A DNA stretch of 64,000 nt from Acidovorax sp. NCPPB 3576 (GTDB taxonomy: Bacteria > Pseudomonadota > Gammaproteobacteria > Burkholderiales > Burkholderiaceae_C). Shown in pieces: positions 1 through 64,000 of the stretch (positions within the stretch are counted from its first letter, which is position 1; each line of letters opens with the position of its first letter). Under the pieces are notes generated by a model. The model did not search any database, was not told the DNA's origin, and saw nothing but the letters and a program-made list of their open reading frames with translations. Both the position numbers and the translations under genes were made by a program. The stretch is taken from assembly GCF_028473605.1 (NCBI RefSeq), contig NZ_CP097267.1, positions 3,216,501 to 3,280,500 on the forward strand, read 5' to 3'.

Positions 1-1297
1 TTGTAGCGGACAAATAAACTCCATTCCCCATAATCGGCTTGTCTTTGTAGAAGACCGCGTTATCGATCCGGGAATTGGTATAGAAGTAAGTTCTATCGCC
101 GTCCTCTGGCAGTTCCGGCAAATACCAAAGACCGGCCGCAGTATTCAACGATGTGGCAATATGATTAACACGGTTATTGCCCAGCTGCGTATTGCCATAC
201 ATATCGCCGCCGGACGCCGTCAGCGTTGACGAGGGCAACGCTCCAGTGGGCTTCCACCGGCCCCAGGTCGCGCCTACCTTTTTCCTCGCGAAGCGCAGTC
301 CCACCCCCAGGGCGTTCCCTACCACGCTGGGTACAGCGGTTTGCGTCGCGCGGATGCCTGCACCTGCCCCGAAGCCCAGCGTCTCTACCACCCAGTCGTA
401 AGACGTGCCCCAGCCCGCGCTGGCAGAGTTGGCTGTGATCACGGGCAGGTGCGTGGTTGCATAGGCGCTGTTGACGCCGGTGATGACCGTCACGCTGTTG
501 AGCGGCGCGAGGTCCGCGTCCGTGTAAGTGCCGGCGGCTATGGTCTGCACGCCCGCTGCCGCCCCGTTGGCGGCCAGCACAAGCCGCCAGCTGGCCAGCG
601 TGCCCGCGCCCATGGTGGCGTTGACCTGCAGGGTGATCTGACCCGTGCTGCGGTCGTGCGCAGTCACCGGCCCGGCCATCCAGATGGAGGTGTCCGCCGT
701 GCTGACCGCCGACACGTACTGGCCGACCGCAAAGGACTTGCCCGCCTCGATCGCGAAGACCTTCGCGCCCAGACCGATCGTCAGGCTGGTGGTGCTGGTG
801 GACTCGAAGGCGAAAGCGGCCAGGCTCAGGGCAGTGTCCCGCGCTCCTTCGGCTCCGGTTCGCGCTGTTTCCGCGCCAGTGCGGGCCGTCTCGGCACCGG
901 TGCGCGCCGTGCCCGCGAGGCCCGCCTGCGAGTCGGCCGCGTCGCGCGCTGCCTCGGCGCCGGTGCGCGCCGTCTCTGCGCCCGTGCGCGCGGTGCTGGC
1001 CAGGCCGGCCTGAGTGGTGGCGGTGCCCGCTGCATTGTTCGCCGTGTTGCGGTAGCCCATGGCCAGGTCGGCCTGTGCGGTGGCCGTGGCTGCCGAAACA
1101 TCCGCAGCCACGGCCCGCTCGTTTGCGGCCGTGGCGTTCTGGTATGCGTTGGCGCCCAGGTCATTTGCCTGCGGCACAAAGGCCACCTGTGCCGCGACGG
1201 TGGCAAAACCCTTGGCGTTGAAATCCGCTGGCGTGTCGGTCGGCAGCGGCGCCGGAGGCAGCACGTCGATGATCGGCGGGGAAACGATGGCGGTCAT
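1..1297 (-). CDS. phage tail tip/fibre protein, 3' end outside window
   Basis: A minus-strand frame open from an ATG at 1297 to the window edge gives 432 residues with no stop, so the gene is partial. The N-terminal ~95 residues are Ala-rich. Residues ~95-150 carry a heptad-like repeat (ARTGAET and variants). The rest is a beta-type sequence with the Gly/Thr/Asn-rich look of a tail fibre shaft. Its ATG overlaps the stop of the upstream tail gene (ATGA), so it is translationally coupled and is the last tail gene visible. Known: proteins here in siphovirus late operons form the distal tail or fibre and touch the host. That it binds the receptor is inference from position and composition. Confidence 0.75.
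   Translation of the reverse strand, partial: MTAIVSPPIIDVLPPAPLPTDTPADFNAKGFATVAAQVAFVPQANDLGANAYQNATAANERAVAADVSAATATAQADLAMGYRNTANNAAGTATTQAGLASTARTGAETARTGAEAARDAADSQAGLAGTARTGAETARTGAETARTGAEGARDTALSLAAFAFESTSTTSLTIGLGAKVFAIEAGKSFAVGQYVSAVSTADTSIWMAGPVTAHDRSTGQITLQVNATMGAGTLASWRLVLAANGAAAGVQTIAAGTYTDADLAPLNSVTVITGVNSAYATTHLPVITANSASAGWGTSYDWVVETLGFGAGAGIRATQTAVPSVVGNALGVGLRFARKKVGATWGRWKPTGALPSSTLTASGGDMYGNTQLGNNRVNHIATSLNTAAGLWYLPELPEDGDRTYFYTNSRIDNAVFYKDKPIMGNGVYLSAT
840..1012 (-). repeat. 21-bp tandem repeats coding for ARTGAET heptads
   Basis: Two blocks each begin with QAGLA and continue with two or three copies of a 7-residue unit (ARTGAET, ARTGAEA, ARTGAEG), i.e. 21-nt DNA units. 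The block pattern suggests duplication of a repeat array inside the tail protein gene. Copy number could vary by slippage or recombination and so change shaft length. Confidence 0.8.
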
Positions 1298-2205
1298 GTC
1301 AGCCCTTCCAGCTCCAGTTCGGAGTCTGCGTAGTCGTAGTAGGAAATCACGATGTCAAAGGACTTGTAGAAGCCGTAGACCGTGGTCGATTCGTAGCGGC
1401 CGGAGCCGATCCAAAGGCATGGCTTGGCGCGCACCTCGGCCAGGAAGGCGTTGAATGCATCCACTTCGGCCGCTGTCAGCAGGAGCGAGAAGCTGGCGCG
1501 CTTTGCGAACGCGCGCTCGACCACCACCACGTCACCGAACTCCGTGCGCTCCTTGCGGCTGTAGTCTTGGATGCCCACCCGCGCGCCGGACTTGACCCCC
1601 AGCCCGAAAGTGCGCAACTGGCCCAGCAGCAACACGCCCACCGCCAGCAGCGCACTGCCAGTGAAGTCGATCAGCACGTCAGCGCCGGGGAAGCTGGGGA
1701 TGTCCATCAAAACGGCCTGCGTGGCCGCGCGGCGCTCCCCGAAGAACCACTCCCACCATCCCACCGAGACAGGCACGCGGGAGAGATCCACCGTCTTGTC
1801 ATACACCGTCCCGTAGGTGGGATCGATCACGCGCACGCGCATGCTCGTCGCCCCTATGAGATTGAGCGCGGACAGAGATGTGATCGCCTGGCCCGGCCGC
1901 AGCCGGTACTGGATGGTGGACGCCTGCGCGGTCTGCGAACTCACCGAGCGGTCGAAGACCTTCCAGCGGTTCGTGGCGCCCACCTCCACCCAGAAGCCCG
2001 CCGTGGTCGTCGGGTCCTTGCCGACGTTGCCATCCTGCGTGCTCTGGAACACCTTGTGCGCGCCGACGTGGATCACCCGGGCGCCGGCGGCGTAGGTGGT
2101 GCCCGAGGACCACGCGGGATAGTCGGCCTCGGCCACGTTGGTGCTCACCAGCATGGCTGCGGTGACGATCAGCGGCCGCACCACGTTCAGATTTCGGATG
2201 CTCAT
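1294..2205 (-). CDS. phage tail protein with N-terminal carbohydrate-binding-like module
   Basis: 303 aa. Residues ~28-85 (DYPAWSSGTTYAAGARV...) match the aromatic pattern of CBM_5_12-like modules common in phage tail-tip proteins. A hydrophobic stretch lies near residues 180-195, and the C-terminal half ends in an acidic tail. The ATG at 2205 overlaps the tape measure stop (ATGA), and its own stop overlaps the next ATG in the same way. The place just after the tape measure suggests a distal-tail or tip component. I do not recognise an exact named family. Confidence 0.65.
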   Translation of the reverse strand: MSIRNLNVVRPLIVTAAMLVSTNVAEADYPAWSSGTTYAAGARVIHVGAHKVFQSTQDGNVGKDPTTTAGFWVEVGATNRWKVFDRSVSSQTAQASTIQYRLRPGQAITSLSALNLIGATSMRVRVIDPTYGTVYDKTVDLSRVPVSVGWWEWFFGERRAATQAVLMDIPSFPGADVLIDFTGSALLAVGVLLLGQLRTFGLGVKSGARVGIQDYSRKERTEFGDVVVVERAFAKRASFSLLLTAAEVDAFNAFLAEVRAKPCLWIGSGRYESTTVYGFYKSFDIVISYYDYADSELELEGLT

Positions 2206-5200
2206 GCAGTCGCCTCTTCTCTCTCAGCCGGCAGGCCATCGCCGTCCCAGCGGTCCAGCACCTTTGCCACGCGTGCATTCAAACGCAGGAGCGCGCCCGC
2301 TTGGGTCCGGTTTTCTTCCCGCAGCGCGCGCACCTCAGCGACCAACTCGGCGGTAGCGAAACCGCTCCCCCATGCCGTGCCGCTGGCCCAGGGGTTGAAC
2401 GCCTTGGGCACGATGGCCTCGCCCTCGTGAATCTGGGCCAGCATGTCTCTCTGGACGTAGTTGGTCCCAACCGCGAAAGCAGGAATACCCACCGTGGCGC
2501 CGGCCTTGATCCAGTCGGACAGGAAAAACCCGCTCAAGATGGAAAGGTCATCCATCGTTGCGCCCGCACCCTTGAACGCGGTCAGCAGCCCGGTCAGGTC
2601 GCCAGATCCGTCGTAGGAGTGGTACAGCGGCGCCAAGACATCCAGCTGGGCAATCAGCGCCTGGTCGATGATCGGCTCATACCCGACCCCGGCCGTGCCC
2701 GCTGACATCACCCGGCTGTACTTGGCGGTAGCGGCAGGCGCGGTGCTTCCACTGCCTCCCCACACCGCTCCGCCGCTGTTGACCTCCGTCGGGGCCTTGG
2801 TGTTCACCCCCGCGGTCTTCGCCCCGAGTGCCAACGCCACGCGGTCCACCGCCTGCGCCACAGTGAGGGTGGCATCGAAGGTTCCGTTGGCGATGTCGAT
2901 CTGCCGGCGCCAGTACTCCAGCACCTTGTCCTGCGCGCGCAGCTGGTCGTTCAGCGTCTTGGTTTGGGCATCCAGCGCTGCCAGCTGGTTGTCCATCGCC
3001 TCGACCTGCTGCTCCGCCAGCGTTTTCTGCTTGCCGCTGATCGCCTCCAGCTGTGACAGCTTGCCGGCCAGCACCAGCGCATCCCGGTCCTTCTCAAACT
3101 GGGTGCTGTAGCTCTGGGAATCCAGGCCACCGCGGGCCGCAGTGATGGCCTCCTGCAGCGGCGCCTGCTCCGGCAGGTAACCTGTGCTCTTCGCGTTGGC
3201 CAGCGCTTGATCGATGAAGGCGAACCCTTGTGCGGCCTGCAGCTTGGCTGTGGACTCCACCTGGCCATACAGATCCTGCGCCTGACCACGCACCAGCTCA
3301 AACACACCGGTGATGAGCGAGAGCGACTCGTTCGCGATATCGCGCTGCAGGTTGGTGGCGGTGCGCTGCGCATCGATGTTCTCGATCTGCGCATTGATCC
3401 GCTCGCTCTCCAGCGTGGCCGCGTCGCGCAACCGCGAGTAAGCCGTTTCGCGAGCCTCCTGCGCCTTGACCAGCGCCTGGGCAGCATCCTCCGCCTTGTA
3501 GATCTCGATCACCATCGCGGCCAAGGCCGGATTGAGGTCCAGCAACGCGTAGTACTCCTGCAGCCGGCGCAGGTCCAGCGCCTGGCGGTCCTTGCCCTGG
3601 GCGATCAAGAGCCGCTGCTCCAGGTCCCGGCCCTTGTCCGCAATGCTCTGCTGGCGCTGCGCCGCCTCTTGCGCCGCACGCACACCGTCGTCCGCTGCGG
3701 CGGTGACGCCAGCAAACGCACCGGCCAGTTGGACCAGCACGGCGTACGCCTTGCGACCAGCATCGGTGTTGAGGTCCTGTGCATCGATCAGAGCCCGGTA
3801 TTGGGCGCGAGCGTCGGTGGCATCAATGTCCGGCAGCTTGATGTCAATAGCGTCAGCCTGCGATTGCAGTTGCCGCTGCATGGCTGCACGCTGCTCCTCC
3901 TTCGAATAAAAGTTCTGAAAGTAGGTCCCTGTGGCTTCGCGCATCTTGTCGGCACCGCCGAACGAGTCGATCAGCTTGCTTGCCATGTCGGCGCCGGCGA
4001 GACTTGCGTCGTACAGCGAAACACCGAGCATTTCGAAGATGCCATTGACCGTCGTGATGCTCCCGGCGAGGCGGGTCAGCGTGTCGATCGCCTTCTCGTT
4101 CTCGCGGGCGTACTCGCTAGCGACGTAAACCGTGCGGGTGATGGTGTCTGTCACCTCCTGCCATTCACCAGCGATCTCGTTATCACCGGTGATCGGTGCA
4201 CGTACGGTGTTGGTTCGCGTGACTGTCTCCGTCACCGTTTTCCAACTGCCAATGACCTGCTGCGCCAACTCGTTGTTGGCAGTCTCCAGCGCGGTCTGGA
4301 TCTTTGCGGATATCTGCTCTGCATTCAACCCGTCGAATTTCAGGCCCACACCGCCCGTGTCAGGGTGGAGCACGTCACTGCCCAGCGTGACAGTGAACTT
4401 GCGCACGGCGTCCGAGCTGATGCCCAGGGCGTCAGCCATGTCCCCCACGCTGGAGCGCATCGCGTCGAAGGTCTTCTGCAATGTGTCGCTCTGAGCCTTC
4501 TGCGCCGTGATCTGCTCTCCATACAAGCGGTCGATTTCATCGATGCGCTGTTGGTACTCCACAGCCTGACCCGTGGCACCTTGCCCCTGGTCCCGCAGCT
4601 TCTTGAGCTCCGACTGAAGCAGATCGCGCTCTTGGGCAGGGTTGCGCAGACGGTAGTCGGGGCCGCCAAAGAGCGTCCCGCCCTCGCGCCACAGCTGGTA
4701 GGACTCGATGTCACCCGCGCCCAGCGTGCCGCGCAGACCGCCCCCGACCTGCTTATCCGATCTGAAGGCACCCAGTGCGTTCAAAACCAAAGCTGCGACC
4801 GCCACGAAAGAACCACCCGCACCCCATGGCACGGCACCCGCGCCGCCTGCCGTGCCGTAGGCGCCATTGGTCGCCAGCAGTCCGTCGATGCCGGTGCCAG
4901 TGGCGTTGCCCCACACGGTTCCCAGTGCGTTGGCTCCAGACATCGTGCCGCCGATGTACTGCGAGCCGATGTTGTACAGCTGGGAGCCCGTGTTGTAGAG
5001 GCTGTAGCCATTGCTCACGGTTCCGACAGCACTACCACCCCCACCCGTCAACCCGTTGGTGAGCCCGGAGACCACGCCCGACACCGGCGCCAGGACTGCG
5101 CTGATGATGGGGCGCAACACGAGGGTGTTGAACATGTTCTTGAGCGTGTCGCGCAAGTTCTCCGCAAACCCTTTGCCAGACTCGAAGCCCCGCAGCAGCG

Positions 5201-7682
5201 CATCTGTCAGGCTGCGGTTGATCTCGTCGGTGGTCTTCGTCCAGTCGTCGCGGATCACCTTCGAGACCGCGGCCTCGCCCTCAATACGCTTGGCCTGCTC
5301 CAGCTTGGCGCGCTGCGCCTGCTTTTCGTCGTCGGACAGGGTGGACTTGTTGATCTTGTCCAACTCCTTGGCGTACTTCAGTTCAACCAGCCGTAGCGCC
5401 ACGATCTTCTCGCGCTCCAGGGCGGTGAGGCCGACCAACTGCGCCTCATCCTCGTAGAGCTTGGCCTGTTCTTGGGCGTTGCGCAGGATCTCGCCGGTGT
5501 GGGCGTTGATCGTCTTCAGGTCACCCTGTTGGAGCGATGCCACCCAGCGCTTTTGCGCATCGATCGCTGCGTCCATCGCCGCCAAATGCTCCGCAGTCCA
5601 TGGGCCAGCGTCCTGCTCCATCGAGCGAGCCAACTCCATCTGCGCGAGGTTCATCTCGGCAATGGCGATTTTCGATTTTCCGAAGGAGGCGTTGGCTGCC
5701 TCTTGCGCTTCGGCCTGCTTGTTGGTGGCCTCGGCGCCCTTGTAGATCGACTCCAGGAACTTTTGGAAGCCGGCCTCAGAATCGGCTTGGCTCTTGACGC
5801 TCTTTTCCGCCTCGATGCGGACCTTCTGGACCACAGCAAGCCTATTGGCCTCTACCAGTTCCAGTTGCTTCACGGCACGGGTGCGGACATCCAGCTTACC
5901 GTTCAACTCCTCTTGAATCTTGGCGGCAAGGCGCTCTCCCTCTGTGAGCTTGTCCGCCGCAGTGCCTCGCTCCTTCAAGCGAGCAATGTAGGACTCCTCG
6001 TCCTTGATCTTCGCGCGGATGCCGGCCAGTTCGGATTGGCCAACCATTTGCCCCGCGCTGGCCTTCTTGCTGAGCGCATCAAGCCGCTCCTTCACGCCAT
6101 CCAGACGTGACTGCAGCTCTTGCGCTTCTGAACTGGTGCCCTTCCCCGCTTCTTTCAGCTTGGTCAGGACAGTGCGCAGGCGATCGCCCTGCTCCCGCAC
6201 TTCCGCCATGGAGGACGCCACCGACTTGTAGCTCTTGGTGGCCTCCAGAGCAGACTTCGCCTCTTCATCCAAGGTGCTGACGGGAGCGCCCCAAGATCCC
6301 GTGGCGCCGCCAGTGCTGGGTGCCCATGAGCCTTCCGCGCCTCCCGTGTTCACAGATGAGGCAGGAGCGGACGCGAATGTCCGGTAGACCGCTCCATTGA
6401 GGCCACCCTTGAACTGGTCCTCCAGCCAAGGCGGCAGCCGCGCCCTTCCCAGCCACTCCACCAGGTTCGAAACCTTCATGATCAGCCCAGCGAACATTTC
6501 GTTGGCGGCTTTCAGCCCGCCCGCATCGTTGATGCGTGAAATGGTCAGTGTCCAGGTGTCGCCTAGGCCATTGATGGCTTTCTCAAGCGGGGTCAGGGAG
6601 TCTTGAGCCAAGCCCTGAGTGGACGCCTTCAGCGCATCGAACAGCACCGCCTGAGCGCCCGCCTTGTCGCCGACCGCCAGCATTGCATCCACAGCGAGAT
6701 ACTGGCTTGCAGTCAGGACATTGAGAGCCTCGTCCAACTGCTTTGCACCCTTGGCCGGATCGTTAAACGCTTGAGCGAGCGTCTTCGCCGCAGTAGGGGC
6801 ATCGGTGCCAGTGGCCACGGCGAAGTCCGCCACGCTTAGTGCCAGATCCCGGAACAGCTTGCCCCCGACCTCGCGAGTCTTCACGAACTCATTGATGATC
6901 GCGGAAGCTGCTGCCTTAGATACATCAGGCAAGAACGTCAGTTCCTGCTTCAACGCCTTTATCTGGTCGCGCGTCAGGTCTGCAGAGCGGCCCGTGGCCT
7001 GGAGCTGGATCGCGATGGAGTTGGACGATCGCAGCGAATCTTCCGCGCGGAACATGGCAAAGCCAAGCCCGGCGACAGCAGCTGCTGCAACCGTGAATGG
7101 ATTGACCAGACCGAGGACATAGCCGCCCAGCGCTCGCGCGGCATTGCCGGCACCACCGAACATGTCCTTCAACTGGCCGCCCTGCTGAAGCAGCACCGTC
7201 AGCGGGGCCTGGCCACCCTGCAAGCTCGTGATGATGTCGGTGAACTGCGCCGGCACGCCGCGCAATGCAGCGGCAGTCTGCTTCGCGGACACACCCATGG
7301 TGTTCAAGGAACCGCTGGCTGCCTGCTGCGCGCGCTCCGCTTGACGTAGCTGGTCGATGTACGGTTTGAGTACGTCTGCGCTCACGCCGCGCTGCTGGCC
7401 CAGCGTCTCGTAATAGGAGGCGCTGCCCTTCTCTCCGGCCTTCATGGCGGCGGTGGCGCGCTCGATGCTGCCGATGATCGAGCGAGCTGCGCCGTCCACC
7501 TTTTGGGACGCAGCAGGCGCACCATCACCAATGGCGGCAAGGCCCTTCGCTGCCTGCTGGCCGGACTGCTGCACGTCCTGGGCCATGTCGCGCACGTCGC
7601 GCTTGATGCCGTCGAGGCCCGGCTTCACGCCAGAGGCGTCTACCTCGAAGGCCAATGCTGCTTTCCGCTCTTGATCTGCCAT
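2202..7682 (-). CDS. tail tape measure protein (lambda gpH type)
   Basis: 1826 aa, by far the longest phage gene, and the ruler that sets siphovirus tail length. The N-terminal ~400 residues look like TMP_2 (MADQERKAALAFEVDASGVK start, then hydrophobic Ala/Gly segments near 185-210). Residues ~780-900 (WTKTTDEINRSLTDALLRGF, then LRPIISAVLAPVSG) resemble the lambda tape measure C-terminal domain. Long Gln/Lys/Ala-rich coiled-coil stretches fill the rest. It follows the G/GT chaperone genes, the usual order. There is no strong Shine-Dalgarno site, and a terminator hairpin lies just upstream at 7698-7731. Length implies a tail of very roughly 270 nm by the usual 0.15 nm per residue rule. Confidence 0.93.
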   Translation of the reverse strand: MADQERKAALAFEVDASGVKPGLDGIKRDVRDMAQDVQQSGQQAAKGLAAIGDGAPAASQKVDGAARSIIGSIERATAAMKAGEKGSASYYETLGQQRGVSADVLKPYIDQLRQAERAQQAASGSLNTMGVSAKQTAAALRGVPAQFTDIITSLQGGQAPLTVLLQQGGQLKDMFGGAGNAARALGGYVLGLVNPFTVAAAAVAGLGFAMFRAEDSLRSSNSIAIQLQATGRSADLTRDQIKALKQELTFLPDVSKAAASAIINEFVKTREVGGKLFRDLALSVADFAVATGTDAPTAAKTLAQAFNDPAKGAKQLDEALNVLTASQYLAVDAMLAVGDKAGAQAVLFDALKASTQGLAQDSLTPLEKAINGLGDTWTLTISRINDAGGLKAANEMFAGLIMKVSNLVEWLGRARLPPWLEDQFKGGLNGAVYRTFASAPASSVNTGGAEGSWAPSTGGATGSWGAPVSTLDEEAKSALEATKSYKSVASSMAEVREQGDRLRTVLTKLKEAGKGTSSEAQELQSRLDGVKERLDALSKKASAGQMVGQSELAGIRAKIKDEESYIARLKERGTAADKLTEGERLAAKIQEELNGKLDVRTRAVKQLELVEANRLAVVQKVRIEAEKSVKSQADSEAGFQKFLESIYKGAEATNKQAEAQEAANASFGKSKIAIAEMNLAQMELARSMEQDAGPWTAEHLAAMDAAIDAQKRWVASLQQGDLKTINAHTGEILRNAQEQAKLYEDEAQLVGLTALEREKIVALRLVELKYAKELDKINKSTLSDDEKQAQRAKLEQAKRIEGEAAVSKVIRDDWTKTTDEINRSLTDALLRGFESGKGFAENLRDTLKNMFNTLVLRPIISAVLAPVSGVVSGLTNGLTGGGGSAVGTVSNGYSLYNTGSQLYNIGSQYIGGTMSGANALGTVWGNATGTGIDGLLATNGAYGTAGGAGAVPWGAGGSFVAVAALVLNALGAFRSDKQVGGGLRGTLGAGDIESYQLWREGGTLFGGPDYRLRNPAQERDLLQSELKKLRDQGQGATGQAVEYQQRIDEIDRLYGEQITAQKAQSDTLQKTFDAMRSSVGDMADALGISSDAVRKFTVTLGSDVLHPDTGGVGLKFDGLNAEQISAKIQTALETANNELAQQVIGSWKTVTETVTRTNTVRAPITGDNEIAGEWQEVTDTITRTVYVASEYARENEKAIDTLTRLAGSITTVNGIFEMLGVSLYDASLAGADMASKLIDSFGGADKMREATGTYFQNFYSKEEQRAAMQRQLQSQADAIDIKLPDIDATDARAQYRALIDAQDLNTDAGRKAYAVLVQLAGAFAGVTAAADDGVRAAQEAAQRQQSIADKGRDLEQRLLIAQGKDRQALDLRRLQEYYALLDLNPALAAMVIEIYKAEDAAQALVKAQEARETAYSRLRDAATLESERINAQIENIDAQRTATNLQRDIANESLSLITGVFELVRGQAQDLYGQVESTAKLQAAQGFAFIDQALANAKSTGYLPEQAPLQEAITAARGGLDSQSYSTQFEKDRDALVLAGKLSQLEAISGKQKTLAEQQVEAMDNQLAALDAQTKTLNDQLRAQDKVLEYWRRQIDIANGTFDATLTVAQAVDRVALALGAKTAGVNTKAPTEVNSGGAVWGGSGSTAPAATAKYSRVMSAGTAGVGYEPIIDQALIAQLDVLAPLYHSYDGSGDLTGLLTAFKGAGATMDDLSILSGFFLSDWIKAGATVGIPAFAVGTNYVQRDMLAQIHEGEAIVPKAFNPWASGTAWGSGFATAELVAEVRALREENRTQAGALLRLNARVAKVLDRWDGDGLPAEREEATA

Positions 7683-7697
7683 TTCGGATCGCCCAAT

Positions 7698-7731
7698 GAA
7701 AAAGCCCTGCGGGGTGAGCCGCAGGGCTTTT
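7698..7731 (-). terminator. intrinsic terminator between chaperone and tape measure genes
   Basis: Arms AGCCCTGCGG (7703-7712) and CCGCAGGGCT (7719-7728) form a 10-bp stem, followed on the minus strand by a T run (7698-7702). The plus-strand side also ends in Ts. It sits inside the late operon, so read-through or antitermination must be assumed. Confidence 0.7.
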
Positions 7732-7758
7732 GTGTGACTCGCCCAGCTTGGGCGTTTT

Positions 7759-8498
7759 TTACTTATCGCTTGAGCGTTGCTCGGCCATCACCTCAAGGGC
7801 CGCGCACTCCATGTGCCGCACGTCCTCATCGAGCTGATCCCGGTCTTCGGGCTCAAGCGCCATGCGATCGAGGCGCGCCAACAGGACGTTGTGATCGAGC
7901 CCCGTCGGCCCGCCCATGCTTACCCGCCACTGGGTAGCCAGCATCTGAAAAAGGCGGAAGGCCTCCCAGTTCTCTGGCCAGATCTCCACAACCTCATGGT
8001 CGTAGTCGGATGGCGTCATGCCCCAGGCAGCCAGCTCCCTGGGATCGGGCGGCGGCTTGTACAGTGCAGCCGCCGCAGAGGTCAGTTTCCCAGGCGGCCT
8101 TCGGTGATGGCGGTGCGGTACGTTTCCACGATCGCAGCGGTAGCACCAGGCAGTTCGTCGGCCAGTTGCTCCAGCGACTCGCGGGAGAGCTCGACGTCGA
8201 GGTTCCATCCTTCCAGGATCTCCAGGATGTACTGGGCGTTCGCGCCCACGGTCTTTTCGAGGTGATCCTTGAGGGAGAAAGGCTTCGGTTCGTTTTGGCC
8301 GTCCCGCTCGGCGCTTTCCTCTGCGGCCTTGCCCTCAGCGCGCGCGGCTTCCGTCAGGCCGTCCACGAACTCGCCGAACTCCTTGCGCGTGCGGTACTTG
8401 AACAGGCATTCGATGGTGCCCGAGGTGCCATCGAGCATCGGGACGGAGATGGTCTTCTTGAAGTTCTTCGGACGGTTGCCCAGCTTGATCTTTGCCAT
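7759..8498 (-). CDS. tail assembly chaperone G-T fusion made by -1 frameshift
   Basis: The second frame, open from upstream of 8208 to a TAA at 7759, resembles DUF1799-type phage T domains (PPPDPRELAAWGMTPSDYD, ending MAEQRSSDK) but has no start of its own with a ribosome site. Slippage at GGGAAAC (8085-8091) joins the whole 138-aa G protein to 108 more residues, giving about 246 aa. Known from lambda and many siphoviruses: a small fraction of GT with G coats the tape measure before tube polymerisation. The heptamer is seen directly; the efficiency is not knowable here. Confidence 0.85.
8082..8498 (-). CDS. tail assembly chaperone (gpG-like)
   Basis: 138 aa, starting MAKIKLGNRPKNFKK, with a beta-rich N-terminus and an acidic, helical C-terminal half (LSRESLEQLADELPG). 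It lies between the tail tube and tape measure genes, the conserved site of the G/T pair. The stop codon directly follows the slippery heptamer, so most ribosomes make G and a few make GT. The Shine-Dalgarno site is weak (CTGAAAG about 12 nt before the ATG). Confidence 0.88.
   Translation of the reverse strand: MAKIKLGNRPKNFKKTISVPMLDGTSGTIECLFKYRTRKEFGEFVDGLTEAARAEGKAAEESAERDGQNEPKPFSLKDHLEKTVGANAQYILEILEGWNLDVELSRESLEQLADELPGATAAIVETYRTAITEGRLGN
8085..8091 (-). promoter_or_regulatory. programmed -1 ribosomal frameshift site GGGAAAC
   Basis: The zero frame reads CTG GGA AAC TGA. The heptamer G GGA AAC fits the X XXY YYZ rule, and slipping back one base enters the T frame at CTG ACC TCT. The stop codon right after it would itself favour slippage. 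Confidence 0.88.
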
Positions 8499-8591
8499 GG
8501 TTTTTTGCTTTCAGAGGGAGAGAAAAAGACCCGCGCCGCTTACGTTCGGCGGGGCATGAAAGAGGCCCCGAAGGGCCCGTTGCGAAATCGA

Positions 8592-9242
8592 TCAGGCGGC
8601 CTGGTAGCGGACGGGCCGGCCCTGCAGCGAGATGGTGGCGCGCACCTGCATCACCTGGCCCTTGGTCAGGGTGGGCGTTTCGTTGAACGACACGTAGCCG
8701 TTGTAGAGAATCACCGAGCCATTGGGCAGAGTGATCTTGATCGCGCGGATGGCGCGGGTTTCTCCGGCCAGCTTCAGCGCTTGGTAGCCCGGCAGCGTGG
8801 GGTCGTCGCCGATGCCGATCTGGATGGACTGGGCGCTCGTCACCGTGGGCAACTGGCGTTCGTAGTCCTCTTCCAGGAAGGAGAAGTTCGCGAACTGCTG
8901 GTCGCCGCCGTTGGTCGTGAACTCCAGAATCTGCGGGATCTGCGTCCAGGCCGTGATCTCGCGCAGCGAGCCCGCCGACGAGCCCACCGGGAAGCGGTTC
9001 GCGTCCGTGGTGTTGATACCCGACACGTCCAGCACGTTGGCTGCCACGTTGGCGGCCTTGAAGATCCGCTCGCTGATCTTTTGCCAGCCGGTCTTCAGTT
9101 CGTAGAACGCGCCGTTCAGGAGACCGTGGGCCGGCGAGGTAACAACGCCAGGATCGGCGTTGCTGATGGCGGAGACCGCCTTCACGGCACCGTAGCCGGT
9201 TGCAATTGCGACGGTCGCGCCGTCGGGGAGAGATACAGCCAT
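8592..9242 (-). CDS. major tail tube protein
   Basis: 216 aa from the ATG at 9242, which has GAAAGG 7 nt upstream; a longer frame to 9353 lacks a site. The sequence (MAVSLPDGATVAIATGYGAV start; GDQQFANFSFLEEDYERQLP; a C-terminal strand repeat) has the beta-rich look of gpV-type tube subunits. Position directly before the G/GT chaperones and after the tail-terminator-type gene supports the tube role. The tube polymerises around the tape measure. Confidence 0.8.
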   Translation of the reverse strand: MAVSLPDGATVAIATGYGAVKAVSAISNADPGVVTSPAHGLLNGAFYELKTGWQKISERIFKAANVAANVLDVSGINTTDANRFPVGSSAGSLREITAWTQIPQILEFTTNGGDQQFANFSFLEEDYERQLPTVTSAQSIQIGIGDDPTLPGYQALKLAGETRAIRAIKITLPNGSVILYNGYVSFNETPTLTKGQVMQVRATISLQGRPVRYQAA

Positions 9243-9259
9243 GTTGGGCCTTTCAATGC

Positions 9260-9279
9260 AAAAAGCCCGCGACGCGGGC
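9260..9279 (-). terminator. intrinsic terminator upstream of tail tube gene
   Basis: GCCCGCG / CGCGGGC arms with a one-base loop centre, followed by TTTTT on the minus strand. One of a pair separating the Rha-type gene from the tail tube gene. Confidence 0.65.
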
Positions 9280-9325
9280 ACTGGTGGGATGCCCTCGCGG
9301 GCGGGATGGCACAAGGGCCAGGAAT

Positions 9326-9347
9326 AAAAAAGCCACCCGAAGGTGGC
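9326..9347 (-). terminator. intrinsic terminator downstream of the Rha-type gene
   Basis: GCCACC (9332-9337) and GGTGGC (9342-9347) form a stem with a short loop, followed on the minus strand by a run of Ts (9326-9331). It lies 25 nt after the stop of the Rha-type gene. Confidence 0.75.
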
Positions 9348-9371
9348 AACCACGAAAGAGCAGAGTGGTAT

Positions 9372-9869
9372 TCAGTGGAGAGGCAGACCGGGCTGCATCT
9401 CTGCGGCCAGATAGGCCCGCTCTGCCTTGATAGCAGGCAGATCTTTTTTCCGGTCCAGCATCAGCCGAGAGCCGATTGATGCCTTGGCCGCAGAGCTGGC
9501 ATCGCGCGTTTCCAGTGCAAGACGACGGTTCCACAGGGTGAACGCCATCCGCTCGACCTGCTCGGCCAATGCATCGAACGCGGCAATGAAGCGCTCCTGC
9601 CAGTCTTCAGCGCCACGGAGCTTCGTCGCCATGGCGATGAAGCCGTTTTTCGTCATCAGAAGCTCTGGGCGAGACTCGCCCTTGGCGTCCACGTAATCGA
9701 CCACCTGAAAATTCAGGGCGATGAATTCCTCGGAGTGCCGACCGAGAACACGCTTTTGATAAAGCTGGAGGATGTTGTCGTGGCGCTTCCTGAAGCGCTT
9801 GGCCATTTGCCGACTCGTTGTGACGGGCCTCCCATCTGCGAGAGAGACGAGTTCGTTGATTTCTTGCAT
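9372..9869 (-). CDS. Rha-family phage regulatory protein (moron)
   Basis: 165 aa. The first ~90 residues match the Rha fold: MQEINELVSLADGRPVTTSR, then KRHDNILQ and LLMTKNGFIAMATKLRG, as in the P22/phi80 Rha family; a coiled tail follows. Rha proteins interfere with growth in hosts lacking IHF, and the family is used as a phage regulator. It is unusual here because it sits between the minor tail gene and tail tube gene and is flanked on both sides by terminators. GAAAGAG precedes the ATG. This is the layout of a moron. Function beyond the family name is inference. Confidence 0.8.
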   Translation of the reverse strand: MQEINELVSLADGRPVTTSRQMAKRFRKRHDNILQLYQKRVLGRHSEEFIALNFQVVDYVDAKGESRPELLMTKNGFIAMATKLRGAEDWQERFIAAFDALAEQVERMAFTLWNRRLALETRDASSAAKASIGSRLMLDRKKDLPAIKAERAYLAAEMQPGLPLH

Positions 9870-9895
9870 ACATGCTCTTTCATGGTTAAGAAACG

Positions 9896-9919
9896 AAAAA
9901 ACCGCCCTGCGGCGGTTTA
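9896..9919 (-). terminator. intrinsic terminator upstream of the Rha-type gene
   Basis: ACCGCC / GGCGGT stem around a 4-base loop (9901-9916), followed on the minus strand by TTTTTT. It lies between the stop of the DUF3168 gene (9943) and the Rha-type start (9869). Confidence 0.75.
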
Positions 9920-9942
9920 GCGAGTCCGGTCTCTGCCGGTTT

Positions 9943-10299
9943 TTATGAGCGCGCGCCCCAGATGGAAAAGCTCTGCAGCGCGCCCTTCAGCGTGTCGCCG
10001 TCGTCATAGGCACCGACCGGCTCACCCTGGGGCGAGACCGTCAAGTTGGTGGCTGCGCACAGGTCGTCTTCAATCTGGCGCAGCAGGTCCAGCGCAGCCT
10101 TTGGCGTCGCGGCCCAGGCGTTGATCTGGATGAAGGAGTTGCGCTTGTCGGCCGGGCTGTTGTCGAGGTAGCGCAGCGAAGCGCCGCCGACGTGCTGCCA
10201 GGTGATGTAAGGCGTCGCCGTGTCGTGCGGCGCTGTGCCAAGGTGGACACGCGGGCAGCGCGCCTTCAGAACAGAGATCAGGTCGGTCTCAAGACTCAT
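9943..10299 (-). CDS. tail completion protein, DUF3168 type
   Basis: 118 aa. The pattern (MSLETDLISVLKARCPRVHL; TPYITWQHVGG; RNSFIQINAWAATPKAALDL) is that of DUF3168 proteins, which include tail-terminator-like proteins at the head-proximal end of the tail. The ATG overlaps the stop of the HK97 gp10-like gene (ATGA). Confidence 0.82.
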   Translation of the reverse strand: MSLETDLISVLKARCPRVHLGTAPHDTATPYITWQHVGGASLRYLDNSPADKRNSFIQINAWAATPKAALDLLRQIEDDLCAATNLTVSPQGEPVGAYDDGDTLKGALQSFSIWGARS

Positions 10300-10847
10300 G
10301 CAGCACCTGCCTTCGCCGCGACTCGGCGGACCAGTTCGTCCTCGGCCGCCTTGTAGGCGCGATCAAAGGCACTCTCAGCGCGCCGCACGAATGCCTTGGC
10401 AGGAACCTGCTTCGGCGTCGGGAGAGTCACGTAATAGGCGTCCTTTTCGGCCTGCGAAGCGCGGCGGCCGGGCTTGCGCTGGCCGTCCATACCCGGGCGT
10501 ACCATGGGGCCCATTCCGTCAGGACGGTAGCGATAGCGCTGCAGATAGCCGTACTCCACCAAGTGACCGTGCGGCGCCTTCTTGTGGTTCCAACTGATGT
10601 TGTAGACCGCCTTTCCGTCCAGCGACTTTTCCGGGCTGAACTTCTGGTAGATCGAGGCATCCAGATTGCCGGTCTTTCGGCCAAGGCCGGCGACGTTGCG
10701 CTTCACCTCGTCGTACAGCACCTGGGAGCCTGCCTGGGCCGAGGGGCGCACCGCATCGTCTGCCACTTCACCCAACTGATCGAGCAAGGAATCGAGGCCT
10801 GCGGTATCCACCGCGGCACTGAACGTCTTCGCACCCGTCCGCGTCAT
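10296..10847 (-). CDS. HK97 gp10-like neck/tail-joining protein
   Basis: 183 aa from the ATG at 10847, chosen because GAGGTGAAG lies just upstream and the ATG overlaps the previous stop (ATGA); an in-frame ATG at 10862 is less likely. The N-terminal part (LDSLLDQLGEVADDAVRPS...SQVLYDEVKRN) and the HLVEYGY motif near residue 97 are typical of the HK97-gp10_like family, which helps complete the head-tail connection. Confidence 0.85.
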   Translation of the reverse strand: MTRTGAKTFSAAVDTAGLDSLLDQLGEVADDAVRPSAQAGSQVLYDEVKRNVAGLGRKTGNLDASIYQKFSPEKSLDGKAVYNISWNHKKAPHGHLVEYGYLQRYRYRPDGMGPMVRPGMDGQRKPGRRASQAEKDAYYVTLPTPKQVPAKAFVRRAESAFDRAYKAAEDELVRRVAAKAGAA

Positions 10848-11176
10848 TTCTTCACCTCGCAAACCAGGTCGACGTGCTCGCGCCGAGCTTCGTCCGGCAG
10901 CACCGCATTGATGTCGTACACCGTAGCTCCGTGCAGCGCACGCATGCCGGCAGTGATGTCGGTGCGGTAACGGATGCGGATGGACGTCTTCACAACAGAG
11001 GCTTGCGCGTCAGCCTTGATAGCGCCCAAGCCGCTCAGGTTCTTGATGCTCGCCCAGGGCTTGGCCACCTCGACCCAGTTCTCGGAGTCGGGGATGGGTG
11101 AGCCCCACTCGTCCTGCATCTGACGCGGCTTCTGGATGGTGATCCGGCGATTGAGAGATCCTGCGTCGAGCGTCAT
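10844..11176 (-). CDS. head-tail joining (head closure) protein
   Basis: 110 aa. The sequence MTLDAGSLNRRITIQKPRQM followed by W...VAKPWASIKNLSG is the hallmark of the Phage_H_T_join family (SPP1 gp16/HK97 gp7-like). It forms a ring below the portal adaptor. ATGA overlaps on both sides place it in a tightly coupled connector operon. Confidence 0.88.
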   Translation of the reverse strand: MTLDAGSLNRRITIQKPRQMQDEWGSPIPDSENWVEVAKPWASIKNLSGLGAIKADAQASVVKTSIRIRYRTDITAGMRALHGATVYDINAVLPDEARREHVDLVCEVKK

Positions 11177-11532
11177 GCCAGTACCCTCTTCCTGATCGGG
11201 GCGAGCAGCGCGGTAATGGGCGCTGGCAGCTGACCGTCCTCAAATGCCTTCTTTTCGTCACCGCTCGGGTAGCGGTAGAGGTAGCCCACCAGCAGCAGAG
11301 TCGCGGATTTCACGATGGAGCGGATCGCGGTCGTGTAGACGATCTTTCCGTCTGTATCGCGCACAGGCTGGCCCAGCGAATCCAGTTCGGGCTGGAAAGG
11401 TGGCACGCCGTTGAGGTGCATGGCAATCCGCTCGGACGCCGCTTCCAGCTTCAGAATCAGGTCGTCGTCAGCGGAATCGTCATCCACGCGCAGGTGCTGC
11501 TTGACCTGCTCCAAGGTTGCGAACGGCGTCAT
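11173..11532 (-). CDS. head-tail connector (gp6-like adaptor)
   Basis: 119 aa. MTPFATLEQVKQHLRVDDDS, then LILKLEAASERIAMHL, is the typical start of HK97 gp6-like adaptors; C-terminal helices follow (IRSIVKSATLLLVGYLYRYP). It binds the portal ring. Overlaps both neighbours by 4 nt. Confidence 0.88.
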   Translation of the reverse strand: MTPFATLEQVKQHLRVDDDSADDDLILKLEAASERIAMHLNGVPPFQPELDSLGQPVRDTDGKIVYTTAIRSIVKSATLLLVGYLYRYPSGDEKKAFEDGQLPAPITALLAPIRKRVLA

Positions 11533-12599
11533 ACGGCAATGCCCTTCCCGGCATCACGACCTCGCTTAACGGCCAGGCGCCAGCCATTGGAGCCGGGCTC
11601 GCCGGGGTGCCCGATCGGCGCATCCTTCTGGGCGATGAAATACGAGCCACCCCAGGTCACGCCGTCGCCAGCTTCGTAATCCGTCCCAGCCTTGAATACG
11701 CCCTTATCGACCAGCGCGGCGACCTTGATGCTTTTCGAGACTTCCGCGCCGCTTGAAGTGCGGGCCACCACCGTGAACTCGCGGCCGTCCTGATCGATGC
11801 GGAGATCAGCGATGCCTTCAACCACGCATTCCCAGCCGTGCAGGCCCTTGGTTGCTTCGAAGGCGCGCCACAGTCCGCCCGCATGCCTCGCATACGTGCC
11901 GCGAGCGTAGGACTTCTCCAGATCAATCTCAGGTTGCAGTTCCAACTGCAGGGCGTCGCGGCCTGGCTCGCCATCCTTCGGCACGGCCACTGCGCTCAGT
12001 GCTTTGGTCACAGCCTCATCCACCATGCGCTGCACCTCCTCGGCGGGCAAAGATTCGCCGTCCTTGGGGCGCGGAATTTCAGCAACCGCCTTGGCGACCT
12101 CTTGCACCACCAGCGGCGCCACGTCGTCAGCAGTGACGCTGCGGCCATCTTGCGGCAGAGGAATCGCAGCCACAGCCTTCGCGACAAGCTCCGCGACCAC
12201 TTCAGGGTCGGCATCCTTGCCGTCCTTCGGAGCCGGGATATCTGCTACAGCCTTCGTCACCAATTCGGCCAACATCGGAGCGACATCGTCAGGCGTGACG
12301 CTGACGCCGTCCTTAGGCGCGGGAAGCTCCTGGACCGCCTTCGACACCTGCTGCGCGACCTCCTCCACGACCATGGGCGCCAGTTCTTCAACGGTCACAC
12401 TGGCGCCAGGCTCGCCGTCCTTGGGACGCGGAATCTCAGCCACTGCGGCCTGCACACGCTCGGCCAGCTGCTTGCTCACGCTCTCGGGCAACTCCTTGAT
12501 CGCAGTGTCGATGTCGTCCAGGCGCTTCATCAACGGTGCCATCTTGGCGCGCACGGCCTTGATCACGGCGTCAGCCAGGGCTTTCAGGTCAGCTCGCAT
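11529..12599 (-). CDS. repeat-rich phage structural protein between portal and connector
   Basis: 356 aa in three parts. Residues 1-50 are a helical start. Residues ~52-225 hold about six copies of a 25-36 residue unit: an Ala/Val-rich helix (VAPMVVEEVAKAV) followed by a Pro-Lys-Asp-Gly turn (EIPRPKDGE, ELPAPKDGV, DIPAPKDGK, PLPQDGR). The C-terminal ~120 residues contain a YARGTYARHAGGLWRAFEAT module that looks like carbohydrate-binding modules of phage proteins, and end in a basic tail. It overlaps the portal gene end by 16 nt. I do not recognise a named family; a head-attached fibre or decoration protein is inference. Confidence 0.6.
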   Translation of the reverse strand: MRADLKALADAVIKAVRAKMAPLMKRLDDIDTAIKELPESVSKQLAERVQAAVAEIPRPKDGEPGASVTVEELAPMVVEEVAQQVSKAVQELPAPKDGVSVTPDDVAPMLAELVTKAVADIPAPKDGKDADPEVVAELVAKAVAAIPLPQDGRSVTADDVAPLVVQEVAKAVAEIPRPKDGESLPAEEVQRMVDEAVTKALSAVAVPKDGEPGRDALQLELQPEIDLEKSYARGTYARHAGGLWRAFEATKGLHGWECVVEGIADLRIDQDGREFTVVARTSSGAEVSKSIKVAALVDKGVFKAGTDYEAGDGVTWGGSYFIAQKDAPIGHPGEPGSNGWRLAVKRGRDAGKGIAV

Positions 12600-13987
12600 T
12601 CCAGTCCCTTCTCGATGTACTCGGCCAGGGCCTTCACATCGTCTTCGCTGATCTCGTCAGGCTCTGGCTGCGGTGCAGGCGCGGGAGGTGGCACCGGCAG
12701 ATCAACCAGAGCGACCCGGTTCAGACGCACTTGGTCAAGTGGCATGTCTTGCTGTTGCATGTACACCGTGTCCCCACCCAGCAATGGCGCCAAATTCAGT
12801 TCGCGCCGTCCTTCGTTGGGCGTCTTCACCCCTCCGCCTACGAGCTTCACAATCACCTCGGCATTGGTGGCAGGATCCATGCGCAGCAGGTTTTCCAGCT
12901 CCAGCTCCGTGCGGTAGCCAGCAGGCAGCGAAAGCCCGTCGTCAAAGCACAGCTCCATCTCCTCGATGAGGGAGTGCAGCGCGTCGTTGAAATAGATCTG
13001 GTTCAGGTCGCCGACCTTCTGGCCGGCGGGGATCGGACCGCCGACTTTGAAAGCCGGCACATGGAACACCTGCGCCACCATCTCGGAGGTGAGCGTGATC
13101 TGCTCTTTCGTCTGGGCGTCCGACGCCGTCATGCGGATGGGCTCGTACTTGAGCCCGTCGCCCACCACCGCCACCTTTCCCGAGTTGGGCCCGGTGAAGT
13201 TGTCGTTCCAGTAGGCCTGCAGTCGCTTGGCATCGGCATCATCGATCTCACCGGGAGCAACCAGGAGGCCGCTGGGCTTCGCGCCCTGATTAAAGAAGCG
13301 CCGCGAGTCCCGCAACATTTCCAATCCGCCGGAGGCCGGCAGGCAGGCCGCAAACAGCGGCGAAACGCCAACCAGCGGGTGGAACATGCAGTTCATCCGG
13401 TCGTGGATGACCTCGGAGGTCGGCACGTACACCGTGGACTCCTGCAGGCCAGATAGGTTGTCCTGCCCGAGCTGGTAAAAGATGGAGCCGTCTGGCGCGA
13501 TCAGTGGCTGAACGAGTCCAGGGACGAGCACATACAGTGCCACCACGACGCCTCGGCCATCACGAATCTTGAGCGCGTAGGTATTACCCCAGGTCAACTT
13601 CGAGCAGATCCACCATTGCTTGAACTGGATCTGGTTCTGGTAATGGTTGGGCCGGCGCAGCACGGGGGAATAGGCGGGATTGGTGGACTCCTTCCAGATG
13701 CCGCTCGGCTGCAACTCCATCAGGCGCGTGCGCAACTTGCCGATGTCGTTGTAGATCAAGGAGCAGCACGAGAACACCGCCGGGTACGACAGCACAGTCT
13801 CCGGGCGGACGTTGATGTCAATCTGGAAGTAGCCAGGCGGTTGTGCTGGCGTGATGTCGTGCCACACACCATCGGTATGCGGCGACACCAAGCCCCGCGG
13901 CTGGGCCGTCACGATGCCCTTCTGCACCTCGCCGCCACTGGCGGGCGTCGCCCCGCGGCTGACGAGATTTCTAAGAAAGCGAATCAT
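12584..13987 (-). CDS. portal protein (HK97 type)
   Basis: 467 aa. The core is typical of Phage_portal: YPAVFSCCSLIYNDIGKL, WWICSKLTWGNTYALKIRD, FFNQGAKPSGLLVAPGEIDD and EMVAQVFHVPAFKVGG. It forms the dodecameric DNA channel at one capsid vertex. The C-terminus is Pro-rich and acidic. In most HK97-like phages the portal gene lies between terminase and protease; here it follows the capsid gene. Its ATG overlaps the preceding 118-aa gene (ATGA). Confidence 0.92.
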   Translation of the reverse strand: MIRFLRNLVSRGATPASGGEVQKGIVTAQPRGLVSPHTDGVWHDITPAQPPGYFQIDINVRPETVLSYPAVFSCCSLIYNDIGKLRTRLMELQPSGIWKESTNPAYSPVLRRPNHYQNQIQFKQWWICSKLTWGNTYALKIRDGRGVVVALYVLVPGLVQPLIAPDGSIFYQLGQDNLSGLQESTVYVPTSEVIHDRMNCMFHPLVGVSPLFAACLPASGGLEMLRDSRRFFNQGAKPSGLLVAPGEIDDADAKRLQAYWNDNFTGPNSGKVAVVGDGLKYEPIRMTASDAQTKEQITLTSEMVAQVFHVPAFKVGGPIPAGQKVGDLNQIYFNDALHSLIEEMELCFDDGLSLPAGYRTELELENLLRMDPATNAEVIVKLVGGGVKTPNEGRRELNLAPLLGGDTVYMQQQDMPLDQVRLNRVALVDLPVPPPAPAPQPEPDEISEDDVKALAEYIEKGLECELT

Positions 13988-14340
13988 TGGTCGTCAGCCT
14001 TTTCAAACGCGGCGTCCAGCAGTTCGGCCAGATCGGCCTTGAGCGTCACACCTTCAGGGATCTCGATCCCCCTGTCGGCGAGCGCCGCCTTCAGGTCGGC
14101 CACTTTCAGGCCATCGGAAGGCTTGGCGCCACCGTTCGCGGCTTGGGCCGGGGCGGATGGACTGACGGTCTTCGTCACCTCGGGCGTCGCGACCGCAGTC
14201 TGGTAGGTCTCAGCAGGAACAGCCCGGCCGATCGCCTGCAGCACGCGCGCATCACCGCGGGAAGCGGGGAAGCCGTCCCCGGCTTTCAGCGCGCGGCCGG
14301 CGTAGGTGAACGACTTGGTTGCTTTCAGGTTTTCTCGCAT
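13984..14340 (-). CDS. small phage head-region protein with SAP/HeH-like C-terminus
   Basis: 118 aa. The N-terminal ~50 residues (KATKSFTYAGRALKAGDGFP) look like the short beta proteins often next to capsid genes. The C-terminal 35 residues (LKVADLKAALADRGIEIPEG) resemble HeH/SAP helix-extended-helix motifs. It lies between capsid and portal and is coupled to portal. A head-completion or DNA-binding role is a guess. Confidence 0.55.
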   Translation of the reverse strand: MRENLKATKSFTYAGRALKAGDGFPASRGDARVLQAIGRAVPAETYQTAVATPEVTKTVSPSAPAQAANGGAKPSDGLKVADLKAALADRGIEIPEGVTLKADLAELLDAAFEKADDQ

Positions 14341-14400
14341 GGCTGTCCTTTGATTTGGGGAGCACCGGGCGTCATATCCCGGCGCTGGGGCGGCTATCGA

Positions 14401-15804
14401 TCAGCCGCCGGCATCCACGGCGCCGTAGTCGGCGCCGGTGATAACCGCCACTGCGGACGCGCGGCGCTTGGCGAAGTTGATGGAGCGCACCACCTTGATG
14501 GCGGTGGATTCGCTCTGGAACATCGAAGTGAAGCTCGCAGACGCGCCAGTGGGCGTGTCGGTCGCGCCCGTTGGGGAGGTGTCCTGCTCGATCATTGCCT
14601 CGCGAGAGATCGACACCTGCACGCCAGAATCGCCGATGCGGTAGATGTCCGAGGGCTTCAGCATCATCATCAAGCCGGCGCCGACGTTGTCGCCCGTGGT
14701 CACCGTGTCACCCAGCAGCGTGCCGCCTGATGCATTGATGCCAGGGAATTCGACCAGGCCCAGAGCGTTTGTCATCAGCTGGACAGACTTGGCCAGGGAC
14801 GGGGTGGTCACCAGGTGCAGGCCGTTCACGTTCTTGGCGGCGATGAACTGCGCGTACAGGGCCTTGATGTCGGCACGCAGGCCGGCGCCGTCGGTGCCAG
14901 CGGAGGGGATGCCGGTCACGCCGTTCAGGATGCCAGCCGGAGACACGCCAGCGACACCAGCGGCCGCGCTCAGGAACGTGGTGTCCACGCGCTGCGAGCT
15001 GGCTTCCACCAGGGCATCGCGCACCAGCTGCTCGGCCGATGGGCTGGAATCGCGCAGCAGTTCGTTGGAGACCACGGCCAGCGCAGCCACCTTCAGCGGC
15101 GTCAGCGTCACGTTCATGAAGTCGGCGGTGGTCGCAGGGATGGCCTTCGACTGCCCCACCCAGTAGGCGGTCGCCGCGCCGTCCTGGCCCTTGATCTGCA
15201 CGTTCGCAGGGATCTGGCGCAGCGGCAGCTTGTCGTACACGGTCTGCGAGTACAGGAAGTCGATGAAGTCGCCGGTGTAGCGCTGATCGATAGCCGCCAG
15301 CTCGGCGCCCCACTCGCCTGTGCCGGTTCCGCCGCCAGGCACCGCGGCCTTCATGACGTTGATCAGCGTGGGATTGGTCTTGCCCCAACGAGCTTCCGCG
15401 ATGGCGAGCGCCGAAACGTCGCCGTCGCTCAGGCGGGACAGGGCCTTGGCGATCACGATGCGGGTGTAGTTCTGGCCCTTGAACTTCTCGTCGGCGTCCT
15501 TGTTCATGTGGATGGCAGGAGCGCCACCGGTGGCCAACGCACCGCGGGCGACTGCACCAGCGCCGGCAGCAGCACCGCCCGTGGCTGGAACAGCCTTGGT
15601 GACTTGCAGCGCTTCGAGTTCGCGCAGGTCCGCCAGCTCAGCATCGATCTGGGAAATGTCGGTTGTGAGGCCCTTGAAGGCTTCGCGCTCGCTCTCGTCC
15701 TTGGTCCGGCCTTCGTCCAAAGCCTTCTTTTGCACGCCTTCCAGCTCCAGGGCCTTGGCGGTGCGCGTCTCCATGAGGCGCTTGATCTGTTCTTGCAGGT
15801 TCAT
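14401..15804 (-). CDS. major capsid protein, HK97 fold
   Basis: 467 aa. The N-terminal ~75 residues are a charged coiled coil (MNLQEQIKRLMETRTAKALE), the delta/scaffold domain removed by the protease in this family. An Ala/Gly linker (residues ~78-95) follows, then the HK97 core (AAVPGGGTGTGEWGAELA, IPANVQIKGQDGAATAYWVG, VVSNELLRDSSPSAEQLVRD). GAAAGGA lies before the ATG. The protease gene directly upstream supports processing. Confidence 0.92.
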   Translation of the reverse strand: MNLQEQIKRLMETRTAKALELEGVQKKALDEGRTKDESEREAFKGLTTDISQIDAELADLRELEALQVTKAVPATGGAAAGAGAVARGALATGGAPAIHMNKDADEKFKGQNYTRIVIAKALSRLSDGDVSALAIAEARWGKTNPTLINVMKAAVPGGGTGTGEWGAELAAIDQRYTGDFIDFLYSQTVYDKLPLRQIPANVQIKGQDGAATAYWVGQSKAIPATTADFMNVTLTPLKVAALAVVSNELLRDSSPSAEQLVRDALVEASSQRVDTTFLSAAAGVAGVSPAGILNGVTGIPSAGTDGAGLRADIKALYAQFIAAKNVNGLHLVTTPSLAKSVQLMTNALGLVEFPGINASGGTLLGDTVTTGDNVGAGLMMMLKPSDIYRIGDSGVQVSISREAMIEQDTSPTGATDTPTGASASFTSMFQSESTAIKVVRSINFAKRRASAVAVITGADYGAVDAGG

Positions 15805-15821
15805 TGGGTGTCCTTTCGGGA

Positions 15822-16400
15822 TTACTTGAGAAATACGACGCCCTTGCGGGCTTCTGGTTGTCCCGAGACGCCGGGAGGCAGCAAGCGCACGACACGGTCA
15901 TGCTTGCGGCCTGTCGCGGCCAGCAGCGCGTTGTCGAGAGACTTGATGGTGGTGATCGATGCATCGGCGTTGGCCGGCACCGTGACTGCGGACAGCTCAA
16001 ACCACAGCCATTTCGTGTAACGCATGCCGTAGGTGCCCTCGATGCGGGCTGCCTCCAGCGGCTTGAGGCCGACCGAAAGGCCGCGCACCAGCTTGGCCTT
16101 CAGCATCTGCCAGGCAGTGGAGAGGCGCTCCTTTAGCGGGCCCTCCTCCTCAACATCGGCCACCTCGCCTTCGACCTCGATCCCCTTCTCGGTCACGCGC
16201 GCCGCGGTAATCCAGCCGATGGGATCGTTGCTGTCGTGCTGCCATAAAAACGGAATGGGCAACTTGAACTGGGCCCCCTTCGGCTCCACGATGTCGCCGG
16301 TTCGATCGGTGGTCGGCGTTGAAGCAACACCCTTGAAGGTGCGCTTGCCTCCCTCGTCGCTGAGGGCCTTGATAACAAGGGTCGAGTAAGCACGTTCCAT
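15822..16400 (-). CDS. HK97-family prohead protease
   Basis: 192 aa. It has the S78 family layout: His55 in LWQHD, Ser109 in RGLSVGL, and Glu135 in WLWFELSAVTVPAN. It cleaves the capsid delta domain during maturation. TGGAGC precedes the ATG, and the capsid gene begins 17 nt after its stop. Two terminator hairpins lie just upstream (16417-16471). Confidence 0.9.
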   Translation of the reverse strand: MERAYSTLVIKALSDEGGKRTFKGVASTPTTDRTGDIVEPKGAQFKLPIPFLWQHDSNDPIGWITAARVTEKGIEVEGEVADVEEEGPLKERLSTAWQMLKAKLVRGLSVGLKPLEAARIEGTYGMRYTKWLWFELSAVTVPANADASITTIKSLDNALLAATGRKHDRVVRLLPPGVSGQPEARKGVVFLK

Positions 16401-16416
16401 GCGGTGCTCCAGAAAG

Positions 16417-16440
16417 AGAAAAGCCCGCTCATGGCGGGCC
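16417..16440 (-). terminator. intrinsic terminator upstream of the prohead protease gene
   Basis: GCCCGC / GCGGGC stem (16423-16439) with a 5-base loop, followed on the minus strand by TTTT. Second of a tandem pair. Confidence 0.65.
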
Positions 16441-16445
16441 GGAAT

Positions 16446-16471
16446 GAAAAGAGCCCGCGCAGTGCGGGCTC
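16446..16471 (-). terminator. intrinsic terminator after the 65-aa gene
   Basis: GAGCCCGC (16451-16458) pairs with GCGGGCTC (16464-16471), followed on the minus strand by TTTTC. First of a tandem pair inside the head operon. Confidence 0.7.
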
Positions 16472-16500
16472 ATGGACTTGGGGGCGGGCGCGCGAGATCT

Positions 16501-16698
16501 TCAGCCGCGTCCGCTTCGATCTCCGACCGGATCGTCCAGCTCATCAGCAACTGGATCGAAGGGCGCGGGATGGGGCGGGAAGTGCAGCTCCGCGTGTGTT
16601 GATTGCTGGACCAGGGGCGGGCGTTTTCCTTCCTCGGGCGATTCCGGGACTTGTTGGTGATCCACCTGCTCTTGGTGCATCGGCTGAATGTTGGTCAT
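16501..16698 (-). CDS. small acidic phage protein, unknown function
   Basis: 65 aa from the ATG at 16698, which has GGAGCG 6 nt upstream. The sequence MTNIQPMHQEQVDHQQVPES and a Pro/Asp-rich end (DELDDPVGDRSGRG) suggest a disordered, acidic peptide. It lies between large terminase and protease. No family recognised. The 265 nt between it and the terminase stop (16699-16963) show nothing I can support. Confidence 0.5.
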   Translation of the reverse strand: MTNIQPMHQEQVDHQQVPESPEEGKRPPLVQQSTHAELHFPPHPAPFDPVADELDDPVGDRSGRG

Positions 16699-16963
16699 GT
16701 GTCGCTCCGTTGAATCGGGCGGTGTGCCCTTACGCATATTTCGCGCCAGATGCCCAACGCGACTGGTGGGGCATGTCCGACGGGGGAGGTAGGACAGAGG
16801 CCGGGAAGGGTTTCCCTCATGAGGAGCGTCGAAAAATACGATCAAGCTCTACAGGACAGCACCGATGGGTTGACTTAAACCAACCATCCTCCGCGAAAGC
16901 CGGCGCGGTTCATGGTGCTCGGCCAGCCAAACGAATGAAGCGGACCGCACATGGCGGGCCTGT

Positions 16964-18805
16964 TTAGATGATGATCAGCTGGTGCTTTTTTCGCGGCTTG
17001 TCCACGATTGCGTTTGCCGCTCCGAATGCCATGCACAGCGCCACCGCAGCGTCGATCTTGTTGATGGACCGAGTTTTCGCGAGCCAGCGGTTACCCCATT
17101 TGTCCTCTTCCGTGACAGCCGACATCATTGCGGAGATAAGCACGGGATTGCGTCTCAGCCTGATACGCCCCTCCAGCAGCGCGTCTTCCAGGAGCCTGAG
17201 CGATCCCGGCATCCAGAGACCTTCAGGCTTTTCCTTCTTCGCCTCAGCCACCTTCTTCATGGCTTCGTTGGGCTGGCCCTTCTTGGTCCCGCCCTGCGGG
17301 TGCTCAAGGAACTCCAGCGCAAGCCCGATCTCGGCAACAGCCTCTTCGAACCGCTTGAACGCGTAGCGGTCGTAAGCGACCAACTGCAGGCTGAACTTCT
17401 CGGAGTCCTCGGCCAGTGTTTGCGCCACATGCCGGTAGTTGATGTTTTCGCCCTGGGGCGCGTGTATGAACCCTTGGTCGCGCCAGACGGTGTATGGGAT
17501 CTTGTCTCTCAGTTCGCGCGCCATGATCGTGTCGCCCGGCGTCCACGCCTCAATCCACGCATCAAACATCGGCTTGTTGTCTTTGGTATGCCCCGTCTGA
17601 ACAACAGAGGCTTTCGCCGTGATGTCTCTGTTCTGGGACAGATCCAAGCCAGTGAACACCTTCTTGCCCGCGTGCTCCACCTCCGGATCGAAGTCGGCGA
17701 GCGCGGGCTCCAGAGTCGCCCGGGTCATCCAGGCCGTATCGGCATCCGTCCACACGCAGAAATGCAACCGGAGAATGCCATTCAGCTGCCCGGGGATGGC
17801 CTTCGCCTGCGCAACCACATCCCTCAGGTACTGCTCGGTGATCGTCACTCCAAGCAGCGGATTGGCCTTTGCCCAGCAGGACGGATCACGCAGGGGGTCG
17901 TCCCCCTGGTCAAGCGAGCACACGAAGCTGAATGTCGTGTCGTCAATCACCTCGCCTACATAGGCGGGGTCGTTCACGGCCTCCGTATGCCCCGCCGCCA
18001 CCTTCACGGCGTGTTCGTGCTCTTCCCAGCACACCGAGTTGCGATCGCTGCCGCTGTTGGTGATCATGAACAGCAGCGGCTGGCGGCGGAACTTGAAGCC
18101 CCGCTCTAGCATCTCGATGCTTTTGCGATCCGGCAGTTCGTGTACCTCATCGGCCAGCACGAAATGGGGCCGGGGCCCCGATCCAGTCTTGCCGGTGTCG
18201 CGGGAGACTGGGCGGAAGAAGCTGCCGTTCGGATGGAACGCGATGTTGTACTCGCGCCCTTCGCCGCCGGAGAACTCCAGGCGCTGCTTCAGCTTCGCCG
18301 AGGCCTTCACCATCTTCACCGCGTCGGCAAACAGAATGCCCGCCTGCTCCTTCTTCGCCGCCGCCGCATAAACCTGTGCCCCGGCCTCATGGTCTGCGGT
18401 CAGGCCGTACAGCCCAATGCCGCCAGCCATCGGGCTCTTGCCGTTGCCCTTGCCCTGCTCGATAAATGCTCGCCGAAACCGGCGCGTCCCATCGGCTCGC
18501 TTCCATCCGAAAAGCGAGCCGATGATGAATGCCTGGCTGGGGTGGAGACGAAAAGGCGTTCCCTCAAACTGCCCTTCCGAGAGCATCAGCATGCCCTCGA
18601 AGAATCGGAACGCATAGTTCGCGGCCTCAAAATCAAATCGCAGGCCGCGCTTACCGCCCTCTTTCAAGTCCTGCAGGTGGCGCCGACATGCGTTGCGTAC
18701 ATGCGGCCCCGCCACGATCTCACCGGCCACGACGGCCGAGGCATAAGCTTTAGTGCGGTCTGCCGAAGAACTCGTCCGAGGGGTCTTCTTCTTCGCTGCC
18801 GCCAT
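16964..18805 (-). CDS. terminase large subunit (Terminase_1/HK97 type)
   Basis: 613 aa from the ATG at 18805, which has TAAGG upstream; two further in-frame ATGs (18823, 18838) lack a site. The ATPase has a Walker A-like loop in the EQGKGNGKSP motif and a Walker B in HFVLADEVHEL; a coupling motif lies near ITNSGSD. The C-terminal nuclease half includes FTGLDLSQNRD, with candidate metal-binding acids. It packages DNA into the prohead. The sequence type fits phages packaging with HNH help, and an HNH gene is next door. Confidence 0.93.
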   Translation of the reverse strand: MAAAKKKTPRTSSSADRTKAYASAVVAGEIVAGPHVRNACRRHLQDLKEGGKRGLRFDFEAANYAFRFFEGMLMLSEGQFEGTPFRLHPSQAFIIGSLFGWKRADGTRRFRRAFIEQGKGNGKSPMAGGIGLYGLTADHEAGAQVYAAAAKKEQAGILFADAVKMVKASAKLKQRLEFSGGEGREYNIAFHPNGSFFRPVSRDTGKTGSGPRPHFVLADEVHELPDRKSIEMLERGFKFRRQPLLFMITNSGSDRNSVCWEEHEHAVKVAAGHTEAVNDPAYVGEVIDDTTFSFVCSLDQGDDPLRDPSCWAKANPLLGVTITEQYLRDVVAQAKAIPGQLNGILRLHFCVWTDADTAWMTRATLEPALADFDPEVEHAGKKVFTGLDLSQNRDITAKASVVQTGHTKDNKPMFDAWIEAWTPGDTIMARELRDKIPYTVWRDQGFIHAPQGENINYRHVAQTLAEDSEKFSLQLVAYDRYAFKRFEEAVAEIGLALEFLEHPQGGTKKGQPNEAMKKVAEAKKEKPEGLWMPGSLRLLEDALLEGRIRLRRNPVLISAMMSAVTEEDKWGNRWLAKTRSINKIDAAVALCMAFGAANAIVDKPRKKHQLIII

Positions 18806-19136
18806 GGTTGACCTTACTGACATCAACGGGCGTCGCACCCAGTTTGGACAGGATGCTGGCTAGCGCACTGGAGGCCGCCACACCCAGATCGCCCTCTTCC
18901 ATCCGGGCGATCCATGAGCATGCGAGCCGGACCATGATCCGGTCAGAGCTGGTTAACCAAGGCATCTCATGCTGGATCTCCGCCCATGCGGCCTTCTGCT
19001 CGGCCGTCATGGTGACGTAGGGCTCACCCAACGGGCGCGCAACTTTCGGCCCTTTTCGATCCTTGAAACGACCGGCGTTCTTGGCCACCGCCCCGGACAC
19101 TTCGGCCTTGGCTTTCGGTGTTCTTTGTCGTGGCAT
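18750..19136 (-). CDS. terminase small subunit
   Basis: 128 aa, with a basic N-terminus (MPRQRTPKAKAEVSG) and then a helical domain (EQKAAWAEIQHEMPWLTSSD) and an acidic C-terminus. It overlaps the large subunit start by 56 nt. Position and the P27-like helical pattern support a DNA-recognition subunit. The 222 nt between this gene and the HNH gene (19137-19358) hold no supportable gene. Confidence 0.8.
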   Translation of the reverse strand: MPRQRTPKAKAEVSGAVAKNAGRFKDRKGPKVARPLGEPYVTMTAEQKAAWAEIQHEMPWLTSSDRIMVRLACSWIARMEEGDLGVAASSALASILSKLGATPVDVSKVNHGGSEEEDPSDEFFGRPH

Positions 19137-19358
19137 TGCCCTGTATCCTGAATTGTGGATGCGCGAAGAAGGGGAACAGGTCGGTTTCCGAGGGGAACGC
19201 CTTTTCTCGGGCCCTCACCCCCCCCTACCCCTTGCCTGCCTCGACCCCTTCAGGCATACCCCTCAGGCTTGCGAGGCGCCCCGTGGAGCGCCGATCCCGG
19301 CAGGCTCGCTCCTTGGCCCTGTTGCACCTACGGCACGCACAGCGACGGTTCTAGAGGT

Positions 19359-19661
19359 TCAGGCTTTCGGCTCTACCGGCCACCCATCCAGACCAATGGC
19401 CTGGCGCTGCTGATAGCCCATGTCTTTCGCTGTCTTCTTGGCGTGGCAGCCATCCGGGCCACAGCACAGCACCTGGGTGTTGGACTCAATGTCCTCGCCA
19501 GTGCCGCCGTCAGCTTTCAGGGCCTTGATGTGGTCGAGTTGGAAGCCGCGGCCGGGCTCGTCGTTGAACTCCACCAGCTTGCCGCAGCCGGCGCAGTGGG
19601 GGTCCTTGCTCCAGACCTTGAGGCGTCGTGCCTGAAGTCTTCGACCAGAAATGCGATTCAT
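19359..19661 (-). CDS. HNH endonuclease
   Basis: 100 aa from the ATG at 19661 (MNRISGRRLQARRLKVWSKD). It has zinc cysteines (CAGC, then C..C near VLCCGPDGC), the core FQLDHIKALKADGG and the final HAKKT, i.e. a complete HNH motif. HNH proteins beside terminase genes are common in HK97-like phages and help terminase cut concatemers. It faces away from the DUF4145-like fragment across a short gap. Confidence 0.88.
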   Translation of the reverse strand: MNRISGRRLQARRLKVWSKDPHCAGCGKLVEFNDEPGRGFQLDHIKALKADGGTGEDIESNTQVLCCGPDGCHAKKTAKDMGYQQRQAIGLDGWPVEPKA

Positions 19662-19681
19662 GATCCCGAGCCGCTGTATAA

Positions 19682-19858
19682 GTGACCAATGACTACGCTG
19701 AAGCGTCGTTGATTTCCGCACTTAGTCCTAACGCAGCCGCCACCCTTGCCAGGCGCGCCCTGCAAGGGATGGTGCGAGACTTTTTCCAAGTTACGGGCAA
19801 AAGGACGTTGCACTCAGAACTTGAGGCAATCAAGGACCGGTGCGACACGGCACTCTAA
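19682..19858 (+). pseudogene. DUF4145-like gene, 5' fragment cut by IS
   Basis: The plus-strand frame from GTG 19682 reads LISALSPNAAATLARRALQG then HSELEAIKDRCDTAL before TAA at the IS edge. The ARRALQG...F pattern is the first part of a DUF4145 domain, and the fragment at 20703 supplies the second part. The usual N-terminal part of such proteins is missing; the frame starts close to the domain edge, beside the divergent HNH gene. Confidence 0.6.
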
Positions 19859-19866
19859 GAGCCTGT

Positions 19867-20385
19867 TCAAAGTCTTTTGAGCAGTAGCGCCAAGAACGCC
19901 AGGTGAATCAACTGCAGGCTGGTGTTGAGCAGTCTCTCGCAGTTCTTCCACAACCGCCGGTTCTTCTCCAGCCATGCAAAACTACGCTCAACCACCCAGC
20001 GTTGGGGCATCACCTTGAACGTATGCAGTTCACTGCGCTTGGCAATCTGCACCCTGACATGTCCGCCCAGAATGTCTTGGACGCCCTGAGCGAAAGGTTT
20101 ACCCACATAGCCGCTGTCACACAGCAGGGTTTGCATCCGACCCAGAGCTGGTTTGCAGCGCTGCAGTGCCTGCAAGGCCCCTTTGCGGTCCGTCACCTCT
20201 GCTGTGGTCACCGCAATGGCATGCGGCAGTCCTTGGGTGTCCACTGCAATGTGGCGCTTGATGCCGGAGACCTTCTTGCCCGCGTCATAGCCCTTCGAGG
20301 CCGCCGTGTCCGTGTTCTTCACGCTCTGCGCGTCCACGATCAAGAACGCGCTGCAGGCGCTGCGCCCCAGTCTCTCTCGGACCAC
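19867..20385 (-). CDS. IS5-family transposase, catalytic part (orfB)
   Basis: 172 aa as an open frame; in the family it is made as a fusion with the upstream frame. DDE signature: FLIVDAQSVKNTD holds the first Asp, LLCDSGYVGKPF the second, and RWVVERSFAWLEKNRRLWKN the C-terminal Y-(2)-R-(3)-E-(6)-K-type motif of IS5 transposases. The real entry is by shifting frame on the A7 run near 20396-20402. Confidence 0.88.
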   Translation of the reverse strand: MVRERLGRSACSAFLIVDAQSVKNTDTAASKGYDAGKKVSGIKRHIAVDTQGLPHAIAVTTAEVTDRKGALQALQRCKPALGRMQTLLCDSGYVGKPFAQGVQDILGGHVRVQIAKRSELHTFKVMPQRWVVERSFAWLEKNRRLWKNCERLLNTSLQLIHLAFLALLLKRL

Positions 20386-20659
20386 GCCAACCTGATTTTT
20401 TTAAAGCCTGCTGAAGCAGGCTGCCACCCTCACGCGGCTCACTCCAGATCGCAAAGTACGCGTGCACAGTGCGCCACTTGGGGAAATCCTCGGGCAGCAT
20501 GCGCCACTGGCAACCGCTTCTGAGCAGGTACAGCACTGCACAGAACACCTCGTACAAATCCACCCTGCGCGGCGCAGTCTTCCTGCGCGCACTCTCCAGC
20601 AGCGGCTTGACGGTCTCGAATTGTTCGCGACTGATGTCGCTGGGATAGCTCTTTCTCAC
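20285..20659 (-). CDS. IS5-family transposase, N-terminal part (orfA)
   Basis: 124 aa as an open frame. Residues 1-88 (SDISREQFETVKPLLESARR; GCQWRMLPEDFPKWRTVHAY) are the DUF4096-like N-terminal domain of IS5 transposases. After LLQQALKK the frame meets seven As and then diverges from the family, so the last ~35 residues are probably not made in the working protein. The downstream frame is +1 relative to this one; ribosomal or transcriptional slippage on the A run would join them. Confidence 0.85.
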   Translation of the reverse strand: MRKSYPSDISREQFETVKPLLESARRKTAPRRVDLYEVFCAVLYLLRSGCQWRMLPEDFPKWRTVHAYFAIWSEPREGGSLLQQALKKSGWRGPRETGAQRLQRVLDRGRAEREEHGHGGLEGL

Positions 20660-20702
20660 TTCCCGAGCTTCTCACACCCTCAGCGAGACTTTGAACAGGC
20701 TC

Positions 20703-20993
20703 TAAGACGCCATGATGGCGGTTAAGAGCGTCGGCAACATCGGCGCGCACCCCGAACAAGACGTCAACTTGATCGTTGATGTAGATCCAGGGGAAGCTGA
20801 AACACTCCTGCAGCTGATACACCTACTGGATATCGAATGGTATGTAGCAAAAGCCGAGAAACAAGCTCGGATCGCTAAAGTTATGCAGCTTGCCGCTTCA
20901 AAAGACGTGGCAAAAAATGCAGGCCAATCGCCATCTCCCGAGGCGAGAGGATTTGATCCTGGAACCAGGATGCCACCCCATCGGCGGGGATGA
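20703..20993 (+). pseudogene. DUF4145-like gene, 3' fragment after IS
   Basis: The frame reads DAMMAVKSVGNIGAHPEQD, then IVDVDPGEAETLLQLIHLLD and EWYVAK. The VGNIGAH...D..EA..LL..I..L..EWYV pattern is the second half of the DUF4145 domain. It continues the frame of the fragment at 19682-19858. An ATG at 20712 could start a 93-aa remnant. Removing the IS and one TAA copy still leaves an in-frame TAA, so the gene may have been broken before insertion or the target differed. Confidence 0.65.
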
Positions 20994-21030
20994 TGCGGTC
21001 TAGTTCGGGGCGAAGCATGAGCCTCTTCAT
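20881..21030 (-). CDS. possible small phage protein antisense to the DUF4145 fragment
   Basis: A 49-aa frame (MKRLMLRPELDRIIPADGV start) with a good upstream AAGGTGAAGG immediately before ATG 21030. It overlaps the end of the DUF4145-like fragment on the other strand. No family recognised. Kept because of the ribosome site; it may be chance. Confidence 0.3.
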   Translation of the reverse strand: MKRLMLRPELDRIIPADGVASWFQDQILSPREMAIGLHFLPRLLKRQAA

Positions 21031-21163
21031 ACCTTCACCTTACTGCCTTGTAAGCAAATGCTGCTACCGTGATCTATGTGCGCCAATATCGACTTCCCGA
21101 GCAGAAGTCGAAAGGTTGCACTTTTCACAATGTCTACAACACTTTGCATGAGGGGAGCCGTCT

Positions 21164-22249
21164 GTGAGATTCCTACTTAACTTCGTATTAGTTGTCGCTG
21201 TCGTTGCAATAACTGGATGTGCAAATCGTGAGCGACGGGTCGAAAGCGTGGAGGCCATGCAGAAAGACATGGCAGCAAAAGTGGCCGCAACATTCGGTGG
21301 AACGGAGGATTTCCAAGTCGTCGTTACTAATGCCATCTATCCAATCGGAACAGTGATGCGGCAGGGAACCACCATCCCAATTGATTTCGATGCCTGCCAG
21401 TCAAAGATTGAAATTCCCAGCTTCCCCACACCAAGTCTTTTTCCTGGTTACAAGTTTTCCATGAAAAACTCTATGGAATTCGGATTAGACAACGCGGTTA
21501 TAAAAGAGTTGGCTGATGCGAACTTTAGATTAAACCTAAATGATACCGCATCATATAACGTAAAGTCCCCAAAGATAAAATCCCTCACAGATCGGCAATT
21601 TGATGCGCTGCTTAGCAATGCCGCATGCAAAGCTGCCATTCCTTTATCCCGGTCTGTTTGGCTAGTTCGCGGCTATGTCACAGGAAAGAGGGAATTCAAG
21701 CTTAGCAATAACAATTCGGGCGGGGTAAAAGGAAAAATTGTAAAAGTCGCGTCATTCGATATTTCCCTCAGTGGGGGAGAATCTGAATTGACTCTAAGCG
21801 ATGACACGGAGACCGAGTTTTTGCAGATAGTTTCACAGGTTTCTAAAGTCGATAAGAACGTACTTGGCTCCCTAATGGGTGGCGGGGTTGGCGCAGGAGT
21901 CGTCGCTCCAATTCCTAACGTCGCCACCAAGGTCACCGGACTAACCCCTGGCTCGGTCCCCGGGAAAATCTACCTGCAACGCGACTCCGCTGACAAGAGC
22001 GGTCTGGCTGAGCGGGTAGCATCAACCCTAAAAGATAAAGGCATTCTCGTAGAACGCAATATCGAGGCAATCCCATCCAAAGGAATGCCAACAGAGGCTC
22101 AGGTCCGATACTTCAATGATGACGATGCTGAATCCGCGAACCGGGCTCTAGAGATACTGCGCGATTTGCAACCGAGCGCAAAGGCCATAAAAGTCAAGAT
22201 GCCCGCCCCTTCTGGCCAACTTGAAATCTGGATGGCACGGATTAAATAA
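21164..22249 (+). CDS. predicted lipoprotein, unknown function (accessory cargo)
   Basis: 361 aa from GTG 21164, with AGGGGAG upstream. A signal peptide ends in the lipobox AITGC with Cys19, so it should be anchored in an envelope membrane. Codon use is AT-richer than the phage core, a sign of separate origin. A GMGGG-type Gly patch lies near residue 245 (GSLMGGGVGAGVV). I recognise no family. It opens the plus-strand accessory island that interrupts the otherwise minus-strand left arm. Confidence 0.7.
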   Translation: MRFLLNFVLVVAVVAITGCANRERRVESVEAMQKDMAAKVAATFGGTEDFQVVVTNAIYPIGTVMRQGTTIPIDFDACQSKIEIPSFPTPSLFPGYKFSMKNSMEFGLDNAVIKELADANFRLNLNDTASYNVKSPKIKSLTDRQFDALLSNAACKAAIPLSRSVWLVRGYVTGKREFKLSNNNSGGVKGKIVKVASFDISLSGGESELTLSDDTETEFLQIVSQVSKVDKNVLGSLMGGGVGAGVVAPIPNVATKVTGLTPGSVPGKIYLQRDSADKSGLAERVASTLKDKGILVERNIEAIPSKGMPTEAQVRYFNDDDAESANRALEILRDLQPSAKAIKVKMPAPSGQLEIWMARIK

Positions 22250-22360
22250 CCCCCTACCACGGCCTCTAAGGTCCTGCCCACGGTGCGCTGGGGCCACGCT
22301 TGCCTTCACGCATGCCCCGAGCGGGCAGCGTGTCGGTTGGTTGCGGGGTTCGGATGGGTG

Positions 22361-22410
22361 GCCCTCCCGGCTTTACGATGGAGTTCTCACACAACCATCG
22401 CCGGGAGGGC
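22361..22410 (+). promoter_or_regulatory. hairpin that hides a ribosome binding site
   Basis: GCCCTCCCGG (22361-22370) pairs with CCGGGAGGGC (22401-22410), and CGATGG (22376-22381) with CCATCG (22395-22400), with a small bulge and a 13-nt loop. The right arm contains GGGAGGG, the Shine-Dalgarno of the GTG start at 22415. Confidence 0.6.
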
Positions 22411-22414
22411 GCAA

Positions 22415-22804
22415 GTGACACCAGAGGAAAGAGCTGAATTTGAATCCATGCGTGAGGCCATCAAAGACATACGCCTCACTCTCGCAGCACACCAAGGCGA
22501 CTTGGCAGCGAAGGCTCAAGATCTTGCGGAAAAGCAGCGCAATCTGGATGAGAAGGGGGCTCACCTTGACGTGCTGACCGCTTTCTCAAATGCTGCGCGC
22601 GTCATGCTTATGGCCATCCAACACACCATCTCACTTGACCCCCAACAAGCAGCCGCACTCGGTCCGATAGTTGCAACGCTGCGAGAAAACTACCAAAACG
22701 GTCTTTTGTTCACGACCGTCTCGGATGTCTCTATTTCTGAGATACAGAAAGACATCGACCGGCTTCTCTTGCCTTCAGCGAAGCTGCCTCCGCAGCAGCC
22801 TTAG
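22415..22804 (+). CDS. small coiled-coil protein, unknown function
   Basis: 129 aa from GTG 22415, which has GGGAGGG upstream (a longer frame from 22283 is not supported). Residues ~1-60 are a charged coiled coil (AAKAQDLAEKQRNLDEKGAH); then a helical hydrophobic part (ALGPIVATLRENYQNGLLF). Its 3' end overlaps the convergent 53-aa gene by 74 nt. Start access may be controlled by the 22361-22410 hairpin. Confidence 0.55.
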   Translation: MTPEERAEFESMREAIKDIRLTLAAHQGDLAAKAQDLAEKQRNLDEKGAHLDVLTAFSNAARVMLMAIQHTISLDPQQAAALGPIVATLRENYQNGLLFTTVSDVSISEIQKDIDRLLLPSAKLPPQQP

Positions 22805-22892
22805 ACAACTCCGCAGCGATAGCAGCCGCGGCAGCCTGGCGCATTGCCTCGGCGACCATTTCCTTCTGGGCCTTGCGCTGCGGGTTGGACAT
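22731..22892 (-). CDS. small Ala-rich helical protein, unknown function
   Basis: 53 aa from ATG 22892 (MSNPQRKAQKEMVAEAMRQA), preceded by a near-ideal AAAGGAG at 8 nt. Almost the whole peptide should be helical and Ala-rich. It is convergent with and overlaps the end of the 129-aa gene. No family recognised. Confidence 0.5.
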   Translation of the reverse strand: MSNPQRKAQKEMVAEAMRQAAAAAIAAELSKAAAEAASLKAREAGRCLSVSQK

Positions 22893-22993
22893 TGCGAATC
22901 TCCTTTGAGGTGCCACCACCTGGGACAGGGCGTCCCTGGCTCTGTAACGGTGGTAGCGGATGGCACACTCCGGCAGCAATTAGAGGGAGTGAA

Positions 22994-23455
22994 ATGAAAA
23001 AATTCTTTGGCCGTCTTAGTGATCTCTGCGACCACTTGATCGATACAGAGTCGCTCATGCCCAACAAGGGAAGGCTCAGACCTATCCAGATAAAGGCGAT
23101 CTTCGATAACCTTCGGTACTACCCGCTACTGGCATTTCTATGGTTCGGAGTCCGCATCCTTCAAAAAGATGGCAGCTCGGCTGCAGCAGTTGGATCGGTG
23201 GTTTTGGTGGCCGTGTTCGTAGCCCTCTCTATATTGGTCGTAGCCCAAACTTGGCTAGTTGTGTTGGCAACACTTCTAACGATTGTTGGAGGGCTATTGC
23301 CACCGAGATGGGCCGTGACGTTTCGCAGCCGAGTACGCGCACGGAAAGGATGGGCAAACGCTATAGCAATCCTCCTCACCGCGATTCTCGTCTTAGCAAG
23401 CTGGGGGGTCGGGATTGGTTTATTTGGGGCGCTAACGCGGGCCGGCCTTCTGTAG
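22994..23455 (+). CDS. small membrane protein, unknown function
   Basis: 153 aa from ATG 22994 with GAGGGAG upstream; a longer frame from 22844 is unlikely. Hydrophobic segments at ~37-52, 58-95 (likely two helices) and 120-150 predict three or four membrane spans, with basic loops (FRSRVRARKGW). It belongs to the plus-strand accessory island; AT-richer than the phage core. Confidence 0.65.
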   Translation: MKKFFGRLSDLCDHLIDTESLMPNKGRLRPIQIKAIFDNLRYYPLLAFLWFGVRILQKDGSSAAAVGSVVLVAVFVALSILVVAQTWLVVLATLLTIVGGLLPPRWAVTFRSRVRARKGWANAIAILLTAILVLASWGVGIGLFGALTRAGLL

Positions 23456-23511
23456 CCACGATGGATTGACTGCCTGCTAGAAGCTTGAGCGCTCAGACAA
23501 AGGAGAGAGGA

Positions 23512-24258
23512 ATGTTCAATTGGTCGCGCCACGTTGGCGTCATTGGGTGGATTGGCATTGCTGCGACCCTAGGGTATGCAATTGTTATGGCGTGGTTCGT
23601 TGATGGCCGCTGGGCAGACATCCAAGGGCTGAAGCTGAATGAGCTTGGAGATTTCCTTGCAGGAGTTTTCGGCCCACTAGCCATTCTGTGGCTGGTTCTC
23701 GGATTCTTCCAACAGGGTATTGAACTGAAACAGAACAGTGAAGCGCTACACCTGCAAGCAGCTGAGTTAAAAAATTCTGTGGAGCAGCAAACTGAACTGG
23801 TGAGAGTTGCCCAAGCCCAACTGGAAGCAGACAAAGCGGCATTTGAGGAGCAGCGTATGAGATTTCAAAAAGATGAACTTGAAAAGAAAACTCTTGCTCA
23901 ACCCCGCTTCGATCTAGCCATGGGGGGTGGGCACAGCGGTTCGATAAGTAGACATGATGTGTTCATCACCAACATTGGTGCACCTTGCTCTAAAGTTGCA
24001 ATCTCGACGTTAGGCATTGTGGACAACTTCATTCCGTCAGAATTCATCAAACTCGATAAAAGTGAACGTGTCAGAACTGAGTTGACGCTAGAAAGAAACC
24101 CTCCCTTTGAGCAGTTCTTTGCCACTCTGAGCTTTTTTGATATGCGAGGAGATGCCGGGGAAATCTTTTACAGGATGAGGCTTATGCGCGGAAAGGAAAA
24201 CTACCTAACACTCCACGCAACCGAAATCAAAAAGAGCGAAATCCCAGTAACAAACTGA
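23512..24258 (+). CDS. inner-membrane protein with coiled coil, unknown function
   Basis: 248 aa from ATG 23512 with AGGAGAGAGG upstream. Two N-terminal membrane helices (residues ~9-30 and ~48-66, WLVLGFFQQG) are followed by a coiled coil (~67-125, EALHLQAAELKNSVEQQTEL) and a soluble C-terminal domain. Proteins with the same helix-helix-coil start are widespread in proteobacterial genomes without known function. The gene ends the plus-strand island; a weak hairpin follows. Confidence 0.7.
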   Translation: MFNWSRHVGVIGWIGIAATLGYAIVMAWFVDGRWADIQGLKLNELGDFLAGVFGPLAILWLVLGFFQQGIELKQNSEALHLQAAELKNSVEQQTELVRVAQAQLEADKAAFEEQRMRFQKDELEKKTLAQPRFDLAMGGGHSGSISRHDVFITNIGAPCSKVAISTLGIVDNFIPSEFIKLDKSERVRTELTLERNPPFEQFFATLSFFDMRGDAGEIFYRMRLMRGKENYLTLHATEIKKSEIPVTN

Positions 24259-24273
24259 CAAGAGAGCGACAAA

Positions 24274-24302
24274 AAGCCCCGGGCATCACTGCTTCGGGGC
24301 TT
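24274..24302 (+). terminator. hairpin after the accessory island
   Basis: AAGCCCCG (24274-24281) and CGGGGCTT (24295-24302) form an 8-bp stem between the plus-strand membrane protein gene and the converging minus-strand early operon. The A run before it makes it a better terminator for the minus strand. Confidence 0.5.
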
Positions 24303-24427
24303 CCTAACTTCAGGGCGCGACTTTCCAACAAGGCTTGGCTTACCCAGACTCACCGCCTGGGGGCCTTTCGGCATGTTGGCAAGGCGGTTTCAGTGCGCCT
24401 GCGCTCTAGGGTCGCAGTATACATGAA

Positions 24428-25135
24428 TCAGGGGGCCGTGCGGCATCCATCGCGTGCTGCCGCATAAGCCTTGATCCGGTTGAGACCAGACAGGCCGCTA
24501 CGGACGCCCTGCCGTGCGCGATCAACATGCATCGCGATGTGCTCGGAGATGGTCTGCCCTTCCCTGCCGTGCGGGATGTCGCGCTCGCCCACGCCACGGC
24601 ACACTTTGCACACCCTTCCGTCGCGCACTTTCGTCCCACTGCAGACCGGGCAGCGACGATCTGCCCACCAGCCCAGCACATCCAGCAGTTTCACGTCAGG
24701 GGATGTGTAGCCCTGTGCCACCACCCAGGGCAGCAAGCCCGAATGAGGGTGCGTCAGCTTCGGCAGACTGCGAAGCCTTCCCAGCACTTGACGGCGTTCA
24801 GCAATCAGCCAGGCATCCGCCTCGGCGATAGCTCCTTGGAGGTCCAGCGCTTCCACTTGACGCACTCCGCGCTTGTTGCGCTTTTCCACCTTGATACGGG
24901 GAAGGTGCTCGGCCAACCGCTCGATATCCGCGGCGTTCGGCACACGGGGCTTGGCGCAGGCATCCCATTCCGTCATCAGCTGGTACACGTAGCGGCCCAA
25001 GCTGGCCGTAGTGCTGCCCGCTGCAATCAGGAGATCAACGTCCCCTCGGGCGTCGCAGCTCACCGTCAGGTCGCTGCTGTTGCCTGCACTGGTCAAGCGC
25101 TCGGCAATGGTGGGGCGGTCAAGGGCAATGGTCAT
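24428..25135 (-). CDS. zinc-finger phage protein, possible Q-like late antiterminator
   Basis: 235 aa. Residues ~160-190 hold a DnaJ-like zinc site, CPVCSGTKVRDGRVCKVCRG, followed by a helical end (TISEHIAMHVDRARQGV). Q-type antiterminators of some lambdoid phages carry a similar CxxCxG...CxxCxG finger. It is the last early gene, ahead of the terminase/virion genes, where Q normally lies. The several intrinsic terminators in the late operon need such a factor. The assignment is inference; a generic DNA-binding protein is the alternative. Confidence 0.5.
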   Translation of the reverse strand: MTIALDRPTIAERLTSAGNSSDLTVSCDARGDVDLLIAAGSTTASLGRYVYQLMTEWDACAKPRVPNAADIERLAEHLPRIKVEKRNKRGVRQVEALDLQGAIAEADAWLIAERRQVLGRLRSLPKLTHPHSGLLPWVVAQGYTSPDVKLLDVLGWWADRRCPVCSGTKVRDGRVCKVCRGVGERDIPHGREGQTISEHIAMHVDRARQGVRSGLSGLNRIKAYAAARDGCRTAP

Positions 25136-25349
25136 TCGCGGGCTCCTGTTGATTTCGTTCCGTTGTGATCTGCGCTCGTTCTGCAGCGCGCCTTTTCATT
25201 TCTGCTGCGAGCAAGTCGGGAAGGTCAGCCAGCACGCCTGCCGACTCCCTGGCGTAGTGGTTGGCCGCCCACCAGGCGTAGTGCTTGTCCACTTCGGCCA
25301 TCCGGATGCAGTGGTCCAGCATCAGCCTTTTGTGTTTGTCGTAATCCAT
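25119..25349 (-). CDS. small phage early protein, unknown function
   Basis: 76 aa (MDYDKHKRLMLDHCIRMAEV), helical and charged, with paired Trp in YAWWAANHYARE. It overlaps the zinc-finger gene by 17 nt, suggesting coupling. The 317 nt upstream (25350-25666) separate it from the primase stop and contain no gene I can support; a 74-codon GTG frame at 25373-25597 has poor codon character. Confidence 0.5.
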   Translation of the reverse strand: MDYDKHKRLMLDHCIRMAEVDKHYAWWAANHYARESAGVLADLPDLLAAEMKRRAAERAQITTERNQQEPANDHCP

Positions 25350-25666
25350 TCATCCCTTACTCCTATGTCTACCTATTCCCTACTGAGGCAAGGCTGAAGA
25401 CCCGGTGGACTGCGCATACCACCCCTTACCCAGGGGAGGCCCTGGGTTCGTGGATATGCGCAAGAGGCAGTGGCAGTTAGCCCAGCGTTCAGCGCCCTGC
25501 GGTAGCCGATGCGCCCCGCAGATAACCCAGACTTACAGCCCCCACATCGGGACCCTGCGCACGCTCTAGGTACTCCACCCACGTTTCGGCTCTGCACACT
25601 CCGGGTAGCCGTTGCTTGGCCCCTGCCCCCGCGTATCGAACCGCTGGCAGAGGTTGCATGGGAGGG

Positions 25667-26608
25667 CTACATGGCCACCTCCTGGGATTGGTGCGTTCGG
25701 ATGCAGCTGAGCCACCTCCGCAGCGCCTGAGAGGTGCGAAACACGCCCTGCGCCTTGTGCATGTCGTTCAAATCGCCAGGGGGCGGCAGGAAGTACGGGA
25801 GGCCGGTGGCCTGCGCCGCCGCCTCGCCAGTCTTCGTTTCGTCGTTGTCAGCCACCACCACGCCTGCGGTGGCCATGCGCTTGAGGTTGCCTGCGCTGAA
25901 GCAGATGTGGATTCGGTAGCGCATGCGCAGCGCGTGCAGGCAGTCGCGCAGACTGAGCCCCGTCGCATAGCCCTCGACCCACCAGTCCAGAGCCCCATGA
26001 CCGGGATTGCTGATGCAGTATTCGGCGCCGCTCGTGCGCTGGCCCTTCAGGTACTTCTTTTCCCCGCAGCGATCGATCATTTGCACGCCCACAAGGCTGC
26101 GGCCCACGCGCATCGGGATGCAAAGAAGGTTCTGCTCCTTGGACGGCCACCACACGGTGCCGGTGGCCTCGGGCCAGCCCTTGGAATGCAGGTAAGCGTG
26201 CTGCTCGTGCTTGCACTGATGCAAGATCCATCCGGCCTTGCGTGCTGCCTGCTCCTGCTCCTGGTCTCGCTGCTGATGCTCCGCGGCCACGCGAGCGTCC
26301 CGGGCCTGCCTCTGGGCCTGTAACTGCGCCTCGGTGGGCGCTGTGTAGGTGCCGTCATCGGTTGGCTTCCAGCCTGCCGCCTGGGCTTCATGGAATAGGG
26401 AGCCAATGGTTACCCCTGAGCCGCGAAAGCTTCGCCAGGACGCGCGGGCGGCGTTGACCTTATAGGAGCCAGAACGCTGGCTCCAGCTGTCCCACAGATC
26501 AAAGCCATGTTCGCCAAGCTCATGCTTGATGGCCATTCCCGCCATGATCCAAACCTCGCGATCATCGTGGTTCAGGTACTGCAATGCGTCGCGGATACGG
26601 TCGGTCAT
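25667..26608 (-). CDS. phage DNA primase with PriCT_2 and Toprim domains
   Basis: 313 aa from ATG 26608 (overlaps the helicase stop as ATGA). Residues ~5-80 (LNHDDREVWIMAGMAIKHEL; GSYKVNAARASWRSF) match PriCT_2. A Gln/Arg-rich linker follows, then a Toprim-type fold: WWVEGYATGLSL holds the Glu motif and VVVADNDETKTG the DxD-like acidic motif. It probably primes phage replication with the adjacent helicase. Confidence 0.82.
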   Translation of the reverse strand: MTDRIRDALQYLNHDDREVWIMAGMAIKHELGEHGFDLWDSWSQRSGSYKVNAARASWRSFRGSGVTIGSLFHEAQAAGWKPTDDGTYTAPTEAQLQAQRQARDARVAAEHQQRDQEQEQAARKAGWILHQCKHEQHAYLHSKGWPEATGTVWWPSKEQNLLCIPMRVGRSLVGVQMIDRCGEKKYLKGQRTSGAEYCISNPGHGALDWWVEGYATGLSLRDCLHALRMRYRIHICFSAGNLKRMATAGVVVADNDETKTGEAAAQATGLPYFLPPPGDLNDMHKAQGVFRTSQALRRWLSCIRTHQSQEVAM

Positions 26609-28110
26609 GCTGCGACAGCCCTCCGCTTCGAATTGCGGATATTGCGGCTCACCAGCCACTTGCGCACCTCCTCACCCATGGGCTCGGGCTCGGGCTTCGG
26701 ACCAGACGGGCCCACGCCGAATTTCTCGATGTATCGGTGGTACGCGCTGCCGGGGTTGTGCCCCTTGTCCAGGGCATTCCACAGCAACTGTGCATAGAAC
26801 GTGCGCTTGTAGTCGGCGCTGTACTTCTCGGCTTTGGCAGGCTTTGTGCCCCCCACTTCGATCAACTCCCCCGCGACGGCCTGCACATCGTTACCGCGCA
26901 CGCGGACGTGCCCGCAATGGGTGCAGGTATCGGTCTTGGGCGGCCACAATGCCGAGCATTTCGGGCACTTCGCGGCCTCCTTCTGCGCGTCGCTGGGCTC
27001 CTTCTTCGGCTTCGTGTCCGTGCCCGGGCCCAGAGCCTCGACGCCGTGGTGGTAGAGCTTGTCCCAGTCGTCTTGGAACCGCAGCCAATTGCCGCTGTTG
27101 TCCTGAATCACACAGAGCGCCTTGCCGTCATGCACGCGCGCGCCGCGGCCCACCATCTGCACATGCTCACTGAAGGACTTCTTCAACGGTCGGGCCAGGA
27201 TGACGTGATCAATGTCCGACTGATCGAAGCCCCGGCTCAGGATGGCGACGCTGATCACGACCTTGATGTCGGTGTCAGGGCGCGCGAAGTCCTCCAGGAC
27301 CTGATCCCGGTAGTCGTCCTCATCGTCCGAGCTGATCTGCACGGCGTTGATGCCCGCATCGTTGAAGCGCTGGGCCAGCTCGGCCCCGTGCTGCACTCCG
27401 CAGCTGAAGCAAATGGTTTTTCGGTACTCGCCGAAGACCTCGTGCGAGATCCGCACATAGTCCGCCACCACGTCGCCGACGATGCGCCGGCCACGTTCTT
27501 CCAACTCGTCTTTCTTCCACTCTCCGGCCACCGTTGGCAAGCCGCTGGTATCCACTTCCCTGGCGACAAAAACGCGGAATGGAACAAGGTGGCCATCTCG
27601 CACGAGGGCGGCCATCGTGGTGACGCTGACCACGTTCGTGAAATGCATGCCGATGGCCGGATGGAATGGCGTCGCAGTTGCTCCCACGATACGCAGGTTC
27701 GGCTGGTTCACCATCATGTTGATGATGCTTTTGCGCAGGCAGGCGTGCAGCTCATCGATGAACACCAGATCCACTTGCGGCAGCGTCTCCATGCGCTCCA
27801 GCGTCTGTGCGCTCGCGATCTGCACCGGAAGGTGCGGGCGGAAGCGCCAGTGCTTTGCCATCAGCACGCCATGGTCGATACCGGCGCGGTCCAGGTGCCT
27901 AGAGAACTGCTCCACCAAGACGCGGCGCTCGCAAACGAACATGATGCGCGTGCGCTTCTCCTGTACGCACTTGATCATGTGCTCCATGATCCGGCTCTTT
28001 CCGGAACCGGTGGGCGCGGCCAGCACCTGGCGCACATGCTTCGCGCGAAAGCCATCGCGCAGACGTTCCACGCTAGCAGACTGGTAGGGACGCAACTGCA
28101 AAGCTTGCAT
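26605..28110 (-). CDS. superfamily 2 DNA helicase
   Basis: 501 aa from ATG 28110, which has AGGAG at a good distance; frames from 28161/28164 are possible. Motif Q-like LRPYQ, Walker A APTGSGKS, Walker B-type VFIDELHA (DELH), motif III VGATATP, and motif VI MVGRGAR. A zinc ribbon (CPKCSALWPP...CTHCGH) lies near residue 395. A DEAD/DEAH-like replicative or remodelling helicase next to the primase. It resembles helicases of other betaproteobacterial phages in layout. Confidence 0.9.
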   Translation of the reverse strand: MQALQLRPYQSASVERLRDGFRAKHVRQVLAAPTGSGKSRIMEHMIKCVQEKRTRIMFVCERRVLVEQFSRHLDRAGIDHGVLMAKHWRFRPHLPVQIASAQTLERMETLPQVDLVFIDELHACLRKSIINMMVNQPNLRIVGATATPFHPAIGMHFTNVVSVTTMAALVRDGHLVPFRVFVAREVDTSGLPTVAGEWKKDELEERGRRIVGDVVADYVRISHEVFGEYRKTICFSCGVQHGAELAQRFNDAGINAVQISSDDEDDYRDQVLEDFARPDTDIKVVISVAILSRGFDQSDIDHVILARPLKKSFSEHVQMVGRGARVHDGKALCVIQDNSGNWLRFQDDWDKLYHHGVEALGPGTDTKPKKEPSDAQKEAAKCPKCSALWPPKTDTCTHCGHVRVRGNDVQAVAGELIEVGGTKPAKAEKYSADYKRTFYAQLLWNALDKGHNPGSAYHRYIEKFGVGPSGPKPEPEPMGEEVRKWLVSRNIRNSKRRAVAA

Positions 28111-28160
28111 AGGGGACTCCTGACGGTCACCATCAAGGGCCGGTGACGTGGCCTGATTCA

Positions 28161-29054
28161 TCACGCTGCAACCGCCTTCATGCGGTCGATTTCGCGGCGC
28201 TGGGAGGCCAACTGCTGCTTCAAATGCGTGTTCTCCTGCATGAGGAAATCCCGGCTGCTGGTGACAGTGCGCAGCTGGGCGGTCAGTCCCTTGACCTCGC
28301 CTTGCAGGTGCTCGATCAACTCAGCTGCCTGATTGCGGTCCTCATCAAGGACGTCGCCCAGGTTGGCCAGCGACAGTGCCGCTTGCAGGTCGGCGATCTG
28401 ATCGCGCGCAGCATCGAGTTCGGTGTACTCGGGTGCAGTGGCCTCCGGTTGTGCCGCGGACGCGCTGACTGGTGCGGGTGCGGGTGCTGGAGCTGGGCGA
28501 GGCCTGGGAGCCGGTTGACTGATTGCTGCGACTTGCTCGTCCTTCGGTAACTTGGCAATGGCGGAGGCCTTGACCAGACCGATCTCGCCGCCAACAACGG
28601 CTTCAACCACCGCAGGAACCGCATCCTTCATCACCGTGTTGGCCTGCCTCAGCGAACGCACGCTGACGCCCGCCTGCTCCGCAACTGCGCTTTGCTTTAA
28701 TTCGGCACTCAGTGCCGAATTTCCTGAGGGCCGCCCGACAGCCTTCCACTCATAGACCGAGGCGGCTGCCATGGCCATCTGAGCGACAGTGACATGCCGG
28801 CGCGCCTTGTTCTGCGCGAGGACGAACGAGCGCGGGTCTATCCAGGACTCCAACTCACGCGTCGGGCAATCCAGATCAAGTTCGATCGCAGCGCGGTATC
28901 GGTTCCAGCCATCCAGCACTTGACCTTGGTAGATCGTGATGGCGTTCTGCACGCCCAGGTCGGTGATGCTGTCCACGAGGGTCTGGTACTCGTCGGCCGT
29001 CAGTGGAGGAAAGGCAGCCGAAAGGGGGTGCTGCTGCAGGGAGGAATCAATCAC
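28161..29054 (-). CDS. ParB/sulfiredoxin-domain protein
   Basis: 297 aa from GTG 29054 (GGAGA upstream). Residues ~10-75 hold the ParB N-terminal pattern (PPLTADEYQTLVDSITDLGV; QVLDGWNRYRAA), then an HTH region (KQSAVAEQAGVSVRSLRQAN), a Pro/Ala linker and a C-terminal coiled coil. Known ParB-like proteins act in partition or as transcription regulators. No ParA neighbour is seen, so a regulatory or replication role is as likely. A perfect palindrome lies inside the gene (28699-28721). Confidence 0.8.
   Translation of the reverse strand: MIDSSLQQHPLSAAFPPLTADEYQTLVDSITDLGVQNAITIYQGQVLDGWNRYRAAIELDLDCPTRELESWIDPRSFVLAQNKARRHVTVAQMAMAAASVYEWKAVGRPSGNSALSAELKQSAVAEQAGVSVRSLRQANTVMKDAVPAVVEAVVGGEIGLVKASAIAKLPKDEQVAAISQPAPRPRPAPAPAPAPVSASAAQPEATAPEYTELDAARDQIADLQAALSLANLGDVLDEDRNQAAELIEHLQGEVKGLTAQLRTVTSSRDFLMQENTHLKQQLASQRREIDRMKAVAA
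28699..28721. promoter_or_regulatory. perfect palindrome inside the parB-like gene
   Basis: AATTCGGCACT and AGTGCCGAATT are exact reverse complements around one central C: 11-bp arms. Could be an operator, a parS-like site for the encoded protein, or an mRNA hairpin; it also codes for protein, so chance is possible. Confidence 0.5.
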
Positions 29055-29181
29055 GGGCAATCTCCGCTTCTTCGTATTCGCGCACCCACAGCGCCATGGA
29101 CAGGGATCGGAAATGCATGGCAAGCACTGCCAGCGTCCAGGCGCGTGACAGCGAACGGGTGAAGGTGGTCAGGATCTGCAT
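29047..29181 (-). CDS. very small protein, unknown function
   Basis: 44 aa from ATG 29181 (MQILTTFTRSLSRAWTLAVL), hydrophobic centre and acidic end (EYEEAEIARD). It fills the gap between the CII-like gene and the ParB-like GTG start, overlapping the latter by 8 nt. No clear ribosome site. Weakly supported. Confidence 0.4.
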   Translation of the reverse strand: MQILTTFTRSLSRAWTLAVLAMHFRSLSMALWVREYEEAEIARD

Positions 29182-29188
29182 GGCCGAG

Positions 29189-29782
29189 TCACTCGCTGAC
29201 CAATTGATCTGTCCGCATGCTCTCGGTCGGCTGACCTCCAACCTTTGCGAATGGCGAGGCCGCTTGGCGCTCCATACGATCAAGGACAGGTAGATTCACG
29301 TGCGAGCGCTCGCTCTTTGGCTTGCCCTGCGCATTGACCGCCTGGGCAGCGCGTCGCAGTCTGCGAAGAACCTCTTCGGCCTCCGCAATCTCCTGCTCGA
29401 TGCACGCCAATTCGTTGTCCGAGATCACTCCATCGCTCAGTGCTTCGATCACGATGCTGGTGACATCAGATGTCTCGCGCATCAGCCGGGATACCTTGCG
29501 CATCGGGTCGATGGAAGGTTTTGGCTCGGCCTCGTCGTCGGGGACAAAACGCCCCCCGCACTCCTGGGCCACGAACGAGGCGTAATCGAAGCAGTGCGGC
29601 GTCTTCGTCTCGACGCAAAGCCGCGCGATCGCCAACGCATCCATGGCACCCAGCTTGTGGGTCGCCGAGCCGGCAAGCTCTTTGCGCAAAACCTCGTCGG
29701 TCTTCCCAAGGCGCAGGGAGATGACTGCACGGCCACCGGGGAAGGAGTCAGCGCCACGGCGCAAGGAGTCGTGCAAGCTCAT
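29189..29782 (-). CDS. CII-like phage regulator (Phage_CP76 family)
   Basis: 197 aa from ATG 29782 (GGGAGCC upstream; overlaps the previous stop as ATGA). MSLHDSLRRGADSFPGGRAV, then SLRLGKTDEVLRKEL and THKLGAMDALAIARL, follow the CP76/CII regulator pattern (FPGG..L...LG....LR..L....H). Probably controls lysogeny or replication timing. A C-terminal coil (EIAEAEEVLRRLRR) may form oligomers. Confidence 0.72.
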   Translation of the reverse strand: MSLHDSLRRGADSFPGGRAVISLRLGKTDEVLRKELAGSATHKLGAMDALAIARLCVETKTPHCFDYASFVAQECGGRFVPDDEAEPKPSIDPMRKVSRLMRETSDVTSIVIEALSDGVISDNELACIEQEIAEAEEVLRRLRRAAQAVNAQGKPKSERSHVNLPVLDRMERQAASPFAKVGGQPTESMRTDQLVSE

Positions 29783-30096
29783 GTCCGGCTCCCGGAAACT
29801 TGGACGTGGACGGGACTTCTGGACAGCGCGACCATTGCGACCATGAGAACTACTTGCACTGCCCCTTTGAAGCCGGCCGCGACCCGCCCCTTCCACGCCA
29901 GCACGCGCACTGCGGTATCGGAAAACACCGACCCGCATACCGGCGAACGCACACAAACGTTTCTCACGTCCAGAGTGGCGCTGAGGTGGGAAAGCGGAGA
30001 ACTGCGAATCAGTGGCGTTGCGACGCGGCTCGTCATGCCAGCTGTCGATCGCACGCGTCGGCCAGTGGGGCGGGGGCGGAGTTCCTTTTGAGTCAT
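29779..30096 (-). CDS. basic phage protein, unknown function
   Basis: 105 aa, basic N-terminal half and a hydrophobic stretch near residues 78-93 (GAVQVVLMVAMVALS). It starts 3 nt after the Cro-like stop and ends with an ATGA overlap to the CII-like gene, so translation is coupled. No family recognised. Confidence 0.5.
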   Translation of the reverse strand: MTQKELRPRPTGRRVRSTAGMTSRVATPLIRSSPLSHLSATLDVRNVCVRSPVCGSVFSDTAVRVLAWKGRVAAGFKGAVQVVLMVAMVALSRSPVHVQVSGSRT

Positions 30097-30099
30097 CTT

Positions 30100-30327
30100 T
30101 CAGACCTTGGCCGTGGGTTCCGGCAACTTCGCGTCTTCGTAGATGTGCTCGAAGGTGATCGGCAACCCTTGGGACTTACAGAACGCGATCAGCTTCCGCG
30201 CCATCGCCGGCGGCACCGTCTGCCCGTTTTCGTAGTGCCCGACGTTTCCCTGAGTGCAACCGATGCCATCGGCTACGACCCGCTGGGTGATGCCGAGCCG
30301 CTGTCTGATGATTCGGAGGTTTTGCAT
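30100..30327 (-). CDS. Cro-like helix-turn-helix repressor
   Basis: 75 aa. HTH_3 pattern: MQNLRIIRQRLGITQRVVAD, then GCTQGNVGHYENG in the recognition helix. It is divergent from the CI gene across 81 nt holding four TAGCGCC-type motifs. It should repress cI and its own operon during lytic growth. A TTGCGC-N17-TAGGAT promoter on the minus strand would start transcription close to the ATG. Confidence 0.85.
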   Translation of the reverse strand: MQNLRIIRQRLGITQRVVADGIGCTQGNVGHYENGQTVPPAMARKLIAFCKSQGLPITFEHIYEDAKLPEPTAKV

Positions 30328-30394
30328 AGCGCCATCCTAGCGCCTCTATGTGGATTGCGCAATATCGCCAATAGTTTGTTAGTACAGCAGCGCC
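30327..30394. promoter_or_regulatory. cro/cI operator region with four TAGCGCC-type motifs
   Basis: Same-direction motifs: TAGCGCC 30327-30333, TAGCGCC 30338-30344, TATCGCC 30363-30369, CAGCGCC 30388-30394; start spacings 11, 25 and 25 bp. They overlap candidate promoters: minus TTGCGC/TAGGAT for cro, plus TTGTTA/TAATAA for cI. Likely CI and Cro binding sites. Confidence 0.65.
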
Positions 30395-30408
30395 ACTAAT
30401 AATCGGGC

Positions 30409-31170
30409 ATGGCAGAAAACAAACGTTCGAAGATGACCGCGGAGCTTCTTGAAGAGGCTGCTCGGCTGAAAGCCCTCTGGGATGATGGTCGTCCCCATAG
30501 AACCCAGGCTGTGTTCGGCGAGGTGTATGGGCTCGGCAACCAAGCCAATGTTGGCCACTACCTCAATGGGCGCAGTCCTTTAAACCCAAAAGCCGCCGCA
30601 GCATTCGCAGCGGAACTAGGATGCAGCGTTTCGGACTTCAGTCCTCGTGTAGCGAAGGAATTGGACCGACTCGCGAGCCCGCAGGCCCATGCAATTGAGG
30701 TGTCAGGAGAGCGCGGCGGATTGCAAGATGTCGTGATCGCGCAGTACGACACCGGCGGTGCGATGGGCCATGGGTTCAACCTGACCGACCACCCACCCGG
30801 GATGATTAAGAGTTGGCGGGTTGACCACGATTGGCTACGCTTCAATGTGCCCACACACACTGGAGTGAAGAACTTGGCCATCGTCACTGGGTTCGGGCCA
30901 TCTATGCGTCCCATGTTCAATCCAGGAGACCCGCTGCTCGTGGATACCGGGGTGAAGGTCATCGATCACGAAGGCGTGTACTTCTTCCGCGTGGGCGATG
31001 AGGGCTACATCAAACTGGTCCAGCGAGTGCCGGAGTTCGATGGCCCCGGAGTGATCCTGCGGGTGATCTCGAAAAACCCGGACTTCCCGCCCTACGATCT
31101 GTCGCCAAAGAATCCGCACTTTGAGGTGCTGGGGAAAGTGCTCACTGTTTGGCGCAGTGAGCAGTTCTAG
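30409..31170 (+). CDS. cI: CI-type phage repressor with S24 autopeptidase domain
   Basis: 253 aa. N-terminal HTH (residues ~10-75: RTQAVFGEVYGLGNQANVGH YLNG region) and C-terminal LexA/CI-like S24 domain with Ser165 in GFGPSMRPM and Lys202 in GYIKLVQR. It maintains lysogeny and should self-cleave on RecA activation. The usual Ala-Gly cleavage dipeptide is not obvious; TGGAMGHG (residues 115-122) may be the linker. No Shine-Dalgarno precedes ATG 30409, and a -10-like TAATAA ends 7 nt before it, so the mRNA may be leaderless, as for lambda PRM. Confidence 0.92.
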   Translation: MAENKRSKMTAELLEEAARLKALWDDGRPHRTQAVFGEVYGLGNQANVGHYLNGRSPLNPKAAAAFAAELGCSVSDFSPRVAKELDRLASPQAHAIEVSGERGGLQDVVIAQYDTGGAMGHGFNLTDHPPGMIKSWRVDHDWLRFNVPTHTGVKNLAIVTGFGPSMRPMFNPGDPLLVDTGVKVIDHEGVYFFRVGDEGYIKLVQRVPEFDGPGVILRVISKNPDFPPYDLSPKNPHFEVLGKVLTVWRSEQF

Positions 31171-31277
31171 AAGCGCGGGACCTTAGGCATGGAGCAATCC
31201 GCCCCTTGCCTCGGGCATACCCGCAAGCATGGCGAAAGGCTGACGCCGTAACATCCCGTCACAACAAGGAGGATGGG

Positions 31278-31619
31278 ATGAAACGCTATCTGGTTTTAGC
31301 TGCTCTTGCGGCTTCGACGTTCGCTCAGGCTGCAGTGCCGCCGATCTTGGCCGAGGCGTGCAATCTCTTTCCTCAGGCGGCCAAGCGTGCCCAGTGTCTA
31401 CAAGCGGCTGACCAGCAGCCTGGTGGAATGGCGGGCTCCAGCCAGCAACGCAGCCTTGCATCACAGACGCCCTCGAAGGCGGGTTCCACGCAGTCTTCAC
31501 TGGCCGCGAAGCAATCAAAAGCCCGTACCGGCGCTGGAGGCAGCACCTGTTACACAGGCCCACGAGGTGGCACGTACACAATCACGCCAAGCGGGCGGAA
31601 GAACTACAACGGGTGCTAG
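31278..31619 (+). CDS. small exported protein with GPRGGxYxI motif
   Basis: 113 aa from ATG 31278 with AAGGAGG upstream. Signal peptide MKRYLVLAALAASTFAQAA, a Ser/Gln/Ala-rich middle, and C-terminal CYTGPRGGTYTITPSGRKNY, resembling the short PBCV-type basic adaptor motif found in exported phage and bacterial proteins. Directly downstream of cI, where lysogenic-conversion genes are common. Role unknown. Confidence 0.65.
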   Translation: MKRYLVLAALAASTFAQAAVPPILAEACNLFPQAAKRAQCLQAADQQPGGMAGSSQQRSLASQTPSKAGSTQSSLAAKQSKARTGAGGSTCYTGPRGGTYTITPSGRKNYNGC

Positions 31620-31651
31620 GTCTGGGAAAGAATCAACAAAAGGAGAGAGGG

Positions 31652-31861
31652 ATGGACGACTTTGTAAGGACGTGCCGGTATGGGCACGGACCCCTTGAAA
31701 AAGAGGCTGACGTTTGGCGGCTTCCGTGTTTCCAATTGGATGAGGACATAGAGGACAGGGACCCATTCGAAATGCCGGATGACGTTGTCTACACAGTTCG
31801 CCTCTGGCGGTGCTTGAAGTGCGGCTATGTCGAGATGACCGATGCAGATTGGACAAAGTGA
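31652..31861 (+). CDS. small zinc-ribbon-like protein
   Basis: 69 aa from ATG 31652 (GGAGAGAGG upstream). The sequence starts MDDFVRTCRYGHGPLEKEAD and ends LWRCLKCGYVEMTDADWTK, with cysteine pairs that could form a zinc ribbon. Stop overlaps the next ATG (TGATG). Function unknown. Confidence 0.6.
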   Translation: MDDFVRTCRYGHGPLEKEADVWRLPCFQLDEDIEDRDPFEMPDDVVYTVRLWRCLKCGYVEMTDADWTK

Positions 31862-32247
31862 TGGGTGTTCACAAATTCCCTATTGATAGACCGGACTCAG
31901 GAAACGATGAGCCGCCGCATAATGCGGGCATGGAAGACCGCGTGAAGACCCTTGAGCAGTTCGCCTTCGAAGCGAATGGCCGACTTGCGCGCATCGAGAC
32001 CACCCTGGACCATGTGAACAAGGAGGTCAGCCAGTTCAAATGGTGGGTAGCTGGGTCTGCCGTCGCCATCATCTTGTCCATGATCGCCGCAGTGCTCGGC
32101 ACCGGCGTGGCAATCCAGCAGATGACCGTGGCGACTTTCCAAGGGGCCGCGCAGGTCGCAAAGGAATCTGCCCCTGTTGCAGCGCCTCAGCAGCCCATCA
32201 TCATCAACGTGCCGGCCGCCGCTACGCCCGCGCAGCCTGCAAAGTAA
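31861..32247 (+). CDS. small membrane protein with coiled coil
   Basis: 128 aa from ATG 31861. A coiled coil (~25-60, VKTLEQFAFEANGRLARIET) precedes one membrane helix (~62-85, VAGSAVAIILSMIAAVLGTG), then an Ala/Pro/Gln-rich tail. The coil-helix layout resembles XhlA/haemolysin-like and phage-encoded membrane proteins. Translationally coupled to the zinc-ribbon gene. Confidence 0.6.
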   Translation: MGVHKFPIDRPDSGNDEPPHNAGMEDRVKTLEQFAFEANGRLARIETTLDHVNKEVSQFKWWVAGSAVAIILSMIAAVLGTGVAIQQMTVATFQGAAQVAKESAPVAAPQQPIIINVPAAATPAQPAK

Positions 32248-32250
32248 CAA

Positions 32251-32280
32251 TGTCATCCGGGTTCTAATCCCCGGATGACA
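32251..32280 (+). promoter_or_regulatory. perfect 11-bp hairpin over the nuclease start region
   Basis: TGTCATCCGGG (32251-32261) pairs with CCCGGATGACA (32270-32280) around an 8-nt loop. The right arm contains the ATG (32275) of the broken nuclease. No T run, so it may be a translation-blocking or mRNA-end structure. Confidence 0.55.
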
Positions 32281-33044
32281 TCGAAGCGTAAGAAGAAGCC
32301 GGCCCAAGCGTCGGCAGCAACCCTGATCCATCGCACCTCCGGCAAGGCCCGGCGTCTCCTGATTTCCCTCTTCACGTCTGCCGTGGTCGGCCTGCAGGTC
32401 ACCAGCTGCGGCGTGGCGCCCGGCGTGGGGCCCGCCCAGGCCCGGCCACCCTCCTCTACCTTAGGCACTGGGTTTGCCTCATGCCCCCAGCACTTCGCCG
32501 GCGGCGTGCCGCCCGTTACGCCAGCAGCGCCCAAGCTGCGCGAGCTGTGCTTCGACGCGTTTGCCATCTTGCATTCGGGCAACACGAAGACCCCGGTGTA
32601 TGTGGCGCAGCGGCTCAACCGCCAGATCCTGCAAGCTACAAAGGGTCGGGCTACTCCCGCGGCCACATGGCCCCAGCTGGCGACATGGGCACGCCGGAGG
32701 CAATGGCCCAGTCGTTCAGCCTGGCCAACATGGTGCCCCAGGACCGCGCGCAGAACAGCGGGCCCTGGGCAAAGATTGAAGAGGACACCAGGCGCTATGT
32801 GATGCGGGCACGGGGCGACGTGTACGTGATCACGGGGCCCGTGTTCGAGGCAGGCGCGCAGCGGATCGGCCCAGGCGGCGTGGCCGTGCCGTCGCATATT
32901 TTCAAACTCGTGTTCGACCCATCAACGGGCAAGTCTTGGGCGCACTGGCAAGAGAACAATTCAAGCGCCACTGTCGGGCGGCCGATTTCATTGGAGGAGG
33001 TGACTCGACGGACAGGCTTGGGTTTCGCACAGCATTCTGATTGA
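32275..33044 (+). pseudogene. DNA/RNA non-specific endonuclease (NUC1), frameshifted with internal deletion
   Basis: The first frame (32275 to about 32640) gives a basic start, a signal/lipobox-like QVTSC and the family N-terminus (CPQHFAGGVPPV; LRELCFDAFAILHSGNTKTP; VAQRLNRQIL). The second frame to 33044 continues SYKGSGYSRGHMAPAGDMG, ENNSS and the C-terminal half. About 25-30 residues between the parts are missing, and the usual DRGH motif reads SRGH. A periplasmic nuclease that no longer makes a full protein, as far as I can tell. Confidence 0.7.
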
Positions 33045-33182
33045 TGGCCTGCCACTCACTACTCACCGTTACACGTCGCACCCAATAGACACACAAACGT
33101 TCATGTGCCAAGATTCCGACAGGCGGCACACGGAGAGGCAGGAGGTGGCCGCCTAAAATCCAATTAAATCAAGGACTTAGGC

Positions 33183-34100
33183 ATGAAAACAGGTATCCAG
33201 GTGGCCGGCGAAAAACAGATACCACTCGACTTGGGCATCGAGGTTCAGAAAGACATCAACGGAATAGAAATGGGTGTTCTTGGAAACGGCATACCCTATC
33301 TTACCCAGCGGGGCCTTTCAGGAGTGACCGGGGTCAATCGAAGCGTTATCCAAGCAATAACAAAAGAATGGGAAGAGCAGTTTGAAAATCCAATCATTGG
33401 CAAAGATCGGAATTCCTTCCTGAAGCAGCATCTTTTCAAAAACGGCTATAACGAATCCAAACTGCACCTAGAGACAGTTCAAAACGGGGTCATCAATTAT
33501 GCCTACCCTGACGTGGTATGCATGGCACTTTTAGAATACTATGCATTTGAATCCAAATCAGACAATAAAGATGCGGTAGAAAATTACCGACGATTTGCTG
33601 CGTATGGCCTGCGTAAATTCATTTACGATTCGCTTGAATATACTCCTGAAGACAAATGGAAGTATCACCATGACCGTATCTCCTTGCTCAAGGACAGTAC
33701 GCCAATTGGATATTTCACGATTTTTCAAGAGACCACCGGCCTAATTGTAGACCTTATTTCTGCAGACTTAACGGTTAACAACCATACTGTAGCAGACATC
33801 AGCATCGGGCAGCATTGGGGAAAATACTGGAAAGAAAATAGTATGGAAAGCCAATTTGGCGCACGCATTCCATACGAGCACAACTATCCATCATATTATC
33901 CGCAGGCAGCCAGCAATCCGCAAGCGGCAAACGCATATCCTGACTCGGCATTGCCTGTATTTCGTCAATGGTTTAGACAGGAATACCTGCCAACGAAATT
34001 CCCAAAATACATACTAACCAAAGCTAACATTTTGCCCGGCGACAAAGACGCCGCCCTCCAAATAGGGAATATGTATCAGCCTAAGAAACTGCAAAATTAG
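33183..34100 (+). CDS. AT-rich orphan protein, possible phage defence or regulator
   Basis: 305 aa. The N-terminal ~60 residues (EMGVLGNGIPYLTQRGLSGV; NRSVIQAITKEW) look like a helix-turn-helix-type region of phage regulators. The middle is helical, and the C-terminal third is well ordered (ADISIGQHWGKYWKENSMES; then PYEHNYPSYYPQAASNPQAA; QWFRQEYLPTKFPKYIL). Base composition is strikingly AT-richer than neighbours. It is a single cistron with its own terminator. BstA-type prophage defence proteins occupy comparable places, but I cannot show that relation. Confidence 0.6.
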   Translation: MKTGIQVAGEKQIPLDLGIEVQKDINGIEMGVLGNGIPYLTQRGLSGVTGVNRSVIQAITKEWEEQFENPIIGKDRNSFLKQHLFKNGYNESKLHLETVQNGVINYAYPDVVCMALLEYYAFESKSDNKDAVENYRRFAAYGLRKFIYDSLEYTPEDKWKYHHDRISLLKDSTPIGYFTIFQETTGLIVDLISADLTVNNHTVADISIGQHWGKYWKENSMESQFGARIPYEHNYPSYYPQAASNPQAANAYPDSALPVFRQWFRQEYLPTKFPKYILTKANILPGDKDAALQIGNMYQPKKLQN

Positions 34101-34129
34101 CACCGGGATTAATAACTGACACGCGTTCA

Positions 34130-34153
34130 AGCCCATCCCGCGCGGGCTTTTTT
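34130..34153 (+). terminator. intrinsic terminator after the AT-rich orphan
   Basis: AGCCC...GGGCT with an inner CCCGCGCGGG palindrome, followed by TTTTTT on the plus strand. Confidence 0.75.
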
Positions 34154-34192
34154 ATGCCGCCATTGGCCATAATCATCCAATTCCAATGACAC

Positions 34193-34226
34193 CAACCAAC
34201 CAGCAAGCCTGAAAGCCGGTTGGTTG
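34193..34226. repeat. inverted repeat with 9-bp arms
   Basis: CAACCAACC (34193-34201) and GGTTGGTTG (34218-34226) around a 16-nt loop, between the AT-rich orphan and the zinc/coiled-coil gene. No T run on either side. Confidence 0.45.
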
Positions 34227-34350
34227 AGTTCGACGTGTCGCAGGCGCCAATTTTAGGTAGCCGCCTGCACTATAGCTGTGGTCTTAAATACCAGATATCT
34301 GCACCCGTAGTTGATAAGATTGCCGCAAGCCAAAATACGCAGGAGTTCAA

Positions 34351-34809
34351 ATGTTTGCAGAATTATCCGCAGCCCTAGGAGCTGCAAGGGCGATGCTTGA
34401 TTTCACCAAAGCAGCAAGTGACATGGCGAAGCAGGGCGAATTAGCAGCGCTCGCCCTCGATTTCAACCAGAAGCTCATTGCATTGACGGACACGTGCAAT
34501 AAATTGCTTGATGAAAATCAATCATTGAAACGAGCTGTCTCTGATCTTGAAAACGACTTGCAGGAGCGCGGTGATTTTGAAAATCAAGCATTGACATTCG
34601 AACTCAAGGAGGTCGCATCCGGCGTTTTTGCCCACGTACCAAAGGGAACGACCAATCCAGGCGCGTCTACGCTAAAGTACTGCGCAACCTGTTTTAAGCG
34701 TTACAAGCTTTCTCTGCTGCAGCAGTCAGAGGAGCCTTCGCGTCAAATCGGACTTACTTGCAGTGACTGCACAGCGAAGGTAGTGTTTAAGTACTACATT
34801 TTGCAGTAG
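34351..34809 (+). CDS. coiled-coil protein with C-terminal zinc site
   Basis: 152 aa. N-terminal helices and a coil (~45-85, NKLLDENQSLKRAVSDLEND) and a C-terminal CATC...CSDC pair (residues ~110 and 137) that could bind zinc. AGGAG precedes the ATG by 7 nt. The layout recalls small phage or host proteins tied to DNA-binding systems; no named family. Confidence 0.6.
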   Translation: MFAELSAALGAARAMLDFTKAASDMAKQGELAALALDFNQKLIALTDTCNKLLDENQSLKRAVSDLENDLQERGDFENQALTFELKEVASGVFAHVPKGTTNPGASTLKYCATCFKRYKLSLLQQSEEPSRQIGLTCSDCTAKVVFKYYILQ

Positions 34810-35000
34810 AAGCACAATCAGCCGCCCTGCCCCCGCTTGGTGCGAGATTTTTCACGCCTCCAACTCTCAGCCTACCGTGAGCCATTTGGCGGCCGGCACA
34901 TCTCGGCCTACGCCACCGCCGGGTAGCGTCCCACTGCCTTAGGGCTGCGGCGGATGCCTTATGGCTACAGGCATTCCCGCCTCGCCCCAAGGAGCAAATC

Positions 35001-35231
35001 ATGACCACCAAGCCCGAAGACCTTCCGTTTGCCACTCAGCCCCCGAACCCTGGTCCAAAGACCCAGCACGAGCAATCGGTGGCGGGAGAGGAAGATCCGG
35101 GATCAGCGCTTGATGAGTCGACTCCTGCCCCAGATAGAACCACCCAGACCGGTTCAGCCGAATCGCTCGGCCACGAATGGGCCAACAAGCGCTTGGGCGA
35201 CGTGCTGGGAGAGAAGCCGAGCGACGGCTGA
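35001..35231 (+). CDS. small disordered acidic protein
   Basis: 76 aa (MTTKPEDLPFATQPPNPGPK), Pro/Gly/Thr/Glu-rich, with AAGGAGC before the ATG. Low-complexity and probably unstructured. Function unknown. The 191 nt before it (34810-35000) hold no supportable gene. Confidence 0.5.
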   Translation: MTTKPEDLPFATQPPNPGPKTQHEQSVAGEEDPGSALDESTPAPDRTTQTGSAESLGHEWANKRLGDVLGEKPSDG

Positions 35232-35261
35232 GGTGCGGCGCTCGGCAGGTCGGCCAGAGTC

Positions 35262-35480
35262 CTAGCCTTTGTGGCTTGCGCACTTCCCGTCGGCTTTGCG
35301 ATAGCCAGGCCCACCCCGTGAGCCGCAACCACCGCGGCGTCCACCGCTTCCCCCTCCCCCACTGAAGCTGGCCCTGCGTCCTGTAGAACGACCACCGGAG
35401 CGGCCACGCGCCATTGCTTCAGCAGATGTCAGGCCCAGAAGGCTGGCGACCAGTGCTGCACCGAAGAAACGACGCTTCAT
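35262..35480 (-). CDS. small Gly/Arg-rich exported protein
   Basis: 72 aa. Signal peptide MKRRFFGAALVASLLGLTSA, then Gly/Ser/Arg-rich sequence (SGGGGSGGRRGGCGSRGG) with an end KADGKCASHKG. The ATG overlaps the stop of the upstream exported protein gene (ATGA). Together they look like a minus-strand two-gene unit of secreted low-complexity proteins. Confidence 0.6.
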   Translation of the reverse strand: MKRRFFGAALVASLLGLTSAEAMARGRSGGRSTGRRASFSGGGGSGGRRGGCGSRGGPGYRKADGKCASHKG

Positions 35481-35755
35481 TGCTTCGTTCCTTCCTTGCC
35501 CGTGTACGGGTTGACGTTGCCCTTCTGGCTCCAGTTGTCAGCCTTGCTGCCATTCGGGTTCGTCGCATGGCTGGGCGCGACATAGGTTCCATCCTTGCGG
35601 GTGTATCTACTTGTCGAATGGCTTCCACCGTAAGAATGGGTGCTACTGGAACTCGTGTGGCTGCTGGAGTGGCTGCTCGAATGGCCACCGCCCCCCTTGG
35701 CAGCAGCAATGGTGCAAAGCGACAACGCCGCGACCAGGATCAGAGTTTTCTTCAT
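35477..35755 (-). CDS. small Ser/His-rich exported protein
   Basis: 92 aa from ATG 35755 (GAGAGGGAA upstream). Signal peptide MKKTLILVAALSLCTIAAAK, then a Ser/His/Gly repeat (GGGGHSSSHSSSHTSSSSTH) and a YVxPSHATNPN tail. His-rich tract may bind metal; inference. The 266 nt upstream (35756-36021) are AT-rich and hold no gene I can support beyond likely promoters. Confidence 0.6.
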   Translation of the reverse strand: MKKTLILVAALSLCTIAAAKGGGGHSSSHSSSHTSSSSTHSYGGSHSTSRYTRKDGTYVAPSHATNPNGSKADNWSQKGNVNPYTGKEGTKQ

Positions 35756-36021
35756 GTTGGTATTCCCTCTCACGCCGATGTTGGCGCCAGGGAATGCTGA
35801 ACCGAAACATTTGGAAGCACAATGGGTTTGCGTCACGGTTCGCCCTATGATTTTCTCGTTCCTATCGGACAGCAACGCGGTCCAAATTAAACGTTGGAAA
35901 ACCTCTGATTTTGGAGTCGAACACCGTGTCGGCAATTAAGCAGAAATATATTCTCGAAAAAATCCACGTTCACGAGAAACTCTGAATAAAACAGACTAAC
36001 CCTTGTATTAATAATACACAA

Positions 36022-36594
36022 ATGAAAATTAGCAATAAATCCTGGTTCACCCGCATTAACATTTGGTTGCCCTTTATTATATTAACAGGGATAGCATCCA
36101 TTTCCGCCTACAAGGCATATAAAATTCATACCACCATGAATACCATAAGGGCTGAAACTTCTAAAACCGACATTCGACTATTAGCACTAAAAACCGACTT
36201 GATATTCAATGTGCTTTTAGTGTTAGCCGCATCAGGCGCATCGGTCAGTCATAATAATTTACTGCGTCAAGGCAGAGATAGCCAAGAACTCATTGCGCGC
36301 ATTAACTGGACTGTTGAGAGATTAGCCGCCTTAGAGTCAAAGAAAATGCCAAGCCAACCACTTGGCGAAATTAGATGGCCATGGGGGAATCACCATACAG
36401 AAGCGCTAGGACATCTAGAGGCTGCAGCTAAACGGTTTTGGACAGACCTCTACGATCCGTCCGATCCTTCGACAGCCCCAACGAATGACATGGTCGAACG
36501 ATGGCTGATCACAGAACGTGGTGTTTCAAAACAAAAGGCAGCCGCCATTGCTTCAATCCTCCGTCTTGACGGCTTGCGCACTGGGCCCAGGTGA
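36022..36594 (+). CDS. membrane protein with conserved WL-ERGVS...ILRxDGLxxGPR C-terminus
   Basis: 190 aa. Two hydrophobic segments (residues ~13-30 and ~62-80) span the membrane. The C-terminal ~55 residues (DPSDPSTAPTNDMVERWLIT; KQKAAAIASILRLDG) form a module I associate with many uncharacterised proteobacterial and phage proteins. AT-rich start. Own transcription unit likely. Role unknown; a surface or defence function is a guess. Confidence 0.65.
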   Translation: MKISNKSWFTRINIWLPFIILTGIASISAYKAYKIHTTMNTIRAETSKTDIRLLALKTDLIFNVLLVLAASGASVSHNNLLRQGRDSQELIARINWTVERLAALESKKMPSQPLGEIRWPWGNHHTEALGHLEAAAKRFWTDLYDPSDPSTAPTNDMVERWLITERGVSKQKAAAIASILRLDGLRTGPR

Positions 36595-36730
36595 GTTCCC
36601 CCAGTCCATCAGGTGGTTCCTGCCGATCTAACTGGGGTGGATAGGGCCTATTTATTCATTCTTTCTTTCGCCACAGTCGCTCATCTGCCGGAGCCCACAC
36701 GATGCAAGGCGGGATTAAACAAAGCGACTT

Positions 36731-36958
36731 ATGGAATCGACCGACCAATCGTATCGCCGCGAGGATGCTGCAAAGCTATTCGAAATAGCCGTTGCCACGT
36801 TTTTTCGCTGGGCCAGAGAGCGTCCAGACTTTCCTACGCCAAGAAAGCTGTCCGCTAGATGCACGGTCTTTGATCGAGATGAACTGCTGGACTGGAGAGA
36901 TGCGGCCTTGCACACCCAGCGAAGCTACATCACTACCGCAGACTGCCCAAAAAAGTAA
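36731..36958 (+). CDS. small helix-turn-helix protein (AlpA/MerR-like)
   Basis: 75 aa: SYRREDAAKLFEIAVATFFR, then WARERPDFPTPRKL and FDRDELLDWRDAAL, the pattern of AlpA/excisionase-type winged HTH proteins. It may regulate phage genes or assist recombination. Weak ribosome site. A minus-strand terminator overlaps its end. Confidence 0.65.
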   Translation: MESTDQSYRREDAAKLFEIAVATFFRWARERPDFPTPRKLSARCTVFDRDELLDWRDAALHTQRSYITTADCPKK

Positions 36959-36978
36959 GGCCGACATATGTCGGCCTT
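36949..36978 (-). terminator. perfect palindrome terminator for the minus strand
   Basis: AAGGCCGACAT and ATGTCGGCCTT (36957-36978) are exact complements with no loop spacer, followed on the minus strand by a run of Ts (plus-strand AAAAAA). It would end transcripts of the minus-strand genes at 37311 and 37670. The 332 nt from 36979 to 37310 hold no gene I can support. Confidence 0.7.
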
Positions 36979-37310
36979 AGGAAAAAAACACGCATCGGCT
37001 CAAATAACTCCTGGAAGCGACACAGTAATAAGCATCGGGATCATTAATACAAAGGACAAGAGGCCATTGGAATCACATTTCTGAACCGATTGACCAGCAT
37101 GCGTCGCTCAGCGGGCTCAAAGTGTTTGGGGACTGCTGCCTGGGCAGCCGACCTCAGGTAACACAGCCGCTGAGCCTTGTTCTGTTGCCGCGTACACAAG
37201 ACACGATTGCACGATATCAAGACACTGGAAATATGAACCGCACGATCTCACACAGAGCCCTCGCCACATGTCGGCGTAGGCCTATGACATTTCAAGCATT
37301 GCGAGCCCCC

Positions 37311-37541
37311 TCAGAAGGGCGCATCGGGTCCCAAGCTATCAGGTTCGTGGTTCGCTTGGACCGCGAAACTTGCCTGCCAAGCGCCCTCGCCGCTCATAAG
37401 TCTCTCAGCCGTGCAGAGCGGTGGATGCTCAATTCCGTTTATGGTTACCTTGACCTCCCGGCCAGTGAGCGCACTCAAGGCTTTGGCCACGCTCTCTTCG
37501 ATTTGCGCGAGAGAAAAGTTCTTCAAGGATTTATCGGTCAT
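37311..37541 (-). CDS. small protein downstream of the Mnt-like gene, unknown function
   Basis: 76 aa (MTDKSLKNFSLAQIEESVAK). It lies downstream of the Mnt-like repressor gene on the same strand, 128 nt away. No family recognised and no strong ribosome site. Confidence 0.5.
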   Translation of the reverse strand: MTDKSLKNFSLAQIEESVAKALSALTGREVKVTINGIEHPPLCTAERLMSGEGAWQASFAVQANHEPDSLGPDAPF

Positions 37542-37669
37542 AGGGTGGTCGCGCTGGATATCTGGGAAAACACTGTGCTCCGTAGCGGATGCCCTTCGGC
37601 GCTGGCTTGGCGGGCTGTGTGATGGCGAACTCAGCCAGTGTCGGCTACCACGAATCTTTCGTAGTGGGG

Positions 37670-38158
37670 TCAGGCCTTGTTCCCGCGCGGCTTCTTGGGC
37701 AAGCTCTTGGAAGCGTTAGCGCTCTTCCGTGGCCCGTATGGCTCATTGCCCCGCGGCTTCAACTCTGGCTCTTGGCCGCCCGGGAAGGATGCATTCGCTC
37801 GAGCGCCGCGCAGAATTATGTTCGCGTAGAAATCGTCGTACACACTTCGGAAGTCAGGCGATCTATCGAGGTTGTTTGGAATGACGACTTTGGTAGGAGT
37901 GTTGCGCTTTTTGCGCCCTTCGAGACGCTCCACCACCTTGTCAGCGATCTCATCTGCATTGAACTCAAAGCGCTTCTCTTGCGCGCCTGGCATCACTCGC
38001 GCTTCAACAGTGGTAACGACAGTCTCGTCGTAGGTCGCTTGAAGGCGCGCGACGATCTCGCTGTTCATGCTGCGCCCCGCCGCCTCGGCCGAACGCTCAA
38101 TCTTGGCCTTCAACGCTTCCGGGAGGCGAATTTTCAACTGTGGGTCTTCGCGGCTCAT
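37670..38158 (-). CDS. Mnt-like ribbon-helix-helix repressor
   Basis: 162 aa. The start, MSREDPQLKIRLPEALKAKI, then GRSMNSEIVARL, follows P22 Mnt (MARDDPHFNFRMP...GRSMNSEL) almost residue by residue: Arg2 and Arg10 (mature numbering) kept, His6 replaced by Gln and Asn8 by Lys. After the RHH domain it has a longer, basic C-terminus (KRNTPTKVVIPNN; KSLPKKPRGNKA) than Mnt's 82 aa. It is divergent from the Arc-sized gene over three ACCACGGTGGT copies. It should silence the antirepressor in lysogeny. Confidence 0.85.
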   Translation of the reverse strand: MSREDPQLKIRLPEALKAKIERSAEAAGRSMNSEIVARLQATYDETVVTTVEARVMPGAQEKRFEFNADEIADKVVERLEGRKKRNTPTKVVIPNNLDRSPDFRSVYDDFYANIILRGARANASFPGGQEPELKPRGNEPYGPRKSANASKSLPKKPRGNKA

Positions 38159-38172
38159 GGGCCGAATGATAG

Positions 38173-38262
38173 ACCACGGTGGTGCAAAACCCCCACGCCC
38201 ACATCAACCAATTGCAGGATGGACCACGGTGGTTTACATTTCAAATCATGGACCACGGTGGT
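38173..38262. promoter_or_regulatory. three operators ACCACGGTGGT for the Mnt/Arc-like repressors
   Basis: Exact copies at 38173-38183, 38223-38233 and 38252-38262: an inverted repeat ACCAC-G-GTGGT. Flanks share GG/GA upstream. The first is 15 nt before the Mnt-like ATG; the third is 16 nt before the GTG of the Arc-sized gene. The core CCACGGTGG is, as I recall, also the core of the P22 Mnt operator. Confidence 0.85.
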
Positions 38263-38277
38263 TCAGAAAGGCTCAGA

Positions 38278-38457
38278 GTGATCGCGATAAAGCCTGAAAC
38301 GTGCCAATTCAAGGTGCGAGTGCAGAAGCCGCTTAAAGACTGGCTTCAGCAACAAGCGAGTGCGGCGAAACGCAGCCTCACGGCCGAAATTGAGCTGCGC
38401 CTAGAAGCCAGCCGCAAGACCGACCAGCAGCTCCAGCAGAAAGGACAGCAGCAATGA
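38278..38457 (+). CDS. Arc-like ribbon-helix-helix repressor
   Basis: 59 aa from GTG 38278 (AAGG 8 nt upstream); an in-frame ATG at 38248 overlaps the third operator and would give 69 aa. RHH pattern: QFKVRVQKPLKDWLQQQASA then KRSLTAEIELRLEASRK, as in P22 Arc (QFNLRWP...GRSVNSEIYQRV). Size fits Arc (53 aa). It precedes the antirepressor gene, as arc precedes ant in P22, and would damp ant expression after its promoter fires. Confidence 0.78.
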   Translation: MIAIKPETCQFKVRVQKPLKDWLQQQASAAKRSLTAEIELRLEASRKTDQQLQQKGQQQ

Positions 38458-38594
38458 GTCAATTCGTTTTTTATAGCGCGCAATCCTTTGTCAGCAGGGG
38501 CTTTCAGACAATCAACCCCGGAGCCCCCCAGTAGGGTTTTCCGAAAGCAACCTTCCTATTGACAATTTCCGAACCGCAACTTCAAGGAAATCAG

Positions 38595-39425
38595 ATGCCC
38601 GATATCGTGACCATCGGCGGCGTGGAGTCCACGCTCATCACGTACAAGGACCGCCCGGTTTGCACTACGTTTCAACTCGCGCAGTTCTATGACTGCTCGG
38701 AAAAGAACCTGAGCGACAACTACGGCAACAACCGCGAGAGGTTCGAGGAGGACAAGCATTTCGTGCTGCTCGAAGGGGAAATGCTGCGCGCGTTCAAGGT
38801 GGGGTTGCCCGACCAAATCGGGGAACCTCTGAAGTTTGCTCCGAAAGTCATTCTCTGGACTGAGTTGGGCGCAGCTCGCCACGCCAAGATGCTTACTACC
38901 GACAGGGCCTGGGATATTTTCGAGCAGCTAGAAGACGCGTACTTTCGCGCTGAGACCGGCACCTACACCGCTAGTATCACTCCGCTCAAGGCAACGGCCG
39001 AAGCGGCGAAGGCGCTCCCCCATCTGGTACGCGCTGCCCGCCTGTTCGGCTGCGACAAGAACGCTGCGGCGATTTCCGCCAACCAAGCCATCTACTCGAT
39101 GACCAAAATTAACCTGATGCAGCAACTCGGGCACACGCACCTAGAAGCTGAAAAGCAGGATCACTGGTACTCGCCGACCGAGTTGGGCAAGCAGATGACT
39201 CCGCCTGTCTCAGCACGTCAGGTCAATCTGCTTCTGGCTGAAGCTGGCCTGCAGTTCAAGCGCGGTGATGTGTGGGAGGCAACCGAGGCGGGGAAAGACT
39301 TCGCGCGGGTCTACGACACCGGCAAGCGCCATGGCAGCGGAGTTCCGGTCACGCAGATGAAGTGGTCGGCCACAGTGATGGCCGTAATGCAGGCCCTTCC
39401 CGCAGAGCAGAAAGAGGCCGCATGA
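38595..39425 (+). CDS. ORF6N-domain antirepressor
   Basis: 276 aa from ATG 38595 (AAGGAA upstream). Residues 1-100 are the ORF6N domain (LITYKDRPVCTTFQLAQFYD; NLSDNYGNNRERFEEDKHFV; ILWTELGAARHAKML). The C-terminal half (YSPTELGKQMTPPVSARQVN; LLLAEAGLQFKRGDVWEATE) resembles the ANT/KilAC-type end of phage antirepressors. Such proteins bind CI to trigger induction. Repressed by the Mnt/Arc pair. Confidence 0.85.
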   Translation: MPDIVTIGGVESTLITYKDRPVCTTFQLAQFYDCSEKNLSDNYGNNRERFEEDKHFVLLEGEMLRAFKVGLPDQIGEPLKFAPKVILWTELGAARHAKMLTTDRAWDIFEQLEDAYFRAETGTYTASITPLKATAEAAKALPHLVRAARLFGCDKNAAAISANQAIYSMTKINLMQQLGHTHLEAEKQDHWYSPTELGKQMTPPVSARQVNLLLAEAGLQFKRGDVWEATEAGKDFARVYDTGKRHGSGVPVTQMKWSATVMAVMQALPAEQKEAA

Positions 39426-39589
39426 AAACGAAGCATGTACGAAGTCGAGAGGGCCCGCCCCGACCACTAGACATATGGTGTAAACCGGGAAGGTGCACCC
39501 CTGAAAAAGCGAAGCCGGTAAGCGCTTGGACCCGCAAACCGGCTTCTAGACCAAAAACCCCGTTGAAAAAGGATCGGATCTATGTCTGA
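39422..39589 (+). CDS. small basic protein coupled to the antirepressor
   Basis: 55 aa (MKTKHVRSREGPPRPLDIWC), very basic, Pro/Lys-rich. Its ATG overlaps the antirepressor stop as ATGA; its end overlaps the next gene by 8 nt. No family recognised. Confidence 0.5.
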   Translation: MKTKHVRSREGPPRPLDIWCKPGRCTPEKAKPVSAWTRKPASRPKTPLKKDRIYV

Positions 39590-39908
39590 GGTTACCACTC
39601 GCCCCTACGCAGGCGCAATCCCGCCCGCGGCTGCCGCATCTGAAGGCGCCTCCCACCCTTCCCTTTCTTCTCTATCTGGCAGTCAGCTCTTGACCGTGCT
39701 GCAAGCGATCGCCAGCCAGATGGAAACCCTTCACCAGCTGCTCATCCAGGCAAATACGCCCAGTGAGGCTGCGCGCGCCGAGGTGCTCATCGATGCGGCG
39801 CAGTCCATCTGTGTGCTCGTGGGCGGCATGGCAGACCACGCCTCCGGCTGCGGCGTGTGTGGCGACTACGACGCGTGGAACTACGGCCAAAACTTTTCTG
39901 GTCTGTGA
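39582..39908 (+). CDS. small phage protein, unknown function
   Basis: 108 aa. Ser/Ala/Pro-rich start, then a helix (LSGSQLLTVLQAIASQMETL) and C-terminal CGVCGDYDAW with a possible metal-binding Cys pair. Last gene of the antirepressor operon, followed by the 39924-39960 promoter/operator. Confidence 0.55.
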   Translation: MSEVTTRPYAGAIPPAAAASEGASHPSLSSLSGSQLLTVLQAIASQMETLHQLLIQANTPSEAARAEVLIDAAQSICVLVGGMADHASGCGVCGDYDAWNYGQNFSGL

Positions 39909-39923
39909 CTCGATGAATAGCAG

Positions 39924-39960
39924 TAGCGCTATTGATTAAATTAAGTATCAGCGCTATTAT
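39924..39960 (+). promoter_or_regulatory. sigma70 promoter with two overlapping repressor-type motifs
   Basis: TTGATT (39932-39937), 17-bp spacer, TATTAT (39955-39960). TAGCGCTA (39924-39931) touches the -35 and CAGCGCTA (39949-39956) overlaps the -10; their starts are 25 bp apart. The core matches the cro/cI motifs and spacing. Drives the operon that ends in excisionase and integrase. Confidence 0.7.
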
Positions 39961-39993
39961 TCATCCCATCAAAGCACTCCACAGGAGCGAAAA

Positions 39994-40089
39994 ATGCAAG
40001 CCTCCAACCGTCACCAGAATTCGCGAGCGGGCGCCTTGCTCCAGCCAGAAGCGCTGCGAATCCGTATGCCGAAAGGTGCTCTGGCATGA
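39994..40089 (+). CDS. 31-aa peptide opening the right operon
   Basis: 31 aa (MQASNRHQNSRAGALLQPEA), with an ideal AGGAG 7 nt before ATG 39994. Its stop overlaps the next ATG as ATGA. Too short for family assignment; may serve as a leader peptide that couples translation. Confidence 0.6.
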   Translation: MQASNRHQNSRAGALLQPEALRIRMPKGALA

Positions 40090-40424
40090 ACACGCTTTCT
40101 AGCTTTCTCAAGACCGCTCACGCCCGAGCATGCAGCCAAGAAGCCCTGATGCTGGAACAGGCCGCGAAGAAAGCCATGGGCGCGCTGCAGTGGCGCTTGG
40201 CGGCCGAGCTGTACACACAGGCTGCCGACTGTCTGCCAAAGGACCCGCACACTGGCGGAGACACGATCCAAGCGCAAGCACATCGACGCGCCGCTGCGAA
40301 CTGCACCGCGATGGGGAAGACGCGCACGCCCAACCAGTTGATCAAGGACGCACCGGACTACGGGCACATGACACGAGCAGCGATCGCTGAACACGACGCC
40401 GAATGGAAAGGATATGGACGATGA
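40086..40424 (+). CDS. small helical (TPR/MIT-like) phage protein
   Basis: 112 aa. Helical hairpin pattern (QEALMLEQAAKKAMGALQWR; AAELYTQAADCLP) like a single TPR/MIT repeat. Coupled to both neighbours by ATGA overlaps. Function unknown. Confidence 0.6.
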   Translation: MNTLSSFLKTAHARACSQEALMLEQAAKKAMGALQWRLAAELYTQAADCLPKDPHTGGDTIQAQAHRRAAANCTAMGKTRTPNQLIKDAPDYGHMTRAAIAEHDAEWKGYGR

Positions 40425-40543
40425 AACACATCACCTTGTTGTGCCGCCTGGCTGGCATGCGACACCGCACTGGCGCAGGGACTGTCGAGTCCGTCACTTG
40501 GGCTGCAGGCCTGCTGTGGCGCACTCGAAGCACTCGCACCTAA
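40421..40543 (+). CDS. 40-aa peptide, unknown function
   Basis: 40 aa (MKHITLLCRLAGMRHRTGAG), basic. ATG overlaps the previous stop as ATGA. The coupling is the main evidence. Confidence 0.5.
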   Translation: MKHITLLCRLAGMRHRTGAGTVESVTWAAGLLWRTRSTRT

Positions 40544-40626
40544 CTCTCCCAAAAGGCGAAACCCGGGCGCTCTGACCTGCCCGGGCTTCTAGAAACCACC
40601 CACCATTTCACAGAAGGAGTTCCTTT

Positions 40627-41427
40627 ATGGATGCTACCGTAGCTGCGCCCGTGCGCGCAAAAAAAGCCCTCGCCCGCCGCAAGGCAACACCAGTCCGTGT
40701 CGCGGCACCTGCTGATCAGACACCCCAGTCGAAAAGGCTCACCGCAAGCGAGCAGACGGTGGCCGCTGCTGGTGCCGGGTTGCTCGGACAAGCGGCTGGA
40801 CTAATTCACGAGGAAGATGGCGACGCCTACGCTTCAACCCTCTTGCAACTTGGGCAGAAGGTGTTGCTCCAGGCTTCTGAGGGCTCTGTTGCGCTGGGCA
40901 AGCCACAAGATGTTTTCTTCTTCGCAGCTGGCGCATGCTCAGGCGCTCTCGCTATCGAGCGGCAGACTGCCCCGGGCTCGATCCACCGGCATGAGCTGAT
41001 CACCTCCGCTTTCGAGTTGCTGAACAACACAGCCCTCGGATACGACCTCCATCTGCATCCATGCGTGGAGGCTGCGGCAGCAATCGAAGCCGGCGCACGC
41101 GCAAACGATCCCACGCCGAAACGCCGCCGCGGCCCCTCGGACATGGACATCGCCAAAGCGACCGGTTCTTACGCTGCCTTCGGCCGCAACCTGCCGGGCC
41201 ATGTGATCTTTGACGACCGTGCAGAACTGGAGCGGTTCGTCTCCACTAGCGCTGCACAAGTTGCCTGCCTCAACGTGATGCTTCAGGCCGCGGTGAGAAA
41301 TGAGGGGGTAGCGACATACGGCAGCGCTTCCGAATTTCTTCCCGACTTCGCAGAATTCGTCAGCGATCAAGCCTATGAGCATCAGCAAGCAGTAGAAGCG
41401 CTGATCAACGCCGGAGAAGCAGAATGA
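40627..41427 (+). CDS. phage protein of unknown function (266 aa)
   Basis: Basic, Ala/Pro-rich N-terminus (residues 1-37), then helical sequence (AGLLGQAAGLIHEEDGDAYA; FFFAAGACSGALAIE). AAGGAGTTCC before the ATG. Followed by an ATGA overlap to a 394-aa gene with a similar basic N-terminus. No family recognised. Confidence 0.6.
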   Translation: MDATVAAPVRAKKALARRKATPVRVAAPADQTPQSKRLTASEQTVAAAGAGLLGQAAGLIHEEDGDAYASTLLQLGQKVLLQASEGSVALGKPQDVFFFAAGACSGALAIERQTAPGSIHRHELITSAFELLNNTALGYDLHLHPCVEAAAAIEAGARANDPTPKRRRGPSDMDIAKATGSYAAFGRNLPGHVIFDDRAELERFVSTSAAQVACLNVMLQAAVRNEGVATYGSASEFLPDFAEFVSDQAYEHQQAVEALINAGEAE

Positions 41428-42608
41428 CCGCAGCCACCATCACCCGGCCGACTACTCGAAAGGTCGCAAAACCGGCAGTCAGCAAGACCCCGGCCTCCTC
41501 GGTTGAGCGCGACTTCATCAAGGGCCGCGACTCGGCCATTGGCTGCTTGGAGGAAGCTCAGCACTTCCATGACGCCCAGTCCGAAGAGCCGAATCGGATG
41601 CGCTGGATTCGCAAGGGAAAGCCCCAGGACAACTTCGTGCACGGCTGGATCGCTGACGCCGCGGGGGGAGACTCGGCTCTACAAAACGATGCGCTCCGCG
41701 GCTTCTGCGCGGTGCTCTCGGACTACATCTCCAACCCGGCTGGGACGATGTATCCACACGCCTACAGGATCCCCTACGCCGAGTACCTGGGCGGCGAAAT
41801 TGGTGCCGATGGCACCCAGGCCGTGCCGGCTGAGCTTCAAGACGATCCTAGCGACAGCGACGAGGTAGAGCCAGCGCCGGCTTCCGTAGCAGCCTCGATC
41901 AAGGCGCTCACGCACGCGATCGACGCCGCATGGCGCGCCACAGACGTGGAAGAGCGCGCTGACGACGCCAGCCATATCTTGCTCGCCGCGCTCAACGTGG
42001 CTGAAACGCTGGATGACGTCGAGACCGACTCGGAGAGCGAGAGCCTCCTCACGATCAGGGCGCTCGTCCACGCAGCGAATCACACGGATGGCGAAGCGCC
42101 AACCCGAGAGCGGGTCGCATCCATCCAGACCGCTTTCCTTCATCTGGATTCGCTGATTGGTGAACAGCCGTACCAGGGAGGGGCTGCGCATTTGCCCACT
42201 TCACGCTCGGCACCAGTGGCAGCGACTGCAACCGAACCTCCTGCAGTGTTGGCAGCACGCACTGCCGCACGCGCCGTCATCGGCCATATCCAAGCCGCCT
42301 GCGAGGTTCTCCGCATGGCCCAGAACGAGAATGGGCCAACAGAGGTGTTCGCGATAGGCGAGCTGATGGACATGCTGCACGAAAAGCACGCTGATGCTGG
42401 TGAGGCGAAAGAGTTCGGCGATGCGTGGACAGGGGTTCTGCCGGATCTTCAGGGCACAGCTTGCAACGTCATTGCACTCTGCAAGCGGGTGAACTCAAAC
42501 GGTCTGGACAGCCAGAGTCTCCATGCAGTCACCTATCTCCTGGAATCCGCTTACCGCATTGCATCGGACGCGCTCGATGCTTTGCCATCGGGAGGTGCGC
42601 ATGCTTGA
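41424..42608 (+). CDS. phage protein of unknown function (394 aa)
   Basis: Basic start (TITRPTTRKVAKPAVSKTPA), then an acidic helical body (AAWRATDVEERADDASHILL; SESESLLTIRALVHAANHTD) with Ala-rich helices to the end. It may pair with the preceding 266-aa protein. Overlaps the next gene by 8 nt. No family recognised. Confidence 0.6.
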   Translation: MTAATITRPTTRKVAKPAVSKTPASSVERDFIKGRDSAIGCLEEAQHFHDAQSEEPNRMRWIRKGKPQDNFVHGWIADAAGGDSALQNDALRGFCAVLSDYISNPAGTMYPHAYRIPYAEYLGGEIGADGTQAVPAELQDDPSDSDEVEPAPASVAASIKALTHAIDAAWRATDVEERADDASHILLAALNVAETLDDVETDSESESLLTIRALVHAANHTDGEAPTRERVASIQTAFLHLDSLIGEQPYQGGAAHLPTSRSAPVAATATEPPAVLAARTAARAVIGHIQAACEVLRMAQNENGPTEVFAIGELMDMLHEKHADAGEAKEFGDAWTGVLPDLQGTACNVIALCKRVNSNGLDSQSLHAVTYLLESAYRIASDALDALPSGGAHA

Positions 42609-42975
42609 CCGCGTTGAAATCCACCCTGGCGTCTTCCGCTCATCTGGCTATGGGTCGATGGTCTACCGCGGCACCGCCGAAGCGCTGGTCGCTGCAGGGG
42701 TGGTGGAGCAGAGCGAACTGCCCGGACAGCCCGGCAATCCCAAGACCATGTGCACGTTCACGCCGGATGGCAGACGCGCCGGACGCGGAACGGGTAACTA
42801 CTGCGGTGCCGAGCCGGGCCGCAAGCGCATCTTCAAAGATCGGAACGGTTTCACTGTCGATGTGCAACTGAGCCTCGATCTCATCGCAGCTGCGGAGGCA
42901 GCGAAGGCACGGCTGCAAGCATGCTGGCCGTTCCCTCTGGTCGGCGGTATGGCGTTTCTCCAGGGGAATGCATGA
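42601..42975 (+). CDS. small phage protein of unknown function (124 aa)
   Basis: MLDRVEIHPGVFRSSGYGSM start, a Gly/Arg-rich middle (RAGRGTGNYCGAEPGRK), and a helical C-terminus (LDLIAAAEAAKARLQ). ATG 42601 lies inside the end of the previous gene; its own stop overlaps the next ATG. Confidence 0.55.
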   Translation: MLDRVEIHPGVFRSSGYGSMVYRGTAEALVAAGVVEQSELPGQPGNPKTMCTFTPDGRRAGRGTGNYCGAEPGRKRIFKDRNGFTVDVQLSLDLIAAAEAAKARLQACWPFPLVGGMAFLQGNA

Positions 42976-43076
42976 AGCAACCCCAGTTGAACCTGATGCG
43001 CCCAGTCGACATTACAGCCGACCCTGTCCAGTTAACGAGACGTGAGCAGCAACCTGCAGGAGGAGCAGAACCATGA
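42972..43076 (+). CDS. 34-aa peptide coupled to excisionase
   Basis: 34 aa (MKQPQLNLMRPVDITADPVQ). Starts with an ATGA overlap to the previous stop, and its TGA overlaps the excisionase ATG. AGGAGGAG near its end is the ribosome site for excisionase. Confidence 0.55.
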   Translation: MKQPQLNLMRPVDITADPVQLTRREQQPAGGAEP

Positions 43077-43288
43077 CAGCCGAAGTGACGACCCAGCCGT
43101 TCGTGCAGTCGGCTCGGTTTGTGACCATCAAACTGTGCGCCGCCATGACAGGGCTTTCACCGGCGGCCATCGAAAAGCGTATCGAACGAGGCTTGTGGCT
43201 GGAAAAGAAGGAATGGCGACGCGGGCGCGACGGTCGCATTTGGATCGACACCAAGGGGATAGAGGCATGGGTTTTAGAGACGGAGTAG
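43073..43288 (+). CDS. xis: excisionase
   Basis: 71 aa. VQSARFVTIKLCAAMTGLSP then AIEKRIERGLWLEKKEW and IWIDTKGIEAWV: the winged-HTH pattern of phage excisionases that sit just before DUF3596-type integrases. It directs the integrase to excise the prophage. Overlaps the integrase start by 22 nt. AGGAGGAG precedes it. Confidence 0.82.
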   Translation: MTAEVTTQPFVQSARFVTIKLCAAMTGLSPAAIEKRIERGLWLEKKEWRRGRDGRIWIDTKGIEAWVLETE

Positions 43289-44427
43289 AGGTTCGGGAAA
43301 GAAGCATCCGACTGTTCTTCGTGCACGATGGCGCGCGGTGCCGCGAGACTCTGACGATGGCTGGCAAACCGCTCGCACCCACGGCTGCCAACGTGAAGCA
43401 CGCACACCGTATTGCTGCCGAGATCCGGGACAAGATTCGGCTGGGAACCTTCGTGCTGGCCGACTTCTTCCCCGGTAGCCCGAGAGCTGCCAGCGTGGCC
43501 CCGGCCGCCGAGCAAAGGAATTTCGGCAAGTGGTGCGAACTGTGGCTGCAGACTAAAGGGCGCTTGGCCAAACGCACCCTCAGCCAGTATGAAAACGCCC
43601 TTGCCATCTGGCAGGGCCTGCTGGGGGCAGAGTCACCGATGGAGAAACTCACCCATGCCACGGTGGCCGCCAAGGTCGGCGGCTACCCATGGAAGTCTGC
43701 CAAGCTGCTGAACAACTACCTGATACCCCTGCGTGGGGTGTTCATGTTGGCTGGGCGAGAACTGAAGACGGAAAACCCCATGGAAGGCATCGAGAACTCC
43801 AAGCACCAGGCGGCCGCACCTGATCCGCTATCGACTGCGGAGATGGAGCGCATCCTCGCCGACTTGAGGGAACGCTACGACCAGCGCGTGCACGCCTATT
43901 TCGAATTCGCCTTTCTCACCGGCATGCGGCCGGAAGAGCTGATCGCTTTGCAGTGGGGTGACGTGGACTGGAACCACGGGACCATTCGCGTGGAGCGCGC
44001 CCGCACCGCAGGCGAAGAGAAGGAATTGAAGACGTATAACGCGCGGGACGTGGACCTTGTGGCGCGGGCCGTCGCCGCGCTGCAAACAATGAAGCCCTGG
44101 ACATGCATGGGCGGAGTGGATTCGGCCATTTTCCAGAACCCGGTGACCAACCGCCCGTGGCATGACGAGCGAAGCCAGCGCGACCACTACTGGACCCCTA
44201 GCTTGCGCCGTCTGGGCATCCGTCGCCGGCGCGCATACCAAACGCGGCACACCTATGCCGCCAATGCGCTCGCGGCGGGGGTGAACCCCGCGTACATCGC
44301 AAGGCAGATGGGGCATAAGAATGCCAAGATGCTATTCAGCGTCTATGCCAAGTGGATCGACGGGGCAGACCGTGGGAGGGAAAAAGCGAAGTTGGAAGCT
44401 GCACTCAGAAACGAAAAAGCCGCCTAG
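43267..44427 (+). CDS. int: tyrosine integrase with DUF3596 arm-binding domain
   Basis: 386 aa from ATG 43267, which lies inside xis; a longer frame to 43042 is the shadow of xis. Residues ~5-75 are the DUF3596/Arm-DNA-binding module; a core-binding SAM-like domain follows (~85-170); the catalytic domain has Arg221 (GMRPEEL), Lys255, Arg327 (YQTRHTYA, with Tyr324 at the usual first His), His350 (MGHKN) and the nucleophile Tyr360. It recombines attP with the tRNA-Val site next to it. Confidence 0.92.
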   Translation: MGFRDGVEVRERSIRLFFVHDGARCRETLTMAGKPLAPTAANVKHAHRIAAEIRDKIRLGTFVLADFFPGSPRAASVAPAAEQRNFGKWCELWLQTKGRLAKRTLSQYENALAIWQGLLGAESPMEKLTHATVAAKVGGYPWKSAKLLNNYLIPLRGVFMLAGRELKTENPMEGIENSKHQAAAPDPLSTAEMERILADLRERYDQRVHAYFEFAFLTGMRPEELIALQWGDVDWNHGTIRVERARTAGEEKELKTYNARDVDLVARAVAALQTMKPWTCMGGVDSAIFQNPVTNRPWHDERSQRDHYWTPSLRRLGIRRRRAYQTRHTYAANALAAGVNPAYIARQMGHKNAKMLFSVYAKWIDGADRGREKAKLEAALRNEKAA

Positions 44428-44440
44428 GAAAAGGCGGCTT
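44417..44440 (-). terminator. terminator hairpin at integrase end
   Basis: AAGCCGCCT (44417-44425) pairs with AGGCGGCTT (44432-44440). On the minus strand it is followed by TTTTTCG, so it can end read-through from the tRNA-Val/relA side, and may also protect the int mRNA end. Confidence 0.6.
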
Positions 44441-44517
44441 AATCTGAATGGGAACCTGTGAAGTTCCCTGCAAGTTCCCCGAGATTCTGAAAGCTGGTTC
44501 CTTTCAGTGGAGAAACT

Positions 44518-44594
44518 TGGTAGGCGCGATTGGACTCGAACCAACGACCCCCACCATGTCAAGGTGGTGCTCTAACCAGCTGAGCTACGCGCCT
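44518..44594 (-). tRNA. tRNA-Val (GAC), prophage attachment site
   Basis: 77 nt including an encoded CCA. Acceptor AGGCGCG/CGCGCCT pairs, anticodon arm CCACC-TTGACAT-GGTGG with GAC at 44558-44560, and a GTTGG-TTCGAGT-CCAAT T arm. The 3' end points to the integrase 90 nt away. Phages of this kind usually carry the tRNA 3' end as attP core, so the prophage-host junction is probably within its 3' half. The other att copy is outside the window. Confidence 0.95.
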
Positions 44595-44663
44595 GTGTGT
44601 ATTCGAGAAGCGAGATTGTAGCAGTAAAAAATACGCGTTCCGAACACGTTTGCAGGCTTTCTT

Positions 44664-46922
44664 TCAACGGCGCCGGGCAGAGCGCACGCCCTGCACCGTG
44701 GCTACGATGCCGAGTACTTTGTTCAGCCGTCCGGAATCCGACACCTCCACGGTGAACGTCATCCATGCGGTACCTTTCACGGACTGCGTCTGAACGCCGA
44801 TCACGTTGGTTTTTTCTCTGGCGAAGACTTCGGAAATATCGCGCAGCAGGCCTTGCCGGTCTGCCGCCTCGACGGACACATCCACGGGGTAAACCGAAGG
44901 GCCGGCACCGGCTGCGGCCTTGGACTGCCCCCACTCCACTTCGATGACGCGTTCGGCACTTCGCGCTGCCATCTCGCGAAAATTACTGCAGTCGGCACGG
45001 TGCACGCTCACCCCCTTGCCGCGCGTGACGAAGCCCCGGATGCTGTCGGGCGGCGCGGGCTTGCAGCACTTGGCCAGCTGGGTCATCAGCGAATCGATGC
45101 CCACCACCAACACCCCGCCCTTGGGGGCCGTTTCGGAGGTGCGCGACTTCTTGAGCAACAGGTAGTCGTCGGGCTGCAGCACGGGCTCCGGCGGGCGCAG
45201 CAGCGTTTCGATGGTGCGCAGCGAAAACTCGTCCTTGCCCACCACTTCGAACAAGGCGTCTGCGGTCTTGAAGCCCAGTTGCACGGCCAGGTCGTCGAGC
45301 TTGACGGCCGTCTTGCCCTCGCGCTGCAGCAACTTTTCCACGGCCTCGCGGCCCCGCGCCGTGGTTTCGTGCGTGGCCTGCGCATTGAACCAAGCGCGCA
45401 CCTTGGCGCGAGCCCGGTGGCTGGTGAGGTAGCCCAACTCGGCATTGAGCCAGTCGCGCGACGGGCGGCCTTCCTTGACGGTGGTGATCTCCACGGTCTG
45501 CCCATTCTGCAGCGGCGTGTTGAGCGGCACCATGGCCCCATCCACGCGCGCACCGCGGCACCGGTGGCCGACGCTGGTGTGCACCGCATAGGCGAAATCG
45601 ACGGGGGTGGCGCCCTGCGGCAACTCCACCACGGCGGCGTCCGGCGTGAGCACGTAGATGCGGTCCTCGAACAGCCCTCCGTGCTGCACGGTGCCCGCCA
45701 TGTCCCGCTCCCAGGCCAGCAACTGGCGCAGCACCGCGATCTTGGCGTCGTATTCGCCGGAGGCCGAAACGCCCGCATAGCCCTTGGTGCCCGCCTCCTT
45801 GTAGGCCCAGTGGGCGGCCACGCCGTGCTCGGCGTGGTCGTTCATGGCCTGGGTGCGAATCTGGATTTCGATGGCCTTGCCCGTCTCGTCGCGCACGACC
45901 GTGTGCAGCGACTGGTAGCCGTTGGGCTTGGGCTTGGCGATGTAGTCGTCGAACTCAGCGTCGATGGGCTTGAAATGCTCGTGCACCCACGACAGCGCGG
46001 CATAGCAATCCTTCACCGAAGGCACCACCACCCGCAGCGCCCGAATGTCGAACACATGCTCGAAGTCGAGCGACTTGCCGCGCATCTTCTTGACGATGCT
46101 GTAGATGTGCTTGGGCCGGCCCTGCACGCTGGCGCTGATGCTGCGAGCCCGCAGTTCGGACTCCAGCCGGCCGCGCAGCTGCTCCATGTACACCTCGCGC
46201 TCGGCCCGCTTTTCGTCCAGCAGCCGGGCGACCTGTTTATAGGTCTCCGGCTCCAGGAACCGAAAGGACAGGTCTTCCAGTTCCCACTTCATCTGCCAGA
46301 TGCCGAGCCGGTTGGCCAGCGGGGCGAATACCTGCAGCGCTTCGCGCGCGATGCCGGGTGACACCGCGCGCTTGGAAGCGGCGTAGAACCGCAGGGTCTG
46401 CAGACGCGACGCCAGCCGCAGCATCACCACGCGCAGGTCGCGGGAGAAAGCAAGCAGCATCTTGCGCACGTTCTCGGTCTGCGTGGCGGGGTCGTCCACC
46501 GGCTGCCCGGCAAGCTGGGCTTCGCGCGCCTGCTGCTGCACACGCATGAGCTTGGTGGTCTCCACAGCCAGGGCGGCAAAGTTCTGCCCGAAGGCTTTGG
46601 CGATGACCTCCTCGGGCTTGTTCAAGTGCGAGCAGGCATGCACCAGATAGCTGGCCGCCTGCATGGCTTCCGACCCACCGATGTTCTTGAGGATGGAGGC
46701 GACGGCTTCGGCATGCGCAAAGGTGTTCTCACCGGTCTCCAGCGTCTCGCTGGACAGCAGCGGTTCCGCAAAGGCCCGGGCCCGCGCCAGCGCGCCCGCC
46801 TGCTCAGGCAGCGACAGCGCCGTGGCAGCGATGAGCTGCGGCACGGCATCGGACCGGGGCGACGCGCTCCCCGCGCCCCCCTGGCCCAGCGTGGCGGGAG
46901 GTGCGGTGGACAGGCTCTTCAC
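44664..46922 (-). CDS. relA: GTP pyrophosphokinase RelA, (p)ppGpp synthetase
   Basis: 752 aa from GTG 46922 (GAGGTGG upstream; GTGA overlap with the hydrolase stop). The N-terminal HD-like region lacks the hydrolase HD/ED signature (YLVHACSHLNKPEE), the synthetase domain has the RelA-type EFDD motif in IDAEFDDYIAKP, and KPKPNGYQSLHTVV is the G-loop. TGS (TPDAAVVELPQGATPVDFAY) and C-terminal ACT domains follow. Mono-functional stress-alarmone synthetase on ribosomes. Adjacent to tRNA-Val, outside the prophage. Confidence 0.93.
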   Translation of the reverse strand: MKSLSTAPPATLGQGGAGSASPRSDAVPQLIAATALSLPEQAGALARARAFAEPLLSSETLETGENTFAHAEAVASILKNIGGSEAMQAASYLVHACSHLNKPEEVIAKAFGQNFAALAVETTKLMRVQQQAREAQLAGQPVDDPATQTENVRKMLLAFSRDLRVVMLRLASRLQTLRFYAASKRAVSPGIAREALQVFAPLANRLGIWQMKWELEDLSFRFLEPETYKQVARLLDEKRAEREVYMEQLRGRLESELRARSISASVQGRPKHIYSIVKKMRGKSLDFEHVFDIRALRVVVPSVKDCYAALSWVHEHFKPIDAEFDDYIAKPKPNGYQSLHTVVRDETGKAIEIQIRTQAMNDHAEHGVAAHWAYKEAGTKGYAGVSASGEYDAKIAVLRQLLAWERDMAGTVQHGGLFEDRIYVLTPDAAVVELPQGATPVDFAYAVHTSVGHRCRGARVDGAMVPLNTPLQNGQTVEITTVKEGRPSRDWLNAELGYLTSHRARAKVRAWFNAQATHETTARGREAVEKLLQREGKTAVKLDDLAVQLGFKTADALFEVVGKDEFSLRTIETLLRPPEPVLQPDDYLLLKKSRTSETAPKGGVLVVGIDSLMTQLAKCCKPAPPDSIRGFVTRGKGVSVHRADCSNFREMAARSAERVIEVEWGQSKAAAGAGPSVYPVDVSVEAADRQGLLRDISEVFAREKTNVIGVQTQSVKGTAWMTFTVEVSDSGRLNKVLGIVATVQGVRSARRR

Positions 46923-47914
46923 AGCCCACCTCTTTCGCTGGGATCGAAGAGGAACGCTTCGACCACATCCACCTGTTCGCCCGCCACCAGCGTCGGGGCG
47001 TGCCCCACACCGCCCCACTCCACCACCTGGGCTCGGGGCCCGCGTTGCGACATGGCTTGCGCCGTCGAGGGCGAGAGCAGATCCGACTGCGCGCCACGCA
47101 GCAGCAGCGTGCGCGCGCTGATTTGGTCATACAGCTGCCACAGCTGCGCCTCGCCTGCGAGGGCTGCCTCTTGCGTCATCGCGCGAAACGGCAGGGCGAT
47201 GGCCGGGTCGTAATGCAGTACGAACCCGCCCTCGGGTGCGGGCCGGAGCATGGCGCTCGACAACGCCAGCCACTGCGCCGGCGTATGGGGGCCGAAGCTG
47301 GAGGAAATCGCCCACAAGGCGTCTGCCGCCTGCTGCTCCGTTGCGAAATGGGCGGGCCGCCCGAGGTACTGGCCGATGCGCTGGAGCGCGCTCCATTCGA
47401 TCACCGGCCCCACATCGTTGAGGACCAGCCTGCGCACCGGCACGGGAAGCGGCAGCCCCGGCTGGCCGCACAGCGCCATGCCGATCAGCCCGCCCATGCT
47501 GGTGCCCACCCAGTCCAGGTGCTGGATGGATGCCTGGCCCTGCACCTGCGAGAGCAGGGCCAGCATGTCGGCGGCATACACCGGCACCTGATAGGCCATG
47601 GGGTCGGCGAACCAGTCGCTGCGGCCGCGGCCGGCCACGTCGGGACAGATCACACGGGCATGACGGGACAGGCGACGGGCCAGCACATCGAAATCGCGCC
47701 CCTGGCGCGACAGGCCATGCACGCAAACCGCCACATGGGGATGGTCCGGCTGGCCCGTCGCGTTCCATTCCCAATAGGCCATGCGATGGCTGGCGGCTGC
47801 ACTGTCCACCGCGGCCTCCTTGGCAGCGATTCCAGGGCAATTCACGTAATTCAGCGTAGGCTCGGTCATGGGAACGAATTCGTCACGGGGGCGCTCGATA
47901 ATGGTTGCGTTCAT
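46919..47914 (-). CDS. alpha/beta-fold hydrolase
   Basis: 331 aa as a frame; ATG 47869 (MTEPTLNY) is an alternative start, 316 aa. HGLSRQGRDF oxyanion loop, nucleophile Ser in GTSMGG, acid near RGAQSDLLS and His in GVGHAPTL. A generic carboxylester-type hydrolase; substrate unknown. Divergent from the 3-hydroxybutyrate dehydrogenase gene, which may hint at polyhydroxyalkanoate metabolism. Confidence 0.85.
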   Translation of the reverse strand: MNATIIERPRDEFVPMTEPTLNYVNCPGIAAKEAAVDSAAASHRMAYWEWNATGQPDHPHVAVCVHGLSRQGRDFDVLARRLSRHARVICPDVAGRGRSDWFADPMAYQVPVYAADMLALLSQVQGQASIQHLDWVGTSMGGLIGMALCGQPGLPLPVPVRRLVLNDVGPVIEWSALQRIGQYLGRPAHFATEQQAADALWAISSSFGPHTPAQWLALSSAMLRPAPEGGFVLHYDPAIALPFRAMTQEAALAGEAQLWQLYDQISARTLLLRGAQSDLLSPSTAQAMSQRGPRAQVVEWGGVGHAPTLVAGEQVDVVEAFLFDPSERGGL

Positions 47915-47938
47915 CCTAATTCATTCGGAGAGACTCAC

Positions 47939-48721
47939 ATGCTTCAAGGCAAAACCGCCCTCGTCACCGGCTCCACGAGCGGCATCGGACTGGGCATCGC
48001 CAAGGCGCTCGCGCGCCAGGGCGCCAACGTCGTGCTCAATGGTTTCGGCGATGTGGACGGCCCCCGAGCCGAAGTGCTGGCGGCCGGCGAAAGCCGCGGC
48101 GCTCAGGTGGCCTACCACGGCGCCGACATGAGCCGCGCAGCGGACATCGAAGACATGATGAAGTACAGCGCCAGCCAGTTCGGGCGCGTGGACATCCTGG
48201 TCAACAACGCGGGCATCCAGCACGTGGCGAACGTGGAGGACTTTCCCGTCGAGAAGTGGGACGCCATCCTGGCGATCAACCTGACCAGCGCCTTCCACAC
48301 CTCGCGCCTGGTCCTGCCTCCGATGAAGGCGGCCAACTGGGGACGCATCATCAACATCGCCTCGGTGCACGGGCTGGTGGCTTCGGCCCAGAAGGCAGCC
48401 TATGTGGCGGCCAAGCATGGCCTCGTGGGCCTGACGAAAGTGACTGCGCTGGAAACCGCCACCACGGGCGTGACCTGCAATGCGATATGCCCCGGCTGGG
48501 TGCTCACGCCGCTGGTGCAAAAACAGGTCGATGCCAAGGCCGCCGAACAGGGCCTGTCGAACGAAGACGCCAAGAAGCAGTTGCTGAGCGAAAAGGAACC
48601 CTCGCTGCAGTTCACCACGCCCGAAGAGCTGGGCGAACTGGCGGTGTTCTTCTGCTCGTCGGCGGCCAGCAATGTCCGCGGCGCCGCCTGGAACATGGAT
48701 GGCGGCTGGGCCGCACAGTAA
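47939..48721 (+). CDS. 3-hydroxybutyrate dehydrogenase
   Basis: 260 aa from ATG 47939 (GGAGAG upstream). Short-chain dehydrogenase: NAD loop TGSTSGIG, NNAG, catalytic Ser in NIASVHG and YVAAK (Tyr, Lys), and the typical LxFTTPEELG stretch of bacterial 3HB dehydrogenases. Oxidises D-3-hydroxybutyrate to acetoacetate with NAD+, a step in PHB use, common in these bacteria. Divergent 24 bp from the hydrolase gene. Confidence 0.9.
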   Translation: MLQGKTALVTGSTSGIGLGIAKALARQGANVVLNGFGDVDGPRAEVLAAGESRGAQVAYHGADMSRAADIEDMMKYSASQFGRVDILVNNAGIQHVANVEDFPVEKWDAILAINLTSAFHTSRLVLPPMKAANWGRIINIASVHGLVASAQKAAYVAAKHGLVGLTKVTALETATTGVTCNAICPGWVLTPLVQKQVDAKAAEQGLSNEDAKKQLLSEKEPSLQFTTPEELGELAVFFCSSAASNVRGAAWNMDGGWAAQ

Positions 48722-48818
48722 TAGCGAAAATCCCATTCGCCGCCCGATTGCCGGGGGGCCCCTGCCCTGGCAGCCTGGGCAGGAGACGATCCGGCGCGGG
48801 CGTCAGCCCGCCAACCCC

Positions 48819-49535
48819 TCAGCGCAGTTGCACGGCGCCGGAGACGTTCACCACCACCTGCGCCTTGCCGGCTTCCACTGGTACGGGCGCATCGGCGGAC
48901 ATCGACGACATCTTGGCTTCCATGGCCATCATGCGCGGCCGGGGGCCCGGAATCATCTCGTTGCTATTCACCGCCACCTCGCGCAGCGTGTAGCCGCTGA
49001 AGCCGAAGCCCCGCGCCAGTTCATTGGCGCGAGACTTGAACTGCTCGATGGCCTTGGTCTGCGCCTCGCCTTCCACCTTCTCGCGGGCCTCGCGCGACAG
49101 ATCGAAGGCGATCTGGCTGATCGGCATGGACTGGATCTTGCCGGCGGTGGTAGTGATGCGCGAGAAATCACGGCCTTGCAGGATCAGCTCGGCGCGGCCT
49201 TGCCAGCCGTTGATCTTGCCTTCCTTGCCGTAGCGCGGGTACATGCCGAACGCGCCGGTCCGCACGTCCATCTGGTCCGGCTGGGCCGCGCGCTTGGCTT
49301 CTGCCAACGCGGAGTCCAGCGCTTGCTTGAGCTGGGTCTGCACCGTTGCCGCGTCCGCACCCTCTTTGTTGGTGGCCAGCGTGAGCACCAGCAAGTCCTG
49401 CTGCACCTCCACGGTGCCGGTGGCGGACAACTGCAGCACATTCTGCGGCGGCGGCTGCATGGTGTTTTGAGAAAAAGAGGCACCAGCGCAAGCCAACAAT
49501 GCACCAGCAGCTATTATTTTTGTAGCAATTTTCAT
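48819..49535 (-). CDS. periplasmic SIMPL-domain (DUF541) protein
   Basis: 238 aa from ATG 49535 (GGAAGGA upstream). Signal peptide KIIAAGALLACAGASFSQ, then the SIMPL domain (LQLSATGTVEVQQDLLVLTL; ...AGKIQSMPISQIAFDLSREA). Family members reduce oxidative stress or act with outer-membrane maintenance in E. coli (YggE); the same is assumed here. Divergent from ompR. Confidence 0.85.
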   Translation of the reverse strand: MKIATKIIAAGALLACAGASFSQNTMQPPPQNVLQLSATGTVEVQQDLLVLTLATNKEGADAATVQTQLKQALDSALAEAKRAAQPDQMDVRTGAFGMYPRYGKEGKINGWQGRAELILQGRDFSRITTTAGKIQSMPISQIAFDLSREAREKVEGEAQTKAIEQFKSRANELARGFGFSGYTLREVAVNSNEMIPGPRPRMMAMEAKMSSMSADAPVPVEAGKAQVVVNVSGAVQLR

Positions 49536-49657
49536 TTTTTGAATCCTTCCGAGGGAATGGTTGGCGGATGTATCGAACACCCTGGAGCGCCACAGTAACC
49601 GGTCTGCATCAATCGGCGGTAAAGGCCCGATAGCGTCTTTGCGTGGCTGGGCAAAAC

Positions 49658-49733
49658 TTGTAACAGTTAGTCAGGTATCTGGCAAAAACCCGAACTTCGC
49701 GGTTCAAGGTGGTCAGAATCGGCTCTGTTACAA
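49658..49733. promoter_or_regulatory. inverted GTAACA/TGTTAC pair upstream of ompR
   Basis: TTGTAACAG (49658-49666) and CTGTTACAA (49725-49733) are exact inverted copies in the leader region before ompR. They contain GTAACA/TGTTAC, the core of enteric OmpR sites, so autoregulation is possible. Other DNA-binding proteins could use them. Confidence 0.4.
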
Positions 49734-49751
49734 ATAGGACTTGGGAAACAA

Positions 49752-50483
49752 ATGGCCTCAACAACCAACCGTACCGACAAGATTCTCGTGGTGGATGACG
49801 ACGCCCGCATTCGCGATTTGCTGCGGCGCTATCTCACGCAAGAAGGCTTCGAAGTCATGGTTGCGGAAGACGGCAAGGCCCTCAACCGCATTCTGCTGCG
49901 CGAAACCGTGGACCTCATCGTGCTCGACCTGATGATGCCCGGCGAAGACGGCCTATCGATCTGCCGCCGCCTTCGCGCGGCCAACGATCGCACTCCCATC
50001 ATCATGCTGACCGCCAAAGGCGAGGACGTGGACCGCATCGTGGGCCTGGAAGTGGGCGCCGACGACTACCTGGGCAAGCCGTTCAACCCCCGCGAACTGC
50101 TGGCCCGCATCCATGCGGTGCTGCGCCGCAGGCCGCCACAGGAGGCGCCCGGTGCCCCGTCGGGCGACAACGAGGTCGTCACCTTCGGTCCTTTCACGTT
50201 CGATCTCGGTACGCGCGCATTGCAGCGCAATGGTGAAGAGCTTCCGCTCACCACCGGCGAGTTCGCCATGCTGAAAGCGCTGGTCCGCCACCCGCGGCAG
50301 CCCCTGTCTCGGGAAAAGCTGGCCCTGCTGGCGCGTGGCCGTGAATTCGAGCCGTTCGACCGCAGCCTGGACGTGCAGGTGTCCCGCTTGCGCAAGCTGG
50401 TCGAGGTGGACGCTGCGGCGCCCCGCTACATCCAGACCGTTTGGGGCGTAGGCTACGTGTTCGTGCCGGACGGCACGAGCTGA
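49752..50483 (+). CDS. ompR: OmpR-type response regulator
   Basis: 243 aa. Receiver domain with phosphorylation Asp59 (IVLDLMMPGEDG), the MLTAKG and GKPFNP motifs; then a winged-helix trans_reg_C domain (FEPFDRSLDVQVSRLRKLVE; WGVGYVFVPDG). Controls envelope/osmotic genes. Its stop overlaps the envZ ATG (TGATG), so the pair is translationally coupled. Confidence 0.93.
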   Translation: MASTTNRTDKILVVDDDARIRDLLRRYLTQEGFEVMVAEDGKALNRILLRETVDLIVLDLMMPGEDGLSICRRLRAANDRTPIIMLTAKGEDVDRIVGLEVGADDYLGKPFNPRELLARIHAVLRRRPPQEAPGAPSGDNEVVTFGPFTFDLGTRALQRNGEELPLTTGEFAMLKALVRHPRQPLSREKLALLARGREFEPFDRSLDVQVSRLRKLVEVDAAAPRYIQTVWGVGYVFVPDGTS

Positions 50484-52060
50484 TGGACCCATTTGCCGAG
50501 GGCCGCGTTCAAGCCGTGGCGCCCACTGGCCTTCGGCAATTTCCTGATGATTTTCACGACATGAGCGCCAACCACGAAGCCGCGTCATCCGACGCCACCA
50601 GCCCGGCCCCCCTGGAGGCCCCCGTGTACCTGCGGGCGCAGCGTGCGCGGGTGGGGCTGAATCTTTTCTGGCGCACTTTTTTCCTGCTGGCGCTGCTGCT
50701 GGTGGGCAGCATCCTGGCGTGGCTGCAGACGCTGCGCGCGCTGGAGTTCGAGCCGCGCACCCTGCAAACAGCGCAGCAGATCGCATCGCTGGTGAACCTG
50801 AGCCGCGCCGCGCTGGTGCATGCCGATGCGATCGCACGCGTCTCGCTGATCAAGACCATGGCCGACCAGGAAGGCGTTCGCATCCTGCCGCGCGAGCCGT
50901 CCGACCGCTTCGACCTGCTGGACGCCTCGGCGCTCGGCATGCGGCTGACCGAAGAACTCACCACCCGGCTCGGGCCGGGCACCATCGTGGCGAGCAACGT
51001 CAATGGCGAAAGCGGCCTGTGGGTGGGCTTCACCATCAACGGCGACCCCAACTGGCTGCTGATGGACCGATCCCGCCTGAGTGCGGCTGGCGGCAAGACG
51101 TGGATGATCTGGCTCATCACCGCCGCAGCCCTGTCGCTGGCGGGCGCTGCCGCCATCGCGCGCCTGATCAACCGGCCGCTCAAGCAGCTGTCGTATGCCG
51201 CCAACCGCGTGCGCGATGGCGACTTCGCCGCCAGCCAGCTCGACGAAGAAGCCGTGACCAGTGAAATCCGCGAGGTGAACATCGGCTTCAACCGCATGGC
51301 GCAAAAGCTCGCCAAGCTGGAGCAGGACCGCGCCGTGATGCTGGCCGGCATCTCGCACGATTTGCGCACGCCGCTGGCCCGCTTGCGGCTGGAAACCGAG
51401 ATGAGCGTGTCGGACAACGTGGCCCGCGAGCACATGGTGGCCGACATCGTGCAGCTCGACGCCACCATCGACAAGTTCCTCGACTACGCCCGGCCCGACA
51501 ACGTGACCCTGAACCCGGTCAACCTGCATGGCGTGGTGTCGTCGTGCGTGTACGCCGTGCAGGACCACCGTGAACTTCAGATCTCGATGAACGTGCCCGA
51601 AGACCTGAACGTGCTGGCCGACGAGGTGGAGCTGGCGCGCGTGATCTCCAACCTGCTGGAGAACGCCCGCCGCTACGGCAAGACGCACGACAGCGGTACG
51701 GCCACCGTGGACATCGCGGCCAAGGGGCGCGAGAAATGGGTGCTCATCAAGGTGCGCGACCACGGCCCGGGCGTGCCGCCGGAGCAGCTGGCCAACCTCA
51801 CCAAGCCTTTTTTCCGCGGCAACTCGGCCCGCACGGCGGCCGCCGGCGCGGGGCTGGGCCTGTCCATCGTGGACAAGACGGTGCAACGCATGGGCGGCAT
51901 CTTCGCCCTGGCCAATTCGGGATCGGGCGGGCTCGTGGCCCACATCCAGTTGCAGCGGGCGGCCGATCTGCCCGGCGGCAAGGACCCCAAGCAGCGCCTG
52001 CAGCGCCCTCAGATCAAGCGCAACCTGCCTCCGCGGCGTCCTAAGCCGGCGAAGGTCTGA
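50483..52060 (+). CDS. envZ: EnvZ-type osmosensor histidine kinase
   Basis: 525 aa from ATG 50483 (TGATG overlap). Membrane helix ~55-80, periplasmic sensor ~80-205, second helix ~210-230, HAMP (~232-285), H-box [15 protein letters not shown] boxes ([33 protein letters not shown]), a basic C-tail. It phosphorylates OmpR. ATG 50561 would give a shorter form. Confidence 0.92.
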
Positions 52061-52529
52061 ACAGCAGCGTCGCAGCCCGGGCCTCCATAGCGAGGCCCTG
52101 CCCGACCGGGCCCAGCCGCTCGGCGGTCTTGGCCTTCACGTTGACCTGATCTTCTTGGAGTGACAGCGCCTGCGCGATGCGGGCCCGCATCGCGGGGATG
52201 TGGGCGGCCAGGCGTGGTGCCTGCGCGATCACCGTGCTGTCGATGTTGCCGATCTCGTACCCCTGGGCGCGCACGCGCCGCGCAGCCTCCACCAGCAGCG
52301 CCACGGAATCGGCCCCCTTGAACGTGGGGTCGGTGTCCGGGAAGTGGCTGCCGATGTCCCCCAGGGCGGCCGCGCCCAGCAGCGCATCGGTGATGGCGTG
52401 CAGCAGCACGTCGGCATCGGAATGGCCGAGCAGGCCCATGGTGTGCGGCACGTCCACGCCGCCGATGACGAGGCGGCGCCCCGGCACCAGCGCGTGCACG
52501 TCCCAGCCTTCGCCGATTCGGATGTTCAT
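52041..52529 (-). CDS. ispF: 2-C-methyl-D-erythritol 2,4-cyclodiphosphate synthase
   Basis: 162 aa. [20 protein letters not shown] with the metal Asp/His (DVH), [21 protein letters not shown] and CxxQ-like D..H motifs of IspF. Fifth step of the MEP isoprenoid pathway. Overlaps the envZ 3' end (convergent) by 20 nt. Follows ispD in one operon. Confidence 0.95.
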
Positions 52530-52559
52530 CGTTTGGGTTCCTGCAGGCGCTCCGCGCGC

Positions 52560-53405
52560 CTAAAAAATCGTCTTGCCCGGCACGGCCGAGGCTTCGCCCC
52601 GGACGCCGCCGAAGCGGTCCAGGGTGGCGGCATGCATGCGCTGCGCCAGCACCGCCTCGGCCAGCGCGAAGTCGGCCGGGTAGGTCACCTTGAAGTTCTG
52701 CGCACCGCCTGGCACCAGGCGCGGGTGCAGGCCCATGGCCTCCATGGCGCTCGCTTCGTCGGTGGCAGCAGGCCCCAGGTGCTCCAGCGCCTGCCGCAGC
52801 GGCCCGAGGCGGAACATCTGGGGCGTCTGGGCGAGCCATTTGTCGGTGCGGTCCACCGTGGAGGACACGCGCACGCCGCCCGGGCCGTCGATCGCGGTCT
52901 TGAGCGTATCGGCCAGCTTGTGGGCCAGCAGCCCGCCCACGGCGTCGTCGGCGCAGGCGTCGATCAACGCGTCGATCTGCGCCGTGGTGACGAGGCAGCG
53001 CGCCGCGTCGTGCACCAGCACCCAGTCCTCGGGCAGCGCGCCGCGCTCTTCCAGCACCCGCAGGCCGCCCAGCACCGTCGCCGCGCGGGTGGCGCCCCCG
53101 CAGGGCGCCACGAAGAAGGTGGGCTGCGGCTGGCCGTCGAAAAAACCGTCGCCCGGGGCCACGGCCACCAGCGTGCCGAGCAGCCGCCCCACGCCGGCGA
53201 ACGCGGCCAGGGTGTGCAGCACCATGGGATGCCCGGCCACCGGCTGGTACTGCTTGGGCAGCACCGGCCCCTGGCCTGGCGCGCCCCGGTCCATCCCCGA
53301 AGGCGCTACCGCGCGGGCGCCCACGCCGGCACAGGGCACCAGGGCCCAGAAGCGCCCCTGGCCGGAGAGCGGTGGCGGCGAAAGGTGCGGGAGCAGATCG
53401 GTCAT
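52560..53405 (-). CDS. ispD: 2-C-methyl-D-erythritol 4-phosphate cytidylyltransferase
   Basis: 281 aa from ATG 53405; the frame upstream to 53510 is not needed. Nucleotide motif WALVPCAGVGARAVAPS...LPKQYQPVAGHPML, then VHDAARCLV and DRTDKWLAQTPQMF. Makes CDP-methylerythritol. An insertion-like loop (GMDRGAPGQGP) lies before LPKQY. ispF starts 30 nt downstream. Confidence 0.94.
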   Translation of the reverse strand: MTDLLPHLSPPPLSGQGRFWALVPCAGVGARAVAPSGMDRGAPGQGPVLPKQYQPVAGHPMVLHTLAAFAGVGRLLGTLVAVAPGDGFFDGQPQPTFFVAPCGGATRAATVLGGLRVLEERGALPEDWVLVHDAARCLVTTAQIDALIDACADDAVGGLLAHKLADTLKTAIDGPGGVRVSSTVDRTDKWLAQTPQMFRLGPLRQALEHLGPAATDEASAMEAMGLHPRLVPGGAQNFKVTYPADFALAEAVLAQRMHAATLDRFGGVRGEASAVPGKTIF

Positions 53406-53557
53406 GGGGCGGCCATTGTAGGAGCGGCGGGCGTCCCCATCTGGCAACGTGCGCCGAGAGCCCGGCCGCCTAGAATTGCCACTCGCCCACACCGCCCGAC
53501 CGCCGCGCACACCGCGCCCCCGGGGCCGGTGGCCCGGGCACGACGCACCGCCACCGC

Positions 53558-56500
53558 ATGGACCTCCCCAAACTCATCCCCGGAAAACGTTTCACTCTGC
53601 CACGCCCGGTCGGCAGCGCCGATGCCCTGCTGCTGGCGCGCCTGGGCGAGCGAGAAAAAGCCGCGCGGCGCACCACCGCCATCGTGACGGCCGACGCGAC
53701 CGATGCGCGGCGCCTCATCGAAGAGATGGCGTTCTTCGCCCCCGAACTGCGCTGCGCGCTGTTTCCCGACTGGGAGACGCTGCCCTACGACACGTTCTCC
53801 CCGCACCAGGACCTGATCAGCGAGCGCCTGGCCACGCTGTGGCGCATCAGCCAGGGCGAAGCGGACGTGGTGCTGGTGCCAGCCACCACGGCGCTGTACC
53901 GGGTGGCGCCGCCCTCGTTCCTGGCGGGCTATACCTTCCACTTCAAGGTCAAGCAGAAGCTGGACGAGGCGAAGTTCAAGGCGCAGCTCACGCTGGCGGG
54001 CTACTCCCATGTGTCGCAGGTGGTGAGCCCGGGCGAATACGCGGTGCGCGGCGGGCTGATCGACCTCTTTCCCATGGGCTCGCTCGTGCCCTACCGCGTG
54101 GACCTGTTCGACGACGAGATCGACAGCATCCGCACCTTCGATCCGGACAGCCAGCGCAGCCTGTACCCCGTGCCGGAAGTGCGCCTGCTGCCGGGCCGCG
54201 AATTCCCGATGGACGACGAAGCGCGGGCCAAATTCCGCGGCCGCTGGCGCGAGATGCTGGAGGGCGACCCGACCAAGAGCCGCATCTACAAGGACATGGG
54301 CAACGGCGTGGCCACCGCGGGCATCGAGTACTACCTGCCGCTCTTCTTCGACGAGACGGCGACCGTGTTCGACTACCTCGGCGCCGAGGCCACCGTGGTG
54401 CTGCACGGCGACCTGGAGCCGGCCTTCCAGCGGTTCTGGCAGGACACGAAGGACCGCTATCGCCTGATCCAGGGCGACCCGGACCGCCCGGCCCTGCCGC
54501 CCGAGACGCTGTTCCTCACCACCGAGCAGTTCTATACCCGGGCCAACGCGCACGCGCAGCTCGCCTTGCGCCCGGGGGTGGAGGACATCGCCGACAACGC
54601 CCATTTCCAGAAGCTGGGCGACCTGTCGGTGGCGCGCGGCGCCGAAGACCCGCTGGCGCGCCTGCACGCCCACATCCGCAACACCCCGCACCGCGTGCTG
54701 CTGCTGGCGGAAAGCGCCGGGCGGCGCGAGAGCCTGCTCGATTTCCTGCGCGCTTCCCAATTGAGCCCGCCGGCCTTCGATTCGCTGGCCGAGTTCCAGG
54801 CCCATGCCGAGGAAAAGGTGGGCATTGCCACCGCCGCCGTCACCACGGGCTTCAGCTGGCTCGGCGACGGCATCGACTTCGTGACCGAGACCGAGCTGTT
54901 CGCCGCCGGCGCCACCACGCGCCGGCGCAAGAAGCAGGAGCAGGTGAGCGATGTCGAGGCCCTGATCAAGGACCTGTCCGAGCTCAACGTGGGCGACCCG
55001 GTGGTGCACAGCGCGCATGGCATCGGCCGCTACCACGGGCTCATCAACATGGACGTGGGCCAGAAGAACCCCGACGGCACGCCCGCGCTGCAGGAATTTT
55101 TGCACCTCGAATACGCCGACAAGGCGGTGCTGTACGTGCCCGTCAGCCAGCTGCAGCTCATCAGCCGCTACACGGGCGTGAGCGCCGACGAGGCGCCGCT
55201 GCACAAGCTGGGCAGCGGCCAGTGGGAGAAGGCCAAGCGCAAGGCGGCCGAGCAGGTGCGCGACTCCGCGGCCGAACTGCTCAACATCTACGCCCGCCGC
55301 GCGGCGCGCGAAGGCCACGCCTTCCGCTACTCGCCGCAGGACTACGAGCAGTTCGCCAACGACTTCGGCTTCGAGGAAACGGCCGACCAGAACGCCGCCA
55401 TCCACGCCGTCATCCAGGACATGATCTCGCCCCGCCCCATGGACCGCCTGGTCTGCGGCGACGTGGGCTTCGGCAAAACCGAGGTGGCCCTGCGCGCGGC
55501 CTTCGTGGCCGTCACGGGCGGCAAGCAGGTGGCGTTCCTCGCACCCACCACGCTGCTGGCCGAGCAGCACTACCAGACGCTGATGGACCGCTTCGGCAAA
55601 TGGCCGGTGAAGGTGGCCGAGGTGTCGCGCTTTCGTTCGGGCAAGGAGATCACGGCCGCCATCAAGGGCATCGGCGACGGCACGGTGGACATCGTGGTGG
55701 GCACGCACAAGCTGCTCTCCGAATCCACAAAATTCCACAACCTGGGGCTGCTCATCATCGACGAGGAGCACCGCTTCGGCGTGCGCCACAAGGAGCAGAT
55801 GAAGGCGCTGCGCGCCGAGGTGGACGTGCTCACCCTGACCGCCACGCCCATTCCGCGCACGCTGGGCATGGCACTGGAAGGCCTGCGCGACCTGTCCGTG
55901 ATCGCCACGGCGCCCCAGCGCCGCCTGGCCATCAAGACCTTCGTGCGCAACGAGGGCACGGGCGTGATCCGCGAGGCCGTGCTGCGCGAATTGAAGCGCG
56001 GCGGGCAGTGCTACTTCCTGCACAACGAGGTGGAGACCATCGAGAACCGGCGCCAGAAGCTGGAAGAGATATTGCCCGAGGCCCGCATCGCCGTGGCGCA
56101 CGGCCAGATGCCCGAGCGCGAGCTGGAAAAGGTCATGCGCGATTTCGTGGCGCAGCGCTACAACATCCTGCTGTGCTCGACCATCATCGAGACCGGCATC
56201 GACGTGCCCACGGCCAACACCATCATCATGAGCCGAGCCGACAAGTTCGGCCTGGCGCAGCTGCACCAGCTGCGCGGCCGCGTGGGCCGCAGCCACCACC
56301 AGGCCTATGCCTACCTCATGGTGCCGGACATCGAGGGCCTGACCAAGCATGCCGCGCAGCGGCTCGACGCCATCCAGCAGATGGAAGAGCTGGGCAGCGG
56401 CTTCTACCTGGCCATGCACGACCTGGAGATCCGCGGCGCGGGCGAAGTGCTCGGCGAAAACCAGAGCGGCAACATGCTGGAGGTGGGATTCCAGCTCTAC

Positions 56501-57031
56501 AACGAGATGCTGTCGGAGGCGGTGCGCTCGCTCAAGGCCGGCAAGGAGCCCGACCTGCTGGCGCCGCTGTCCGTCACCACCGACATCAACCTGCACGCGC
56601 CCGCGCTGCTGCCCAGCGACTACTGCGGCGACGTGCACCTGCGCCTGTCGTTCTACAAGAAGCTCGCCACCGCCAGGACCACCGACCAGATCGACAGCCT
56701 GCTGGAGGAGATCGTGGACCGCTTCGGCAAGCTGCCGCCGCAGGCGCAGACCCTGATCGACGTGCACCGCCTGCGTGCCTTAAGCCAGCCCTATGGCGTG
56801 GTCAAGGTGGATGCGGCGCCCGGCGTGATCCACATCACCTTCAAGCCGAAGCCGCCGATCGATCCGATGAACATCATCCACCTGATCCAGAAGAACAAGC
56901 ACATCAAGCTGGCGGGCAACGAGAAGCTGCGCATCGAACGCGAGCTACCCGAGCCCAAGGACCGGGTACAGATGGTGCGCGACGTGCTGCGCAGCCTGGG
57001 GCAGCCGCTGGCGCAGGGCGCTCCCGCCTGA
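53558..57031 (+). CDS. mfd: transcription-repair coupling factor Mfd
   Basis: 1157 aa, the normal length. UvrB-homology start (FPDWETLPYDTFSPHQDLIS), RNA-polymerase-interaction CarD-like region (~480-560, VGDPVVHSAHGIGRYHGL), SF2 motor with GDVGFGKTE (Walker A), DEEH, TATPIPRTL and QLHQLRGRVGRS, and C-terminal TRCF. Removes stalled RNA polymerase and recruits UvrA. Divergent from ispD; no other gene in the 152-nt gap. Confidence 0.97.
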   Translation: MDLPKLIPGKRFTLPRPVGSADALLLARLGEREKAARRTTAIVTADATDARRLIEEMAFFAPELRCALFPDWETLPYDTFSPHQDLISERLATLWRISQGEADVVLVPATTALYRVAPPSFLAGYTFHFKVKQKLDEAKFKAQLTLAGYSHVSQVVSPGEYAVRGGLIDLFPMGSLVPYRVDLFDDEIDSIRTFDPDSQRSLYPVPEVRLLPGREFPMDDEARAKFRGRWREMLEGDPTKSRIYKDMGNGVATAGIEYYLPLFFDETATVFDYLGAEATVVLHGDLEPAFQRFWQDTKDRYRLIQGDPDRPALPPETLFLTTEQFYTRANAHAQLALRPGVEDIADNAHFQKLGDLSVARGAEDPLARLHAHIRNTPHRVLLLAESAGRRESLLDFLRASQLSPPAFDSLAEFQAHAEEKVGIATAAVTTGFSWLGDGIDFVTETELFAAGATTRRRKKQEQVSDVEALIKDLSELNVGDPVVHSAHGIGRYHGLINMDVGQKNPDGTPALQEFLHLEYADKAVLYVPVSQLQLISRYTGVSADEAPLHKLGSGQWEKAKRKAAEQVRDSAAELLNIYARRAAREGHAFRYSPQDYEQFANDFGFEETADQNAAIHAVIQDMISPRPMDRLVCGDVGFGKTEVALRAAFVAVTGGKQVAFLAPTTLLAEQHYQTLMDRFGKWPVKVAEVSRFRSGKEITAAIKGIGDGTVDIVVGTHKLLSESTKFHNLGLLIIDEEHRFGVRHKEQMKALRAEVDVLTLTATPIPRTLGMALEGLRDLSVIATAPQRRLAIKTFVRNEGTGVIREAVLRELKRGGQCYFLHNEVETIENRRQKLEEILPEARIAVAHGQMPERELEKVMRDFVAQRYNILLCSTIIETGIDVPTANTIIMSRADKFGLAQLHQLRGRVGRSHHQAYAYLMVPDIEGLTKHAAQRLDAIQQMEELGSGFYLAMHDLEIRGAGEVLGENQSGNMLEVGFQLYNEMLSEAVRSLKAGKEPDLLAPLSVTTDINLHAPALLPSDYCGDVHLRLSFYKKLATARTTDQIDSLLEEIVDRFGKLPPQAQTLIDVHRLRALSQPYGVVKVDAAPGVIHITFKPKPPIDPMNIIHLIQKNKHIKLAGNEKLRIERELPEPKDRVQMVRDVLRSLGQPLAQGAPA

Positions 57032-57139
57032 CGGAGGGCTTGGGGCGATGGCCGTGGCGACCGAGGCAGGCCCCTTGTCCAGACCCTTTTTAATTGGAGC
57101 GAAATCAGCCCTGAGCGCAATTGGTACCAGGGCATGGCG

Positions 57140-57158
57140 CTATAAAAATAATAGCGTC
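57140..57158. repeat. short GCTAT...ATAGC hairpin, intergenic
   Basis: CGCTAT and ATAGCG around an A/T-rich centre, between mfd and the Bug gene. Similar hairpin at 59168-59184. Confidence 0.5.
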
Positions 57159-57283
57159 CGGATCACAGATCGATGGAACGGCTGCCTTCGCACCGCGGAC
57201 GGGTGCAGGAATTGCTTGGACCCTGGAACGCGCCGGGATGGCACCGGCGGCCATTCGTTCCAACCGATCCAAGGAGTCCGCCC

Positions 57284-58261
57284 ATGCGTGTTGCACGCCC
57301 GATCCCGGCATTTTTCTGCGCCCTCGGCCTCGTGGCCACGGCAGCGCCCGCGCTGGCCCAGGGCACCTACCCGGACCGCCCGGTGAAAGTGATTGTCGCG
57401 CTGCCCGCCGGCGGCAGCGCCGACATGATCGCGCGCATGGTCAGCCAGAAGATGGCGGCCGAACTGGGCCAGCCGTTCGTGGTGGACAACAAGGCGGGCG
57501 CTTCGGGCCAGATCGGCACGCCCATGGTGGCCCGTGCGGCGCCGGACGGCTACACCATCATGGTCTCGCCCGCGTCGTTCCTGACCACCAACAAGAGCAT
57601 CTTCAAGACCCTGCCCTATGACCCGCAGGCCGACTTCGTGCCCATCACCAAGCTGGTGAACCAGCCCATGGTGCTGGTGGCCAAGGACGCGCAAAAGTTT
57701 CCGAGCGTGGCCGCCGTGCTGCAGGCGGCCCGGGCCGCGCCGGGCCGGGTGACCTACGCGTCGTCGGGCGACGGCAGCCCGCAGCACCTGGCGGCGCTGA
57801 TGTTCGGCACCCGCACGCAATCGAGCATGCTGCATGTGCCGTACAAGGGCGGCGCCCCGGCCATCAACGACACGCTGGCGGGCAACGTGGACCTCATGTT
57901 CGCCGTGCTGCCGGAAGCGTTGCCGCACATCCAGTCGGGCAAGCTGCAGGCGCTGGCGGTGATGAGCGCGCAGCGCTCGGCGGTGCTGCCGCAGGTGCCC
58001 ACCATGGCGGAAAGCGGCGTGCCGCAGGTGGAACTGTCGGCCTGGGTCGGCCTGCTGGCGCCGGCCAGGACGCCGCAGCCCGTCATCGACCGGCTGCGCA
58101 GCGCCGCCCATGCCGCCTTGGCGGGCGACACCCAGACCCGGCTGGCGGCCAGCGGCATGGAGGTGGCGCCGGGCACCACCCAGCAACTGCAGGACAGCAT
58201 CGCCGCGGAAATGAAACTGCACGCCGAACTGGTCAAGGCGGCCGGGCTGGCGCCCCAGTGA
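57284..58261 (+). CDS. Bug-family (tripartite tricarboxylate) solute-binding protein
   Basis: 325 aa from ATG 57284 (AAGGAGT upstream). Signal peptide with AQGTYPDRP cleavage area, then VKVIVALPAGGSADMIARMV, PFVVDNKAGASGQIG and HVPYKGGAPAINDTLAG, the Bug/TctC signature. Orphan receptor, no TctA/B neighbours; large families of such proteins are typical of Comamonadaceae. Confidence 0.9.
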   Translation: MRVARPIPAFFCALGLVATAAPALAQGTYPDRPVKVIVALPAGGSADMIARMVSQKMAAELGQPFVVDNKAGASGQIGTPMVARAAPDGYTIMVSPASFLTTNKSIFKTLPYDPQADFVPITKLVNQPMVLVAKDAQKFPSVAAVLQAARAAPGRVTYASSGDGSPQHLAALMFGTRTQSSMLHVPYKGGAPAINDTLAGNVDLMFAVLPEALPHIQSGKLQALAVMSAQRSAVLPQVPTMAESGVPQVELSAWVGLLAPARTPQPVIDRLRSAAHAALAGDTQTRLAASGMEVAPGTTQQLQDSIAAEMKLHAELVKAAGLAPQ

Positions 58262-58417
58262 AGCAACGGCGGGAGCGGCAGCGTAACGGCAGAGGCAGGC
58301 AGGGGCAGGCGACCTGGGGATAATCCCCGCTGTTTCCCGGAACGCCGCTGCTGCGCGCCGGGCAGTCCCCTCCCCCTTCCTTTTGTCTTCGCCGCAGGAT
58401 CTTTCCTCCCCCCTCCC

Positions 58418-59131
58418 ATGAGTGCCGCCACCGAATTCGCTCCCGGCCTTGTCGTCCAAGGCCTTTCCACCCCGCTGTCCCTGTCGGACTTCAAGCTCAT
58501 CGCCTTCGACATGGACTCCACCCTGATCAACATCGAGTGCGTGGACGAGATCGCCGATGCGGCCGGCCGCAAGGCCGAAGTGGCCGCCATCACCGAAGCC
58601 GCCATGCAGGGCCTGATCACCGACTACAAGGAAAGCCTGCGCCAGCGCGTGGCCCTGCTGCGCGGCGTGACCGTCGGGCACCTGGAACACGTGTTCGCCG
58701 AACGTCTGCGCTTCAATCCCGGCGCCAGGGAACTGGTGGCCGCGGCCCGCTCCGCGGGCTTGACCACGCTGCTGGTCTCGGGCGGCTTCACGTTCTTCGC
58801 CGACCGGGTGCGTGCCGGGCTGGGCATCGATCTCGCGCGATCGAACCAGCTGGAGGTCGAAGACGGCGTGCTCACCGGCCGCATGGTGGACCAGGCCTGG
58901 GGCGACATCTGCGACGGCGCCGAAAAACGCCGGACGCTGCTGGAGGTGGCCTCGCTCCTGGGCATTTCGCCGAGCCAGGCCATTGCCGTGGGCGACGGCG
59001 CCAACGACCTGCCCATGATGGGTGCCGCGGGCCTGTCGGTGGCCTACCACGCCAAGCCGGCGGTGCGGGCCCAAGCCAAGGTGGCGATCAACGAAGGTGG
59101 GCTGGATCGTCTGCTGGAAGTGCTGCGCTGA
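58418..59131 (+). CDS. serB: phosphoserine phosphatase
   Basis: 237 aa. HAD enzyme: FDMDSTLI (Asp nucleophile), LVSGGFTFFAD and VGDGANDLPMM motifs. Last step of L-serine synthesis. Shorter than the E. coli enzyme because the ACT domain is absent, as in many betaproteobacteria. Confidence 0.92.
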   Translation: MSAATEFAPGLVVQGLSTPLSLSDFKLIAFDMDSTLINIECVDEIADAAGRKAEVAAITEAAMQGLITDYKESLRQRVALLRGVTVGHLEHVFAERLRFNPGARELVAAARSAGLTTLLVSGGFTFFADRVRAGLGIDLARSNQLEVEDGVLTGRMVDQAWGDICDGAEKRRTLLEVASLLGISPSQAIAVGDGANDLPMMGAAGLSVAYHAKPAVRAQAKVAINEGGLDRLLEVLR

Positions 59132-59167
59132 CGCCCTGGCGGGCCTTTCGACCCGCCATCCCATCTG

Positions 59168-59184
59168 CTATTTTTTCAATAGCA
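59168..59184. repeat. short GCTATT...AATAGC hairpin, intergenic
   Basis: GCTATT and AATAGC around TTTTC after serB. Same type as 57140-57158; a related pattern occurs in the coding start of the SIMPL gene (about 49514-49530). Confidence 0.5.
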
Positions 59185-59389
59185 ATCAAGGCAATAAATA
59201 CTACGGCGACGACCTCTTTTCATTCGAATGGCGAGCCATCGAACCGCATAAGAGGATAGCCTGTTATATCGATATGAGAATAAAAGAGTGGCGCATTCCT
59301 GCGCCTTTCTTTACATTCGCGTCTTCCAACGGCGCGCGCTTGGGCGCCCCGCCGACCGATCCAATCGACTGAAATAGAAAGCCCCCTCC

Positions 59390-60175
59390 ATGCTGAAGAA
59401 AACGCTGTCCGCCCTGGCCGTCGCCACCCTGGCCTTCTCGGCGCATGCCGCCGATGTGCTCAAGGTCGCGGCCTCGGCGGTGCCGCATGCGGAAATCCTG
59501 AACTTCGTGAAGCCGCAGCTCAAGGCCCAGGGCGTGGACCTGCAGATCAAGGAATTCAGCGACTACATCCAGCCCAATGCCGCGGTGGAAGACAAGCAGC
59601 TGGACGCCAACTTCTTCCAGCACCAGCCCTACCTGGACAGCTACAACAAGGACCGCAAGAGCAGCATCGTCGCCGTGCCCGACGGCAAGGTGCACGTGGA
59701 GCCCTTCGGCGCCTACTCCCGGAAGATCAAGGCCGTGAGCGAGCTCAAGGAAGGCGCCTTGATCGCCATCCCCAACGACCCGTCCAACGCCGGCCGCGCG
59801 CTGCTCCTGCTGCAAAAGCAGGGCCTGATCGAGCTGAAGGACCCCAAGAACATCACGGCCACCCCGATCGACATCGTGAAGAACCCCAAGAAGCTCAAAT
59901 TCCGCGAACTCGAAGCCGCCCTGCTGCCGCGCGCGCTGCAGGACGTGGACCTGGCGCTCATCAACACCAACTACGCCATCGAGGCCAAGCTCAACCCCAC
60001 CAAGGACGCGCTGTTCATCGAAGGCGCCGACTCGCCCTATGCCAACCTGGTGGCCGCGCGCGCAGACCGCGCCAACGACCCCCGCATCCAGAAGCTGGTG
60101 AAGGCGCTGCACACGCCGCAAGTGAAGAAGTTCATCCAGGACAAGTACCAGGGCGCCGTGGTGCCCGCGTTCTGA
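59390..60175 (+). CDS. MetQ/NlpA-family substrate-binding protein
   Basis: 261 aa. Signal peptide KKTLSALAVATLAFSAHA, then the MetQ core (LKVAASAVPHAEILNFVKPQ; EFSDYIQPNAAVEDKQLDAN; ALIAIPNDPSNAGRALLLLQ). Likely binds D/L-methionine or a relative. No MetN/MetI beside it and no lipobox Cys, unlike classical MetQ. 43 nt upstream of the start holds a hairpin-poor leader only. Confidence 0.88.
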   Translation: MLKKTLSALAVATLAFSAHAADVLKVAASAVPHAEILNFVKPQLKAQGVDLQIKEFSDYIQPNAAVEDKQLDANFFQHQPYLDSYNKDRKSSIVAVPDGKVHVEPFGAYSRKIKAVSELKEGALIAIPNDPSNAGRALLLLQKQGLIELKDPKNITATPIDIVKNPKKLKFRELEAALLPRALQDVDLALINTNYAIEAKLNPTKDALFIEGADSPYANLVAARADRANDPRIQKLVKALHTPQVKKFIQDKYQGAVVPAF

Positions 60176-60267
60176 CCCGGGTGCCTTGAAAATCCGAAGG
60201 GGGCGAGTGCGGGATGGCCAAGCCGTCCGCACCGCCCCCTTTCGCATGAAGGCCACAGCGGCGGACG

Positions 60268-60951
60268 TCAGGCCGCTGGCTGAAGCGCCCCGGCCGCGAC
60301 CCAGGCCGACAGCGCCAGCATCACCGTTCCCGTGAGCCCGTCCAGCACCCGCCAGGCCATGGGCCGCGCGAACACCGCCTGGAGCCTGCGCCCGGCCACC
60401 GCCAGCAGGACGAACCACAGCAGGCTGGCCGACGCCGCCCCGGCCACGAACACCCATTTGAGCCCCCCTTCCTGCCGCGCACCAATGGAGCCCATGAGCA
60501 CCATGGTGTCCAGGTACACGTGCGGGTTGACCAGGGTGATGAGCGCGAGGGTGCCCACCACGCCCCAGGCGCTGCGCTGCGCCCGGTCGGGCCCGCCCGT
60601 GCTCAAGGCCTGGCCGCCCGACCACAACGCGCGGTACCAGGCGAAGAGGCCATAGGCCAGCAGGAACACGGCGCCGCCCAGGGTGAGGGCCTGCGCCAGG
60701 GCGGGCGATTGTCCGAGCAGCGCCGCCGCGCCCGCCACGCCCAGCCCGATCAGCAGCGCGTCCGACACGACACACAGCGCCACGCAGGCACGCACGCATT
60801 CGCCCTGCACGGCCTGCCGCAGCACATAGGCGTTCTGCGCGCCGATGGAGACGATGAGCGAAAGGCAGACCGTGAAGCCGGCCAGCCAGGAAGTCGATGC
60901 CGCGCCCGCAGCGGGGAAGAAAGGGGTCCACATGCGGCCGATTCTGGCCAT
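60268..60951 (-). CDS. LysE/ArgO-family amino-acid exporter
   Basis: 227 aa as a frame, ATG 60933 alternative. Five or six membrane helices with the signature SLIVSIGAQNAYVLRQ and NPHVYLDTMVLMG. Exports basic amino acids. Divergent from an ArgP/LysG-type regulator, the known arrangement for its control. Confidence 0.92.
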   Translation of the reverse strand: MARIGRMWTPFFPAAGAASTSWLAGFTVCLSLIVSIGAQNAYVLRQAVQGECVRACVALCVVSDALLIGLGVAGAAALLGQSPALAQALTLGGAVFLLAYGLFAWYRALWSGGQALSTGGPDRAQRSAWGVVGTLALITLVNPHVYLDTMVLMGSIGARQEGGLKWVFVAGAASASLLWFVLLAVAGRRLQAVFARPMAWRVLDGLTGTVMLALSAWVAAGALQPAA

Positions 60952-60960
60952 CGCCCCGGT

Positions 60961-60974
60961 TTAAGTACACTTAA
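60961..60974. promoter_or_regulatory. palindrome between lysE and argP
   Basis: TTAAG-TACA-CTTAA in the 60-nt divergent gap, a T-N11-A type site suitable for the ArgP regulator; GAAG...CTTC (60991-61003) is nearby. Confidence 0.45.
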
Positions 60975-61011
60975 AAAGCCTTAACATTGTGAAGCAAAAC
61001 TTCATCCCGCC

Positions 61012-61950
61012 ATGTTCGACTACGCCGGTCTGGAAGCCCTCGCTGCGGTGGTGCGCGAAGGCAGCTTCGAGCGCGCCGCGCGGCGCCTGCACGTCACCCC
61101 GTCGGCCGTGTCCCAGCGGGTCAAGCAGTTGGAAGAGCGCGCCGGCCAGGTGCTGGTGCAGCGCGGCACGCCCTGCACGGGCACCGAGGCCGGCCGGCGC
61201 CTGTGCCTGCACCTGGACCAGGTCGCCCTGCTGGAAAACGAACTGCGCCGCACCAACCCCGCCCTGGCGCCCGACGGCCCCACGGCCGCGCCCACGCTCA
61301 AGCTGGCGGTGAACGCGGATTCGCTGTCCACCTGGTTCATGGACGCGATGGCGGACTTCACGGCCGGCGGCAACGAGCTGCTGGACATCCGCATCGACGA
61401 CCAGGAGCACACCGCGCAGCGCATCCGCGAAGGCGAGGTGATCGCCGCCGTCACCGCCAGCGCGGGCAGCATCGCGGGCTGCAACACCTGGCCGCTGGGC
61501 GCCATGCACTACGTGGCGGTCGGCAGCCCGCAATTCGTGGCGCGCCACTTCGGCGGCGGCGTGACGCCCGAGACCGCGGCGCTCGCGCCCATGATGGTCT
61601 ATGGCCGCAACGACCGCCTGCAGGACCAGTGGCTGCAGCGCCAGGGCCTGGCCTCGCGCCGCCACCCGCCCCGCCACTTCATGCCGTCCAACCAGGGGTT
61701 TCTGCGCAGCTGCGAGGTCGGCATGGGCTGGGGCATGCACCCCACGGTGCTGATCGAGCGGCAACTGGCCGATGGCACGCTGGTGGAGCTGCGGCCGCAG
61801 GCGGGGATGGACGTGCCCCTGTACTGGGCACTGCCGCGGTCGGCCCAGGCGGGGCTGGAGCGGCTCACTCGCTGCGTGATGGCGGCGGCGGGGGCCTGGC
61901 TGGGCAACGGCACGGCGGGACCATCGCTTGCTGCGCGTCAAACCCCTTGA
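61012..61950 (+). CDS. argP: LysR-type regulator ArgP/LysG
   Basis: 312 aa. N-terminal HTH (LEALAAVVREGSFERAARRL; TPSAVSQRVKQLEERAG) and effector domain with the ArgP-type NADSLSTWF and RRHPPRHFMPSNQGF pattern. Activates the divergent exporter in response to Lys/Arg-type ligands. Confidence 0.92.
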   Translation: MFDYAGLEALAAVVREGSFERAARRLHVTPSAVSQRVKQLEERAGQVLVQRGTPCTGTEAGRRLCLHLDQVALLENELRRTNPALAPDGPTAAPTLKLAVNADSLSTWFMDAMADFTAGGNELLDIRIDDQEHTAQRIREGEVIAAVTASAGSIAGCNTWPLGAMHYVAVGSPQFVARHFGGGVTPETAALAPMMVYGRNDRLQDQWLQRQGLASRRHPPRHFMPSNQGFLRSCEVGMGWGMHPTVLIERQLADGTLVELRPQAGMDVPLYWALPRSAQAGLERLTRCVMAAAGAWLGNGTAGPSLAARQTP

Positions 61951-62040
61951 CGCCGGAACGGGCATGCTCTGCCCCGGCCCAACCCACCCGACTACCAGAC
62001 CGCTCGACTTCACCACCGCGCAGCGATACGCGCCGACCCG

Positions 62041-62466
62041 ATGGATTCACCTGCTCCCCTTCAGCCCCCCGTTCGGCACACCCTGGACCTGGCGGGCATC
62101 ACCGACCTCGTGCACGGCTTCTATGCCGACGTGCGTGCCGATGCCCTGCTGGGCCCCGTGTTCGACGCGGCGCTGCAGGACTGCTGGGAGTCGCACCTGG
62201 CGCGCATGGTGGACTTCTGGAGCACGGTGGCGCTGGGCAGCCGGCGCTACCGCCGCAACGTGCTCGCGCGGCACGGCGCTCTGGAGGGCGTGACGCCGGC
62301 GCATTTCGCGGCCTGGGTGGGGCTGTGGCGGCGGCACACCGAGCGCCGCTTCGCGCCCGAGGTCGCGCAGTCGCTGCAGCTGGCCGCGCACGGCGTGGCC
62401 CGCGCGCTGTTCCGCCAATGCTTTGGGCACCTGCCGGCCTTCGACATGCCGGCCGGCGGCCACTGA
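62041..62466 (+). CDS. group III truncated haemoglobin
   Basis: 141 aa. Helical globin pattern with DLVHGFYADVRADALLGPVF, the proximal region ..W..HLARMVDFWSTVALGSRRYRR and HFAAWVGLWRRHTERRF. Group III members bind O2/NO. No operon partner is clear. Confidence 0.85.
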   Translation: MDSPAPLQPPVRHTLDLAGITDLVHGFYADVRADALLGPVFDAALQDCWESHLARMVDFWSTVALGSRRYRRNVLARHGALEGVTPAHFAAWVGLWRRHTERRFAPEVAQSLQLAAHGVARALFRQCFGHLPAFDMPAGGH

Positions 62467-62485
62467 CGGCGCGCGCGGCGGCGGC

Positions 62486-62725
62486 TCAGCGCCGGGACGC
62501 CGGGCCCTGCCCGGCCTGGGCGCGCAGTGGCTCCAGCAGGGCCGACAGGCCGTTGTGGTCGATCTCGTGCATGAGGGCCAGCAGCCGGCCCAGATCGCCG
62601 CGCGGAAAGCCTTCGCGGGCGAACCAGTTCAGGTAGTTGCCCGGCAGGTCCGCAATGGCGTGGCCCTTGTACTTGCCGTAGGGCATCTGCACGGTCAGCA
62701 GGCGCTGCAGTTGTTCCGGGTCCAT
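62486..62725 (-). CDS. DUF3820 protein
   Basis: 79 aa: MPYGKYKGHAIADLPGNYLN and WFAREGFPRGDLGRLLALMHEI, the DUF3820 signature. 6 nt after the SUI1 gene stop, so co-transcribed. Function unknown. Confidence 0.88.
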   Translation of the reverse strand: MDPEQLQRLLTVQMPYGKYKGHAIADLPGNYLNWFAREGFPRGDLGRLLALMHEIDHNGLSALLEPLRAQAGQGPASRR

Positions 62726-62731
62726 GGCGGC

Positions 62732-63091
62732 TCAGCCCCCGGCCCGCTTGACGGTGTGGCCCCGTTGCCGCAGCGCGTCCATCACGCGCTCGACATGGTC
62801 GCCCTGCACCTCGATCACGCCATCCTTCACCGTACCGCCGCTGCCGCACGCGGCCTTGAGCTGCTTGCCCAGCAGCGCCAGCGCGGCCTCGTCCAGCGCC
62901 ACGCCCTTCACCACCGTGACCGCCTTGCCGCCACGGCCCTTGGTCTCGCGCGAGACCCGCACGGTGCCATCGCCCGCCGGCACCGCGCGGGCCGCCTGGC
63001 AGGCGCACTGCGCCACGGGCTGGCGGCAGCCGGGGCACATGCGGCCGGACTCGGTCGAATAGACGAGGCCACCCAGATCGCTCAGGCGCAT
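62732..63091 (-). CDS. SUI1-domain translation factor (YciH-like)
   Basis: 119 aa. A Cys-rich start (CPGCRQPVAQCAC) and a SUI1 fold (ETKGRGGKAVTVVKGVALDE; KQLKAACGSGGTVKDGVIEV). Bacterial SUI1 proteins affect start-codon choice; the extra zinc-like start is notable. Confidence 0.9.
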   Translation of the reverse strand: MRLSDLGGLVYSTESGRMCPGCRQPVAQCACQAARAVPAGDGTVRVSRETKGRGGKAVTVVKGVALDEAALALLGKQLKAACGSGGTVKDGVIEVQGDHVERVMDALRQRGHTVKRAGG

Positions 63092-63315
63092 GGCGGCCCC
63101 CCCGGTGGGTCGAAGAAAACGGCGGCAGTGGCAATCAGGCGCATGGCGAGGGGCCCGGGGCGCGGGCGAAGGACAGCGGGCGAGGAATGGAGGCGGGAAA
63201 TAGAGAGAGGCGGGAAATGGGCATGAAAGGCCTCAAAGACCGCGAATTATCCGCATCCCGCCCCAGGGCGGCACAATCGCGGGTTCCCTCTTTCGCGCCC
63301 CGGTGCGCGCCTGCC

Positions 63316-64000
63316 ATGCCTTTTGCTTCCCTCGGCCTATCGCCCGCCCTCGTCCACGCCGCCGATGCGATGGGCTTCACCACGCCCACGGCGGTCCAGG
63401 CCGAGGCCATTCCGGCCGTGCTGCGCGGCGCCGACGTGCGGGCCTGCGCGCAGACCGGTTCGGGCAAGACCGCCGCCTTCGCATTGCCTCTGCTGCAGCA
63501 ATGCCTGCCGCACACGCTGGCCCAGCCTGGGCGGGGTGCGCGCCGCGTGCGGGCCCTGGTACTGGTGCCCACGCGCGAGCTGGCGGAGCAGGTCGGCGAG
63601 GTCCTGCGCGACCTGGCGCGGCACCTGCTGCCGCAGCGCCTGGCGGTCGCCGTGGTGTTCGGCGGCGTGTCGATCAACCCGCAGATGATGGGCCTGCGCA
63701 GCGGGGCCGACATCGTCGTCGCCACGCCGGGCCGCCTGCTGGACCTGGTGGACCACAACGCGGTGGCGCTCTCCGCCGTGCAGACCCTGGTGCTGGACGA
63801 GGCCGACCGCCTGCTCGACTTAGGGTTTGCCGAGGAACTGAACCGCGTGCTGGCGCTGTTGCCCGTTGAGCGGCAGAACCTGCTGTTTTCGGCCACCTTC
63901 GCGCCGGCGGTGGCCGCGCTGGCGGACGGCCTGCTGCGCGAGCCGGTGCGCATCGAGATCGCCCACTCGCCCGAGACCACGCCGGACATCGCCCAGCGCG
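63316..64000 (+). CDS. DEAD-box ATP-dependent RNA helicase, 3' end outside window
   Basis: At least 228 codons from ATG 63316 with no stop by the window end. Q motif FTTPTAVQAEAIP, AQTGSGKT, PTRELAEQ, FGGVSINPQ, ATPGRLLD, DEAD in VLDEADRLLDLGF and FSATF. RhlE-like core in order. The remaining helicase domain is cut off. Confidence 0.94.
   Translation, partial: MPFASLGLSPALVHAADAMGFTTPTAVQAEAIPAVLRGADVRACAQTGSGKTAAFALPLLQQCLPHTLAQPGRGARRVRALVLVPTRELAEQVGEVLRDLARHLLPQRLAVAVVFGGVSINPQMMGLRSGADIVVATPGRLLDLVDHNAVALSAVQTLVLDEADRLLDLGFAEELNRVLALLPVERQNLLFSATFAPAVAALADGLLREPVRIEIAHSPETTPDIAQR

Follow-up and report, generated by a model that had tools for sequence, protein, structure and literature searches.

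Paired RHH repressors, tandem predicted Mnt-type operators and an ORF6N antirepressor-family gene in an immI-like module of an Acidovorax prophage

In the OR region of phage lambda, three operators lie between divergent promoters and are used by both CI and Cro. A different fold is found in the ribbon-helix-helix (RHH) repressors Arc and Mnt, in which DNA is contacted by the region of residues 6, 8 and 10 (beta strand). Both belong to immI of phage P22 (record BK000583), where divergent Mnt-like and Arc-sized RHH genes are followed, behind the Arc-sized gene, by an antirepressor gene, and where the annotation separates the operators O_arc and O_mnt. The roles of P22 mnt, arc, sar and ant are given in the accessible parts of PMC11016777 and PMC7549136; in the former, Ant acts as an antirepressor of the phage repressor. 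The title of a reference in PMC3325190, an article available in part, ascribes the specificity of Arc and Mnt to a short N-terminal region. According to the accessible part of PMC8022706, mnt without arc and ant in phages L and ST64T may be a remnant. RHH proteins with Arc/Mnt domains also occur in Pf filamentous phages; by analogy to P22, a part in the choice between lysis and lysogeny has been suggested for them (PMC7549136, accessible part). Unlike the locus described below, one Pf locus holds a single RHH gene beside xis and no CCACNGTGG site. The TF-small protein modules of PMC10432266 resemble our locus in the adjacent DNA-binding regulator and antirepressor and, by prediction, in the control of prophage fate outside the SOS path; the part of the article at hand describes no RHH pair, and the words Arc, Mnt and ribbon are absent from its main text.

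The locus was analysed within a stretch of 64,000 nucleotides (the window), which is part of the 5.41-Mb single-contig genome of Acidovorax sp. NCPPB 3576. Nine minus-strand ORFs below approximately 28.2 kb were scanned against protein families. They matched tape measure, portal (two ORFs), major head protein, terminase, helicase and primase families, with one further match to an unknown family and one ORF without any match. The two adjoining ORFs at 11529-13987 (minus strand) match opposite ends of one 859-position portal family, phrog_2271. A Cro-like HTH gene (30100-30327, minus strand) stands back to back with the gene for a LexA/CI-type repressor with an S24 peptidase domain (30409..31170, plus strand; PF00717, E 2.1e-11; phrog_4, E 3e-31). 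An earlier sequence-only reading had proposed a siphovirus-type prophage with a separate LexA-type cI. The head, portal, terminase and tape-measure matches are consistent with a long-tailed tailed phage, and the cI was found as described. Downstream of cI, a BstA-family protein is encoded at 33183-34100 (plus strand; phrog_6287, abortive infection, E 4.8e-107, nearly full length), and a weak AlpA/excisionase-like HTH gene, with a score under the cut-off, lies at 36731-36958 (plus strand). The integrase gene (43042-44427) ends beside a tRNA-Val (GAC) gene at 44518-44594 (minus strand), which is the probable attachment site. The RHH/antirepressor module is situated between the cI and integrase genes, unlike P22 immI, which lies between genes 16 and 9 (PMC8022706, accessible part).

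The same reading had placed in the module a minus-strand Mnt-like RHH gene, a divergent Arc-sized RHH gene and, downstream on the plus strand, an antirepressor of the ORF6N rather than the P22 type. The Mnt-like gene was found at 37670..38158 (minus strand). It encodes a 162-aa RHH repressor with R2, Q6, K8 and R10 (Mnt numbering) and a conserved C-terminal part. In the profile search, the protein matched Pfam Arc PF03869 above the curated cut-off (E 2.4e-12; 46.9 bits, cut-off 20.4), and the best solved structure by sequence was P22 Mnt (1mnt; E 2.6e-4, residues 3-42). The Arc-like gene (38278..38457, plus strand) starts with GTG after GAAAGG and encodes a 59-aa RHH protein. Its place was as proposed, and its family was assigned through the clade: alone, the protein stays under the Pfam Arc cut-off (E 0.0097; 16.2 bits against 20.4), but 11 of the 12 clade members scanned matched at E<=0.01 (best 6.2e-8), and the clade profile matched AmrZ (E 2.8e-5) and Arc (0.02). 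An alternative ATG just ahead of the operator O3 (see below) runs into a stop codon in the relative G034, as read by eye. R2 of the Mnt-like arm is missing from the Arc-like protein, whose contact residues are those of its partner, Q-K-R; this triad is present in all 12 clade sequences and in G034. This identity of the two triads sets the window apart from P22. The third gene (38595..39425, plus strand) encodes a 276-aa protein of the antirepressor family, with the start set by judgement at ATG 38595 rather than at the upstream TTG 38559. It matched PF10543 ORF6N above the cut-off (E 2e-15; 57.3 bits against 27.8) and the PHROG anti-repressor phrog_1760 (E 4.5e-33). ORF6N alone was matched, with none of the P22_AR domains that are found in P22.

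The Mnt-like protein is also longer than Mnt of P22 (83 aa) and differs in its C-terminus. Oligomerisation, given as the role of the C-terminus of P22 Mnt in the accessible part of PMC3325190, is by analogy the simplest guess for the C-terminal part. The search for relatives of the Mnt-like protein gave 42 proteins, itself included. No relatives were confirmed by tblastn with the protein or its alignment against genome contigs and viral contigs; the full-length protein did not occur in any searched relative outside its own genome, and the other matches cover mostly the RHH part. The conserved C-terminal region (window 37670-38020) follows either RHH alone or HTH plus RHH; in six of the 42 proteins, a Cro/CI-type HTH precedes a degenerate RHH. 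In several copies of this region we noted by eye a KVIIVGNLGRDPEER-like stretch, which we take to resemble the start of single-strand DNA-binding proteins. An exchange was also seen in the antirepressor: many of the 120 relatives listed, out of 730, carry BRO-N in place of ORF6N ahead of a window-like C-terminal half, which suggests that N-domains are exchanged on a constant C-domain. Several of these BRO-N proteins come from Comamonadaceae by name. One HTH plus RHH protein (P0009) and one BRO-N protein with the C-terminal half of the window antirepressor (P0062) probably lie together at one locus, because both come from contigs of equal length (11476).

The 119-bp gap between the Mnt-like and Arc-like genes contains three exact copies of ACCACGGTGGT, predicted to be Mnt-type operators: O1 (38173..38183), O2 (38223..38233) and O3 (38252..38262). 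When the gap was shuffled 200,000 times, one copy appeared in 14 rounds and two in none, so three exact copies are not due to chance. The whole genome contains 23 such sites, O1-O3 included, and this is its only place where two are 10-40 bp apart. The core CCACGGTGG of ACCACGGTGGT equals the annotated core of the P22 Mnt operator, asymmetric centre included; the window has three such operators and P22 one, annotated at 14822-14844. We rejected the idea that the operators are directly linked to the cI region, as no site within one mismatch lies there. The outer operator base is A/T in the window, with Q6 in the Mnt-like protein, in contrast to T/A in P22, which combines H6 with GTCCACGGTGGAC. 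In phages ST64T and L, Q6 goes with GACCACGGTGGTC. The outer base thus follows residue 6 in these cases.

O1 lies within the presumed mnt-like promoter, for which a candidate -10 (TATCAT, 38166..38171, minus strand) was noted by eye. The hexamer occurs at the same place in relatives as TATCAT, TATGAT or TAAGAT; no clear -35 was seen for it in the window gap. It is only 7 bp before the start codon, and the mRNA is therefore perhaps leaderless or nearly so. The candidate promoter of the arc-like and antirepressor genes (TTGCAG-17-TACATT, 38212..38240, plus strand) is a weak match (7 of 12) with O2 in its spacer; O3 follows this presumed promoter and precedes the ribosome-binding site of the arc-like gene. 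A consensus promoter scan of the window gap found no promoter; the counterpart in G034 is a better match (TTGAAA-17-TATATT). Eight gaps were aligned (window, G016, G034, L182, L198, L211, L214 and L112). Judged by eye, the blocks that are kept are the operators, the -10-like hexamer, which precedes the mnt-like start by about seven bases, and a TTG-type -35 followed, with O2 as the spacer, by a TATATT/TACATT-like -10. The exceptions are L112, which differs, and G016, whose O2 has one changed base.

We consider it likely that these elements form an immI-type secondary immunity switch, in which both repressors compete for one set of operators and an exchangeable antirepressor is controlled. The genes, their families and the operator positions were read from the sequence, and the scheme built on them is a prediction. 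In the lysogen, the Mnt-like protein would occupy O1, O2 and O3. Binding at O1, inside the mnt-like promoter, would lead to autorepression, and binding at O2 and O3, one inside the divergent promoter and the other just behind it, would keep the arc-like and antirepressor genes off. When the Mnt-like protein is absent, either upon infection of a cell without it or upon its loss, the rightward promoter would fire and the ORF6N antirepressor would be made. The repressor that it would then disarm is probably the LexA-type cI of the same prophage, a possible target, and lytic growth would be favoured. The same transcript would also give the Arc-like protein, which would bind the same operators and limit the burst. 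Such an arrangement resembles lambda OR in the three operators between divergent promoters and in two repressors predicted on the same sites. It differs in that the proteins are RHH and not helix-turn-helix, and in that an antirepressor rather than the primary lytic operon would be controlled. That the module is instead a decaying remnant without function seems highly improbable. The window promoters are weak consensus matches, and the relative G016 has no recognisable third gene: its genes and operators are kept, but the two ORFs behind the pair gave no Pfam match. However, the three operators are exact, the three frames are open, and the relatives keep the contact residues and the operator spacing.

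The immI-like reading stood at the level of genes, families and operators, with the P22 Mnt operator core present three times, but the module is not a copy of P22 immI, from which it also departs in its genome position. The sequences support a module that is immI-like in layout and fails three P22-specific features, namely a separate Arc operator, the sar RNA and P22_AR. The segment between the arc-like and antirepressor genes folded like its shuffles (z -0.2 on the minus strand and -1.2 on the plus strand), compared with z -5.3 for P22 sar under the same test; there was also no Rfam match in the segment.

The gene pair and its operators recur in other phages beside antirepressor-domain genes. 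Viral contigs were scanned, blind to proteins, for two ACCACSGTGGT motifs 10-40 bp apart, which gave 68 stretches (not de-duplicated). A Mnt/Arc-type RHH gene was within 150 bp of the sites in 62 of them, with divergent RHH genes on both sides in 38 and none in six. The neighbour was defined as the longest ORF on either strand within 2 kb, by the same rule on both sides. On the short-gene side, antirepressor N-terminal domains were found in up to 19 of 35 cases (pRha 9, ORF6N 4, AntA 2, KilA-N 2, P22_AR_N 1 and Bro-N 1), where "up to" is used because one protein could match two families, and beyond the long gene in 0 of 34. In the window clade, the third genes are of the ORF6N (window, L182), AntA (L198, L214), ANT (L211) and KilA-N (G034) types, so that besides the window, all five relatives with a candidate third gene scanned have an antirepressor domain. 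Few genomes carry the exact operator pair, namely 2 of 399 in the family and 2 of 185 in the class, the latter being the window's own and G581. Like modules are also present in the named phages Acinetobacter qsb1 (third gene annotated as BRO, ORF6N by Pfam), Pseudomonas UFJF_PfDIW6 (P22_AR_N) and Acetobacter phiAX1 (KilA-N), with no CCACNGTGG site in any of these three modules.

A second neighbour sample came from a 123-pair set: 86 of its loci have ORFs on either side of the pair, and 50 of these were drawn at random. Of them, 46 were not operator-linked, the linked ones being L003, L074, L121 and L143. Here, the longest same-strand ORF within 1.5 kb was taken. Antirepressor domains were found behind the short RHH gene in up to 21 of 50 loci (pRha 11, KilA-N 3, P22_AR_N 2, Bro-N 2, ORF6N 2 and AntA 1) and behind the long gene in none of 50. 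An integrase was on the short-gene side in 8 of 50. These data bear on another explanation, that the module is an autoregulated RHH switch whose ORF6N protein is not a cI antirepressor and has its target elsewhere, for example in a host regulator or a superinfecting phage. We regard this as doubtful, while giving it more weight than the other alternatives. The antirepressor label comes from homology alone, and the exchange of third genes among pRha, AntA, KilA-N, Bro-N, ORF6N and P22_AR could mean diverse targets. Against this, the families in question bear antirepressor or phage-regulator names, they were on the short-gene side only in both fixed-rule comparisons, and P22's own Ant performs antirepression according to the accessible part of PMC11016777.

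Whether partner repressors share operators was approached through the contact residues. In the 38 motif-found pairs, the triad at residues 6, 8 and 10 of the Mnt-like protein is Q-K-R in every case, and that of the Arc-like partner is Q-K-R in 21, another triad in 14 and unread in three. In the window, the two repressors have identical contact triads and therefore probably share operators. For an operator-independent sample, viral contigs were chosen by a coding pattern for RS(M/L)NAE. At least 552 loci yielded at least 211 divergent RHH pairs in at least 207 loci, and 194 of the 211 were usable. Loci linked to the operator scan (including L003, L074, L121, L143 and L171, the window's own locus), the window, its two operator-bearing relatives and pairs more than 80% alike were left out to give a set of 119 pairs. 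Partner roles (Mnt-like or Arc-like) were assigned by length.

In these 119 pairs, partners were identical at residue 6 (column 3) at a rate of 0.64 versus 0.26 expected from shuffled partners (z 8.6), and at residue 8 (column 5) at 0.42 versus 0.09 (z 13.0). The shuffle null takes no account of relatedness, and the remaining columns, with z at most 4.6, act as the control. Both residues were identical in 38 of 119 pairs, compared with 5.4 ± 2.2 expected and a largest value of 14 in 4000 shuffles; in the other 81 pairs they were not both identical. After de-duplication at 60% (n=82), z was 6.7 for residue 6, 11.4 for residue 8 and 3.0 for the next column. At 50% (n=39), the respective values were 4.9, 8.4 and 3.0, and at 45% (n=23) 2.6, 7.2 and 3.4; at this last level residue 6 no longer stands out, since 3.4 is reached elsewhere. 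Among partners less than 40% identical (n=62), z was 5.4, 7.4 and 2.1. The matching was absent in 18 non-divergent RHH pairs from the same loci (z 1.2 and -0.5). The result suggests that paired repressors in phages often read the same site.

It also argues against strict P22 immI logic, under which O1-O3 would serve the Mnt-like protein alone and the Arc-like protein would bind a different site, as Arc does at O_arc. The P22 annotation with its separate O_arc and O_mnt, the 17 of 38 motif-found Arc-like partners with another or an unread triad, and the missing R2 of the Arc-like protein are in favour of such a division. On the other side, besides the contact-column matching across the 119 pairs, there is the Q-K-R triad shared by the whole Arc-like clade and G034. 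Moreover, no separate Arc-type operator was found in the window, and no 4+4 dyad other than the operators is common to two or more of the seven clade gaps (without L112). We therefore judge strict P22 logic unlikely here and prefer competition of both repressors for one operator set.

The gaps of 119 such pairs were then related to the contact residues. A dyad with two three-base arms separated by five bases occurred at least twice in 56 of 119; when the gaps were shuffled in 20 rounds, the mean number was 6.4 and the highest 11. In the longer protein, residue 6 was associated with base -5 (Q with A in 11/13, K with G in 27/32, P with T in 5/5) and residue 8 with base -4 (K with C in 4/4, M with T in 9/11, I or V with G in 18/21, G with A in 4/5; N was mixed). 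Recognition by the invariant R10 would account for C at base -3, which was found in 49 of 56. Mutual information gave z 15.6 for residue 6 and base -5 and z 8.3 for residue 8 and base -4; at 60% de-duplication these values were 11.2 and 4.7. The same residues against base -3 gave z 1.3 and 0.9. All these figures are inflated by relatedness. The code is not a strict one, as N8 is accompanied by G, T or A in the pair set but by C in P22 and ST64T.

On balance, we lean slightly towards a broader view, in which divergent RHH pairs with exchangeable antirepressors would make up a large class of switches in temperate phages and form an RHH counterpart to CI/Cro. Their contact residues would co-evolve on shared tandem operators largely set by residues 6 and 8, and P22, with its split operators, would be atypical. 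If this is true, P22 immI is the studied example of a second immunity switch that is widespread, and the window adds one case of it. Operators would be largely legible from two amino acids of the beta strand, so that the sequence would allow prediction of operators, of prophage cross-immunity and of the antirepressor under the control of each switch. Such predictions would be testable with short DNA and small proteins. In the available literature, we found no report of shared operators or of a class of divergent RHH pairs, and no paper containing the operator string; this is weak evidence of novelty because most subscription papers fell outside the search. In phages L and ST64T, a perfect dyad GACCACGGTGGTC is present upstream of mnt (L232, 2426-2434, and L016, 2107-2115). 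It fits the Q6 of this mnt, and the mnt product of these phages may therefore still bind DNA.
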